A stretch of 64,000 nt of DNA, taken from contig MU129056.1 of NCBI GenBank assembly GCA_014904985.1, positions 83,889 to 147,888 on the forward strand, in the 5' to 3' direction. Source of the DNA: Hydnum rufescens UP504 (taxonomy: Eukaryota; Basidiomycota; Agaricomycetes; Cantharellales; Hydnaceae). Shown here one piece after another: positions 1 through 64,000 of this stretch (the stretch's first letter is position 1; each line of letters opens with the position of its first letter). The translations under genes and the position numbers were made by a program. The notes beneath the pieces were generated by a model. That model made no database searches. It saw only the letters and a list, made by a program, of their open reading frames with translations, and had not been told where the DNA came from.

Positions 1-722
1 CCCATGAGTTTGACCTCCAGACTCATGAGTCGGGCCATTGGACTTATGAGTTTGACTCAAGACTCATGAGTCAGGTCATTGGACCCATGAGTTTGACTCA
101 AGACTCGTGAGTCAGGTCATTGGACCCATGAGGTTGACTCAAGACTCATGAGTCAGGTCATTGGACCCATGAGGTTGATCCCCAGACTCATGAGTTAGGT
201 CTCCAAACTCATGAGTTAGGTCATGGGACTCATGAGATTGACCTGCAAACTCATGAGGTTGACCTGCAGACTCATGAGTTAGATCTTCAGACTCATGAGT
301 TCAGTCTTCAGACTCATGAGTCAGGTCACTGGACTCATGAGGTTGACCTGCAAACTCATGAGGTTGACCTGCAGACTCATGAGTTAAGTCTTCAGACTCA
401 TGAGTTAGGTCACTGGACTCATGAGTGTGACCCCCAGACTCATGAGGTAGGTCATCAGACTCATGAGGTAGACTTGCAAACTCATGAGTCTGGCCATCAG
501 ACTCATGAGTCTGGCCATCAGACTCATGAGTCTGACCATCAGACTCATGAGGTAGGTCATCAGACTCATGAGGTAGGTCATCAGACTCATGAGTCTGGCC
601 ATCAGACTCATGAGTCTGTCCATCAGACTCATGAGTCTGGTCATCAGACTCATGAGTCTGGTCATCAGACTCATGAGTGTGACCCCCAGACTCATGAGTT
701 ACCTTACCAGACTCATGGGGTA
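1..722. repeat. ACTCATGAG minisatellite
   Basis: This tandem array has units of about 21-25 bp, each holding the near-palindrome ACTCATGAGT. From about 1 to 200 the units pair into roughly 42-bp dimers carrying TGACTCAAGACTCATGAG. From about 480 to 670 the unit is a regular 21 bp, so both strands stay open: minus 301-729 reads THESDGQ-type heptads and plus 474-731 reads THESGHQ-type heptads. Neither frame resembles a known protein, so I read the open frames as a by-product of a unit length divisible by three. TGACTCA is also the Gcn4/AP-1 consensus, but nothing shows that it is bound here. The array probably continues left of the window. Confidence 0.9.
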
Positions 723-1281
723 GAGCCATAAAACTTTTTGAGGTTGATCATAATACCCATTGGATTCACCATGGGCAGGCCTGCATGTGAACCTGGCCCT
801 CTTGGACTTTTGTGCCAGTAGGGCCTTTGAGCCTGTGGGCCATCCACCTAGACCTGTGACTGACTGTTTGGAACCCTCAGCCCAGGATTCACTTGAAGTA
901 TTTTGCATCCAAGTAAATAAATAGGCACATTTTTGTTTCATTTTGGTTGTATTGTATTGAGGAAGAAAGGGAGGAAATGAGAACTCTGGACACATATATT
1001 GAAAGAAGGACATTTTCACTGTATTTGTTAAATAAAGGGAGTGAAGGGCAAGGTGCTCAGCAATGTTTGGATAAATGAGGCTGCCAGGAATGAATGTAGG
1101 CTGTTTAACCATTTAGTGCCCTGCTTGTGGGATATATTCAACCAGTCATTGGTTCCAACTATTGTTAGAGCATACTTACTTTTAGAAGGATGCTTTCTGT
1201 CTTCCTTACCCTCAGCAATATCTATAGGTTGATAGTTGATATGAGTAAGGATGAGAATTCAACAGAAGGACTATACCAGAA
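723..1281. other. no gene seen
   Basis: AT-rich spacer with no convincing coding region, RNA gene or repeat. The short frames here have no recognisable motifs. Confidence 0.5.
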
Positions 1282-1821
1282 TTAACCCTTCAAGCATTTG
1301 CTTGGCCAGGGGTCCATGGTTTCATCCCTGGATCTCTTGGGGGCCCTCTTGTGTTCAAGCTTTAACAAAACATGGGGCCTGGAAGTAGGTTGGGCAGCAA
1401 GGCAGGGAGATTGGCCATAGTCGTCTTGACTCAAGGAGGGTTGATCAGAAGAGGCAGAGACATTGGAATCCTTTAAGGGGGGAGGGCTGGAATGATGGCA
1501 CTGCCTCCACTTGGTCCTGTCTAGGCTATTGCATGGGGGTGGCACCCCCCTTCAGGGGGTTGGCCAAACCTGCCACTTTTTTTGAAGCTAGCTCTTCAAG
1601 GCTTGAGATGGGGGTAGGGGGGTTCCCCGCCACCCCCTCCTCAAACCTTGAAGAGCTAGCTTCAAAAAAAGTGGCAGGTTTGGCCAACCCCTGAAGGGGG
1701 GTGCCACCCCCACGCAATAGCCTAGTCCTGTCTGGGCTTTGACTTCGTCCAGCATTCCTATGCTTTCCTGAGGGAGACCTTGCCATTGCCCATATCTATC
1801 CCTACCCCTGTTCCAAGAGGG
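1282..1821 (-). pseudogene. coding fragment of unknown family, split by a MITE
   Basis: Two minus-strand frames (1526-1786 and 1282-1545) overlap inside the 203-bp element at 1522-1724. If the element and one target duplication are removed, they join in one frame (…QSPDRTKWRQC…), so a reading frame was interrupted here. The predicted peptide is Ser/Pro/Arg/Gln-rich, with DDYGQSP-like segments and a basic C-terminal stretch (KRAPKRSRDE). DNA at about 1790-1830 (CTATCCCTACCCC…TCCAAGAGGGAGATCTGTGCT) matches the 108-bp repeat at 12060-12340, so the fragment belongs to the same family as that locus. I do not recognise the function. Confidence 0.45.
1514..1732. mobile_element. hAT-like fold-back MITE with 8-bp TSD
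   Basis: The element itself is 1522-1724 (203 bp). It begins TAGGCTATTGCATGGGGG and ends with the inverted copy CCCCCACGCAATAGCCTA. Both arms continue inward for about 85 bp, so nearly the whole element is one long inverted repeat around a short G/C-rich centre (about 1608-1634). It is flanked by the perfect 8-bp direct repeat GTCCTGTC (1514-1521 and 1725-1732), the length typical of hAT transposases. It has no coding capacity. The same terminal sequence bounds the 3.4-kb element at 55017-58411. Confidence 0.9.
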
Positions 1822-1831
1822 AGATCTGTGC

Positions 1832-2252
1832 TATAGAAGAAGGGTTGGGAGCTCCGATGACTGTCAAATCAAAATCTGGTTCAGCCAGTGTGTAGATGGG
1901 AGACTGTGTTTCTGTTTATTCAAATGGGTTGGTTCACTTCAATGGTTGATCACTCTCTGCAAGATATGTATGTGTTTATTGGAGAATGGAATGTGATATG
2001 GACTAGCAATAGTCAATGATATACTGTAGATGCTTATAGGAAAGCTTATATGTGAGGGATGCTTGTAGAAAGGCTTATACATGTTCATGTTGTGTTCATT
2101 TGTTTACTGATATTTGTGTGTCCTTGTTTATGTCCTCCTGATCAAAATGCAGATATCTGTGGGCTATAGAATGGTCAGTGCTTGGTTAGTTTGGTTAGTA
2201 TGCTTCAATCTTCTTTCCTGACTCATATTTCATTATGCTTACTTTTTCCTTG
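1832..2252 (+). repeat. interspersed repeat R1, copy 1 (left part)
   Basis: This copy starts TATAGAAGAAGGGTTGGGAGC and matches 60889-61340 (same strand) and 22984-23527 (opposite strand). It is cut at CCTTG by the chromovirus and resumes at 10896. Inside it, a 28-bp motif (GATGCTTGTAGAAAGGCTTATA-like) occurs about twice. The family could be an LTR, but no clean TG…CA ends or target duplication could be fixed. Confidence 0.85.
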
Positions 2253-2706
2253 TGTTAAGGGTTGTACTTGAGATGAGAGGTATGATTATGTAATCAAGCC
2301 GAATACAAGGAAAGCCCTTAAGGTGATTGACGAAAGAGTCGTGAAGCGAGAATTACATAAGGTCATGGGAGACAAGTACATACAAGGAAGACCGGCTTCT
2401 TGAGAGTTAATATGTGAGATTTGCAAGTGAGAGTCATGAGTGATAATTGAGATTGCGAAAAGAGAATTCAATCAGTTGACAATATATTCTCGATCTTCTA
2501 AAGAGTGAGTGTACATCAAGTAACTACTTATACTATTAGAGATCAAAAGGGTTTATGGATAAAGGGGTGTTGAATAAAGGAAGGGTGTATATAATAGGAA
2601 ATGCTGAAAGAGGAAGGCACAATGGCGGCAAGGTGGAAGGTCATGTGATGGTGCAATTGGCTTGGTTATTCATACGTAAGCAAGGTTATGAGTACGACTT
2701 GTAACA
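2253..2706 (-). repeat. 3' LTR of the chromovirus
   Basis: 454 bp. On the plus strand it begins TGTTAAGGGTTGTACTTGAG and ends GTACGACTTGTAACA. It pairs with 10443-10895 over its whole length with scattered, mostly transition differences (for example CGTGAAGCG versus CACAAAGCG). Because the element is on the minus strand, this is the downstream copy. Confidence 0.97.
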
Positions 2707-2719
2707 GTACCCCCCCTTT
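2707..2719 (-). promoter_or_regulatory. polypurine tract next to the 3' LTR
   Basis: On the minus strand the bases just before the LTR read AAAGGGGGGGTAC. This is in the expected place for the primer of plus-strand DNA synthesis in an LTR retrotransposon. Confidence 0.7.
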
Positions 2720-2856
2720 GAGTGCGAAGCCCTCAAAGCGTGTAACTCAAGTTTTATGAGGTGGGTTTTTTTGGCAGTTTCAGTGGTTGCTGTGGTGGTT
2801 ACTATAAAGGGCAGGTTTGTCACACTTGCTTCTGATTCCATACCATCATTATCGAT

Positions 2857-4743
2857 ATGGCTGACAAAGCTATCCTTTCCTTGATCAAGACGAAGGTGGC
2901 TATGGAGATCCTCCAGACTGAGGAGGCAGTTGTGACTGTGAAGGTTGAGTTGGTGAAGTGGGAGGTGAGTGATGAAAACTTTTTTTTTTTTTTTTTTTGT
3001 AAGTGTCAGGATCAAATTGACATTTGCTTCCACTTGTGGATTTACCCGTCAGAGTATTATTCCTCATTGACTCTATCATATGGCACCTACTCCTTCAAGT
3101 GCTCTCGTTTCCTCTCTCCCTCCATTCAGTCAGGGGGTTATTGTCATCCTTGCCATTATTGGCATTTCTCTTATTCTTATTGCCCTCATTCTATCAGACC
3201 TTGGCCAGTGGGCTATGGGCTGGGTAGTCAACCAGTGGCAGCATTGGTGCCCTTGTCAGCACCTGTCATTCCCTCACTCCCCATGTGAGTCCATAGAGTT
3301 GCCAATCCAGACTCCCCCTCCTCCTCCTCTGCCCCCAGTACCTGAATCCACATCACCTGTCCCAATCCGTACTCCACCCACATCATTACGGTCCTTCAAC
3401 ACTTTGGACACCTTTGGAGTACCCAGGCATACACTGCCTTGGAAGTACATACGCTAAGGGGGATACATATGGAAGTTGGGGCATAGCCATGTGGAGGTGT
3501 GCACAGGATTCGTAACATGGCTGTGTCAGCTTAGTGAGGCTGAGTGATGGTGGCTGTGGAGGCTGATTGATGGGCTGCATCCATGATGGGGATGTATCAT
3601 CTTGATGGGCTGTGGAGGCTGTGGTGGCTGTGTGCAGGAAGTAGTACTTATAGCCCTTTGCAGTTGGGGGATCATCAGTTTCAATCTCTCAGGATTCCCA
3701 CTGCGATAGGTGCAAGACTTGTGTGTCCCTTGTTGTGTGGTGTATACTCAGGATTCCCACTGTGATAGCGTGTGGTTAATTAATCTCTTTCCTCTTTCTG
3801 TTTGTGGCTTCGACGGCAGTGTCGCCCTGACAGTAAGTTGCGCTGATTTGTGGGAAAGCAGCAGGTACATCTGCAGGGTCAGATGCCTGAGGTTTTGCCT
3901 CTCATGCCTGAGATGGGGTTGGAGCTTGTGGGTTGGCATCTGTGTGTTGAACGGGTTGAGAACAACGTGGGCGTTCGTTGTGCCCAGGAGGCAGCGGTGT
4001 GCACATTAGAGGAGGCGTGTCGTCTTGACGCTGAGGCATGGTGTGAGGCCAAGGACATTGCTCGGCGTGCAGCCAATGTGGAGGTGCCCAGGGGTGCATT
4101 GAAAGATGTGCCTTTGGTTTTGAGCAAGGATGAGGGGTTGTCGATGGTGAGTAAAAATTTTTTTGACGTCGTAATGTCACTGATGTGGTTTTTTAGTGCA
4201 ATTGGTGCATGTCTGTGCACACTTGATGGGTGATGGGTGGTAAGAAGGGGGAGGAACCTTTGTGCGTGTCCAGTCCTTGGTTCCGCTGTCAGGCATGCAC
4301 CAAGTGGAACAAGAAGTGTTCCCTGGTGCCAGTGGGTCATTGGCACTTGAAGCAGATTGCCAAGGGTGATGAGGAGCCTTCATGGGCTTCCAGGCAATGA
4401 CGCGTTGCATTGCCTGGATTGAAGGGTTTGCCCTCTCATGCAAGGGGGGTTGAGGCTGAGGAGGAGGTGCCTGGGGGGCGCCTGGGGTTGCACCTGAGCT
4501 TTCCGTGGGTGACTTGCTTCTGCGGGTCAAGAGGCTCTTGAAGCATATGGAGGAGATGGGGGCCGATGACCTGACACCCGAGTTGGCACAATGCGCAGTT
4601 CTCATGCGATGGGCAGCTGTGGAGGCGTCTGCAGCAGTGGAGATGGAGGAGGTGAGGGTGCGGGAGTTGGAGTGGGGGTTGGCTGTGGTGAAGTCACATG
4701 CAAGTGTCGCATGCGGTGTGCAACAGTGATGGGGGGATGTCAT
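2857..4743 (+). pseudogene. antisense gene between pol and 3' LTR, Cys-cluster protein, with introns
   Basis: This gene-like unit is opposite in strand to gag-pol. Exon 1 (2857-2964) begins MADKAILSLIKTKVAMEIL and ends at GTGAGT (2965). Intron 1 runs to AAGCAG at 3861 and contains a solo LTR. Exon 2 (3862-4146) keeps the same phase and encodes an acidic/Ala/Glu-rich helical stretch. Intron 2 (4147-4196) is 50 nt, GTGAGT…TTTTAG. Exon 3 opens with CNWC and continues, past a TGA, to a cluster CxxCxKWNxKCS near 4290-4330. A further stop and a frameshift precede a helical tail at 4505-4729. The shape recalls uncharacterised Agaricomycete proteins with paired CxxC clusters. Function is unknown. It is decayed, and its stops are TGA like those of gag-pol. 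Confidence 0.6.
2999..3837 (+). mobile_element. nested solo LTR (TGTCAGG…CCCTGACA) with 5-bp TSD
   Basis: The LTR spans 3004-3832 (829 bp). It begins TGTCAGGATC and ends GTCGCCCTGACA, and is flanked by the exact direct repeat GTAAG (2999-3003 and 3833-3837). Its right part contains CTCAGGATTCCCACTG twice, matching the twice-repeated CTCAGGATTTCCGCTG in the solo LTR at 41310-41988, which also ends CCCTGACA. It is therefore a second member of that LTR family, inserted in intron 1 of the antisense gene. The open frame at 3080-3457, with a hydrophobic segment (VIVILAIIGISLILIALIL), lies inside the LTR and is probably fortuitous. Confidence 0.85.
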
Positions 4744-4854
4744 GGCTTATGCTGAGGTGGGGCAGGAGATTGCAAGGGAGCAGTGAGATTTAGAGGATGA
4801 CAAATGAAATAAAATTTTCATTTTATTTTCTGATGTCTGAGAGTAAACTGAAGT

Positions 4855-5045
4855 TCGGAGGTTAAGAAGGAAGAAAAGGGAAAAGAAGGAAAAGAAGAGT
4901 AACACTGAAGGTGAGAGAGACATGTGAAGAGAGGAAGAGAGAGAGAAATGTGGAGAGAGGGAGAGAGATAGTGAGACATGTGGAGAGAAGAGGAGGGAGA
5001 TGTGAAGGGAGAAAGAGAGATCTGAGTTGGGTAAGAGAGAAATGG
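4855..5045 (+). repeat. GA-rich tract
   Basis: Purine-rich low-complexity sequence (GAGAGAGACATGTGAAGAG-type runs) just downstream of the pol stop, read in the pol direction. No gene. Confidence 0.7.
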
Positions 5046-5080
5046 TTGTGAAAGCATGGTGTCACAGTTGTCACAATTTT

Positions 5081-5300
5081 TTATACTGCCAGGTTGAGTA
5101 CTTGTCCTGGTTTTTCGGGGTGTGAATGATGAAAGTCCATTACTGCTTTGTGAGCATTGGCGAGTTCTGCTGCTGGGAGCCAGCCAAACTCATCATTGGT
5201 GTGCTCATAGCCGGACCATCATACACAATAGACTAAGCCATTACCGCGATGGCAACGATCGATCTTGCTGTTGATGATTTCAGCAATTTTGTATTCAAGT
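5081..5300 (-). pseudogene. chromodomain at the end of Pol
   Basis: After the integrase C-terminal region (Pro-rich PPPPPVEIDSELEYKIAEI), the frame reads a chromodomain: hydrophobic strand LVYCV, a TGA where a basic residue is expected, WSGYE, then TNDEFGWLPAAEL, and a tail HPEKPG ending at the TAA at 5081-5083. This places the element among the chromoviruses, whose integrase chromodomain binds histone marks and steers insertion. The stop at 5219-5221 removes the domain from the protein. Confidence 0.9.
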
Positions 5301-6643
5301 TCACTGTCGATTTCGACAGGTGGGGGGGGTGGTTGGGTGCAATTGGGGAAGGGATTGGGGTGAACTGGCTTGAGTAGTCGCACATGGAAGATGTTGTGGA
5401 TTTGATTCATGGCACGAGGAAGACCAAGGTGATACGCATGAGTTGAAACTTTCTTGGTGACTGGGAAGGGACCAAGTTTCTTGTGGTCAAGTTTCTTCGA
5501 TGGTCGCTTTGTCTTGATATTGCATGTGTTGAGCCACACTTGATTGCCGATATTGAGGGTGGGGAAAGGGGGTCACAATCCAGCTACTTGCTGTTCGTTT
5601 TGTTGTCATGTGATTCCAAGTTGGTCATGAATGTAATTGTGTACATCGCGAAGGTCAAGCACGGCTTGGTTGGCTTCGGTCAAAGGCACTGCTTTGATAT
5701 TGATCTCGAGGTTGGGGTGAAAGCCTTTATTCGCGAAGAAGGGTGTCATGTTTGTCGCAGAGTGCTCGGCATTGTTGTATGTGAACTCTGCGAGGGGGAG
5801 AAGTAGTGCCCAGTTGTCTTGCAGGTAGTCGACATAAATTCACAAGTACTGCTCGAGGATTTGGTTCAGGCACTCAGTTTGGCCATCAGTCTCAGGGTGA
5901 TACGCAGTCAAGAGGTTGAGTTTGATGCTGAGCCTCTTCACAAGTGATTTCCAGAAGTTGGAAATGAACAGTGAGCTGCGATCTGAGATGATGTTGGCAG
6001 GTGTACTGTGCTTGGATATGACCCAATTGATGACTAGGTCGGCGAGTCCTTCTGCAGGGAGTGTCGTGACTGTGGGGATGAAGAGACCCATCTTCGTGAA
6101 TCGGTCGATGATAACAAGGATGGAGTTGAATGAGGAGGAGGGTGGGAGTCTGGTGATGAAGTCCATCATTATTGAGTTCCAGGGTCGCTCAGCAATGGAG
6201 AGGAATTTGAGGGGGCTGTATGCGGTGTGGTGTGAGGATTTCATGTGAGTGCATATGACACAAGATCATACATATGCCTTGACCATTTTTGTCAGTCCTG
6301 GCCAGTAGTATTTTCGTGTGATGAGTCGGATGGTCTTGTGAATGCCCAGGTGGCCTATGAGGAGGTGGTCATGTGAAGTGCAAAGAATGTTGAGGCAGAG
6401 ATCATGATAGTCAGGGATGTAGACACGCCCTTTGTGTAGTAGCAATGTCACATCCTCTGAGAGTGAGAAGAAGGTGGGGGGGGGGGCTGTCGAGTCACCT
6501 TTGGTGGTCTTGATGCATTCATGAACTTGCATTGTGAGGGTGTCATCATGAGTGCCTTCACAAATTAGTGTGAGAGTCATCTTGGAGTCGAGAGGGTGGT
6601 CATCGAGGGTAGCTTGTAAGTACGCACTAAGAGCTGTGTCCAA
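5219..6643 (-). pseudogene. integrase region of Pol (decayed)
   Basis: In order on the minus strand: an HHCC-type zinc-binding segment (HLLIGHLGIHKT…, then a TGA at 6266 within the segment, then CVIC); the rve core with D in MDFITRLP, D in IISDRSS and E in ETDGQTECLNQ, so the DDE triad is still readable; and a GPY/F-like segment (KKLGPFPVTKK) at about 5440-5500. In-frame TGAs lie at 6266 and 5840, with another near 5566. All are explained by CGA to TGA. The core functions in joining element cDNA to host DNA. Confidence 0.95.
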
Positions 6644-7195
6644 GTCAAGGGGTTTGGTGTTGCAAATGATTGTTTGAAGGTTTTGCAGGTTTGCAGTTGC
6701 ATATACCTCGTTTCGTTCAGGTGGATAAACGTTGGGGCATCTTGTGAGTGCATCTGGCTTTCCTCCCAGTCATCCTGGTCAATATACAATGATGTAGTCG
6801 AACGAGGAGAGGTATTCCAACCATCGAGCCTGTTGATGAGTGAGGAGTTTCATGGAGGTGAAATACTCCAAGTTTTTGTGGTCCATAATGATGGAGACCA
6901 TGTGAGTGGCACCTTCAAGGTACGCTTGCCATGTGCAAAAGGCATCGAAGATCGCGAGAAGTTCTTTGTCATGGATGTCATAGTTCAGTTCTGTGTTTTG
7001 CATTGATCGCAAGTGGAACGCAATGGGTTGAACTTCATTGTTCTTGTCAATTTGTGACAAGATTGTGGCAATGGCATAGTTGGATGCATCAGTCTCTATG
7101 ATGATGCATAATTCGGGGTCAAAGTGGCAGAGGATGGGGGCTGAGACAAAGGCGTTTTTGATGCTTTGAAAGCTCATTGGGTCTCGTTGTTCCAT
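6644..7195 (-). pseudogene. RNase H domain of Pol (decayed)
   Basis: The frame reads ETDASNYAIATILSQ, then NYDIHDKELLAI, then IMDHKNLEYF and ARWLEYLSSFDY, the usual RT-associated RNase H order, ending in the linker LGGKPDALTR. Catalytic-type Asp and Glu positions remain. Two TGAs (6779 and 6770) interrupt the segment after IVY and PG, where Arg is normal. A 1-nt deletion near 7180 separates this frame from the reverse transcriptase. Confidence 0.93.
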
Positions 7196-8397
7196 GTGAA
7201 AGTTTCATCTTTTTTTGTAAGATGGATTAGGGGGTGTGTGAGGTCTGAGTAGGTTGTGATGAAGCGGCAATAGACATTTGCGAAGCCTAGGAATGACTGG
7301 ACTTCTCTCACTGAGGTAGGTGTGGGCCAACTTAGGATTGCATCAAATTTTGTAGGGTCCATTTGGACACCTGAGGGGGTGATGATGAAGCCAAGGTACT
7401 TGATAGTGTCTGTGTGGAAGGTACACTTCGAGATCTTGGCGCGGAGGTTCCTTTTGCAGAGTTGTTGCAGTACACAGCGGATGTGCTTGCGGTGTTCTTC
7501 ACGCAAGTTGGAGAAAATGAGTATGTCATTGAGATATATGATGACAAACAGGTCCACCATATCCTGAAACAATTCGTTCATGAAATACTGGAACTGCACC
7601 GGGGAGTTGGCTGCTCCCATTGGCATTACGAGCCACTCATAAGCACTGTACTGTGTACGAAATGATGTGAGCCACTCGTGTCCTTCAGCAACTCTGATGT
7701 TGTAGTAGCCATCGCAAAGATTGATTTTGGTATAGATCGTGGTGCTGTGAAGGTGATTGAGGAGGTCATTGATGAGGGGGATGGGGTAGCAACTCTTTTT
7801 CATGATGCGATTGAGTGCTCAATAATCAATGCAAAGGTGAAGCCTGCCACCTTTCTTTTTTGTGAAGAGGATTGGCGCACCTGCGGGGGAGGTCAAGGGG
7901 CGTATGAATCCTTTTGCCAGGAATTCATTGATGAACTCGCATAGTGCTGCAAGTTCACTTTCCAACATTGGATATATGGGACCTTGTGGTACTTCACACC
8001 CTTCTTCAATATTGAATCGAAGGTCATACTTGCAATGTGGTGGTAGATAGCTGGCCACTGTACTGGTGAAGACGTCATGGAATTCGTGGTATTCTGGGGG
8101 GAGTCATTGTGTGAGGTCTTGGCATTCCTCAATGGGGATTGATTCAGGTAATGCAGAGATGGAGGGAGTGTCGCAAACCACTGATGTGGTCCGTGCATGG
8201 GTTGGATTGGTGACAACACATGTGAAGAGTGTCGTGTCATCCTCGCTAGCTGCTTGGATGAAGTCTTCTGCCTCATAGACTTTGATCATGATGCTGTGAG
8301 CTGGAGGGCTCGTGGTTGTTGGCTCTGGGGTCAAGGCAGTCATTGCGATGACATTGATGCTTAGTGGCATTGTTACAAGTTCTGAGTGGTGCGCCAT
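7174..8397 (-). pseudogene. reverse transcriptase domain of Pol (catalytic residues lost)
   Basis: Contains the connection from protease (EECQDLTQ, TGA, LPPEYHEFHDVF), the fingers segment (KGFIRPLTSPAGAPILFTKKKGG, LCIDY, then a TGA at 7819) and the palm. The motif A aspartate is Asn (TKINLCDGYYNI) and the YxDD box reads YLND (IIYLNDILIF), so two of the three catalytic aspartates are gone. Each change is a G-to-A at a former CpG (ATCGAT to ATCAAT; CTCGAT to CTCAAT). The remaining hallmarks (LGFIITPSGVQMDP, SFLGFANVYCRFI) are well kept. The protein could not polymerise. Confidence 0.96.
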
Positions 8398-8406
8398 ATG
8401 CTCGAT

Positions 8407-8949
8407 TCACATTTCAGCCCACAAGATTTGTGGATTGACTTGTTGCAACCAGGGGAGTCCCAGTATGATGGGAGTCGAGGAGTGGAGTTGCGATTCAATG
8501 AACTTGATACTTTGTTGCAACAAGTTTGCAAAAGTGACCGGGAGTGTAACTATACACTCGAGGTTGTTTGCAATTGATCTGTTGAATAATCGCAAGGGGT
8601 GTGGTGTTGCCAATCGACAACGATGTGGTGCGGCATGTGAGTTCTGTACTTGTGATGCATCAATGAAGTTCTCTGAGGCACTGCAGTCGACGAGTGCCAA
8701 GATGGGACTATCTGAGAGGAGGGGGATTGAGACCATCGTGATGAATGACAATGGGGAGAGGGAAGAGATGGTAGCTCTTAGATGAGTGGTTCCATCGGAG
8801 GGGGATGATGATGAGATCTCAGTGATGTGAGGTTCCTCTGATGTACTGGGGCCTCCTGAGAAGGTGAACATAGTGCGAGCTACTGGGGTGTGCAACATTG
8901 CTGTCACCGTTGTGCTGCTGGTGCTGCTGGTCATCGCAGCAGGTGTCAT
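8407..8949 (-). pseudogene. aspartic protease domain of Pol (active-site Gly lost)
   Basis: A Ser/Thr-rich linker is followed by LALVDCSASENFID, the single-motif retropepsin site. The consensus D-[STC]-G-A reads D-C-S-A here: Gly is Ser through GGT to AGT at a CpG. The downstream flap-like LGLPWLQQVNP box is present. The stop at 8407-8409 is TGA (EM-stop-IEHM). Confidence 0.85.
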
Positions 8950-10400
8950 GGAGGTTTGCGGTGCATTGCGACGATTGGGGCAACTATCTACTGCATGGTC
9001 GCTATTCCTGCAGTATGCGCAGAGTTTTTCATGTTTTCATTGCTCCTTTTCCTCTTCAGTGAGCATGCATTTAGACCTGTGAACTTTCGGGTTGCACAGG
9101 GGGTTTGTTGAGGATGAAGGGGATGTCAAGGATGAGGGGTTCACAGTGCAAGGTTGTGTGCCGCGATCTGAGGCTCTCATGGCTTTGAGTTCTTCTTGGC
9201 ATTCCCAATACCAGCCATTGAATCTTAGCGCGGCTTGGTACATGCCTTGGAGTTTTGTGGGTTTGCTGTCTCGTGAGATGTTGTCTTGGAGATGGTTCAG
9301 TAGTTGTTGTTCATCTTGAGTGCACATAGTTTTCACTCTTGAGTCGCGACTTCATCCGGGTCTCTGAAGTATGTGTGGAGCTCTTCCTTGAAGAGCATCC
9401 AGCTGGAGAGTGTGGGGGATTCCTCCGTCTCCATGATGAGGCATTGGAACCATTGCCTTGCCATGTCTGTGAGATACGATCTGGCCCAGATGATATGCGC
9501 ACTTTCCAGCATGAATTGCAACGGTTGTGATCGGAATGCCATTTTGCAATGTGCCAGGAATCTGTAAAGTTTAGAGGAGTCGTGCCCCGAGAACATCTCC
9601 GGCTCTTTGATGTTGGGTTCGCGAAGTGCTTGTCCCAAGGGCATGGAGGGGTGGGCGATTGTCACTGGTTCGTGATATTGTGGGGTGGTGGGAAGGTGTT
9701 TGAGTCTGGCTCGATGATCTACACCTGGAGTTGGGGCTCTGAAGGCTGAGCCCAGGCATGGGGGGGTGGAGTGTGCGTCCTCAAACATTGCGCATTGTGG
9801 AGTTGGTTGCATGATGTTGCCAGGTGGTGCGTATGTGACTGAATTGCCTCATGGTGTATCGTCAAGGTTTTGAGGTGGAAACTCATCGATTTCCTCAGGG
9901 TGGGTTTGGGGCTTGAAGTGGGTGCTTTGAGTGTCAAGGGTGCATGGTTCAAATTGCAAGCTGCATGCCGCAGGTGAGACTACTTGTCTCAGTCATGTGT
10001 TTGCATTGAGGGTGGGTGACCATAAATTGTGGTGCATGACTTCGTTTCACAGTTCTCGATTTTCGTTCACAAGTTCTTCAAGGCGAGCATTCATCTGGGT
10101 GTTGGTGCGTGCCATTTCTGCTTGTATCTGCATGCTGCATGCTAGGTCTGCCTGCATTTGTTGGAGCATGCACAGGAGCATTGTCTCAGTGCTTGAAGTT
10201 GATGTGGCGCTGGGAGGGTTTCCCATGTGCGGGCCTTGTGTCGAGTTGGGTGGTGTTTGTATCATGGGATACGTCATCCACGGGGTGATTGGCACCTCGA
10301 GGACGATTGGAGAGGAGAGGCCAGAGGTGGATTCGATGGTGGCTGTGTCATCGCAGTACTCATTGGCAACTGGTTGTGGATTTCGTCAAGTGGAGGGCAT
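8950..10400 (-). pseudogene. Gag region with CCHC zinc knuckle (decayed)
   Basis: The likely start is ATG at 10398-10400 (MPST…). A helical segment rich in Gln/Met/Asn (MLQQMQADLACSMQIQAEM…LVNENREL) is followed by a Pro-rich linker, the retrotransposon Gag core (IKEPEMFSGHDSSKLYRFL, then MARQWFQCLI) and the knuckle CAYCRNSDHAVDSC (CX2CX4HX4C) at about 8975-9020. The frame is broken by TGAs at 10386, 10047, 9993, 9849 and 9037 and by a 1-nt deletion near 9343. Gag forms the particle and binds element RNA. Confidence 0.92.
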
Positions 10401-10442
10401 ATTGAGTCTTTCAAGGGAGTCGGTTATTTAGATCAAGAATAC

Positions 10443-10895
10443 TGTTAAGGGTTGTACTCAAGATGAGAGGTATGATTATGTAATCGAGTCGAATACAAGG
10501 AAAGCCCTTAAGGTGATTGACGAAAGAGTCACAAAGCGAGAATTACATAAGGTCATGGGAGATGAGTACGTACAAGGAAGACTGGCTTCTTGAGAGTTAA
10601 TATGCAAGATTTGCAAGTGAGAGTCACAAGTGATAATTGAGATCGCAAAAAGAGAATTCAATTGGCTGACAATATATTCTCAATCTTCTAAAGAGCGAGT
10701 GTACATCAAGTAACTACTTATACTATTAGAGATCAAAGGGTTTATGGATAAAGGGGTGTTGAATAAAGGAAGGGTGTATATAATAGGAAATGCTGAAAGA
10801 GGAAGGCACAATGGCAGCAAGGTGGAAGGTCATGTGATGGCGTGATTGGCTTGGTTATTCGTATGTAAGCAAGGTTACGAGTATGACTCGTAACA
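10443..10895 (-). repeat. 5' LTR of the chromovirus
   Basis: 453 bp, paired with 2253-2706. On the minus strand it reads TGTTACGAGTCATACTCG… to …CTTAACA, with TG/CA termini. The minus-strand sequence after it (GTATTCTTGATCTAAATAACC) does not begin TGG, so the priming tRNA is not evident. Confidence 0.97.
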
Positions 10896-10956
10896 CCTTG
10901 GAGGTCCAGCAACTTTAACCTTAGGTTCTGCAACTATCCTTGGCTTCAGTATTTCA
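10896..10956 (+). repeat. interspersed repeat R1, copy 1 (right part)
   Basis: Begins with the second CCTTG target duplication and continues GAGGTCCAGCAACTTTAACC to CCTTGGCTTCAG, matching the right ends of the other R1 copies. Confidence 0.85.
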
Positions 10957-11449
10957 TGTAGATGGCTTCCAGTAGCTTGGTCTCAACAACCTTGAAGATG
11001 ACTTAGCTCCAGATGGCTTTAGATAGACTTTTCTTTAGATTATAAGCAGAATGGTTGACAGTAGTAGACAGTGGTTGATTTCCAGTGTGAGGAGATGGGG
11101 GGGGTACAAGAAAATCTGCTAGCTTATATACCTATCCAAAGGTGGCTGTGCATGGAGCAAGAACAAAAGAGTAACAAAGCTACGAGACCATAGTGGAGTA
11201 GAACAAAAGAGTAATAAAGAAATGATGTCATAATGTGGTCATAGCTGAGTCATCCATAGAGTGTGATGTCATAGTGATGTCATAGTGATGTCATTCATAA
11301 AGAGAACAAAAGGATTCATAAAGGAAATGATGTCACTAGTTTGCTGAGCTTGTGGAGTAGTTGGAGCATGATGTCACTGACCATGTGGAGCAATCTGGGA
11401 GGCGAAATGAAGGGATATCTCTGGGTTCTGGAGATTAATTTGAGCATAG
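10957..11449. other. no gene seen; short GATGTCAT repeats
   Basis: No convincing coding region. TGATGTCATAGTGATGTCATAG-type short repeats occur around 11220-11300. Confidence 0.5.
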
Positions 11450-11520
11450 TCCAATGGTTAAGGTGTTTTGTTGCTGGTTGAGAATGGGAACAAGTGCATG
11501 GATGGGTTCGATGCAGAAAC
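11450..11520 (+). repeat. possible tRNA-derived SINE head
   Basis: TCCAATGGTTAAGGTG resembles an A box, and GGGTTCGATGC, about 50 bp later, resembles a B box (RNA polymerase III internal promoter). No cloverleaf acceptor stem forms, so it is not a tRNA gene. Confidence 0.35.
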
Positions 11521-11574
11521 AGCAGTTTGCATCTGTAATAGATGTTCTTGGTATAATTTGATTTGGATTTTTAA

Positions 11575-11890
11575 CAGCTTTCTGGGCACAGTGGTTTCAA
11601 GAAGATCAAATGAAAACTGACAGAGAAATTCATGTTTTACTGATGGGTGTTGATTCTGATAGTAATATTGTTCTGTAGAGCTCAGTTTTGATCTGTACTT
11701 CACGTGCTCAGTACTGTTGGATGCAGACTTTTTATATCTTCCCAGGCACAGTTGCTCCGAGAGGATTGAATGCTAACTGACAGAGAAATTCATTTTTTAC
11801 TGGAAATCCCGGATTTTGATAGTAAAATTGGCCTGGAGAGTGCAGTTTTGGTCCATTCAACTTGTGTTTGGTACCATTCAAAAGGTGTGA
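11575..11890. repeat. tandem duplication of about 175 bp
   Basis: Two diverged copies share GGCACAGT, AACTGACAGAGAAATTCAT, TTTTACTG and GATTxTGATAGTAA in the same order (about 11583-11735 and 11752-11890). No gene. Confidence 0.6.
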
Positions 11891-12002
11891 ATCGTAGCTT
11901 TCTAAGTGTTATATGGGTGTACCTCTCCGATCAAAACTGATGGAGTTATAGAATGAATTCGGTTTCTGTGTGTAGCCGTAATTAATTTCATAATTGGTCA
12001 TG

Positions 12003-12420
12003 TCATCCAATGGCTGGAAGTAGTGTAATTTTGCATTTTCTGATACTGGATGTTTTTATCTTCCACAGTGCCATCAGCTGGGAACCCCTCCATCTATAGG
12101 AGTAGGCAAAGGAAATCAGCCTTGGTCCTTTTTTTGGGGCACCTATCCCTACCCTGGTTCCAAGAGGGAGATCTGTGCTGTTGGCTGGGAACCCCTCTCT
12201 CTGTAGGAGCAGGCGAAGGAGATCTGCCATAGTCCCTTTTTGTGGGGCATCTATCCCTACCCTGGCTCCAAGAGGGTGACCTATGCCATTGGCTGGGAAC
12301 CCTTCCATCCACAGGAGTAGGGGAGGGAGATTGCCCACAGTCCTTTTTTGTCAGGCAATGGAATGGTTCAAAGGAAGCCTGCCTCCTGCTAGAGGATTGA
12401 CCCCCTCTTTTACCTTCCAT
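12003..12420 (-). repeat. 108-bp coding-like tandem repeat
   Basis: On the minus strand about two and a half 36-residue units follow one another, each with a QSPSP-like segment, VPSQxHRSPSW and QGRDRCPxKR. The first lies after FHCLTKKDCG near 12340. Unit length is divisible by three. The same sequence occurs as a fragment at about 1790-1830. The whole may be the low-complexity C-terminal part of the minus-strand coding series to the right. Function unknown. Confidence 0.6.
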
Positions 12421-12553
12421 ACAAGGTGGGGTGTATCAGCTGTGGCTCTGTCAGGGGGAACTGAACTGCACCTACTATAGACCAAGTTTTGTTCTGGGCA
12501 AGAGGATGCCTTTTGGTCATGGCCAGGTTTATGGATTTGAGTAGCTTTCGATC

Positions 12554-15500
12554 CTATCTCAACTGCATTAGATACTGTTCAGGCCCTGCACCAACTAATG
12601 GAGGCATACCAGCAGCACCTTGGTTCAAATAGGCCTCCTGATGCAGGGGCTTCACCATCTTTCTGGGTTCTTGAGCCCTAGGCAAAGTGGTCCCTTCCAA
12701 CCCCACCCCACCAGGGTTATTAGATGGGAGAGGTCTCTTCAAATTTGGCACATTACTTACATTGTTTCATCTTTGAAGGCCTTTCTGGGGCAATTTCTGC
12801 CCCTGAATCATCTTCCAACACTTCTCTGAAGCTGGGTGGAGCATCTTCCAAATCTAGAAGGGGGAGGGTTTGAGTAATGAGAGGTTTTCAGGCCAAAAAG
12901 CTCCTTTGCATGGGACTTGCCTGAAGACCTGGCATTAATAACTGCAGACTTGGCACTGGCAACCTGAAGGGTCTTGCTGATCTTGGCCTATTCTTTCCTT
13001 CCTTAGCCTTTTGAGCAGCATCCATCTTTTGCCATTTGGTGCTGTCCCATAGGCACAAAAGGGGGTTCTTCTTCTGATCAAAGACCAAGGGGAGATTCCC
13101 ATCCTCCATATCCTCAATGTTTACAGATTCTGTTCCCCCATTAGCCTCTGGCTCTTTACAACCCCAGGGGACACTGGAGACTTACCCTTGGAAAAGGCCT
13201 CCATATACAGGATTGTTCCTGGAATGATGAGGTGGTATCCCTCTTGTTGACTGTGGGCCCCTTTCACAAAGCCAACCACAATGCTCTGCAGTACACATTT
13301 CATTTCACTCTGGAGATAGGTTTCTGCCTTTTTCAAGACAGGACAGGTGGAGGGCCAATTATGAATTCAGAAAGACACCCCCTTATCCTTGTTAAGGAGG
13401 TCATAGATAACATTGGCTAACCCCAAGTATGGCCACCCTTTCTTCCCCCAGCTTTCAAGGACACCATTTTGTTTGAGAACTTGATCTACAAAACCCACCC
13501 AATGAGAATCAGTCCTTCCATATCAGGGGCTTTTAACAACACCTAGCTACTTGCCATCTCAAGGAGTTTTCCCAAGACTGTGGAATGGAGATCCTCCAGT
13601 AGCAGGGGGTTGGCCTCTGTATAGGCCTCCCACCCTTTAATCAAGGGTTCAAAGGTCTCAGCTTCAGCAAGATTCAAAGCACTGAGAATTGAAATTAGTA
13701 ATAGCCCCCAAAATCAGTCAATAGAGCTGCCCACCCAAGGCTATACATAAACTTCCATTTGTTTGCAGGCATCCAGAAGATTTGTTCGACAATACCCCCA
13801 ATTTTTCTGGAAGGGGCAAAGACCAAAGCACTGGCAACGGCAGCACCACCGGCCAGACCCAACACAGCCACAAAGCCAACAGCAGCTAAGTCATAGAGGT
13901 TGTAGTTTTGTCGAGACTGGGAATTTCTTTTCTCAATGAAGCCCTTTGATAATAAGGGCTGTATTAAAGCATACCTTTTCACTCAAATCCTTTCCCAGCT
14001 TTTTGAGGGCAGACACCCTTGAGGAGCCCAAAAATGTTTTCTGGTTTACTTTGGCTTCAATTTCCTCCAGTTGAATAGAGATATTTTTGGCCCAGGTTTT
14101 GTAGCCCTCCTTCCCCTCCCTGGAGGCTTCCCCTTCTCTTTTTGATGGATCTCCAATAGCTCCACTGTGGTCAAACCTTTGAAGCCATTGGTATACTGCC
14201 CAAAAAACCTCTGAATTCAACAGGCTCACCATGGTCAGGATGCTCTGCAGAGTAGAGTCAAGTAAAATCATTCCAAGGCCCTCCACACAATCTCCCTGTT
14301 TGGGCATGAGCAGTTTGCAGGACAAACTCTGCAGGCACCCACATCTCCTGGGCTAGGGTGGCATATTGTCCCCTTTCTTCTTCCACCTGCTGTTTAACAC
14401 ACTCCATCTGGGATTTAGTAAGCCTTGAGACCAGGGGCTTCATATGGGCTTCATCCAACTCCTCTTCATCAGCCTCATTGTCCACCTCAGCTTCAGTCTC
14501 CTTCCCCTTTCCTTTGGTCTGGCAACACCACTCAGCCTGCTCCTCTGCCAATTCTGCAGCCCTGGCTCACTGGGCCTCAAGCCTGACAGCCCTTTCAGCC
14601 TCCAGCCTAGCTAGGTCCTTTGGGTTCCTCTCATTGGTCATTGCCTCTTCAAGGCCAGACATATATTCCCCTCTGAGCTGGAGTCATCAAAGGATGGGAC
14701 TATGAGGTCTGAAGAACTAGGAGCTTCTGCATCCTCCAAGGCCTCCCCTGGGTTCTTTGAATAGGTGGTATGCCCTGCATTGGGGCCAAATTCCTCAGTT
14801 TCAGATGCTGTAGGGAGGCCCAACAGCCTCCTTTGCTCCTCCTCAGAGTCCAGGGGCTCCTCAAATTGATCAGCAGGAAACCCAGAGAAACCATCCCCTT
14901 CATCTCCTGGACCTTCAAGGCCTTCAGCTACTTCTGCAGCCTCAGAGTCTCATTTGGGAGCATGGGGCATATTGAGAATAGGTTGGAAATGAGGGTTGTG
15001 GCTGGGGCTGGAATGAGGGGTAGGGGCAGGGGTAGGTGTAGGTGTAGGTGTAGGTGTAGGCTTAGGGTTAACATCAGGGAAAGGGTGTCCCCAGAGGCAT
15101 TGGATTTGGAGGGCCAGGTTGGGCATTCAAGAACAATGCCATCAAATCTTGCCAGGTCTGAGTGGGCCATTCTTCCTGTTTGTGACTTTTGGGGAGCCAG
15201 CAAGGGAGGGGCTGCCTTTTCTGGGCCCTTGCCAATGTCCTGAGGCTGGGCAGGGCACTTTTGGTAGGTCCTAACCCTATATTTGGGGGCCAAAGTCTGA
15301 GGGGACCCCAGCACAGTGCTGCTTGCAACACCTTCACTGTCCCTGCCCCCACCCAGTCCCTTCTTTTGGGGCTCTCCCTTGCAGGGCCACTTGGCCTTGG
15401 CTTTTGTCTTTATGGACAGAGACCAAGTTATTACTTTCCTTGTTCTATAAAGAAAGGGGTTGCTTACAGGCTCAGCAGGCAAGGCTTCCTCTTTCAACTT

Positions 15501-17768
15501 TGATCTGTTGCTTCTATGGGTAGCAGTGGAGTCAGAGGTGGGCCTAACAGTGGAGTCTGATGCAAGTTCTGCAGGCTTGGCATGGTGGGGCTTTTTTTCC
15601 ATGAGAAAGGCAGGCATTAAAGATTGTGGTCTTGAAAGCACTGCTGTCTGAAGGTCCTGCATGAGGAGCTGCATGGCAGTGCAATAGGGCTGAGGCTTAG
15701 AAACAGCTAGAAACAACAATGAAGTTAGCAACAGAACCCAATCCATGGAAAGAACTCACCAGGAGAAGCAGGAGGGGGGGCCCTAACAGAGGGCAAAACA
15801 ATCTGATGCTCAAAAAAAAAGGTTAATAAGCCCCAGGAGTTCTGATGGACTTCAGCATTGGGTGCCATTCATTCTGGTACAGAGTTTCTTTCCCACTCAG
15901 TTCTAGAATCTGCACCCTTAAAGATCAACAGCCTTGTTGGAGTGACCAAAAAAGGTAATGGTACAATTTTGGTGGGAGAATGGAATAGGGGGATTGGCAA
16001 ATAGCCTTCTTGGGCCATATATCAAAGCAGTGCCCTGCCACAGAGGGGGGAAGGTAAAGGAAGAGGGTTTGGGGCTGGTTGTGGAGAAATGAAGATGGAA
16101 GTCAGATAATGGGCCCAACAAAAGAGAAAAGAGAGAAGTACAAAAGTACAAAGATGAGAGAACCAAGGACAAGAGAATCAAGAACAAGAGAACATGAGAA
16201 TGAGAGAACATGAGAAAATGAGAATGCAAGAAGAAGAGGGAATGCAAGAACATGAGGCCTTCCCATTAAGAGTCCCTCCCTTTACCTTGAGTGGAACCTT
16301 TGTTCTTGCTTTGCTCTACCACCTGGGTGATGACAGCTTCTACCTGCTTGGCATCTGCTTCCAGGGCAGGGTTTGATGGGGCATATTCAGGGGACTCATA
16401 ATTGGGATCCAATGCAATCAAGAATATATGGTCCTTGGGCACATACTGGATGCATTCTGCCCCTACTGATTCATCCTGGGTGCCTTGATTGAAAGATCAC
16501 CTGGGTTCCACAATGGAAGCCTTTCTGCATAGGGTGGATTTAGCCTCAAAAGCTTGCTGGATACAATGCACTACATGCCTAATCCAATGAACATAAGGCC
16601 CATGCTGGGAGGCATAAAGCAGGATTCAGAAAGCCACTCTGGAAAACTCAGCCAGAAGGAGGAAGAATAAAGAGAGTCGCTTGAGGCACAAATGATCCCC
16701 TTCAGAGAAATTTTCTGGGTGAGGGGCTTGGGTCAGCTCATGCAGGAACTGGGATGTGCACCAGAACTGCTCAAGGGACCTAGGCATCCTTGGAGGGAGG
16801 TGGGGGGGTCAAACCAAGGGAGGATACTTCTGCACCTCAAACATCTGCTGTAGAAGGGCTTGGCAAGCCCTTTCCATGTCCACAGCCATGGTTTTGGCTG
16901 CTTCTCTTGTATTGATGGGGCAATTGGAAGGAGGGGCCAATTCCAAAAGGGCTTCTGCCTCTTTAACAGGCCATGGGTCTGAGAATAGCTGCCTTATGTA
17001 CCCTTCATCAAGAAAATGCTTGTAGTCAGATCTCCAATTGGGGGGATCAGTATCAACAGCACAGGCATCTGCCTCAGGGTTAGATGCCCTCAGGCTCTGC
17101 AACACTGCATCCTGTTGATCCAGGTGTTTGAACAGGAAGTTGATCTCCAGGACCTTCTGAGAGTCCTTTTGTCTTATGCCCCATTCTTTGATGAGGACCC
17201 AGGCTGCCTTTGAAAGCAAGGACACCTTGGGGGTGATATTGTTCAGCAAGGCCCTTCACTGTAGTGTCATTGGGGTAGGGCAACACTGTTAGTCTATACC
17301 AAAGGGTGGGTTCAATGACAGGGAGTATAGAAGGTGCATTGGGGGATATGGTCAAGGCCAGGACTCTGGCAGCATGGCCCATGTGAAAAGGGAATTGGAG
17401 TTCAGGGTGGAAATAGCCTGGGGGCACCTCTATCAGTGAATCAGAGACAGAATTGTGGGCTCCTAAATGTATGGGGATGTCCCTGGTTTGATACCAGACT
17501 CGGCCTAGTCTTTCCATATGGGAACTGTCTTCATACCAGTGACCAGACCAAACTTGGGGCCTAGCAGCCTTTTCAACTTTGCATTGGCCTCCTCAATCAT
17601 ATAGGCCCCTGGCATCTTGCTATCCAGGGCCTGAACAACAACTGCCTTGAGATTGTCCCTAAACTCTTGGATGCCATTCAGAGGAGAGGATGGAGGCAAA
17701 CATGGGCATTCTTGAGAGTACACTACAGCTTCTAAAGGCCATTGACCCCACAATAGGGACACTACTTT
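12554..17768 (-). pseudogene. long unrecognised minus-strand coding series, CpG-poor
   Basis: A run of minus-strand frames covers most of this stretch: 17505-17762, 17080-17517, 16809-17249, 14928-15746, 14638-14918, 14258-14551, 13933-14325, 13695-13982 and 12888-13109. They change frame at their junctions, as expected for a gene with frameshifts or unlocated introns. Visible features are a Glu/Asp-rich stretch (AEVDNEADEEELDEAH), helical Lys/Glu segments, one Gly/Ala hydrophobic segment (AAVGFVAVLGLAGGAAVASALVF) that could span a membrane or be a fusion-like helix, and HLHLHLHLPLPLPL repeats. I recognise no family. The stretch holds only a handful of CG dinucleotides in about 5 kb. Confidence 0.4.
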
Positions 17769-18134
17769 GGACCTCTTAGGCTGGCTTCCACTACACAGGA
17801 AGGGACCTAAGAGGTCTCAGACTGCTAAGTAACCACAATGCCAACAGAGGCTGCTCACAGGGTCTGACCCTAGGGTAGCTCATGGAGCCTCATTTTGTTG
17901 TCCATTGGAGCTCCTGCTGTGCAGCAGTCTGTTTGTTGCAGCTGCTTTAAGCCAGTATTGGAGCTGCTCACAGGCTGTTAATACTATTGTAGCTGCTGTT
18001 AATGGCCCAAGAAGCAGCTCCTCTTACAGCAGCTACTATTATTGATATCTTGAGTTGCTCATTTCTCCATTCAGCAGCTGCTCACCTCCCAGCAGCTGCT
18101 TGTCTCCCAGCAGCTGCTTGTTGAGGGTTGGGGA

Positions 18135-18410
18135 CTGTTGGGGGTTAGGGTTAGGGTTGGATTGTGGTTGTTGGGGGTTGGAGTTGACATGGTACAGGTT
18201 GGGAATGTCCCCCCCCCCCACAGCAGCTGCTTGTCCCACAGTAGCTACATGTTGGGGACTGTTGGGGGGTTAGGGTTAGGGTTGGGTTGGGTTGGTGTTG
18301 TTGAGGGTTGGAGTTTACATGGTACAGGTTGGGAACAACCCCCATGTCTAGTAGTATAGTTGATGGTTGGGGACTGTTAGGGGTTGGGGTTTAGGGTTAG
18401 GGTTGGAATT
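18135..18410 (+). repeat. interstitial TTAGGG-like G-rich blocks
   Basis: Three blocks (about 18142-18160, 18268-18292 and 18383-18402) contain GGGTTAGGGTTAGGGTT, the fungal telomere-type repeat, within a 110-120-bp direct repeat that also carries GGAGTTxACATGGTACAGGTTGGGAA. Similar short blocks occur at 20330-20410. They are internal, with DNA continuing on both sides. Confidence 0.75.
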
Positions 18411-18504
18411 GGCTGGGTGTGTGTATGTCTACCCCAGGTTGGGGGGCTGACTAATCATGCTTACATGTGCTGCTGTAAGTATGATTAGTCACCAGAAATG
18501 TTCC

Positions 18505-18585
18505 AATGGCAGGATTTGAACCTGTGACCTCATTGTAGGGCCTGGGACTTTGGCACTTTAGACCACTGGACCTTCAACCCCCTCT
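18505..18585 (-). repeat. tRNA-Leu-like SINE or tRNA relic
   Basis: On the minus strand CCAGTGGTCTAAAGTGCC (D-arm/A box) and CACAGGTTCAAATCCTG (T-arm/B box) stand at tRNA spacing. The acceptor halves do not pair and the anticodon arm is poor, so it is a relic rather than a working tRNA. A related segment lies at 35178-35265. Confidence 0.5.
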
Positions 18586-19330
18586 CACCCACCCATGTTT
18601 TTTTGTACTACTAGTAGGCACACTCAAGCCTAAGGTATATCAGCTAGTTATGAAGTAGATTGGAGCTGCTATGGAATGGACAGGAGCTGCTGGCACTAAA
18701 TGTCAGTAGCTGCATGCTGATATAGCAGCTGATTATTGGTCATTATAGGAGCTGCTGGCTCTCAGAGGTGCTGGGAGCACAGCCACATATTGGCTCAGCA
18801 GAGCTTATGAGCAGCTCTTTGGATGTTATATCAGCTGCTATAGAAGTGATAGGAGCTGCTGACTCTGAATCTCAGCAGCTGCATGCCATATAGCAGCTGA
18901 TTACTGTTCATTATCAGAGCTGCTCATTCTCAATGTACCAGCAGCTGCGAGGAGCACAGCCACATACCAGCTTTTCTGATGATATATCAGCTACTTTGGG
19001 GTGGATAGGAGGTGCTGACTCTGAGTCTTAGTAGTTGCATGGGCACATAGCAGCTGATTATTGTTCATTATAAGAGCTGCTAGCTCTGAGGGTAGCAGCT
19101 GCTGCTGTAAGCACAGCCACACAGCCACAGATCAGGACCTATGAAGAGCTCTTCTGATGATATAGCAGCTACAATAGCATGGATTGGAGCAGCTGGCTCT
19201 CAGTATGACAGCAGGTGCTAGAAGAAAGCCCTGATAGCAGCTGAGTGCTGGTGATTGCAGGAGCTGCTGCATATCAGTGCTGGACCTCTTAGGTCCCTTC
19301 CTGCATAGTGAAAGCCAGCCTAAGAGGTCA

Positions 19331-19953
19331 AAACTTGTTTCCCTGGGCTGCATTTTGATGCAGGGGGCTGGCCAGACACAGACCCCTTGAAGGAATTCCC
19401 TGCTGGAACTCTGCTTCCTTCAAGGGGTCTGTGTCTGGCCAGCCCCCTGCATCAAAATACAGGCATTGGGGCCCACTCAAGGCATAATTCCCCAGCAAGG
19501 CATGCCCAGCCTTTCCATGAGCACCACATTCCATTGCATGCTGTTGTCAGGCATTCCTGGCTCCAGGGCTTGGGGCTCCAGGGCAGGGCCAAAAATTGCT
19601 CCAGTCAGTGTTTCATCAGCACAAGACACTGGAGACTCTAGGCCACCAAGGTATGCTATGGTATTGAGGGCCATATGAGTTGCCAAATGCACCAGGGCCA
19701 GGGAAAGGTGTTTCTTTCCTTCCAGCTTGTCCACTTCGGAATGCCAGTCCTTGTATTTCAGATGGGTCCTCTGCAACATGGGCTGAAGGGTTTTATAAGC
19801 CTCCAAAATGTTCATCTCATCCTTAAAAGGTGATTGGGCAATAGCACCCAAGGCATCCAGCCTCTTCAGGTTCTCAAAGCCTTTAAGGTATTCAGCCTGC
19901 AATGGGCTTCCCTGGCCTGCAACCCTCTTGAGATATGCTGGAGAGGCATTCAA
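19331..19953 (-). pseudogene. 5' part of the unrecognised minus-strand coding series
   Basis: The frame starting at 19953 (MNASPAYLKRVAGQG…) runs 150 codons with a strongly helical, Leu/Lys-rich composition (YLKGFENLKRLDALGAIAQ; KLEGKKHLSLALVHLATHM). It shifts frame near 19490 (GNYALSGPQC) and then meets the fold-back at 19353-19457 and the TIR element. It appears to be the beginning of the same gene as 12554-17768. I see no known domain. Confidence 0.4.
19353..19457. repeat. perfect 42-bp inverted repeat (fold-back)
   Basis: Left arm 19353-19394 starts TTTTGATGCAGGGGGCTGGC. Right arm 19416-19457 is its exact reverse complement, with 21 nt between them. It interrupts the minus-strand frame after GPQCL. 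The flanks TGCA and TACA give no clear target duplication. Confidence 0.9.
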
Positions 19954-20454
19954 ATATGTGGGGTCATGGGTCTAGGATGGAACAAGGTCAGAAGTTGGAT
20001 TGGGATAGGGGGTGATTCAGCTGTGGTACTGGGGCCTAAGGACAAACAGCAAGTGGGCCCATGCCTGTTGGAACACCTTGGTCAGCCAGTTATGACACCT
20101 ACCTTAGGTGGAAAAATGAGGCATTTTTTAATACCTAACTAGGTCCCAAGCAATATGGAACATAATTGGGTCCAACTCAGGGTCTTTAATACCCCTGGCT
20201 TACAGACTTTTGGCCCAAGTTGGGCCCATTTGTGGCTACCTTGGGCCCAACTTCACCTCATGCTGTAGTATGCCAAATATAGTAATTATGTTGGTGGTTG
20301 GGACAGTTGGTGGTTGGGGTTGGGGGTTGGAGTTTGGTGGTTAGGGTTGGGGGTTGGAGTTGGTGGTTAGGGTTGGGATCATGTGCAGTGAGGTTAGGGT
20401 TAGGGTTTGATCACTTATGTAATAATGTGCTTATGTATAAGTAGTTGCTTAAAT
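19954..20454. other. no gene seen; G-rich repeats
   Basis: Non-coding, with GGTTGGGGGTTGGAGTTGGTGG-type repeats and short TTAGGG-like blocks (20281-20410). Confidence 0.5.
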
Positions 20455-20660
20455 AATGAATTTCCATATATGGATATATTACCTAATGAATTTCCTATAT
20501 ATGGACATATTACCCAATCAATTTCCATATTTGGCCATATTACATAATCAATTTCTATATTTGGATGATTACCTAATCAACTTCCATATTTGGAAGTATT
20601 ACATAAGCTTCCATATTTGGAAGAATCACCTAAGCTATTATATACAGTTATATTACCTAA
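20455..20660. repeat. AT-rich tandem repeat, about 30-bp unit
   Basis: Six or seven copies of a unit containing ATTACCTAATxAATTTCCATAT and TTGG. Confidence 0.8.
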
Positions 20661-20745
20661 TCTAATTATATAAGCAAAAAAGTGGACAAAGGGGGGGGCC
20701 CCAGGGGGGATTTGTTGAAAGCCTTGAGCCTTATATGTTCCTCAG

Positions 20746-20909
20746 AATGTCTGTGTGCAAGGCTGATCCCAGTTGTGGGATGTTTGAGTGTCACTTAATA
20801 CAAGTGAGGCTGATCCCCAGTTGTGGGATGTGTGTCACTTAATACATCACTTGTATTAAGTGACACTCAAACATCCCACAACTGGGGATCAGCCTTGCAC
20901 ACAGACATT
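20746..20909. repeat. 63-bp inverted repeat with internal duplication
   Basis: Left arm 20746-20807 and right arm 20847-20909 are reverse complements except for one missing base. The 39-nt spacer is itself a partial direct copy of the left arm (GGCTGATCCCCAGTTGTGGG). This fold-back may have arisen by template switching. Confidence 0.9.
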
Positions 20910-21049
20910 CCAGGCTGGTCAGTCACATGGGGGACCTAATTTAGGTACCACTTTCAGGGCAGAAAATGGTACCTAATAGGTCCCTCAAACCTTACAGCCG
21001 AAATCAGCCCATTTCAATTCAGTTTTTTGGCCATCTGTCAGCCAATCCA

Positions 21050-21180
21050 TGGCTGTGCTATATTGTTTACTATTTATTATTATTTGTTTACTATTTATTA
21101 TTATATGTTTACTATTTATTATTATTATTATTACTACTATTATTATATACATATTATACTATATACATATTACCCCCCCC
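21050..21180. repeat. TTTATTATTA microsatellite
   Basis: Runs of TTGTTTACTATTTATTATTA and (TAT)n. Confidence 0.85.
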
Positions 21181-21332
21181 CTGGGGTCTGCCACCACAGG
21201 GGGGGTATGGTTCATGCAGGTTACATGCCCACATCAGCATATACCCACCATACACCCCCAGTTGGGGGCCAGTTCCCTTTGGGCACTCCCTCAAGGGAGT
21301 TGGTTTTCATTTGTGGGGCTCATTTCACCTCG

Positions 21333-22983
21333 GGCAGCCGTATGTGACCCCCTTCTTAGGTATCTATTCTGGGGCATGATTTGGTACCTAAGTAGGTACC
21401 AGACACTATTGGGGCCCCAATCCACCATTCTGGTTTCAACTTGGTCCTGATCTGATCAGGGCCCAATTAGGGCCTAATTGGGGTTCAACTGATGGACTTG
21501 CACAGTTTTGGAACCTCATACATGTGCTCTGCATGTTAATTCTATTGTAATATTAACTATGGTAAAGACAAAGCAAAGATGAGGGAAACACATAGTTAGC
21601 ATGGTTTTTTGAGATGCAGGATGCCCGTTGAAGGACTGTAATAAAACAAGAACATGTCCATTGAAGGACAAGAGAAGAAATCAAGGGAAGGAGATGGTAG
21701 TATTAATGCCCAAGGTGTCGACCCATCAAGGCAGGGACACTTGGACCAGAAGTTGGAAGCAGCATAAAGGGTCCTAATAGCCAGGTTGCTCTCCAGAATA
21801 TGTGGGTTGCCCATTCAAGTTCATACTAGAGCTGTCCCCAAACCCTTGATAACCAATCTGTCAGCCACCACATCAAGTTCTTCCTCTGTCCATTGATCGA
21901 GAAACCCAGAACCCAAGTCGATGTTCACATTTTCCAAGTGACTGAGCCCATTGAGTACTGGCAGCGGTGCTGTAGTTACGGATAGAGAAGAGGTAAAGTG
22001 GGGGCTTTGGGCGGGGCTGATTTGGGAGCTGCTGCTGGTTGTGCAGGATGAGGAGTGCCACGGGTACATACTTGATAAGTTACTGGAATCATGAGAAATG
22101 CAGCCCCCAACTGCCAACGTAAGCTACCAGTAAAGTTGTCATCCGAGTCAGCATTCATACCGATTCATTCCCTATGAGTGCATATCGGATACATTCACAG
22201 CTAGCCGTCATTCCTATTTCCCACGTGTGCCTGTATTCCTTCTCCTTCACAAGACCGTCATCTCCCTCGTTTTTCTACCCCTTGCTTCTCCTTCCCTCCT
22301 CCAGTCTCGTCCGCACCGATGGCTTTGTAGGCAAGTATTAATCTCCAGTGCTGCTGCAGCAAGTAGTATCCCTCTCCTATGCCTGTCCTTTATAATGACT
22401 ATCAGTTCCACAATCGCTCAGTTCTCCATATATCTGGCAGTTATCAACTGTGTTGGTGATTGAATATTCTTTCGTCAGGCTATGTATCTCGAGTATTGGC
22501 ATGATAGTACAATTTTTTTATACTGATGGTTGATTCAATTGCTGTGAAGAATCTGAGAGATGACCATGCTGAAGTTCGTGAAATCGTCGTTCGGCACAAA
22601 ATTCGAAATTGAATAAGTTGTTTTGAACTAGAGAACTCTGGTGAGGTTGGTCAAGGAAACTTTGTGCATCTCCAAAGCAGAAAGCCTATTCAATGTATCC
22701 TTCGGGCAAGTTTCCTGGTCATTGATACGTAAGTATACTGAGTTTCAATCATGCTTCCTCATTCCTTGCACCTCAATGAAATTTGGTTGAGCTCAGCAAT
22801 CGGAATCTTAGATGAGGAATTATAATTCAGGAATATTTATTATCCAACAATAGTGAACATTCGTAAATTAGAGTTGTATCCAAGGCAGACTCATTGCCTA
22901 TTGGATCCCAGGGGCGACATTTCGTGTTACTTGGAGGGGCCATTGTCGCGCAAGCAGGAGGCAGCATTGCCAATCTTCTCTCT
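21333..22983 (-). pseudogene. diverged copy of the 25.9-28.2 kb gene (3' half)
   Basis: From CCTCGGGCAGCCGTATGTGAC onward this matches 25508-27060. It covers the shared 3' flank, the C-terminal coding segment (minus 21821-22117, GFLDQWTEEELDVVA) and a more diverged upstream part to about 22980, where R1 copy 2 begins. Many small insertions break the frame. It is part of a local duplication with copies at 23698-24440, 24794-24953 and the parent locus. Confidence 0.85.
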
Positions 22984-23527
22984 TTAAAGCCAAGGATAGT
23001 TGCAGGACCTAAGGTTAGAGTTGCTGGACATCCAAGGAAAAGTAAGCATAACAAAATATGTATCAGGTTTTGAAGAAAGAAGAAAGAAACATACTAACAA
23101 GACTAACCAAGCACTGACCAGTCTATAACTCACAGATATCCGCATTTTGACCAGGAGAACGTAAACAAGAATACACAAATATCAGTAAACAGACCAACAC
23201 AACATGAACGACGTATAAGCCTTTCTACAAGCATCACAGATGTATAAGTCTTTCCATAAGCAATCCCACACAACATATAAGCCTTCCTACAAGCATCCCA
23301 GACATATAAGCCTTTCTATAAGCATCCCAAATGATATATCATTGACTACAGCTAGTCCATATCCCTTCCTATTCTCCACTGAACACCATACACATCTTGC
23401 AGAGTGTGATCAACCATTGAAGCGAACCAGCCCAACGAATAACAACAGAAATACAGTCTCCCATCTACACACTGGCTGAACCAGATTTTGATTTGACAGT
23501 CATCAGAGCTCCCAACCCTTCTTCTAT
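22984..23527 (-). repeat. interspersed repeat R1, copy 2
   Basis: Reverse complement of 60889-61340. It is longer because it carries four or five copies of a 28-bp motif (CCTTTCTACAAGCATCCCAGAC…) found once or twice in the other copies. All copies encode a similar short hydrophobic frame (MCILVYV…FPWMSSNSNLRSC), here at 22984-23178. Confidence 0.88.
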
Positions 23528-23697
23528 ACCAGATGGTTTATCGCGACAGCTGAAGGATGGGAATGATACAGATGATATGGAAGAAGAGCTTGAGGTTGCA
23601 GAGTCGGGCCATTTTCTTTTGGGGCCATGGTACCTTGCGGAATGGGAAGAAGAGCAAGGGCAGCTAAAGAATGTTAGTATAAGTGCGAAAACCCACC

Positions 23698-24440
23698 TCG
23701 GGCAGCCGTATGTGACCCCCTTCTTAGGTATCTATTCTGGGGCATGATTTGGTACCTAAGTAGGTACCAGACACTATTGGGGCCCCAATCCACCATTCTG
23801 GTTTCAACTTGGGTCCTGATTAGGGCCCAATTAGGGCCTAATTGGGGTTCAATTGATGGACTTGCACAGTTTTGGAACCTCATACATGTGTTCTGCATGT
23901 TAATTCTATTGTAATATTATCTATGGTAAAGACAAAGCAAAGATGAGGGAAACACATAGTTAGCACAGTTTTTTGAGACGCAGGATGCCCATTGAAGGAC
24001 TGTAATAAAACAAGAACATGTCCGTTGAAGGACAAGAGAAGAAATCAAGGGAAGGAGATGGTAGTATTAATGCCCAAGGTGTTGACCCATCAAGGCAGGG
24101 ACACTTGGACCAGAAGTTGGAAGCAGCATAAAGGGGTCCTAATAGCCAGGTTGCTCTCCAGAATATGTGGGTTGCCCATTCAAGTTCATACTAGAGCTGT
24201 CCCCAAACCCTTGATAACCAATCTGTCCGGCCACCACATCAAGTTCTTCCTCTGTCCATTGATCGAGAAACCCAGAACCCAAGTCGATGTTCACATTTTC
24301 CAAGTGACTGAGCCCATTGAGTACTGGCAGCGGTGCTGTAGTTACGGATAGAGAAGAGGTAAAGTGGGGCTTTGGGCGGGGCTGATTTGGGAGCTGCTGC
24401 TGGTTGTGCAGTGAGGAGTGGCCACGGGGAATACAATTAT
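23698..24440 (-). pseudogene. second copy of the gene 3' end and flank
   Basis: Nearly identical to 25508-26245 and to 21333-22060. The C-terminal frame (24139-24483) reads …LDQWTEEELDVVAGQIGYQGFGDSS, longer than in copy 1, where a base deletion shifts the end. It starts directly after GAAAACCCA with no terminal repeats. Confidence 0.88.
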
Positions 24441-24539
24441 AGTGGCGAGTGGAGTAGTGATTATTATTTGGGTTAGGGTGCAAAGTGTAAATAAAGGATG
24501 TGGAGTGGACTGAAATGTCTTCTAAAGAGAACCTTCAAC

Positions 24540-24722
24540 ATGAGTTGTGATCCTTCAGTATGAAAGTTCACAAAATGGAGGAGGACTGTCATGGGAGGTG
24601 AGATCAATTGAAGACAATATATTTTCTTGATCTCTAAGGAGGGTGTTGAGTTACAAATATATGGCCTACTTTTATATGTGGTTAAGAGGGTTAAAGAATG
24701 GAAATTTATTTAAGGAAGGTGT
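24540..24722. repeat. diverged LTR-like fragment
   Basis: GACAATATATTTTCTTGATCTCTAAGGAG…GTTAAGAGGGTTAAAGAATGG resembles the middle of the chromovirus LTR (GACAATATATTCTCGATCTTCTAAAGAG…). The ends are not found. Confidence 0.4.
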
Positions 24723-25025
24723 GGGATATGTGGAGTGGTGGGATATGTGGAGTGGTGGATAATGTGGANNNNNNNNNNNNNNNNNNNNNNNNNTTGATGA
24801 ATTACTGGAATCATGAGGTGCAGCCGACTGCCAAAGCTCAGTAAGTTGTCTACTGAGTCAGTATCCTCCGATTCATCCCGATATGAGTGCAACGGACTTC
24901 ACAGCAGCCTTCTTCCTTTTTCCCACTGTGGTCTTGTTCCCTCTCCTGTCATCAGTGGTGGGATATGTGGAGTGGTGGGATATGTGGAGTGGTGGGATAT
25001 GTGGAGTGGTGGGATATGGGATGTG
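24722..25025. repeat. 17-bp tandem repeat around an assembly gap
   Basis: TGGAGTGGTGGGATATG repeats run into 25 N at 24769-24793 and resume at 24953-25020. Between them 24794-24953 is a fourth fragment of the 26.25-26.41 kb gene sequence. The gap is probably a collapsed repeat. Confidence 0.9.
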
Positions 25026-25039
25026 GATATGTGGTACTG

Positions 25040-25507
25040 AAGTGAGGTTCCATGAGCAATCAGGCTTTATAGTAAGCATGCTGGGTAAATTATTTGTGTA
25101 AATTTGAACCCCAGCCTGGAGTGCCATGAGGGAAGAGTAAGGGATACTGTAAAGGCTCATACAAAGTGTGTAAAATCAGTACTTTAATGGGAGTAGTGTC
25201 AGCAGCTCATTGTACAAACAACTGACATGCATTTGGGCAGGGGGCATTGCTGATGTGGTACAATGCAGCTATTTCAGAAGTAGTAGGGGGGGCATCAAGA
25301 AGCTCAATGTAGGTATGCTCTGCTTCTGGGTGGAATGCACAGAAATTCATATAAATGTGGTATAAATAATTGTACTGTTGTCTATCAAGTTGTACAGCAT
25401 CAACCTGTCAGAGTTTGTCTGCTTCTCTGGGTAACTCTGGTTTACTTCTGTTTCATTTCTGATTTGTTCTGCTTGTTTCTGAGTCATCTTGTTGATTTGG
25501 CAGTATC
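25040..25507. other. no gene seen
   Basis: No coding region or clear repeat is visible before the shared 3' flank begins at 25508. Confidence 0.5.
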
Positions 25508-25879
25508 ACCTTGGGCAGCCGTATGTGACCCCCTTCTTAGGTATCTATTCTGGGGCATGATTTGGTACCTAAGTAGGTACCAGACACTATTGGGGCCCCA
25601 ATCCACCATTCTGGTTTCAACTTGGGTCCTGATTAGGGCCCAATTAGGGCCTAATTGGGGTTCAACTGATGGACTTGCACAGTTTTGGAACCTCATACAT
25701 GTGCTCTGCACGTTAATTCTATTGTAATATTAACTATGGTAAAGACAAAGCAAAGATGAGGGAAACACATAGTTAGCATGGTTTTTTGAGACGCAGGATG
25801 CCCGTTGAAGGACTGTAATAAAACAAGAACATGTCCATTGAAGGACAAGAGAAGAAATCAAGGGAAGGAGATGGTAGTA

Positions 25880-28183
25880 TTAATGCCCAAGGTGTCGACC
25901 CATCAAGGCAGGGACACTTGGACCAGAAGTTGGAAGCAGCATAAAGGGGTCCTAATAGCCAGGTTGCTCTCCAGAATATGTGGGTTGCCCATTCAAGTTC
26001 ATACTAGAGCTGTCCCCAAACCCTTGATAACCAATCTGTCCGGCCACCACATCAAGTTCTTCCTCTGTCCATTGATCGAGAAACCCAGAACCCAAGTCGA
26101 TGTTCACATTTTCCAAGTGACCGAGCCCATTGAGTACTGGCGGCGGTGCTGTAGTTATGGATAGAGAAGAGGTAAAGCGGGGCTTTGGGCGGGCTGATTT
26201 GGGAGCTGCTGCTGGTTGTGCAGTGAGGAGTGGCTGCGGGGAATACTTGATGAATTACTGGAATCATGAGATGCAGCCTGACTGCCAAAGCTCAGTAAGT
26301 TGTCTACCGAGTCAGCATCCTCCGATTCATCCCGTATGAGTGCAACGGACTTCACAGCAGCCTTCTTCCTTTTTCCCACTGTGGTCTTGTTCCCTCTCCT
26401 GTCATCAAGACCCGCGTCCATCCCGCTCCGTTTCACCCCCTTGCTCCCTTCCCCTCCTCCAGTCTCTCCAGCACCATGCCGGGCAGTATAATCCCGTGCT
26501 GCTGCCAGCGAGAGTATCACCTCTCCATGCCTGTCCGTGATAAGTGCCACATCCTCAGCTTCTCCAACTGGCCAGTTATCCACTTTGGTGATGACTATCT
26601 TCTTCTCAGGGCTAGACTCCTCGAGTGCATAGTACAATGTTTTATACTGATCGGTTGTGTGAAGATCTGAGAGTGACGTGCCGAAGTTCGGAAATTTGTC
26701 GTTCGGCACAAAATTCGAAATGATAAGTTTGTTTTGAACTAGGACCTTGGCGAGGTTGGTCCAAGGAAACTTTGTCATCTTCACAAAAGGCGAGAAAAGG
26801 CCTATCAATGTATCCTTGATAGCAGTCCTGGTCTTGTACGTAGTACTGAGGTCTTCATCACTGCTTCCTCTTCCCTTGCTCCTCATTGAATTGGTCGAGC
26901 TCAGCATACCGGGAATGGCGAGAGAGGATAAATCGAATATATATTCGCAAGTTGAGTGGACATCATAAAGTTAGAGTTGTACCAAGCAGCCATTTCCTCG
27001 GATCCCAGGCGACATTCATTCTGAGCATGCGCAGCAGGGGAGGCAGCATTGCCAGTAACCATCAAAAACATTGTGTGAATATCCATGGTGGCCAGCCACT
27101 GCATATCGTGTGTCCACTTGTCCTTTTGATTGGCCATAATCCATGCAATGTCACCACCGGATTGTGCGACCAGCTTGGTAGCTCCAACCTTCGCACTCTC
27201 ATGTTCTGCTATAAGCCACGCAGCTTCCGTAGCCCATTCTGGGGATTCCTCTCCTCCGAAGGATTCGATGAGCTGTGCATATGCTGGCTGCACCATGTTC
27301 ACCGTATAATCCGAGCAGACACTAGTAGCATCAATTAGTATTCTTAGTGTAAGAATATATACTGAATAAAGGACGTACCTGATGGATCAGTATTTGGATG
27401 GTCTTTCTTGTACAATGCCTGGAATGCATTCCACGCATTCCCATTCTGCGACGTTTTGGAGGGTGAGATGGCCAAGGCAATGTGCCGAACCGACTCTGGA
27501 CTTCGATTCCACTCCTTGGCCTTTGTATCCAGCTCTGCAAAAAATTCTTCACACTTTGCATGGGCCCACTTGATTTGGTCAATCGAGAACCGGCCACCAC
27601 GATGTATGACATCAGAAGTGTCTCCATGGTTCTCCTCTTCCTCAAGATCCCGATCTTCGGCACCTCGGACTGTGGTACCTTCTGTCGTAGAGTCAAAAGG
27701 GTCTGACAGGCCAGGTAAAGGACTGCTGGGAGGCTCGAAAGAATTAGAGGGTGGAGATGTGGGCGAGAATGGATCCACAGGGGGTACTTGAGCCCTTGTT
27801 GATGATGAGGAAACAGGGGCTGCAGCATGGCATGAATGCGGAACTTCTACCACCAGTCTAGCACTGAATTCATTAGTCGCGTGGTGAGGAGGATGTTCAG
27901 AGCCGGAATTATTGTCCTCCCGACTTGGGCCTGACTTCTGAGAAGCCTTCAAAGGTATGTGTGGGAGAACACCATCCCCTGAACTGCCCTCCAATTCATT
28001 GGTTAAATTAAGTCCTCTTCGCTGAGAACCATTCGTGTGTGTTGATGTGGCATTGGTGGGTTTAGACAGCGCCTTGGCTCCCTTTGAAGTAGTGCTTGTG
28101 GATGACCTGGAGGTAGTAGTTTTGGTCCGCTTATTGCCTGTGGCCAATTTGGTGGCAGTTGAACATGTCGTCTGTGAAGACAT
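25880..28183 (-). CDS. uncharacterised Agaricomycete gene (at least 3 exons)
   Basis: Exon 1 (28183-27363) starts MSSQTTCSTATK with a Ser/Thr/Lys-rich low-complexity head. It ends in a conserved-looking segment (FSIDQIKWAHAKCEEFFAEL; SPSKTSQNGNAWNAFQALYK) at a GTACGT donor. Exon 2 (about 27340-26935) reads YTVNMVQPAYAQLIESFGG…KWTHDMQWLATMDIHTMFLM…LGSEEMAAWYNSNF. Exon 3 (26907-26155) reads LIGLFSPFVKMTKFPWTNL…NFGTSLSDLHTTDQYKTLYYAL and a basic Lys-rich linker (DDRRGNKTTVGKRKK), then frameshifts into the C-terminus GFLDQWTEEELDVVA. I recognise the style as a mushroom-specific family of unknown function. The 3' half is duplicated three more times to the left. A minisatellite lies upstream. Confidence 0.65.
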
Positions 28184-28299
28184 CTGAAAGATGTGGATGA
28201 TGGTGGCAGGGGGAAATGATGCACAGATCCGCCATTACGAGAAACCGGTGAGGGGGTAAGCACCACAACCACGCAAAGGCAACTGTGGTGCAGGAGCTT

Positions 28300-28760
28300 G
28301 GAGTCAGGATGAAAACGTGCCAACCTAAGCCCAAAACATGTAGTCGATCGAGATGTGTAGCCCCAGTCATGCGACAGCAACCACAGCCAAAAGATGTGAG
28401 ATTGATAAAGAGCCCAGCGATTGAAATGTGTAGCCCTAGTCACGCAAAGGCAACCACAGCCAAAAGACGTGGATTGATGAAGAGTGTGGCGATTGAGATA
28501 TGTAGCCCCAGTCATGCAAAGGCAACCACAGCCAAAGGATGTGGAATTGATGAGAGTGTGCCGATTGGGATGTATAGCCCCAGTCACGTGAAGGCAACCA
28601 CAGCCAAAAATGGGATTGGCAGAGAGCATGCCAATCGAAACATGTAGCCCCAGTCATGCGAAGGTAACCACAGCCAAAGGACGTGGAATTGATGAGGATG
28701 TGCCAATTGAGTATAGCCCCAGTCATGCGAAGGCAACCACAGCCAAAAGGTATGAAGAGC
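28300..28760. repeat. minisatellite of about 65 bp upstream of a gene
   Basis: About seven copies of a unit with GTAGCCCCAGTCATGCGAAGG and CAACCACAGCCAAAGGA(C/T)GTGG, in the 5' flank of the minus-strand gene that starts at 28183. Copies differ mostly at CpG/TpG positions (CATGCG, CACGCA, CACGTG). Confidence 0.9.
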
Positions 28761-29073
28761 TAAACATGTGGCCCAGAATAACACAAAATTATTGGGTACG
28801 TCCTACACCATGGAAAAGGCGAGCATTGTCAGTCCATGCCCTGCTTGGGCAAGTATAAAAATTATGTTTAAGCTTCTTAAACTTGTAAAACGAAAGGACC
28901 AAGGAAAGCAGAAAACTTTACTCTCCCAACGGGAACTGCCGGATTCACAATCAAGTGCGCGAGCCAAAGCAAGTTTTCATTCTAGTGCAGTAGTAGTGCC
29001 ATTAAGGCGTACAATCAGACGCAAATATGTGATGCATAAAACAAAAAAATGCCATGTATGGAAATGTAACGCA

Positions 29074-30751
29074 TCATTCTGACTTTGGATACTGAGGGCG
29101 ATCGAGGCCCAAGTCCAATTTGATACACCAAACAGAGGAAGATTTTGCAAAGCCAAACGATTCATCGGCAATGGGGTTCGGTGTCAATATAGATCCCATG
29201 TCATCTCGTGCCATTCGAGAAATACGACAAATAACAGCATCAACTGGACCCTCAGTAGGCCACATAGGCACGGAAAAGCCAGCACCCAATGAATGATACT
29301 TATGTGCACATATGAGCATCTCCATACGATGAAGAGGAAGATCAACATGGTCCTGTAACCTGGCAAGGCATGCGAGGAACCACTCAGTGCTGAACTCAAC
29401 ACAGTCCAGATGGCACAGCCTCTCGGCTTTTGGTGGGGCAGCTCCAGATAGAGGGGGGAAAGTATCATAGTGTAAGAAGAACTCCCCATAGCAAGCCCTT
29501 TCCACTCCTCCTTTAATACATGGAGGTGCTCCCTGCAACAGAGCATTGAGTTCATCTAGATTTCGTGCATGAGCATAGACCTGGTCGACATATTTGAGAT
29601 CTTTCTGACCCGTGAAGCGCTCTGACAGCCCACTTGGTTCTTCCATGGTGGTGGTTCCGATATCCACACCACACGGTGTTGCCCAACTCGACACAAGGGT
29701 TTTCAGCTCATCACGTATCTGTTGGGTCTTAAACAACAGCTGCATGGAGAACCTTGATTTCTGCCATTCTCGACGAACTGCAACGACTTGGGGGTACACA
29801 TCCAGCCAGAGCTGAATGTCACGAAAGCTGTCATTAGGAAGAGGACCAGCAATGATGGCAAACCATCAGCCAAGAGGAATGGACTGAAAACTTGACGTCA
29901 AATCGACATGAGATCCCTTTGCAACAGCAGAACTAGTGGTGGTCCCAACCCAACCACTGATGGGTTGCGTGGGACCACTAACAGAGAATGTTGCATTGGG
30001 CCCAGTCGGTGCGCCACCACGAGAAGATCTATTCAGTTCACCACCATGAGAGGCTAGAGGATTAAAACTATTAGACAAGATGAAATACACTAAAAAACGA
30101 AACTTGCTCACCACGAAATTCACTCCCCCAGTCATCGTTATGACCACATGTAGGGCTGAAAGTTGTTGTAAGAGCACAAGGGCATAACCCATGTACTGGC
30201 TGTGAACCTCCCCTCCAAAATGCAGAGAAGGTTGGATCAGGGTGACCCCAAGTCGACACACCCATACTGTGCCAATTCTGCATGGTTGCAGGTGCGTGTG
30301 GAGGTCCATCAGACACACCTGGAGACCTTGCAGGCCATCGATGAGAGAATGAGGAACCCATAGGATAATTGCGTTCTTGACGATGATGATCGTCCTCTTG
30401 GGACTGGGAATGATAGAATTTTCCCCTTTGGGGCTCAGAGGGATGCCAAGGACGTGTGCTGGAACATGGGGGAGAGGGTGGGCATGTGCGAGAACGCAAT
30501 GGGGATCGCAGACATGTCTGGAAATGTAAGGGGGAGGGAGGATATGTGCAAGAACGCGGGGGAGATTGAGGACGCATGTGGGAATGCAAGGGAGATTGAG
30601 GACATGTGCAGGAAGGTGGGGGAGAAAAAGAACAACTGCAAGAACGTAGGGGAGATCGAGAATGTCGATGAGAATGCAGGGAAGATTGAGAATGTGTGCG
30701 AGAATGCAAGGGAAATCGAGGACCCACTTGAGAACAAGAAGGGGAATGCAA
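29074..30751 (-). pseudogene. uncharacterised gene with RS/SP repeat head
   Basis: The N-terminal part (30751-30071) is a Ser/Arg/Pro/His repeat region (RSPLRSRTCPPSPPCS-like) encoded by about ten 30-bp units. After a linker (SRGGAPTGPNATFSVSGPTQ) and an in-frame TGA at about 29867, the frame continues WFAIIAGPLPNDSFRDIQLWLD and MYPQVVAVRREWQKSRF to the end at 29074. This includes QVYAHARNLDELNALL, HLDCVEFSTEWFLACLARL, LHRMEMLICAHKYHSLG and MWPTEGPVDAVICRI. The second half is well ordered and looks conserved, but I know no function for it. The TGA fits CGA to TGA decay, or an unseen intron. Confidence 0.55.
30450..30745. repeat. 30-bp coding minisatellite
   Basis: About ten units of GGGGGAGATTGAGGACATGTG-type sequence. 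Both strands are open because the unit is 30 bp; the minus reading (RS/SP-rich) belongs to the gene at 29074-30751. Confidence 0.85.
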
Positions 30752-31061
30752 CAGGCCTTACCATACCACAGATATATTAAACATGGTATCATGCCATAAA
30801 ATATGATACATTGGGCATGGTAATCAACCAGTACCACAAATGATATATTCCACCACATACCAGATATGATATATTACTTTGCAATCAGTATTAGGTTAAA
30901 TCCGAACCTTTCATAATGGATTTACCAATAAATCCACATTACTACATATATAAATATACCTCAGGATCCTCAATGGATCAGCTAAACCTGAATTCAGCTT
31001 TGGGTATTGGGCCTACAGCTGAAACACTGGTGCATGCTATGCAAAACAAATATCACATGGA

Positions 31062-33750
31062 TTACATAATGCGTGTACGGAGCGCACTTGAAAAGGCCCA
31101 GTGCATATCAGCAACTGCGTTATCCCAATCAACCTGTTCGTTATCTAACTTCACATTAATTCCCCACCATGCAAGTGCCATGATATAGAGGAGCAAACCA
31201 TTGATACCACCGATCATCAGGCAATCCCAGGACCCTGAGCCACATTGAAGAAGCTTTCCATTTGAGTCACGCTGTCGCCATGAAGGCTGTGAGTTACCCC
31301 ACCATCCCAACCAACCACGCGAGTAGACAGCAATTCCAAGAGCCTTTGGTGTCCAATTCTCCTTCTGTGTGCGTGCAATCCAATCACCCACAGCAACAGG
31401 TCGGTCTTTCACAGTAAACTTTCCGCTCTGAAGATGAACCATAAGTAATCAAAACTGATGTAGATTCATGAAATATATGACTTACTGATACCAGAGAATA
31501 CCCCAATACTCGTTCAATCTCAGCCCACAGGTTGACAGTTTCAACCCAGAGAGCCCTAGATGTGAGACCGACCATGGATTTTTTCATCATGGATGCATGA
31601 TAGGTACTAAGGTACAGTGGCCAAACTCGTTTCTCACTCAATGCAATCAATGGCTGAGACAAGGCTAATATGATATGAACAATTAGTCTTCCCTTAAGAG
31701 ACAAACAAAATTCCAGGATACCCACTTCCCATGTTCCCTGTGGATTTTTGTTGCGATGGCTCTGACTCTGATGGCTTGGGATGGGAGAGATCCTCAGGCA
31801 TGCCTCCAGGCTCTATGTAAATACAAGGTACTGTGAGTCAGATCAAGTATATATTTATATCACGTATCTCATACCAGTGTCTGATGGTAAAAGGGGCAAG
31901 GAACTTCAGAAATTAGATGAGTGCTTATAGGTGCGGGGATTATGTTTGGAATGCTCGATCAAAGACAACTTCCACTTTTGATTATTTGTAGTAGGTGTAG
32001 ACACACTGCCAAGTGTTGAACCCAAGATAGTCTGGCGAGACTTTCCTATGGTAGGGGTAGGTGTCTCAAGTGGATTCACCGGAGGAACTGTGGGGACCTT
32101 GGGGACAGGGAAGCTGGATGAATGGGATCTGTGAAGGACATTGCGAAGCTTGGGTGAATCAAGGCTTGATGGTGGCCCACTGGATTCAGTGGGGGAAGGA
32201 CTACGAGTATCAGGTGTCATGAGGGAGCGGAATTCCATATTGAGATCAATATGAACCTCCTCCTGTAGCATCATCCAAGAGTTAACAGTGACTCATTCCA
32301 ACTGGGAAACGAACTGACAAGGGGATCTAGAGATTTGCCAGCCATCGGGGGAGTAGCAGTTGGGGCATTCAAAACTCCAACGTCATCGTTGGGTGGCAAC
32401 TTTCGTGTCACCAAACCCACACTGGTTATGTTTGGAGAAGTTATCTCCAGGGAGGCTATGTCTGCTGCATCTTCCCTAGGTGAGCCAGTCGGAGAACCAT
32501 AGTTGGCCTGCCGGACGTTACTTGCTGCTCAAACTATCAGACACCATTTATCCAATGATGAGGAGCACTACATATGGTATTTTGCTTGGAGGAATTCAAT
32601 ATATTTGGGGATTACATGTGTCGTAATCATATCACTCCCAAATGCACCAAAATCCACTGGGTCTGGGCCAATGGTTTTGCCTCTATGGATACTACAAGGA
32701 AGGGATGAGCTAGATCAACCAGCGATGAGATTTATGACATACTGATAGACCTGTAGTTCCCCACCTGCCACAGGTACCGGGCCACCAGCAAACAATGAGA
32801 AAGACATGCTGGTATGGTCGCCTAGATTCTTAAGAACAGCATCCACATATGGGAGCATGTTATCAATCGCCCTTACAGAGGAAGTCAGAGTGGAGTTAGA
32901 CAATATTTATTGTTCAAGATTACACCAGCACTTACTTCTGATATGATTCCCTAGTTGACGATGGATTTTTGCTGGCCTCCCATTTCTGCAGTGCCACCTC
33001 ATGCCGATGCTGCCTCTCAGCCTCCATGCAAGCCTTAATCTCCACAGTTTCGTTCTCAAACATCTCTCGAGTCAAAGCCTCATGAGATACAACTGGATCC
33101 CATGCCTGCTTGCCCTCAGGAAGAGGCTTCAACAGATCCTCCTTCCAGTGCGCAGTGACAAGAGGCTTGACTTTATCAGTATAATAGAGAGCTGAGTAGA
33201 CATGGACAGCCTGAGGAAGACAGGGTCGGGGGGGTTGTACCAATTTTTCATGAAGCTTGGCTTTTGGATGCAAGAGGAGGGTTGGATTGATTGTGGGAAA
33301 GGGGGATTCAGTGTCAGATGGTTCTGCCGATGAAGCCAGGGACCGTTTCTTCACATAGTTATAATGGAACCAGCGTTTGAGTGACTTATGAGGGAAAAAA
33401 TTATTCAGCTCTCATGTATCTGGAGATTTCCATAAGCTGCTTTACCTCTTTTTTCTTTCGCTTGATGAGATCCATTTTCTCGATGCCTTCCTTGTCAGTG
33501 GGGTCCACAAATACTTGGCCAGGAGTAGGCTCCACGTCGTCATTGAGGCTCCAATGATAGGCAAGGAAATATTCACGATACAAGTTTTCAAGCCATGGAG
33601 ACAATGCATTTTTAGCATATGCATCAAGGTATGAGTTCTTGCGAGCCGTGAGGAAGGTGTGGTGCGAGGTGTGGCTTGCCCAGCCTGGTGGTGCCATAAA
33701 GTCTGTATACAATGTAATATCTTGGTAAATCTGGAGCAGACTCATCTGCG
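31062..33750 (-). pseudogene. uncharacterised Agaricomycete protein, about 800 aa, with frameshifts
   Basis: The order on the minus strand is: RKNSYLDAYAKNALSPWLENLYREYF (33401-33640); LKRWFHYNYVKKRS after a small frameshift; YYTDKVKPLVTAHW…EALTREMFENETVEIK (32932-33354) to a GTAAGT donor; AIDNMLPYVDAVLKNLGDHTS and SLFAGGPVPVAGGELQVY (32715-32890); GPDPVDFGAFGSDMITTHV (about 32.6 kb); a Ser/Pro/Thr linker (31906-32274); LWVETVNLWAEIERVLGYS (31384-31725); and DRPVAVGDWIARTQKENW…WWGNSQPSWR…INGLLLYIMALAWWG (31062-31442). This series is familiar to me as a mushroom-specific gene family of unknown function. At least one frameshift near 33405 makes this copy doubtful. Confidence 0.6.
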
Positions 33751-33959
33751 AGCATATAGCACACACCGTCGGGGAGCACCGGCAGCAAACAATCAAAAAG
33801 TCACCGGGATATTCCAATGTGCTGCCACAGGCCAGAATATTCCGCCACCCATGGCACATGATAGACCTGACGAACCATCCAAACCTCTGGGTAAAGGTAC
33901 ACCCCCCTTGCTACAGGTACTGGTGCATATACTCACCCAAATTTCTGTTCTCTTGTTTT

Positions 33960-34535
33960 TTCTCCACTCAAGCTGAGGAAACTGCCACCTTGCAGAGTAT
34001 GCAGGAGGCAATCCTCCAGCTTATGCGTGCCATCAATGCCTTGGTCTCAATGAGACAAGGAGCTAGTGTGCCAGGCATCCCAATTGTGGAGGGGCATGCA
34101 AGCACTGCCCCTGTTATAACCCCCCATGGTAAGTTTTGTGTTTGATGCCATGTTACATATCTGACAGTGAATTCATCACTCAGCTCCTCCCATAATCAAT
34201 CAAGCACCAACAACAGCTCTGGCGATCATCACTGCACCTTTGACTACTAGAGCTGCAGCCACCATTGTGCCTGTTGGCAATGGGACCCACATTATCCCGC
34301 CTGATCGGCGTTGGTATCTTATAATCCGTGGCCTTGAAGTTGGCGTGGTTTGGGGGTGGTATGTGCCAAACAAAATCATCTTTAATTGGATTGCTCATTC
34401 ATTTTTAATATAGGGCAGTTTGTGCTCCACTTGTCATCAATGTGCCAGGTGCAATCTACTGACATGTTCAAAGTCTGGCAATGGGCCAGCAGTTATTTCA
34501 GGAGGCTGAGGAAGCAGGCGAAGTATTAGTCATTG
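33960..34535 (+). pseudogene. RNase H1 N-terminal (viroplasmin-fold) domain fragment
   Basis: A helical head (EETATLQSMQEAILQLMRAI) is followed by a Pro/Thr linker and then RRWYLIIRGLEVGVVWGW, an intron (about 34361-34419, GTATGT…AATATAG), and AVCAPLVINVPGAIY, a stop, then GQQLFQEAEEAGEV. The W-Y-x-[VI]-x-x-G-x-x-x-G-[IV] start and the P-L-V-x-x-V-x-G-A second strand fit the small nucleic-acid-binding domain of RNase H1 and caulimovirus protein VI, which often stands alone in mushroom genes. No RNase H catalytic domain follows. Probably a broken copy. Confidence 0.55.
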
Positions 34536-35170
34536 ATAGAGATGGATGAGCAGAGCTAGACACCTCCCCTCTATCCCTCATCCTACATCTTCTGAATATT
34601 CATCACTTCGCCTGGTACGAGTCAGAAATGACTGAGGAGCACAAAACAACAGTTTGAGTTGAATTATAAATATTGCACCTCTTAAGACACCAGGCACACC
34701 AGATTCCAATGTTATAGTGGGCAAGCAATTGTGCTTGCATGCTAGTAGCTCTGTATCTAAGTCAAGTGCACAAGCGGGCCCACAAGAGCTAGTGACGGAT
34801 GGCAGTCGAGTACTTTTCACCCGGGCCGGATGTAAAACTGATTTGGTGCATGACTCAACACCACCCAGATGCAAAACCAGAAATAACTCAACACCAGCAC
34901 AAGTTGAGGGTGGATAAGTCTCTAGTGTAATCTTTAGGTGGTGAAAACATCAGTCTATAGCTCATAAATTATATTTTCAAGTGATTTGCCAAGCTTTGAG
35001 TGGGTTTGGAGCAGATTCTCCAGAATTCCAAAAAAGGAAATTTCCACCTCATGCATGCAACTACAGGTGCAGGGGGGGAAGGGGGAAGAGTGCCATGGAG
35101 ATGACCATACAATACCACAAAGGTCTCCTGTGGTGCAAGCTGGAGTACTGCATGAGTGCTTAATTCAAAC
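34536..35170. other. no gene seen
   Basis: Only short frames without motifs. Confidence 0.45.
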
Positions 35171-35177
35171 ATTGAGA

Positions 35178-35265
35178 AAAACTTCAACTCTGGCAGGGTT
35201 TGAACTCAGGGCCTGCCAAAATTAATTCCCACAGCCAGTACCACTACTACCTACCACACTATCCA
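35178..35265 (-). repeat. tRNA-like segment (SINE candidate)
   Basis: The minus strand carries GTAGTAGTGGTACTGG and GAGTTCAAACCCTGCC at A-box/B-box spacing. GGCCCT…GTTCAAAxCCTGCCA is shared with 18505-18585. No acceptor pairing. Confidence 0.4.
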
Positions 35266-35476
35266 GCACATATCCATGGAAGTCACTTTGTATGCAGATG
35301 ACTCTCTCATGATCTTGGATTATCCAAATGTGTCAAAACTAATGTGCTGGATTTTTGGTTTACCAGCTGGGGTGGAAAGTCAAGAGTGATTTTGCTTCCA
35401 CTTCATTTTGCCAAGCAGGTGTTCTTGGTGGAAACTCTCCTATTGTCTTTTCCTCTGCCTAGCTGTTGATAATGAA

Positions 35477-35574
35477 CATCAGGAAAACTGACTTTGCTTC
35501 TGAAGCCTTCAAAGGGCTCTGAAGGGCTTCAGAGCCCTTCAAAGGCTTCAGAAGTAAAGTCAGTTTTCCTGATG
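35477..35574. repeat. 98-bp near-perfect palindrome
   Basis: Arms 35477-35524 and 35527-35574 (CATCAGGAAAACTGACTTT… and its reverse complement) are separated by only 2 nt, with four or so mismatches. A fold-back of this size is unstable in replication, so it is probably a recent insertion or a MITE. Confidence 0.85.
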
Positions 35575-36383
35575 AAGGGTTTTTGTTGGTGTTTATCATG
35601 AGTCCCCACAGTTGGGCTGTGTGACAGGTTCTCACAGGCCAAATTGCTGGTGGCAATTTCCAGACACCTGGTACAAAACCTCCCCTCATGCTCTTGGATG
35701 CATTGGAGTGGTTCCAAGGTTGTCAGCTGAGTTCACACAGAGTGAAATTTTTCTGAGAGGTTTCAAGCAGGGACAAATGGTGAGGTATGGTATTAGTCAG
35801 CCATTGGTCAATTCTTGGTCCTTTGGCACATTTCCCCAGTCAACACCATCTCATTACCAAATAGGTAGACGACATGTTCCCATTAGTTAGCTACAGGGGC
35901 TCATTGAAACTAGTATATATATTCACAGTTACTAAAAGGAGCTGTCACCTGACAAGTGATCTGGGGCAGAGCCTGGTAATTGATATTTCTCATCTTGTCT
36001 GAAGGCTGCCACTAATGCAATCCACTATACTAGTCAGTTATCTTAGACAGTGTATGCTTCACTGCAGCATTTTTTGCCTCCCACTTTCTCTTCAATCTGT
36101 CAGACTGATGCCAATAATCCATCTTCCCTGGTGTCTGATATCTAATCATCACAGATTACTTATGTACACTTGGAAATGAGATTCCATTCATACCTCCTGA
36201 GGGTATAATATATTTTGGCTGCCCAGTTTTAGGGTTGCAAGGTTAGTCTAGGGGCATTTTTCAGTTTTGGGATTTTTTAAGATTCTTAGGGGACCAGTTT
36301 CAAGGGGGTGTGAGCTGTAATGAAGTTGCATCGGGAGGTGCCATTTTGGGCTAGAATCACTTTGTCTCTCCACTTCATTCATT
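35575..36383. other. no gene seen
   Basis: Possible 5' flank of the KDZ gene. No terminal repeats of a KDZ element could be found. Confidence 0.4.
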
Positions 36384-39300
36384 ATGGGAAGGGGGCGTTC
36401 ACAGGCACTGAAATTCTCAATGGTTTCAGTCAATAATCAAACCTCTCGGGGGGTGTCAGTCCACCAGCTCAGCTCTGGTGCTCATGGTCGTCGCACATCA
36501 TCCATTCGATGCATTCTAGTGCCACCATCTCCAGAGAAAGGCACCCTATCTTGTGCCCCTCTAACTCCTCCTGTGTCTAGGGAAGCTCTCTTAGAGCCTG
36601 AAGAGGGAGTGATTGAGGGTGGTGCTCAGGAAATCAATCACACAAACATGATACCGCCGCATACTCAAAAGAAGTACCACACTTCTGTATGTCCCTATTT
36701 ATTCAGCTCTTGAGACTAGCCTTAACAGAGATTAGATTGATGTGCTCAATGAGTGGAGACCTCTTCGAGACAGTTATCTTGATATCATGCTCTGGTGCGA
36801 GGGTCGAGGATACTCACTGAAGGTTTCTGGATGCATCGCTTGCAAACGGCCAGGGATAAGTGGAACACTCCGTTGCAAGGATTGCTTTGGTGATTGGTTG
36901 TTATGTCAGCAGTGTTGTGTGGAACGACACACGTTATTGCCTTTCCATCGGATTCAGGCATGTACTCTCCTTGCCCTCTTCTTTTTGACTGCAACTAAAA
37001 GCCCTAATTGTAGTAGTCTTGGAATGGTCAATTTTTTTCACCCATGAGCCTTCATGCATTAGGGGCCTATGTCCAAGTTGGGCACTGTGATAACACATGC
37101 ATTCGCCCATGTCAGGGGTCTACACCATTTACAATCATCCACACAAATGGGATACATACTGTCGACATTCAATTCTGCGACTGCTCAGAGTCCAGCGATT
37201 CATACAGCCAACTTTTGTGCAGTGGGCTCTTTCCAGCCACCATACATCGGCCGCAGACCTGTGCTACATTCCAAGTCCTACACCACTTTCACATTCTAAC
37301 CTTACAATCCAAAATCACCCCATATAACTTCTATGCTGCTTTAGAGCGCAAGACGAATAACACAGGTATCAGCATTCCTGTGGTTCATCCTGACCTTTCT
37401 CTGATTATTACATTGATCATCTAACTCGGGGCAATCAATGGAAGTCCAAATATAGGTCATTCCTCCGGATGGTTCGTGAATGGAAACATCTTAAGCTCTT
37501 GAAATGTGCAGGTCATGGAAATGATCCAACAGGTGTGACTGGAACAAGTCCTGGTGGCCTCGCTGTTGTCTGCCCTGCATGCCCACACCCAAACATCAAT
37601 CTGCCTGAGCACTGGGATGATGCACCCCCTGAGCTCAAGTAAGTACTATCCAATAGTTATATATCCATGATCCTGACGACCATAAAGATTCTTGTACATG
37701 CTGTTTCTTGCCATAGATGCCAATTTTCGTATGAAAGGACGATGGATTAAGGGTGAAGATCAGGGCCTCAGTACGGGCTGGGCATATTTTGTCAACAATG
37801 ATGAATACCAAGCATACCTCGGCAGTTTTCAAGGTCAGAATGAGGCAAGTCCTTATAGTGTGGCTTTGCTTGGTATTGCAATCTTGACATTTTGAATGCC
37901 CAGGTATCCACTTGTAGTGGACTATCTGCAATTGATCATGCAAACTCAAAGGCTTCGAAGGGGCTCCACGCCACTGGTGTTGGTGCATCAACATGTGCTC
38001 GCCATGGTTTTATCCTTCCCAATGGCTTTGGTGACCTTCAAAAAGGAGAAAGGAAAGCCAACCTCAACAATTTGTACTGCAGACAGAACTGACTATTAGC
38101 TCCCAGATACTGTAACATGGATTTTATTGTCTTCTTGAGTATTTGAAACACCATACTCCTCCTCATTTTATTCTCCTATGATATCTATTGCCAATGGTCC
38201 AAGAAACTATGGACGTCTCGACATCCCAACCTTCCACCAGCACTTCGACTTGATTTAGAATGAACAGAGGTTGATGGAGTGATTCCAAAGTTCCACCTTC
38301 CTGCCCACAAAGAAGGGTGTCATACAATTTACTCCCTTAATTTGCGCCCTGGGGCTGGCAGGACAGATGGTGAAGGTATCGAACGAGATTGGTCCGCAAT
38401 GAATGCTGCGGCCACGAGCACAAAAGAGATGGGTGAAGGATCACGGCATGATGCACTCGACGACTTCTGGGGAGATTGGAACTATCGTAAGATTCTAGGA
38501 ATTGGTAAGTCATGGTGATTCTATATGGATAGATGTACATTGTTAACATACAGATAGGCCCACTTCTGCAGACGAAACTCAGACAGGCGATTCTAGAAAT
38601 GAACAATCAGTGCGAACAATTTTGGACATTCACCTCAGGCCTTCCCCCAGAATCTGTCACCCAGTGGGAGGCAATGATCGAGATATGGAACCATGACCGG
38701 ACAAAGCCAAACCCATATGAATTTTCAGTGTCAAGTACGTATGTCTTATTCATGGGTTCTGGCTCATCCTTGGTCTGACCTTCGATATAGACATGACTCA
38801 GGCAGACATCTGTAAAGAACTAATTGAGGTGGAGCGTGTCAGTATTCTAAATGGAGAACTCCCAATCCATGCAACAAGTGCAAGTTCTTTTCTGGCCATT
38901 GGCTTTGAAATTGAAGATGCCCAGTACGTCTGATGTGGGAGATTCATGCTTATCTGTTCTGATGTGCCTTCGGAGGTGTCGCTTGCTGAAGGAAGTTGAG
39001 GCACGGAAGACGTCACACACGAACATCCAGAGTACTAACATTCAAGAGCGCCGGCTTGCCCTTCTCAAACGCATTCAAAGCTTTCGTTTGGTGCAGCGTG
39101 CATACATGCCTGAAGCCTATGCATTTTCAACTTCCAAAGATGAGGAACCTGATGCCCTCGTTCACATAGAATCCATCATCCTGTACCTCCCTTCTCAATT
39201 ACCCCCTTCTCTTTGCCATGGTCTTGCTGCTACCTCACTTGCTCAGATGGAGGGCAAACTTTGCTTTGCACAAGCATGTGATACCTTAGTTGAGCTTAGG

Positions 39301-40082
39301 CAATCTCTCTCTGTGTGTGCCCACCTCACAAAGTTCAAATGCACTGAAGTTCGTGGTCAGTGGCCAAACACTCATGCACAAGGGCTCCTTGATAGGGCCC
39401 AGTTTCGAACGGATGCCATTGCGGACAAATACCGCCGCGTGTGAGAGGCACACAAAACACTGCTGGGTTCGGGGAATTGGGAGCATCACCTCCGGGTCTT
39501 GAAGGATTCTGACATTTGTGCATTGTCTGACCCTGATGCTACAACTGGTGAAGGCTTTTGCACATTGTCCTGGATATGGGTCTCACAAGGTGTTGGAGAT
39601 AACCCTGATGTCGAGATGCATGAAGGTATTATCAGGGTTTTTAGTCATACATGAGCACTCACCCGCACTATTTTCAGCATTACGAGTTGAGTGGGCAAAG
39701 AGCCGTGCTCGCAAGGACAGATGGTGCGAAGAAGTCCTCCTTCTTGAGGAGGAAATGCGTTGGGTTATCGCGTTCTGTGAGTGGCAAGCCGAGAGGTGGG
39801 TTGAACGTGCTTCATCTCGGGGGGGGGCTGCCCCTGGATGTACTTGAGGGTGTCCGTTCATATGCCCTTCGTCAAGCAACTCTCCAACATGATCGGGCAA
39901 CACACCTCCGCTCAATATGGGTGCCTTTCACGACTCTTGGCAGTGATCCAAAAGATCTCGAGCTTCCAGACCGAAATATTCCCTATCCTGAAGGAGTTAA
40001 TGTGGGGGATGTCGACGACGAAGGCCCCGGGACCGATGTTAATGATGATTATGATAGTCCGGGTGGTGTATTCGACTTTTGA
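36384..40082 (+). pseudogene. KDZ transposase, CxC2 type (nearly complete, frameshifted)
   Basis: The N-terminal exon (36384-36690) is Ser/Pro-rich. The CxC2 zinc cluster follows at 36742-36960 (GCIACKRPGISGTLRCKDCFGDWLLCQQCCVERH). Next come the conserved block at 37044-37424 (VDIQFCDCSES; FPATIHRPQTCATFQVL; FHILTLQSKITPYNFYAALE), CPACPHPNINLPEHW (37570), FLAIDANFRMKG (37712), ARHGFILPNGFGDLQKGER (38000), the IPKFHLPAHKEGC…GAGRTDGEGIERDWSAMN block (38279-38470), and a long helical C-terminal part to 40082 (RRLALLKRIQSFRLVQRAYMP; EGVRSYALRQATLQHD). Introns are about 50-60 nt. KDZ proteins have an RNase H-fold core and move fungal DNA transposons. Frameshifts near 38930 and 39660 make this copy probably inactive. 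Confidence 0.9.
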
Positions 40083-40824
40083 TGATTTCCGAATAAGCTC
40101 GTAAGTTACTCAATGAATTCTAATCCTTCAGAATCTGATCCTCCTGACTTATGTCATTTCAACCCCTTCTCCCATATGTTTCATTTTCCTTGGTTCACTG
40201 TAGGCTCATCATTGGTGCAAAAAAATCGCTCATGGATCTAGTACATAGTTTTCTCTATTTGTGAATCATAGTTTCAACTCATACGGTTGCTCTCCTTTGT
40301 TTCCCTTGTCCACATATTTCTAGCTACTCTTGCTCATGAATCAATCATGCATGTTTTGTCGTCGGCAGATTCTGGTGTTGAGTTGGAAACTCCAACAATG
40401 GCCAAGCTGATTGCAGCACTCTCCACTCTCAGACAATATGGCTTTCTTTCACACTTGGACCAAATGCCACGTCTCTACTGTGTGGCACATTCGGACCACT
40501 GTTCTGGATCATTGCAAAAGTGGCAGGCTGAAAGGAGTGCATTGTCTTGGGGTGGCATGCTTGAGGGGGTCCATTCGTACGTACGCCCATTATCAAGTGT
40601 CTATTGCGAAACTCACCTCAATCCCAATGAGTGTTTAACCACCCAGTGTCAATTTCCCTCCTAGCCACCCTGTCGTGCTTTGGCTAAAACGGCTACTTAG
40701 AGTTTTGGGTTCCAAGCCCAGATCAGCCAATTGTTGGACTCAATCATCAGTGTGTTCATCTCCATCTCCTTTATATCCGTTGTTGATGAGGGATTTGAGG
40801 CTGACACGTTCTCACAATTTCTAG
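40083..40824. other. no recognised gene
   Basis: A frame at 40287-40664 has no familiar motifs. It is probably the 3' flank of the KDZ gene. Confidence 0.4.
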
Positions 40825-42140
<1,316 letters not shown>

Positions 42141-42273
42141 ACGTTGCACGTTGATGGATTGACAGGGATGCCTGGGAAGGTGCTTCTTCCCATGGACCAA
42201 ACTCAGCGGATGAAGGCATTCCGTTTGGCAGGGTGGTGTCGCTATGTATTGCACCCTACCATGCCATCGCATG

Positions 42274-43285
42274 GTGTCAGCATGACCGAGCCCGACCTCG
42301 TCGACAAGCTCGGTACGATCGCTAAATCTGGTACTAAGGCCTTCATGATGGAGGTTTGACCTCTGGTCTGGACATCTCGATGATTCGCCAATTTGGTGTC
42401 GGGTTCTACTCCACCTACCTCATCGCTTCGCTGAAAAGTACAAGTGATTGGCAAACATAACGACGACGAACAGTACATCTGGGGATCTGCTGCTGGTAGG
42501 ACATTCACCATCAACCCCCCAATCCGCCGTGCCACAGAGCCCAGCCTCTTCCCTGAGGACCAACCCGAGCACCCGAGGAGAAGAAGACCAAAGACAGAAA
42601 TCCGAATTCATTCTCTTATCCTATTCAACTTGTTGTGACCAATGGAGGAGGTAGAAAAGGCAAGCAGTACGACCGATGGGCGATCTTGGACCTGACCAGC
42701 CTCTTTAGAAGGTAGAGGACGAGAAGCCACCAAAAGCTATTCTAAGACTGAGGAAGTCGAAGACGATGAAGACGGCAAGAAAAAGAAGACGAAGAAAGTT
42801 AGGGAGGTCGAGACCGAGAACCAAGAACCTAACAAGACCAAGCCGCTATGGACCCGGAATCTGCAAGACATAACTGCCAAGGAATTCGGCTCTTTCTAAA
42901 AGAGTCTGAGTAACAACTGGGAGGACCACGTCGCTGTAAGTACTTTTTTCTTGAAGGTCAATGCGAGTTTAAGGTGATCTTGAACTTCCTGAAACAGTCA
43001 GTTGTACGCCAGCATTGGTGAGCCGAATCCGGTGAATGTCCAAATAATTGTAGGGCACCTTCAGACCTTTTCGAAACCAAGAAGATGCGAAACAACATCA
43101 AGCCGTATGTTCGTCATGTCGTCATCATGGACGTTGCGAAGACCTTATCCCGGAACACCCTAACTTTATATGCGGTATTGTTGGTCCGCAGGATCTCCCC
43201 CTCAATATCTCCCGTGAGATGCACCAGCAAAACTAGATCTTGGAGGTCTTCCAAAAGAACATCACCAAGAAGTATCAAGGGTACA
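42274..43285 (+). pseudogene. HSP90 chaperone pseudogene (N-terminal and middle domain)
   Basis: Starts in the ATPase domain (MTEPDLVDKLGTIAKSGTKAF, the conserved stretch after the nucleotide-binding loop). It continues [37 protein letters not shown], the acidic charged linker ([20 protein letters not shown], out of frame), KTKPLWTRN, and the middle domain ([30 protein letters not shown]). The segments lie in at least five frames with internal stops. An intron-like AATTGTAG acceptor precedes the GAPSDLFE-equivalent block, so it is not a clean retrocopy. The N-terminal roughly 90 residues and the C-terminal dimerisation domain are absent. Confidence 0.9.
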
Positions 43286-43547
43286 TGGTTTGCATATCTT
43301 GTCCGCACCAGTTCCTGATATTTCACATATTCTCTAGACTAAATAACAGGAATTATGTATAGTGTAGGAAGCAATCATCTGAATCATGTATCTACAAGTC
43401 GAGGCACAACTATAGTCTATTCTCTACTATAGTAGGAGATCTGAAATCAGTATGCAGTTGCCGTACAAATTGTCTTTTTTGACCCAGGAAGTGCAGGAAA
43501 TCTCGAGGTGGGTACTTGGAGTTGTTGAAATGCAACCAAAAGATGCA

Positions 43548-43745
43548 AGGTGCGCTGCCGCAGTGGTAAGCCATCGTAAGATTGGTCTGGTGGCTGTAAT
43601 GGTGGTCTGGGTTCGATCCGCAGTGTGATCACAATTTTGATTCTTGTGATAGCTCTGTGACCTGTGTTCATATATTATCTCTGGTAGTGGTATGTTACTA
43701 CACTTAGTGTATCTAACTGTGTGGTCACAAACCACTTCCAGATAT
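43548..43745 (+). repeat. tRNA-derived SINE candidate
   Basis: CTGCCGCAGTGGTAAGCC (A box) and GGTCTGGGTTCGATCCGCAG (B box/T arm) stand about 50 bp apart. They are followed by a unique body (TGTGATCACAATTTTGATTC…). The acceptor stem is missing. Confidence 0.5.
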
Positions 43746-44049
43746 ATCACTGGTATGGCACCTTGTGAATGCAAATGTGAACATGAACGTGAATGGGGGT
43801 TCAAGGATCGATGAGGAGATGAAGCATGAGATGGAGAGGGGGATCCGAAGGAAACCACGCATTCTGAGTATGTGGGAGACCTTCTGCCACTCTCAAAACC
43901 TGACTCATCTGTCACTAAGGCCTGTGGATCATGCAGTGACTCTGAATGCTCAGGAGTTATGGTTCCAGACTTCGCCAGGTAGGCAGGGGGTGTGGTTTCA
44001 GCAGGTATGACCTCTGGTGTCATGTTCTGGGCAGGAAAAGTAGGGACAC

Positions 44050-46521
44050 TAACTCCTGCTGGCTCAGCCTCCACCATTACTGACTTAGTATGCGAGGGTA
44101 CAAGCTTGATAGGTGGGGTCTCAGTAGGAGTAGAAATGGAGGCCATGGCCTCAATGGGAGGAGCAGCAGAGGGCATGGCCCAGTAGGAGCCAGAGCAGAG
44201 GGAGTGGCCTCAGTAGAAACAGGGGTAGAGGGCACAGCCCCAGTGGGAGGAGTAGAGGGCGTGACCTCAGTGGAAACAGGAGCAGAGGGCATGACCCCAG
44301 TAGGAGCAGGAGCAGAGGGCATCTCCTCAGTAGAAACAGGGGCAGACGGCGTGACCCCAGTAGGAACAGGAGTAGAGGGCGTCGCCTCAGTAGAAACAGG
44401 AGCAGAGGGCGCGACCCCAGTAGGAGCAGGAGTAGAGGGCATGGCCTCAGTAGAAGCAGGAGCAGAAGATGTGGCCTCAGTAGGAGAGGCCTCCATCCAT
44501 CTGGCCAGCACAGACACCTTGATTGCGCCCACGATACCAACGACAATCTCATGTTCTGGAGGCAGGGAATCAACATGCAGGGAACCCACATGAGTACCCA
44601 CAATGCTGGGGAGTCAAGAGCCTGAAGAGCCTGCTGACACGGAGCCACTATCCTTGTCCAATCCGAGCCACTTGCAACGTTTGGCAGCATTCCTGGCCAC
44701 ACTCTTGCTGTTGGGATCCCTCCACCCCTCCAGAATGCATGCATCGAAATCGCTAAGTTTGCCCTTCTTCTTTCCGCTAGCCCCCTTCAGACGACTCTTG
44801 ACATCAGCCAGAGCTGACTTGTCACCCTTCAAGGCTCGCTGCATCAACTCGTTAGCCTCTTTCTGAGCAACATCCATCTTCGCCTGTGCTGCCTGCTTCT
44901 GCTTCTTGAACTTGATGATTTAACCTCACGCCATGCTTCAAAGTCCTCATTCGACTCGCCTCGCCTTGATTGAATAGATCGATCCAGGCATCTTCCTCTT
45001 CTTGAGCAGCCTCCTCTTCATTGTTATCGGGACCAACCAGGGTTCGGCTTCCAGTGCCTCATCCATGTCACAGGTGACTCCTCTGAAAGTGGGCAGCTGA
45101 AGATGATGCATAATGAGAAGGGCAGAATGGTCCATCCCCAACAATGTTTCGAAGAGACTGACACATTTCTTCAGGAGGCCATGGTTGATACTGAAGAAAG
45201 AGTGTGTCGAGAACGATGTCTTCCAGGGCTTTGTGAGGTGGTACCCCAGGATAGGACCTCGCGCAATGAACCAGGGACTCGGGCAATCGGACTCTTACAA
45301 TGAGCTGCTCTGAAACTGGTGGATAGTGAACGTCATTGCCTTTCTCCTTCAGAATCGGATCGAGCTCTTCTTGGGAAATTTCCTTCCCAGTCAAATGCTG
45401 CATACTCTTAATATCGATCCCTGCATCATCAAACCAAAGGCCCCACAATGGCACCCTGTGTGCTTGGAGATCATCAAGCCAGACTCCCAAGTTCGAATGG
45501 AGATACAATGCCCCGATTAGATTATCATCGACACCAAAATGAGGATGGTCTGTTTTACCAACCATGGAAATGTGGTCGATACACCAGTGCATGGTCATCC
45601 AGGCAAAAGCACCGTATTCGTATGCACAGTGCAGATAATCACTCGCCAGTTGAGTCATTGCAAGCTCGTCTGGCATCAACTGTGACAAGAGATGGACCGA
45701 AAATGGGGACTTGCCAAGTGACTGGGGTTTCACTGGCATGACGAGAGTGGCAAGAGAAACCTGGATTCCCAAGTTCAAGGCTGCGAGACACCATTGCCTG
45801 TACTGTTCACGGTTCCTCAGAACAAAATCCTCCAGTTGTTTACGGTACGCATCGGTGAGTTTGACACCATCAGAGGACGAGATCATATCGAGTGAAGCTG
45901 GGAGAGGGGGATCATCGATACGATGTGAGATGTAACCGATGTAGGGCATCTGCATCGAATACATTGTGGGGAGTCTTGTATAATTGGTCGAATAGAAATG
46001 AGGGGTGCCATATTTATCCCAGTGGCGAGCGATAGATGCATGATCCCAGGTATAGATATCAGGCTTGCATTTGGGAGGACACTGCTCAGTGTATTGGAAT
46101 GGCTGGTGACTGTTCGTGAATAATGTTGCCCATTCCACTCATTTCACAACTGGGAATGGCTTTGTTGTAGGGTCTACTTTGTATTCATCCATGTCTTTAA
46201 GGAACTCTACATTGAGATATGAGAAAATTCGCCTGATTACCTAGGCAAGGTCCACGATGTCGGCTTACCATTCTTGCACTGATTGGACCACATATCATAA
46301 TCTTTGACACCCATATATGGATTTTCCAGAGGAGTGGGTGGTGCAGGCTCAGTATTCCCTTTCTGGTCGGCCCATGTCAGAGGTTGATGCAAGGTCTTGG
46401 GGTTTTCACCCACCACCACGTCGGCACTGGCGGGTGAGAACTCTCCTTGAGACCCAAAGTCCCTCAGGTGCAGTTGATTCTGAGTGTAGCCCCTCATTGC
46501 GCTAGTAGCAACGACACGCAT
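44050..46521 (-). CDS. uncharacterised Agaricomycete gene with P/S/T repeat tail
   Basis: The main exon (46138-45068, 356 codons) reads MEWATLFTNSHQPF… and includes LEDFVLRNREQYRQWCLAALNLGIQVSLA, MPDELAMTQLASDYLHCAYEYG, TDHPHFGVDDNLIGALYLHSN and VWLDDLQAHRVPLWGLWFDD. It continues through short exons (a Lys-rich KMDVAQKEANELMQRAL…CILEGWRDPNSKSVARNAAKRC segment at 44614-44877) to a Pro/Ser/Thr repeat tail (44077-44601). 46237-46521 may be an upstream exon. The central block is orderly and open over more than 1 kb, suggesting recent function. I recognise the style as mushroom-specific but know no activity. Confidence 0.6.
44190..44490. repeat. 30-bp coding minisatellite
   Basis: Ten or so units of GGCCTCAGTAGAAACAGGAGC plus AGAGGGC; minus reading PTGVxPSAPVSTEx. 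Unit divisible by three. Confidence 0.88.
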
Positions 46522-46699
46522 GTCATAGGTGGTGGGCTTCTAGGACCTCATATAGACCTCTGAATCCACGGCACTCTCTGCCAGGGGTTCTCAGCTTAGG
46601 CCAAATGGCACACATGCTGATAATATGCACATTAAAGAGGGTTACAAAAATTATAGGACAGCAAAAAAAAAAAAAAGAAAGGTTGAATGATGACAGAGG

Positions 46700-46830
46700 A
46701 TGGGGGCTGATGAAGAGTGATGGAAAGTGATGGAGAGTGATGGAAAGTGATGGAGAGCGATGGAAAGTGATGGAGAGCGATGGAAAGTGATGGAGAGCGA
46801 TGGAAAGTGATGGAGAGCGATGAGAAACGA
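46700..46830. repeat. 10/20-bp tandem repeat
   Basis: GTGATGGAAAGTGATGGAGA alternating with GCGATGGAAA, about 12 decamers. Confidence 0.9.
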
Positions 46831-47170
46831 CAAAGGAGAACAACGCATAGTGATGACAGAGAACAACGAACAGCAATGATGGAGAAAGGAGATTCGACAA
46901 GGCAAAATGTCGCACTCAAAGAAGACATTTCTTCGATGATCCTATCCACATCTGATGGGTGCCGAGAATTGGGCGACCCAGGAGGAAGCGTACATGCAAG
47001 CTATGTGTGGCAGCCCCACTGCTCGGAGTGGTGGCTGCTACACTAGCCCCATCCTGCATCACGACATCACGATCCCCATCAATGGCAGGAATGGAAACAT
47101 CGCCTCCATCTTCCATCACAATGTCCCCACCCTCAGCAACAACCCCTTCCGTTCTCTGCCTTTTCGTGAA

Positions 47171-47539
47171 TCATGGAAGCGGAGGAAGGGTGCACTTTAC
47201 ACCGATGGCAGAGGAACCGGTGGCAGAAGAACCAGCGGCAGAAGAACCAGCAGCAGAAGAACCGGCAGCAGAGGAACCAGCGGCAGAGGAACCGGTGGCA
47301 GAGGAACTGGTGGCAGAGGAACCGGCAGCAGAGGTGCCAATGGTTGAGGAGACAGGGGGAGCAATAAACAATGAGGAAGGCATTGCGTACCATTTATGCG
47401 GAAGGAACGGATGGTCAAAATACAGAGGAAGTGGAGAAGGGACGTACATGCCCTCAGGGAAATTGCAGAGGGCATCAGCGTACGAAACTGTTTGAGATGA
47501 CATGACATCTTTTGTGGGGGACGAGCCATTACAGAACAT
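47171..47539 (-). CDS. exon of unknown protein with Gly-Ser-Ser-Ala repeats
   Basis: The frame reads MSSQTVSYADALCNFPEGMYVPSPL…FDHPFLPHKWYAMPSS and then nine pentapeptides (AAGSS/ATGSS) encoded by a 15-bp minisatellite at 47205-47345. It may be an upstream exon of the gene at 44.05-46.5 kb. The plus strand is also open (AEEPA repeats). Confidence 0.4.
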   Translation of the reverse strand: MFCNGSSPTKDVMSSQTVSYADALCNFPEGMYVPSPLPLYFDHPFLPHKWYAMPSSLFIAPPVSSTIGTSAAGSSATSSSATGSSAAGSSAAGSSAAGSSAAGSSATGSSAIGVKCTLPPLP

Positions 47540-47599
47540 GGCAGGAGCTTTGTTGAAACCTATGGATACGATGAGTTAGTGATGGACAATTAGATTATG

Positions 47600-48850
47600 A
47601 AATGGTCTTACCAGCTGATATGGCGTCGGCCTCAGATGTGAATGTGCTAAGTAGGATGTGGACTGAGGCAAAGGAAGTCGACACATCGAGACCATCTCTG
47701 GTCATGTCCTTGATCGAGTAGAACCTGATCTTTGACATCGCGTCATTGCACTCGGTCTCCAGCACGTAGCCTGAGTGCTGATGTCAATGATCTTAGCAGG
47801 GTCAATAAATTCTCTCAGTTGTAAAGACTTACTTTATCATGCCACCAAATTGTGGTCAGGGGCACTCCGATATGATGGCAAAAAACAGCCAGATATCGCA
47901 TTCCAATCTCCCAAGCGTATAATGGGAGGTCGACCCATGCACGGGCGAAAAAGCCATATGCACCATGGGAATTGTATTGAGAATAAAGAATGTCTTGCTT
48001 GTGCTCATTGGACTCACTTGGACCTTCGAGGTTGACACCTTCGCCTTGGTTCTGGCCTTTTTCTTGTTGGCATTGGGGGCCATAATCACCTTGGGATCTA
48101 CCAAGGTGCTATGTCTCCTCACAATGGAGACAACACTAGGGAAAAAAGGGTATCAATCATGGTTCACCCGGAGACCACACACTCCAAGGGGTACTCGGAT
48201 GTGCAGTCTCTCGGCTATGAAACATGCACACCTGTTGGGGTCGGGGTTGTAGTAGTAGTGACTCAATGCCAGCACATCTGGCAACACCCGGAATCTCGGC
48301 CTTTGGTGTGTTGCAGAATGTGGACTGAGACTGGGCATTGCGAGTATGATGGGATATACACTCATACTACACAAGACAGGATTAAACACTCAATTAACAT
48401 TCCAAGGCCCCAGAGTACTTGGCAAATTTCAATGGGACAAGTCAATGTCTAGGTATGAATGTATTCAAATGAAGCAGCAGCTGAATGCAAATTCAATGCA
48501 AAATGGATGCAATAACATGGCTTCATCGACCAAAAAAATTGACGATGCTCGTCCCGTCAGCGCAATGATAATGGTAAGAATCGTAGGGCAGCAGAGAGAT
48601 AGACGATCGGACATGGATGTGACACTGGAGAATACAGTCACCCCATGATAACATCTTCCATCAGCTGGGATGGGGACCCACATTCATGTGGTGGCGGAGC
48701 ATCTCGAATGACACTGCCACATCCGATAGAGCTTCTATGTGCCACAAGGTCTGAGCTCCCAGTGCGGGCATGCCACTTGCTGCCGGACCTCCCTTTACTG
48801 GTGTACGCTGAGGTAAAGTCCAGGACCACTCACTACATACCCTAGCCATC
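47600..48850 (-). CDS. uncharacterised Agaricomycete gene (several exons)
   Basis: The minus strand reads RFRVLPDVLALSHYYYNPDPNRCACF with LHIRVPLGVCGLRVNHD (48153-48320). It then reads RRHSTLVDPKVIMAPNANKKKARTKAK and FFILNTIPMVHMAFSPVHG…YTLGRLECDIWLFFAIISECP followed by TTIWWHDK (47850-48122). This block order is familiar from mushroom genes of unknown function. An exon upstream (48661-48849) contains SEWSWTLPQ and MLRHHMNVGPHPS. Exon borders are uncertain. It lies directly upstream of, and on the same strand as, the 44-47.5 kb genes and could be part of one large gene. Confidence 0.5.
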
Positions 48851-48859
48851 CTTCATTAT

Positions 48860-50540
48860 GTATAATCACCTCATTAGGTACCCTAATACAGTCTTCTCCC
48901 TTATCCGGGTGTCACTGCCTCATTAATAATATGGTGAAACAATGAATTCTTGCTTACGCATCTCCACTGATGTCACAGGAGCTAGTTGTATGGAGACTCA
49001 CTCAAACTGTTGGCAAACTGCGCCAATTACTGAATTACGTAATCGAGACCTTGAGAGAATGCCAACGACGTTGTCGCGCTCACTGCCGAGTTACATAATT
49101 GTAGTCTTCCCGAGGTCCCCCACTATAGGGGGTGGCCCTACATTAGCTACTTGTGTGTTTGAAGGATCAGATGGTGGTGCACTCATATCTCTAGCAAATA
49201 TCGCCCTCCAATGAGGATTCAGTGTGCGCGAGAGAAAAATTGGGCAGGATGCGGAAAAAAGAATAGGGAGAAAGTAGCAAGGAGATCCTGTACTTATATA
49301 CCCATGGCCTTCGGATCCTGTGGTAACCTAGCTGTGGTCCCTCATACTAGAGACTCTGCAGTGACTCTGCCACCTCAAGTATGACTGAGTCAGGAGGCAG
49401 ACAGCCTTTATGTGAGAGACTATCCACATGGAGTGTCTCGCACGCCAGATGCGGTGGCTACAGAATGGACATGATCCGTGTGGCAGAAGAAATGGACGCA
49501 GTCTGTGTGGTGGAAGAAACGGACGCGGTCTGTGTAATACATGCCTTCATTAAACATCAAGTTAACAACCCCACATGGGGCGATTGATTTCATATAGATC
49601 TGACCAGATTCTTGGTCCTGCAATGGCTTCCTTGATGTCTGCCCCTATTTTCTGTTTTTGGATTCAGTCAACATTCAGGCTCTGGACTTGTGGCTGGCCA
49701 AGCTGAAAAAGCTGTCTCCGCTTATAAGATGAGGTTGAAGACCCACAAAATTCTAACACTGAACACGGGGGGTCAGAGTATGATGCAAATGAAAGCAACA
49801 GCGACAGTGCCGATGATGGTATTTAATTCAAGTTTTTCATAGTAATGTAAAGATGTGGGCCACATGTGCCATTAATATGCAGCTAAAAATGTGTGACATC
49901 GTAAGTGACTTGTGACCGACCCCTGTCCCTGTGAGTAAAAATGGTACAGAGGTGTACTTGAACCTTCACCCTATAGGGGAGTCCTCAAGTACACCACCAC
50001 ATGCACCAAACACCCAGCATCTGCGTGCTATGTACTTTAGCCCCATGAGCCGCCTCCTGGTGAAATTGTTCTTTGTGCCACTGATTTTGGCCTCCAAACT
50101 CCCGGGAAACCATGCTAGGTGGGTCTCAAAAATCTCAAAAGTTTCCCAGTGAGAGTGTGTAGGCTATCAACCTGAGTGACGGGGATCCTCTGAAGACTCA
50201 AGTCCTTTTTGGAACTTTTAAAAAGAAAGCCTCATGGTGCTGTCATCACACCACTCCTTGCCTCAGACTTATCGACTTCTATCATTAGGGTGTTTCATGA
50301 TAGAGCCCAAAACGAACCTCAAAGCACCGTTTTGGAGACCAACTGTATTTATTTTGAGTAGTCTTTGGTACTGTTCTGACATTTGTTTTTGCTATTGTGA
50401 AAGACCATTTGAATCCATTCTCTTTCATCCTGTGGCAAAAAACAGCCCCAATGTATTGATTGTAGTTGACTTGGCTCAATTCAGTTGAGTCAGTCTCAGA
50501 CCTGACCATCATGGAACCAAATTATCTCACGGAGCTCGTA
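48860..50540. other. no recognised gene
   Basis: Several short frames on both strands without familiar motifs, and a two-copy 30-bp repeat near 49481-49537. Confidence 0.4.
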
Positions 50541-50795
50541 TCCAACCTAACTTGCTGATCACAGCCTGCCTGCATTGGGCACATTCTTTCTGTATTCCTA
50601 CTCCAAACCAACTCACTGATTGCAGTCTGCCTGCATTGGGCACCCTCTTCTTTCTGTGTTCTTACTCCAAACCAACTCGCTGATCACAGTCTGCCTGTGT
50701 TGGGCACCCTCTTCTTTCTGTGTTCTTACTCCAAACCAACTTGCTGATCGTGGCCTGCCTGTGTTGGGCACCCTCTTGCTGTGTTCCCAAGGTCA
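50541..50795. repeat. 64-bp minisatellite, array 1
   Basis: Four copies of CTGCCTGCATTGGGCACCCT…TGTTCTTACTCCAAACCAAC…GCTGATCACAGT. The array ends 17 bp before the ATG at 50812. The same unit recurs at 53130-53425. Confidence 0.92.
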
Positions 50796-50811
50796 TTGCC
50801 ACGATCCCACA

Positions 50812-51640
50812 ATGGCTGGGACAGTTGATGTGACTCCTTGTGCTGCTCTCGCTACACTGGCAGACCACTCATCCCAATTAGGGCCAAATGCAACATTCAC
50901 TGGTCCAATCGACGTTAACAGACCCATCACCTTGCCTGAAAACTTGCTAGATGCAGTTGACTATGGGAATAGAAGCCACCACTTGAGCAGCGCGTGCCCA
51001 AGCCGCTGACTCCCTAGTCAGAGCAGAGTTGCAGTGAACTTGTCATCCCAAAAGCAAGGGCCTTACAAAGACAAGGATGTTCTTCTTCTATCCCTTCAAC
51101 TCCTGGGATATCTTTCAAAATCTCCATATCTATGTCAGGCATTTTACAAGCCGCGGCCAAATCCCACGCCAACACATTCATCTTCCACTTTGTCTCAATC
51201 TGATCCTCCTTCAGACCCTTCGCGTCCTTCAATGAATATATTCTCCCTCGTCAAACACTTTGCCTTCAGACCATCTCCCTCAGAGCTGCAATTACCCTGT
51301 CTTCCCAACAAGATCCAATACTGGGGCGGCATCATTATGTGCAACGCATGTCACAAGGATGAGGGCCAAGGTGGTATTAGGCAATGCACAAATATGACTT
51401 ATGGAAAATGGGAGAAGACTCCTTGCAAGTTTGCCAAGTGCTGGAGATGCAGAAAAGTGAAGTACCGATGCTGGCACAACATCACCAGGCCCAGCAGCCC
51501 AGTTAACCCAGAGCCTCGTTACGCGCATATGTTCTACGCGATCTGGACGTGTTGCCGCCACATCTATGGTGGGACCATCAAACTCTTGCCCACCAGTATC
51601 TGGTCCTCCTACCACACCTGCCAAATCTATGGGTGTTGAT
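50812..51640 (+). pseudogene. MYND-type zinc-finger protein, truncated
   Basis: Blocks in order: LLLSLQLLGYLSKSPYLCQAFYKPRP (51076-51150), a Ser/Pro/Thr linker, NIFSLVKHFAFRPSPSELQLP, IQYWGGIIMCNAC and GGIRQCTNMTYGKWEKTPCKFAKCWRCRKVKY (51310-51460). This is the order of a mushroom MYND family. MYND fingers use paired CxxC knuckles to bind proline-rich partners. Here the second Cys of the first knuckle is Tyr (CTNMTY) and the frame runs into unrelated sequence after KVKY, so the C-terminal half of the finger (YCSxxCQxxxWxxH) is lost. The start at 50812 follows the minisatellite and is uncertain. Confidence 0.65.
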
Positions 51641-52401
51641 GAGCATGTTCGCGGTGGTTGGAATTGAGTTATGGGAATGCTGCGCCCAGCCACCCCCGCA
51701 ATCCTTGTGGTCAGCGCCACCCTCAACACATGGACTACCTCAACAACCTTCCCCTGTGTCGACGGATTCATCATTGACCTCTCATCTGCTCCAATCCCTT
51801 CACATCTCCCTTACAGGCTACTTCTCGCAAGAGTTAACTCTCAATACCTTGTGGACATCCCCAACAAACTATGTACTCAGTCCACTGAGCAGACCAGCTT
51901 TGGAGTGTGGACGAGTAAGGCAGGAAGCTGTGCATCAAGCCATACGCCAGTCACTGGTGCATCCTTGCTTCGTTCCTATTGTCCATACCATCTTCCGCAC
52001 TTCAGTCCCATTGGGGAATACACGTGTCGAATTAGAGTATAGCGAGGGATGAGGGTCAAACAATGGGATGGATATTGATAGTCAACAAGGTCAGTTTCAT
52101 TTCTTTTGTGATGTTTTCATGGTTAACATGGTTCCCCTTTGTGGTCCCGACAGCATGACTGAACCAAGACCTTCTCCAACATACATTTTTTCCTCACGTA
52201 TATTCCCAATGAGCCACACTCGCTGATACAGTGATGGGGTGGGGGTTTCTCATACATCGACCACTTCTTTTTCTTCCTCAGTAGTTCACCATATGTGTTT
52301 GTCTGTCATCCTGGCTCTCCAAATCCAAAGTAAAGCATATATTTCCACACACATGGATTGTAAGCAAGGGGGTGCATTGCATAATACAGAAACCATGAAA
52401 A
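51641..52401. other. no recognised gene
   Basis: Frames at 51549-52052 lack motifs. This may be decayed 3' sequence of the MYND gene. Confidence 0.4.
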
Positions 52402-52638
52402 TCAGTCTGCAGCAAGCAACCTGCCAATTCCAGCAACCAATCTATTGTATTTCTCTTCTGCAAGACTTAAGTCATCCTTGCATTGACTGAGTTTTCCCTG
52501 AAGACTACTAAGTTCCATGTGAAGTGCAGCATTCTCTGCCTCCAAGCAATGGACCCTGACTCCCTCACGTGTCTCCGCTTGGGAAGCACTGGGGGAGGGT
52601 GGGGGAGATTGGGAGAGAAGACGGGGTGAGGTCAACAA
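52402..52638 (-). CDS. possible exon with coiled coil
   Basis: After a Ser/Pro-rich start, about 45 residues (EAENAALHMELSSLQGKLSQ, CKDDLSLAEEKYNRL) have a heptad pattern. No other exon is secure. Confidence 0.3.
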   Translation of the reverse strand: MLTSPRLLSQSPPPSPSASQAETREGVRVHCLEAENAALHMELSSLQGKLSQCKDDLSLAEEKYNRLVAGIGRLLAAD

Positions 52639-52639
52639 G

Positions 52640-53129
52640 TCGCGAGGCGGGATGGGCGGTTCATCACTCGCAAGGGGGCCGGTAGCAGCGACATCATCAA
52701 GGCCAGACCAGGCTAAACACCATAGCCATTAGAACACACTAGGGAAGACATCCTGTCACTTACCCCAGAATCCACATCAGTTAGACTTCGCACATCTAAA
52801 AAATCCCCTGCCCCTAGTTGCTGGTTTTTTGGAGTGATAATGGGCCGCTGCAGTGAATCATCAATGATGTGTGAGGGGAAATTTGATCAGTTTACGAATG
52901 AGGCTGGGGGTCCTCTGCACAATGGCAGACAAGCTGGCCAGAATGGTACCTCAGCTGCGAATTGTGGTCGGGCATTTCAGTTTTGTACAATGGACTCGTT
53001 CGGTCGATGGCACAACTCAGGCAGGCTGGGTAGTACTATTGACTCAACTGAGGTGAGAACAAAGAGAGTTCAGTGACCTCCGAGTCGAACGCGGTGATGG
53101 ATCCAAATTACAAATCAACACTATGTGTC
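52640..53129. other. no recognised gene
   Basis: Short frames only. Confidence 0.4.
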
Positions 53130-53425
53130 CACATTCTCACTCCAAATCAACTCACTGATCACTGCCTGCCTGCGTTGGGCACCCTCCTCCCTCTGTGTTC
53201 TTACTCCGAACCAACTTGCTGATTGTGGCCTGCCTGCATTGGGCACCCTCCTCTCTCTGTGTTCTTACCCCAAACCAACTTGCTGATCACAGTCTGCCTG
53301 CGTTGGGCACCCTCCTCTGTGTTCTTACCCCAAACCAACTTGCTGATCGCAGTCTGCCTGCATTGGGCACTCCTTGTTCTGCGTTCTTACTCCAATCCCA
53401 ACTCACTGATCATGGCCTGCCTGTG
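53130..53425. repeat. 64-bp minisatellite, array 2
   Basis: Five copies of the unit seen at 50541-50795 (one shortened to 60 bp). It again lies just upstream of a gene, the KDZ transposase beginning about 53.5 kb. Confidence 0.92.
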
Positions 53426-55477
53426 TTGTGTGTCATCTACACTTTTTAACACCCCATGTTTGCCAGCACTAACAAAGGTTCTGCACCATGGCCCACCTAT
53501 TTGTGTCCCATTCTACTCATGCTTCACTGCCCGGAATTGTGCCAGTAATCCAAAATGAACTCAACTGTAAAATGATTGATTCGTCAACAAACAAGTTCTA
53601 CTCCCTCCGCATTGTCTTCCCAGATCTCTGCCAATTCTTCTTCATCTACTCTTCATCCCAAACGACAGTGTTCCAAATATCCAATCGCTGAAGTTGTAGG
53701 CTCAGGGCCAAATGGAGTAATTACTACACTGTCAAACCAGCAGACATCCAATCTTCCTGCCGTCAAAGTGACTGAGCGATCAACATTTATTGAATCCCAC
53801 CACTTAGACATCAATTTCGAGCCGGAAATGGCACCTGAGGCCAATGTATGTGTTGTCCAAGACAAACTATCTCGTCATGCATGGTGGAAACACGCACAGG
53901 CTTGTTGGTGGGGTGACGATGTCCTCCCATCACTGATTCGTCCTTTTATGAGGTTTCAAAGAGAACAGAACACTGGGGCCCAGGTTGATTCCATAGAACC
54001 CTGTATGTGTTCACAGCGTCATCACATACTGAAGATCGTTTGTGTGCATATGGAATATTTGGAGGACATTGATTTGGTTGTTTGCTCTCGTCGCCCTGCA
54101 GCAATCCAGCTTGTGAGCCAGGGATTGTTCCCATGCTCTCCATTGGCTCCGACTTTGGCTGTGAGCATGGATATGTTGGAGTTTGTATCAGATCTCTTTG
54201 TAAATATGGCACCTAATGAATGAGCCTGGGCAGCAACCCTTACGAAATATCTAAAGGCTCATGGCCATGAATTTGCAACTGGGGATTCCCTTTGTCGACA
54301 ATTTGCCAACGCTCTTGCCCACTATCAAGTTCTTGTTAGACTGGTGAAGGCAGAGATGACAAAATCATCAATTCTTTTTGTGAATCATTGAACTCCACTC
54401 TGTCCTCTGATCGCCCTCCTACCCCTGCACTCGATGAAAAAACCTCGATCCCAGCTCGAGTATATCTGAATGCACACAATTTCACCGGGCCTACTAAAGT
54501 TGATGGTGCCCTGGAGTGTCCAAGTGCATACTTGCAATCACGCTGTGCTCTTTGCTTCGGAGGGAGGCATGTGGCTGATCTTCAGGCCACTGTCATTGTT
54601 TGCATAGATGCAAACTTTCAACTCAAATGCAACCATGACAAAGACTGGAGAAAAGGCTTTGAGGGTCAGACAGGTGCCCGGGACCCAGAGATATTCTCTC
54701 CAAGGGCAGTTGAGCTTCTGCAGGCAGACCTTGATGATATGGCTGCCAGGATCAATGAGGTTCGACCAACAAAGAGTCCAGCTGGAGCAGGCAGGAAGCG
54801 AAAGGCAGATGAGTTGGTGGAGGATGATAGAAACGGGCCATGCGATGATGATTCCATTGAACCAGGAATGAATATTCCAAATTCTGTTCTTGACACCTGC
54901 GGTGACTCATTCATTGCAGCTGACGGTGATCGCATCAAGGCTTCCACTCAGCGCTTTGATGACACAGGGCTAATGGCTATGCTATGTCGGCATGATAGTC
55001 CAATATACATTGCCAATAGGCTATTGCACGGGGTCCCCGTGGGGGAATTTAGGACATCCCGCCCCGCGGGGTTGAAAACCCGCCCCCGTGACTCACGGGG
55101 GTAGAAGCCGCGGGATACATGACGGGGTTGAAAAACCCAAGGAGAACCCGCGGGAAACCCACAGGACAATATCCTCATCCTATTCTGTATATGGCCCATA
55201 GTAAGAGGCCAGAAGATTATTTAACATTTATTTATTTATTTATTATAATTATATACAATATAAGTCAGATTTCACATGGGGGCCTTGGCCATGTTCTCAT
55301 CGGGTGAGTTTTCATGCAAGGAGGGGCAACAGGATGTGTGGCTCCAAGGATAGGGTGGCATTCGCGTGGGTTTTGATCGGGTGTTCATATCGGGTTGCAG
55401 GTGGCTGCGCAGGTCCGTGTTTCGCCTTGGACCTTGGCTCTGTTCTTGTCGTGGGGTTTCATAGATCGAGAGGACAC

Positions 55478-56522
55478 CTAGAATGATTAAGAATACATTA
55501 GTTTTAGAAAAAACAGAAGTAGTGCCCAAAGAGCAGCTACTGCTGCTCTTTGGGCACTGTTGAACTTACAACTATTACCACACACCCGCCGCAGCGGGTG
55601 TGTGGTATGAGATTAAGTCCATTGTCGTGTTCAAGACTCAGGGCTTGGGCGGCTGCGCATCGAATTTTGTGTTGAGGGCTCGTGCATGTCGTTGTTGGGC
55701 GGGTTTTCGCTTAGGGAAGGGACCTAGAACAATGATAAATAATATGAGTAAAAAAAAGAAAACAGAGGGGTGCCAAAAGAGCAGCTCCTGCTGCTCTTTT
55801 GGCACCGGTGGGATTAGACATACCTGATGTCACCACACACCCGCCGAAGCGGGTGTGTGGGTGCTGTATCTGATTTGTCATCGTGTTATAGCTCGCTGAT
55901 ACTCGGGGGTTGGGGGCTGGGTGGCTGCGTGCTCCATATTTTGCCATAGGCATTGTCTCTGCTTTGATTGGGGCGGGGTTTCGGGGAGGGAGAAAGAGCC
56001 TAAAATAGTGGATACGTTAGCAAAAAAAATAATACAAGCAATGCCAAAAGAGCAGCTGGTGCTGCTCTTTTGGCGTCGTGGTACACCCCATGAAGAAAAT
56101 ACTCACCTAATATTGCCACACACCCGCTTCAGCGGGTGTGTGGCACCGTATTTGAGGCCTCGTTTTATTGGTGGCGGATAGTCGATCATTGGGGTCTCGC
56201 GTGGCTGCGCGCACTCGCATATTTCGCCCTGGTAATCGTCATCGTCAGTTCTGGCAGGTGCTGGTGCGGGATTCGTGCGGGTCTGTCGATTGAGTGTGAC
56301 CTAGAATAATAAATACATTAGTAAAGAATGAAAAACAATACACTTACCTACACCCCCGCCACAGCGGGTGTGTGGTGCCTCCTCTTTTCTGGTATCATCG
56401 TCGTCGGTTCTGGCGGGTGCTGGTGGGGGGTTCGTGTGGGTCTGTCGATCGAGCGCGATGCGATGACCTAGAATAATAAATACATTAGTAAAAAAAGAAA
56501 AAAAAACATACAGTAAGTTTAC
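55478..56522 (-). other. left arm: five intron-like segments in a minus-strand module series
   Basis: GT…AG segments on the minus strand: 56468-56522, 56301-56347, 56000-56106, 55724-55823 and 55478-55569. Donors are GTAAAC, GTAAGT, GTGAGT, GTATGT and GTAAGT. Acceptors are TTCTAG or TTTTAG, usually preceded by CTAAT/CTAAC about 15 nt upstream. The last three contain palindrome A. Exon-like segments between them stay open in a phase for long stretches. They share the motif [18 protein letters not shown] (56.38-56.46 and 56.22-56.30 kb) and end in palindrome B. Splicing is inferred from signals only. Confidence 0.6.
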
Positions 56523-57770
56523 TGAGGCACCCAGGAATTTGGGCCCCACATGTGAATCCATGCCAATGGCATTGGAAGCCTCATTGATATTAGCACCCGT
56601 GGCTTCACAAATGGCCGAAAGTGCATTAATCGAGGAGATTCTCCATTAGTGGAGAAGAAGAGGTTGCGACCGCGAGCTTGGCGGACAATGTCCTCCCGAC
56701 CAGGCTCGTAGATAGGAACGTTGTAATCAGGTGAATTCCATGCATCAATACGTGCCTGGTTGAAGTCAACTTTCCTTGGTCTTGATATTGGCATTTGCCG
56801 GCATCGAAAGTCGTTCTACAACCACCAAGGGATCGAACGACAGAAAAGCAGGACCACATACCTGCTGCGGCGGGTGTGTGGTCATACGAGGTAAGTATTT
56901 ATCCTTTACATACATCCACGCAAAAAGAGCAGCAATGGCTGCTCTTTTTGCGTTGGTTTTAAATTTTAACTGACATTATCCTAGGTCATCGCCTGAACCA
57001 GAACCGGCAAATGAACACCCCCCCAAACAACAATCCGCAGAATGAGAACATGCCAAATGGCAGTTTTCAAGACAATAACCCACCAAACGATGATCTGCTG
57101 AACGAGTACCACACACCCGCCACGGCGGGTGTGTGGTAACATAGGTAACTTTTCGTTTGATTGCAATACCTATGGTGGCGCAAAAAGAGCAGCGAAAGCT
57201 GCTCTTTTGCGCCGTTATTATTATTATTCTTAACTAACATATTACTTTATGATAGGTCTCCCCATCATCCACACGAGCCCCGAGCAAACACCTGACCCAA
57301 TGCCCACACTGCGGCACCCCACAAAACGAACACCCACCTGGTAAATGAAAACCCCCAAACAAAAAGGAATACCACACACCCGCTGCGGCAGGTGTGCGGT
57401 ACTATATAAGGTGAGTTCCCCCCCCTCGGTAGATACACCCGCACAAAAAGAGTGAAAGCGGTTCTTTTTGTGCCGGTTTTACAACTTAAGCAACTAACAT
57501 TTTTCTTTTTAAACTGTAGATGTTCCTAATCCGCGCGAGACCACGGTATCATCCCCGGCCCCCGTGAATCGATTCGAACGAAACCCCATGCGACCCCCAT
57601 ACGAAAAAACCAGACACGAGCCCATATGGACCCCTCGATTGACACGAGCAGCACAATACGAGTACCACACCTGCTAGAGCGGGTGTGGTACTACAAGGTT
57701 TTTTTTTAAATTAATTCTGTATATGTAAGTGGCGCAAATAGGGCAGTGCAAGCTGCCCTTTTTGCGTCAC
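55521..57770. repeat. palindrome family A (seven copies)
   Basis: Copies at 55521-55558, 55769-55806, 56041-56076, 56918-56953, 57177-57213, 57441-57473 and 57729-57770. Stems of 11-17 bp follow the pattern GCCAAAAGAGCAGC / GCTGCTCTTTTGGC with 4-nt or slightly larger loops that differ between copies (TACT, TCCT, TGGT, AATG, GAAA). Stem variants change on both sides together (CCCAAAG/CTTTGGG, CCAAAAG/CTTTTGG, GGGCAG/CTGCCC). Each lies within an intron-like segment. Confidence 0.9.
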
Positions 57771-57924
57771 TTTTGACTTATTCTAGATCATCCGACTGAC
57801 ACCACCCACTGAACCCCCTGCACCTGTGAGACCCCCATATGAAAAACCGGGCACGAGCCCGTACAGACCCCGCCGTCGAAATAAAACGAGGTACCACACA
57901 CCCACTGGGGCGGGTGTGTGGTAC
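55576..57924. repeat. palindrome family B (nine copies)
   Basis: Copies at 55576-55607, 55831-55863, 56115-56144, 56351-56373, 56852-56883, 57107-57138, 57370-57401, 57661-57692 and 57891-57924. The stem is TACCACACACCCGC / GCGGGTGTGTGGTA with a 4-nt variable loop (CGCA, CGAA, TTCA, CACA, TGCG, CACG, TGCG, TAGA and a larger one). Each marks the end of an exon-like segment. Spacing between neighbours is 230-290 bp within each arm. Confidence 0.92.
56519..56794 (-). CDS. central ORF of the hAT-like element
   Basis: 91 codons: [20 protein letters not shown], then an acidic/Arg segment, ending [10 protein letters not shown]. It lies at the orientation switch and would be the first exon of the minus-strand series. 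A plus-strand frame (56776-56890, ending PHTCCGGCVVIR at a GTAAGT) overlaps its start, giving a head-to-head pair. No transposase motif or known domain is seen. Confidence 0.4.
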
Positions 57925-57974
57925 TAGAATGTATGTTTCATTTTTCAATCTGATGTATATATCTTTGATCCTAG
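56891..57974 (+). other. right arm: five intron-like segments in a plus-strand module series
   Basis: GT…AG segments on the plus strand: 56891-56984, 57145-57255, 57411-57519, 57698-57786 (weak donor GTTTTT) and 57931-57974. Branch-like CTGAC/CTAAC and CTAG/GTAG acceptors are visible. The first four carry palindrome A. Exon-like segments are Asn/Pro/Arg-rich (NQNRQMNTPPNNNPQNEN; RPPYEK repeated at about 57.59 and 57.83 kb) and end in palindrome B, read here as YHTPxxAGVW. Stops within some modules mean that either they are not all coding or the module borders differ. Confidence 0.6.
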
Positions 57975-60132
57975 ATCATGCGACAGAGACCGCCCAAGTC
58001 CCGAATGAACAACCAACCGAACCCTCAACAATGAAAACCCGTACTAGAACCTCCCCCCCCCTGAACAACCAACCACATCCTGAGCTCCCTGAGCCCCTAC
58101 TGCTATACAATGTATATATAATAGTAAATAGTGATAAATAATGACATAGTTATGGTAACAGTAAGTTACTGCACCAGAGGTAAAATATTAGCTAGTAACT
58201 TAGCAGTTCTGGTGCAATACAATTGCACCATACCATGTTAGATGACTATCAATCTATGGCATGGACTGATTCAAACCCTTGGTACATATTGCCGGGGTTG
58301 GCGGGTTCTTGGCGGGTTTTAGCCATGGGTCCACATTGTTACTCCCACCCCGCGGGGATCTCCCCCGCAGGGTCAAAACCTGTGGGTTTCAAAACCCCAT
58401 GCAATACCCTAATTGCCAATATGTGTACTGCTGGTGAAAAACAGTTCTATGCCTTTGCTCTGATCTCGGCACTCCTCAAAGATCTACCTAAGGATTGGAC
58501 AGTTGGGCTGTTGTATGATATTGCATGTCAAATCCATCGTAGTCTCCTTAAGTGGAACATCATGCCTGAATGGATGGGACAGATTGAGTTTGGTGTCTCT
58601 GTTTTCCATGCTTACGGCCATCAATGGACTTGCCAACTGTGGTATCACCCCCAGAAGTCAGAAAAATGGGTCTGTCTGATGGTGAGGGGTGTGAGAGGTT
58701 CTGGAGTGAGCTCAGACAACTTATTCCTGGTCTAAGGGTCACTGGTGTATGTACATTCACTTGCTAAGCTAAGTTGACGAGATAGACTGATGGTCAATCT
58801 CTTCCTAGTACCATCGCCATCTCTTCATAATTGATCTTCAAGTTGAGCATATAGATGAGCTCAAGCAAGAGGGTGCAGGGAAATGGCTCTGTGATCATGT
58901 GTTGCGCACTGTAGGATGTGAGGCTCAGGCTCAGGAGAAACTGGATGGGCCTCAGTCCAGTATCTCTTGGGCCAGTTCAAGGAACAGTGCTCTTTTCAAA
59001 GCAGACTAGTCCCTTGCCAGTCAAAGACAAAGGGATCCCGTGCGATAGAACACATCCTGTCTATGTCCCAGTCTGCAGACTCACTCCGGGTGCATCTGAA
59101 GGAACTTATGGACGAGCTTGCAGGTCTTGCAACTGATAATGTGACAATTGCAGTGGAGGATGAGCTACGGTTGAAGATTACAGAGATACGGGCTAGTGTG
59201 CAGCACCTTGAGAGTAATATTTCAAGAAAGACCCAGGAACTTCATCTCTCAGATCAGAAGTCCCACAAGGAGTTGGAGCGGTTAAAGACCAACAAGTGGA
59301 TAAACCTCCAGCTGAATGTCCAGGTTGTGAGGGACCAGCTCCTGATGAAGCTTCGCGCATGTAAATTTGAGCTTGCTGGGCTGGAGTGTGCTGACACAAG
59401 TCGCCAGCTGGATCACAAGACTAAGGAGCATGTGGAGAAGGCAATGAAGGGTCAAGTCTCTGGGATTCAAGCAACACTGAAGCGATATGAGGATATCCGA
59501 CAGCAGATGATGAAACTTAGAGGAAAAGGGAATGTTGCAAGGGATGCATATATTCCTCCAGAAATTTCATCATCTGTTTATAAGTTGGATGTGGATGAAG
59601 ATATTTGGCAAGTGCCTCATCATGAGGACATGGCAAATTTTCCAGATGGGAGGGTCCCTGCTTGGCTTGCAGACAAAGAAGTCTGTGAGGGCATCCAACA
59701 TGCCCAGGAGCTGGCAAACTGCAAAGAGGAGCTTAGGCGCTGCAAAGCTGAACTCTCCAATCTATGTTGCTGGTTCACAAAGCAGTATGCTGCTACCCAG
59801 CATGCCTTTGATTTTTGCAATGGTAGGGGTTCCTTCCACCTTGACTGAATGTAAACTAACAACTCTGGGGATGTGGACAGATGAAGATGTCAAATTCTTT
59901 GTCTTAATGGAGTTACATCACTTGCATGACCTGGTCAAAAACTGGAAACATCACACAGCAGGACTTCTTGGTAGGGATGGGTGGGTGGACTGGGAAACAT
60001 TCCAGACCAACTGCCTCCATTACAGAGGGCATGGGTCTGCTGAAAGGTAGAGCCCAGGCTGAGGAAGTTTTATCACCTGGGGAAGAAGAGGCTGAAAGAG
60101 CAAGTTCTGATGATGATGAAAATGGGGAGTAA

Positions 60133-60888
60133 ATGGAATGGAAGGACCTGAGGCAGAGGACCTCACATTCATAACCTCCCTTGATCTGGTTCTGGGACAT
60201 GAGGATTAACCTGCACACTGGTCAACAAATGTACTATTAGTTAGCCCTTTAGACTTAGATGCTGGAGATACCCCCAAAATACTATTGTGCCTGGCCAACA
60301 AAATTCTCAAGTTGCATAATGGCCCCATTTGGGTGATGCAAAAAGATGAAGCCGTGAGGAAGGCTCATTTTGGGGCCATAATAGGGCCCCATTGAACCAT
60401 AATGGGGCCCCATTGAACCATAATGGGGCCCCATATGCCCTATTGGAGCCCCATTGGGGCTGATTCCAATGATTCTCCAATATTGAATTATTGATTGGCA
60501 CCCCTATGGCACCCCATCACTATTAGACCTACTTAGGTACCAAATAGTGCCCGAGATTTGATACCTATCATAGGTATCAAATATGGCTGACCAGCCTGGG
60601 CAGTATCCAAATTAGGCTTAGGACAGTGGAACAGTCTTGGTGGGGGCTCTGGACTGGGCTTTAGTCCATTGTTACCTTTGATGAGGTTATGAGCTAGTTC
60701 AGAGGCAGGATCTGGGAATGGTCAGAAGTTGGCCTTCAGTCATAAGTCCACTGATCCAGGGCTTGCCATGACATTAGAAGTAAGAGTAGAGTTCTGTAGT
60801 AAGACCACACTGTGCAGAGATCACAGTGTACTATTCCAGTACACTGTGGACAGCAGCCAAGTGGGTGGAAGAAAGATACATTAATGGC
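60133..60888. repeat. non-coding; GGGGCCCC short repeats
   Basis: 60380-60450 has about four copies of a unit of about 23 bp containing AATGGGGCCCCATT, a 14-bp palindrome. 60530-60590 has GGTACC- and TACCTA-type motifs also seen at 20930-20980 and 21360-21410. No gene. Confidence 0.7.
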
Positions 60889-61340
60889 ATAGAAGAAGGG
60901 ATGGGAGCTCCAATGACTGTCAAATCAAAATCTGGTTCAGCCAGTGTGTAGATGGAAGACTGTATTTCTGTTGTTATTTGTTGGGTTGGTTTGCTTCAAT
61001 GGTTGATCACTCTCTGCAAGATGTGTATGATGTTCAGTGGAGAACAGGATGTGATATGGACTAGCTGTAGTCAATGATATATCATCTGGGATGCTTGTAG
61101 AAAGGCTTATACATCATTCATGTTGTGTTGGTTTGTTTACTGATATTTGTGTATTCTTGTTTATGTTCCCCTGGTCAAAATGCAGATATCTGTGGGTTAC
61201 AGACTGGTCAGTGCTTGGTTAGTCTTGTTAGTATGTTTCTTTCTTCTTTCTTCAAAACCTGATTTGTATTTCATTATACTTACTTTTCCTTGGATGTCCA
61301 GCAACTCTAACCTTAGGTCCTGCAACTATCCTTGGCTTTA
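60889..61340 (+). repeat. interspersed repeat R1, copy 3
   Basis: Uninterrupted copy (452 bp) that shows the empty site of the chromovirus insertion (TTTTCCTTGGATGTCCAGC near 61284). It contains the shared short hydrophobic frame at 61147-61341 and one 28-bp motif. Confidence 0.9.
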
Positions 61341-61559
61341 GTGATTTGCATAGAGGGCTCACCTAATGCACCCTCAAAAAGGTACCTCTTAGGTGGGTTC
61401 TGGTTGCATTGGCCTATGGCCTTAGAGGTGGTTTTTATATAGGCACATCCAGCCAGCATCTCAAGGTGTTCAAAAGATGAAAAAAAATTTCAAGTCCCTA
61501 TAATAGACATGTGCCTATCTGTGCCTGCCACAGGCACCACTCCCAGGCTTTTTAACTAT

Positions 61560-62000
61560 TTGATAGGGATTCTGGGGTTGATTTAGGCATGCCTAAATCA
61601 GTTGTGTCTAATGATGTCTAGAGCTTAATTATTGACTTTGAATTGAAGAGGCCTATCCAGGGTTGATTTAGACATGCCTAAATCAGTGATGTCTAGTGAT
61701 GTGTAGAGTCAGGTGCTGCTCCAGGGGTTTTACAATGACTTGATGGACACCCTGCAGTTGATTTAGGCATGCCTAAATCAGCTGTGTCTAGTCATGTCTA
61801 GAGCTTGCTATATTTCATTAGAGTTTCCTGGTGGGCTTAGTATGCAGTGTGTCTACTAGTGGATAAATTAGAACAGGTTGACCATCACCTGGAGGTGTCT
61901 AATTGTGTGCCTAAGCAAGTCTGGGCATGTCTAGGGGTGTCTAAGCTTGTCTGGGCATGTCTAGGTGTCTAGGCATGTCTAGGCATGTCTAGGAAGGTCA
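61560..62000. repeat. array of 22-bp palindromes and GGCATGTCTA repeats
   Basis: A 22-bp palindrome centred on GCATGC (arms TGATTTAGGCA / TGCCTAAATCA) lies at 61579-61600 and 61759-61780, and with one change at 61664-61685. Each is followed by TGTCTAxTxATGTxTAGAG. From 61900 to 62000 about eight copies of GGCATGTCTA or GTGTCTAAG occur. Confidence 0.88.
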
Positions 62001-64000
62001 AGGCAGGTAACTTGGGGCTGGGTTTAGTACAAATATTATGTAATTATTCCTAAATGGTATCCAGTTACATAATACATGTATCCTATCTTAAAAAAATGCC
62101 AAAATGCGGAAATTAAATGAAGTACATCCAAACAATATTTAGGCATCCAGCCCAATGGGGGCCCAGGACCAGGGGGAGGTGCCTGGGATGGATGGATGGA
62201 CCCCTGGGGACCCTGATAAAGTGAAAAAATCAGGCCCAGGGCCAATGGTTAATCCCTGAAACAATGAGGGCAGGAAGAACAGCTCTGGAACCACCAGAAG
62301 TTGCTGGAATCTAAGCGCTGAGTGGATTGGTCTGAAATTTGGCACATGACTAGAGACTATCTGGCTGCAAACCATATTGAAATTTCAGCCAAATCCATGC
62401 ATTACTATTACATATCACTGCCATTGCCAGACCCTACTAATTTCTGTTGCCCTCCTAGAGCCCCCAATTCTATTCCATTGCTCTCCAAATTCATACTGTA
62501 GATGCACACAGAAGGCATCTAAAACCTTGAGCAAAAAATGTGTAGAAACTGCAAAATTGCTTGCTCATGAAGTGAATCAGTCCCAAAATATATTAAAATT
62601 CACTCATTTTGAATGCCCATAAATGGATTCACCAGGCCTGGGGCCCCTCACCATGATAAAACTGTTTGTTTGACATGAGGAGGGTTCTTGACTATCTCTG
62701 GGTGGAATATGGGCATCTCTCATGTTGAGGCTCAGTGATGAAGGCCATCAGATTGATGGGCATTTTGATCCATGTAAGGTAAGCAAGCCACAACAAGTAA
62801 ACAAACTGCATCACCTCAACCACAAATTGCTAGCCCCTCCCACCAGCCTCCTCAGCATCATCCACGACCCCACCCAGCATGGATTGGGGCACCTGGATGT
62901 TCAATCCCATTCCATTGGTGGATCTGTTGGAATTTTGAGGTATGGTCACCAGCCTGTCCCCACAACTTATCTGGGACCACCTCCACCTCTTGTTGGGCAA
63001 TACACGGGGTCAAACAAGACCAGCATCCTTGGATTTGTGCTGTCTTTGCCTCAGGTTACCAAGAATCAAGCAGTGGCAAGTAGTGCATACACGGAAACTG
63101 CTGAATGAAATTCAGGTCTCTGATGCAGATTCCTCTCCCAACCCCCAATTCTCATTATAATTGCCTATAATTTTTTTAGAAGTAGATACTGTTATTTTCT
63201 ATGTATATACCAAGTTTGAGGGTGATCCAAGAAGTTTGAGATGCTTAATTGCAGGATTTTCCACTTTGTGGCAATTAGTGCAGGATAAATAGTAGTTATT
63301 GAGATATGAGGCAAACAGGTTTGGATATTGAAAATTGATTTTCTCCTCCCATAGAATAGCTGAGGACTTGAAAATTTACAGGGAGCATAAAAATATAGTG
63401 TACTAGTTATGTGCCAAAAATTATCCTAATCCATCCAGGTTAAGGCAGTGAACTGGACAGGGGGTAACCAGAACCACTGGAAATTTCCAAAAAAGAACTA
63501 CTGTGCAGATCACTCTGAAAATCGGCATGTGATTAGAAGCTACTTAGGTGAAAATAATATCAAAATTTCAGCCATACCCATCCACTAGTTATGGAGTTAT
63601 AGGCCAAACAAGTTTGAACATTGAAAATTAATTTACTCCCCCTACAGACAGGATATGAACTTGAAATTTTACATGGAGTATGGCCATATGATGAACTACA
63701 TATATGCCAAAAATCAGCTTTTTTTTGTTTACTTTTAGGTATGCCACTCCCTTGGCAGGAAAAATGGGAACAAAACCCTACCATGAATGTGAGCCACTCG
63801 ACCTCAGGCCTAAACTGGGTGGAATAAACTTTGATTAGTATGACCCTGACTATATCCAAAAATAGAATTAATTGGATGTGTGGAAGTGCCTGAAATTGAG
63901 GGGGAGGGGAAGGTCAAAAGGGAATTACATAAAATGTAGAGCAGGGGTGGCTCTGATATTATGCCACTAGTCTAGCACATATATAGGGAGTACACATGCC
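62001..64000. other. no gene seen; diverged repeat copies
   Basis: Three weakly similar stretches (about 62330-62400, 63230-63430 and 63500-63720) share TTGAAAATT, TTTACTCC/TTCTCCTCCC, GAACTTGAAATTTTACA-like and TGTGCCAAAAAT blocks. No coding region is convincing. Confidence 0.5.

Follow-up and report, generated by a model that had tools for sequence, protein, structure and literature searches.

The locus considered here raises the question of what kind of element carries, between the ends of a transposon, two divergent arrays of palindromes interleaved with splice signals, and what such arrays could do for it. It lies in the window, as we call the whole analysed stretch of 64,000 nucleotides of Hydnum rufescens UP504 DNA. 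The element is of hAT type, 3,395 bp long (55017..58411), and is bordered by the following features.

55009..55016, no strand: left TSD ATTGCCAA, 8 bp, exact match to the right TSD
55017..55033, plus strand: left TIR TAGGCTATTGCACGGGG, 17 bp
58395..58411, minus strand: right TIR TAGGGTATTGCATGGGG, 17 bp
58412..58419, no strand: right TSD ATTGCCAA, 8 bp, exact match to the left TSD

The hAT superfamily of DNA transposons is exemplified by Ac. The window element shares with it the 8-bp TSD and the short TIR starting with TAGG; a Dimer_Tnp_hAT match was obtained in a same-ended element. The TSD and the TIRs, which agree at 15 of 17 bases, are of hAT type and support the hAT-like character that an earlier note on this DNA had assigned to it. 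Unlike in hAT transposons, its interior consists of two divergent arrays of splice-signal modules, and no transposase was found in the window copy. The element interrupts a KDZ transposase domain, with the break at position 88 of the Pfam KDZ profile. Both TIRs were located in 19 of 28 loci scanned for ends, and exact 8-bp TSDs flank 10 of these 19, the window copy among them; seven of the ten belong to 11 near-full copies. Identity of the near-full copies (n = 10) is 93-96%, and C-to-T and G-to-A changes account for 737 of the 870 substitutions in recent copies. Silenced DNA would be expected to decay in this way; the recent copies were thus not protected by their arrays.

Up to 56.52 kb the modules run on the minus strand, and from 56.85 kb onwards on the plus strand. 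A typical module opens with a stretch rich in C and A that has palindrome B at its end. Next come a donor, for which a start 9 nt past B is the commonest, and a T-rich stretch usually holding palindrome A, before a branch point and acceptor close the module. The two arms are composed as follows.

55478..56522, minus strand: left module arm, with four B and three A palindromes
55579-55604, 55834-55859, 56117-56142, 56349-56374: left-arm B palindromes
55524-55555, 55772-55803, 56043-56074: left-arm A palindromes
56468..56522, minus strand: predicted intron L0, 55 nt, without A; begins where a captured host-gene piece ends
56301..56347, minus strand: predicted intron L1, 47 nt, without A
56000..56106, minus strand: predicted intron L2, 107 nt, with A
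55724..55823, minus strand: predicted intron L3, 100 nt, with A
55478..55569, minus strand: predicted intron L4, 92 nt, with A
56782..56808, no strand: core motif C, here TTGATATTGGCATTTGCCGGCATCGAA, heading the right arm
56855..57974, plus strand: right module arm, with five B and four A palindromes
56855-56880, 57110-57135, 57373-57398, 57664-57689, 57895-57920: right-arm B palindromes
56920-56951, 57180-57211, 57441-57473 (degenerate), 57734-57765: right-arm A palindromes
56891..56984, plus strand: predicted intron R1, 94 nt, with A
57145..57255, plus strand: predicted intron R2, 111 nt, with A
57411..57519, plus strand: predicted intron R3, 109 nt, with degenerate A
57698..57786, plus strand: predicted intron R4, 89 nt, with A; weak donor GTTTTT
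57931..57974, plus strand: predicted intron R5, 44 nt, without A

The earlier description of nine B and seven A palindromes, oppositely orientated in the two halves, thus holds, with six A clear and the seventh (57441-57473) degenerate. Successive B palindromes are spaced by 231-291 bp inside the arms and by 506 bp over the centre. All seven A fall inside predicted introns and all nine B stand directly before a predicted donor, in agreement with the head-to-head exon/intron modules proposed earlier; nine of the ten predicted introns start with GTA or GTG, R4 being the exception.

The same arrangement recurs in a larger set of 225 modules, many of them from near-identical copies, and in its non-redundant subset (n = 75). 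A donor lies no more than 30 nt from B, on the side facing A, in 159/225 modules and on the opposite side in 3/225 (52/75 and 2/75 in the non-redundant subset), with a strong donor absent in 66/225. Branch point and acceptor follow A in 187/225 modules, compared with 20 in antisense and 63 in shuffled sequences; the non-redundant values are 63/75 against 9/75, and the commonest branch motif, ACTAAT or ACTAAC, accounts for 37 of the 63. T content rises from 18% in predicted exons to 46% in the intron stretches beside A. Judged from these signals, RNA copied from the arms would likely be spliced many times. Single sites do vary: when the left arm was compared with that of four relatives, none of the four had intron L1, three that belong to a single subfamily had lost the donor of L3, and L017 showed a gap at one acceptor.

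Both palindromes are abundant in the 63-Mb genome. A scan allowing up to two mismatches found 4,387 B sites and 6,031 A sites, with none of either for the reversed-pattern control. The exact B half-stem is followed by GTAAGT at 442 positions, compared with 3 for the reversed site, which contradicts the view of the palindromes as independent insertions without relation to splice sites, a case that the earlier note had named among those that would refute it. Of 28 loci that had been selected for similarity, 26 have arms running first on the minus and then on the plus strand, as do 4 of 6 further loci. The number of modules differs between elements, a point that the earlier note had proposed to check; the multiplication of modules, suggested there, is supported and proceeds by tandem duplication. 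Similar modules are present in elements with ends other than those of the window element, which is therefore not alone in having such an array. Around the arrays of four loci (L022, L023, L024 and L026), a search for TSDs found none.

PF05699 (Dimer_Tnp_hAT) scored above cut-off on contig C68, between TIRs of the window element's family. The C68 element lacks a matching TSD, and five transposase frames from it, taken singly, gave no Pfam match; in appearance it was a candidate for an autonomous hAT element with its native array. Besides it, good matches to the transposase are located on C1, C151, C16, C235, C111 and C7, and five of these six were read. A second transposase copy, on C1, starts 0.8 kb from a TIR of the same family. 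Three transposase loci (L037-L039) show no hairpins in the 3.3-3.5 kb read, L036 has an array in the opposite direction, and L040 has a divergent array downstream that looks nested; a plain downstream array as at C68 occurs in none of the five other copies read. Neither the hAT transposase in a same-ended element nor the modules with other ends figured in the earlier note.

The reading that we prefer, and to which we give about an even chance of being right, is that the window element belongs to the hAT type, is apparently non-autonomous and carries two module arrays that diverge from the centre, do not code for protein and are predicted to be spliced. Transcripts starting near the centre would be spliced at every module. 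The A and B hairpins, flanking the donor, would help to define each small exon. Folding of A would remove at least 32 nt from introns of 89-111 nt, leaving them with an effective length closer to the 44-55 nt seen in modules without A. A hAT transposase, for example from the C68 element, may move the window element in trans. Least certain is the benefit under selection, which would be escape from silencing: the RNA might pass as well-spliced host RNA and avoid the stalled-splicing silencing that meets transposons in Cryptococcus, where, as summarised in PMC6643885, stalled spliceosomes and RNAi act against transposons and poorly spliced transcripts trigger siRNA. This pathway offers by analogy a possible reason why a transposon could gain from efficient splicing. 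A bolder claim, which we put forward as possible but rather unlikely, is that the arrays represent a new kind of genomic parasite: divergent self-contained splice cassettes with exonic and intronic hairpin tags, borrowing the ends of several transposon families, present in thousands of units and using multiple splicing as a host-RNA disguise.

The palindromes could also act as DNA, forming arrays of binding sites for a symmetric protein, either transposase or host factor, with the splice-like signals a relic of the source gene. In the cores of A (GAGCAGC/GCTGCTC) and of B not just the pairing but the sequence itself shows little variation, as would suit a protein site, and the long arms of Galileo are reported, in the summary of PMC3688188, to carry tandem transposase-binding sites. 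On the side of the preferred reading, pairing in register amounts to 81.8% for A (25 thinned stems) and 79.7% for B (40), against at most 57.5% with stems slid by 1-3, and changes on both sides of the stem number 41 in A (shuffle mean 16) and 53 in B (shuffle mean 31). The ratio of G-U to A-C pairs, 59:47 in A and 141:112 in B, shows only a weak form of the G-U excess expected under selection on RNA, which is compatible with the DNA reading; wobble asymmetry was for this reason dropped as a test of RNA-level selection. Two modules fold strongly (z of -9.1 and -7.2), which favours the preferred reading. In both of them, however, a short third helix forms between B and A and takes up part of the donor, which the hairpins therefore do not just keep accessible, another point on the side of DNA sites. 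Against them speaks the fixed order of donor, branch point and acceptor beside the hairpins, kept although modules are mostly only 60-75% alike, as a relic should have lost its signals. Similar arrays with different ends would moreover hardly be served by one transposase. We consider this explanation doubtful.

Another alternative regards the arms as host transcripts for small structured RNAs, with throw-away exons and one A hairpin released per intron, much like snoRNA host genes. Exons that look non-coding, a single conserved-core hairpin in most introns and the strong folding of two modules would fit. It appears improbable, since an Rfam search of 55000-58430 gave no match, the stems of only 14-16 bp are short for Dicer, and the exonic B, conserved equally, would be left unexplained.

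Less probable still is that the modules are introners, single hairpin-bearing introns inserting in host genes and later trapped in a transposon. Intron-like relatives with GT...AG ends do exist in thousands of copies, but all six further B sites read, a small sample with two taken from a donor-requiring list, lie within arrays laid out in the same manner, and a solitary intron in a coding gene was not among them; together with the origin of modules by tandem duplication, this gives no sign of the intron-spreading device that the earlier note had considered. For the module-multiplying gene also suggested there, no sign of protein coding was found, and a repetitive protein encoded by the exons is nearly refuted and was rejected: an open frame occurs in 60/123 predicted exons against 41 in shuffles, some exon starts being misplaced, but the antisense is open in 79/123, exon lengths have no common phase, and indels between subfamilies (7, 1, 8 and 2 nt) are not multiples of three while exons diverge as much as introns, so the exons look non-coding.

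Several known systems resemble the predicted-spliced arrays in part. Foldback-like elements and Galileo (PMC3573991, PMC3688188) have two long inverted arms of tandem repeats, as has the window element, whose modules are homologous between the arms; unlike those, as abstracted, the units here are about 250 bp long, carry splice signals in a set order and combine two families of palindrome. Module identity between arms averages 0.63-0.70 in 11 loci, compared with 0.55-0.58 after shuffling, a likeness too low for one arm to fold back on the other. Introners and introner-like elements share the many related GT...AG introns, and some of their families carry TSDs and TIRs of DNA transposons (PMC9860276, PMC8469720); in these summaries they sit singly in host genes, unlike the introns of the window type, which are arrayed with exons inside a transposon. 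Among top matches in the open-licence literature, no description of such hairpin/splice-module arrays was found.

The cassettes show a way in which exon/intron-like arrays can arise outside coding genes, through tandem duplication. Should the arms be spliced, they would offer related short introns by the thousand as a natural library, varying in hairpin, donor distance and branch site, with which the role of RNA structure in splice-site choice and the definition of small exons could be addressed. Splicing would then look selected on a transposon and not on a host gene, the protection of transposons from silencing by introns would become testable, and multiple splicing of array RNA could help the element to spread unnoticed.

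The centre of the element, between the arms, holds a captured piece of host gene that the earlier note did not mention.

56521..56641, minus strand: captured piece of a UDP-glucose 6-dehydrogenase gene, 93% identical to donor L029 544-664
56644..56770, minus strand: second captured piece of the UDP-glucose 6-dehydrogenase gene, 93% identical to donor L029 1237-1363

As in Pack-TYPE transposons, summarised in PMC8903248, a host-gene fragment with internal deletions thus lies between TIRs; the difference is that here one gene fragment is the cargo, and the arms are the part common to a wider family. The internal deletion amounts to 572 bp of the donor, absent between the two pieces, and the cargo has been shortened differently between subfamilies.

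The interior of the element studied here carries modules, typically an exon-like stretch ending in palindrome B and followed by a predicted donor, a T-rich stretch that usually holds palindrome A, a branch point and an acceptor. The modules are arranged in two arms that diverge from a common centre:

55017-58411: hAT-type element, 3,395 bp, with TIR and TSD
55478-56522, minus strand: left arm
56855-57974, plus strand: right arm

The TIRs are identical at 15 of 17 bases and the 8-bp duplication ATTGCCAA is present on both sides; judged by its TSD and TIR, the element belongs to the hAT superfamily. It is inserted into a KDZ transposase-like gene, with Pfam KDZ positions 2-88 in the left flanking frame and 88-175 in the right. 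An earlier note had described an element with an 8-bp TSD, nine B and seven A palindromes, B ending exons, A lying in GT...AG stretches, and splice polarity turning from the minus strand on the left to the plus strand on the right. All of this was seen again: one A is degenerate, all seven A lie within predicted GT...AG stretches, all nine B stand immediately upstream of a predicted donor, and the predicted polarity is minus in the left half and plus in the right. Predicted introns with A (seven of ten) measure 89-111 nt, those without it (three of ten) 44-55 nt. The KDZ genes, together with short introns whose branch points are of the ACTAAC type, probably point to a fungal genome. To our knowledge, the interior fits no known class, and no description matching it was found among the best matches in open-licence literature.

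The coupling of palindromes to splice signals was followed in 225 modules with clear A-B orientation, many of them from near-identical copies. Within 30 nt of B, 159 modules have a strong donor towards A and 3 have one on the opposite side; 104 of the 159 A-side donors start 9 nt past B. Downstream of A, a branch point and then an acceptor occur in 187 modules, against 20 in antisense and 63 after shuffling. When reduced to 75 non-redundant modules, the set gives 52 versus 2 for the donor and 63 versus 9 for branch point plus acceptor. Genome-wide, GCGGGTGTGTGG has GTAAGT 3-14 nt downstream at 442 sites and ACTTAC at 3. Part of this polarity goes back to a shared ancestral module. The sequence from B to donor is highly variable, and modules of one arm mostly share only 60-75% identity (shuffled modules 55-58%), so the splice signals were retained while much else changed. 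A strong donor is absent from 66 of the 225 modules. In the left arm, the donor of predicted intron L3 is lost in three relatives, all of one subfamily, none of the four relatives compared has intron L1, and a gap falls in one acceptor at locus L017.

We give about even weight to the reading that transcription of this apparently non-autonomous element runs from the centre along both arms and that the RNA is spliced, as predicted, at each module in turn. The exon end would be kept structured by hairpin B to within about 9 nt of the donor; folding of hairpin A would shorten the working intron length by at least 32 nt. Thanks to the hairpins, a long C/A-rich non-coding transcript could go through many splicing events with no skipping. 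What the element gains, as a guess, may be evasion of silencing triggered by stalled spliceosomes, a process described for Cryptococcus (PMC6643885, in extract).

According to the main rival explanation, which we regard as possible though rather unlikely, the palindromes act as DNA and are bound by a symmetric protein; the arm repeats of Galileo, which are sites for its transposase, present a parallel (PMC3688188, in extract). The predicted folds of two modules greatly exceed those of their shuffles in stability (z -9.1 and -7.2). In both, part of the donor is paired in a third helix, a short one that forms between B and A, which argues against the simple idea that both hairpins keep it open; a recheck of the folds took a little weight from outward splicing and from the bolder reading given below, and added a little to DNA sites. 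Stem pairing itself is conserved. It amounts to 81.8% in register for A (25 thinned stems) and 79.7% for B (40 thinned stems), falling to at most 57.5% and 56.4%, respectively, when slid by 1-3 bases. The outer stem of A alternates in register between C-G and A-T, and between G-C and A-T, and its inner core varies little. Changes on both sides of a stem number 41 in A (shuffle mean 16, maximum 26) and 53 in B (mean 31, maximum 47), counts that module relatedness weakens. The excess of G-U over A-C, an expected pointer to RNA, is small, so the conserved pairing may serve either as RNA or as DNA.

Protein-coding exons were rejected: open frames in 123 predicted exons, some with misplaced starts, number 60 in sense, 79 in antisense and 41 in shuffles, exon indels relative to the window subfamily are not in triplets (7, 1, 8 and 2 nt in three elements of one subfamily; 7, 1, 1, 8 and 2 nt at L017), and exon divergence (0.11-0.14) equals that of introns (0.12-0.14). 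The remainder of the compared stretch is more divergent (0.19-0.21), so both exons and introns may be under some constraint, or homogenised.

With up to two mismatches, the genome holds 4,387 B and 6,031 A sites, and reversed-pattern controls gave none. Minus-strand modules are followed by plus-strand modules in 26 of 28 loci (the window copy and loci picked by similarity to the window), and seven loci of this set additionally show a convergent junction with an adjoining array. Six further B sites from outside the set, four from the list of B matches and two from the donor-requiring list, all sit in A/B arrays, which speaks against palindromes as insertions unrelated to splice sites, a case raised in the earlier note. 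Over the 3 kb read at each, the layout is divergent at four sites, plus only at one and minus only at one; no TIR pair of the element's family was seen at any of the six, single weak matches apart. The similar loci L022-L024 have common but quite different ends, GTTACTAAGRATATATCATC, found at 14 genome sites with at most one mismatch, and the arrays of L040 and L042 end at GGGGCCCC-rich sequence, which at L040 adjoins a hAT transposase remnant. Given these other ends, the arrays seem not bound to a single transposon family. A bolder and doubtful reading would make them an undescribed genomic parasite, divergent hairpin-tagged splice cassettes borrowing the ends of several families. Another array, L043, has open frames in common with the centre of L022.

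Whole-element search found at least ten other near-full copies with 93-96% identity, and many partial relatives among the matches listed. Both TIRs are present in 19 of the 28 loci scanned, and the exact 8-bp duplication in 10 of those 19, among them 7 of the 11 near-full copies; at L018 the flanking octamers carry two adjacent mismatches, the pattern expected from decay of one CpG. C-to-T and G-to-A make up 737 of 870 changes among the 11 near-full copies, which thus decayed after insertion. At L004, L006, L008 and L009 the element has further module arrays no more than about 1.5 kb away, so arrays cluster. L011 and L014 are composites that have two centres, or arms set back to back, and apparently arose by recombination between copies.

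A candidate transposase source lies on contig C68, where a Pfam Dimer_Tnp_hAT match scoring above cut-off falls within a 6.0-kb stretch between TIRs of the element's family; five other frames of the gene had no match in Pfam. Downstream of the transposase frames, and in the same direction, follows a module array. The octamers flanking this stretch differ from each other, so the copy may be recombinant. On contig C1, a second transposase copy starts 0.8 kb from a TIR of the family. This hAT transposase family is the likely mobiliser of elements with such ends, and may or may not have carried the array from the start. Among five other transposase copies, no hairpins occur in the stretch read at three, the array of a fourth runs in the opposite direction, and the fifth has a divergent downstream array, apparently nested.

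Modules multiply by tandem duplication, as indicated by identity of adjacent modules reaching 0.93 in L028 and 0.87 in L034. Two pieces of a host gene for UDP-glucose 6-dehydrogenase (donor coordinates 544-664 and 1237-1363) are found in the centre of the window copy; they share 93% identity with the gene on contig C35. The diverged loci L047-L050 have nearly the same outer points and another internal deletion (544-614 and 1191 to 1359-1361); L017 carries donor 544-691, and its right-hand piece was not found within the 500 bp compared. A single capture, later shortened separately, would be the simplest account. The palindromic core motif GGCAATTGCC (at most one mismatch) is present in the centre of 19 of 31 loci whose centre is divergent; of its 37 matches, 23 fall in centres, which account for 27 of 253 kb. 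Frequently located at the arm head, it may, as a guess, mark the start of transcription. At the array head of L044 it stands beside a microsatellite, at that of L045 beside a long inverted-repeat sequence.

Elsewhere in the window, a 203-bp palindromic MITE (1522-1724) has the same TIR as the element, TAGGCTATTGCATGGGG, with a single mismatch in the copy at the opposite end, and is flanked by an 8-bp duplication of its own, GTCCTGTC. Positions 138-747 are a short tandem repeat with THES-rich open frames on both strands, and the minus strand of 5219-10385 holds open frames of what we take to be a degenerate Ty3-type retrotransposon.
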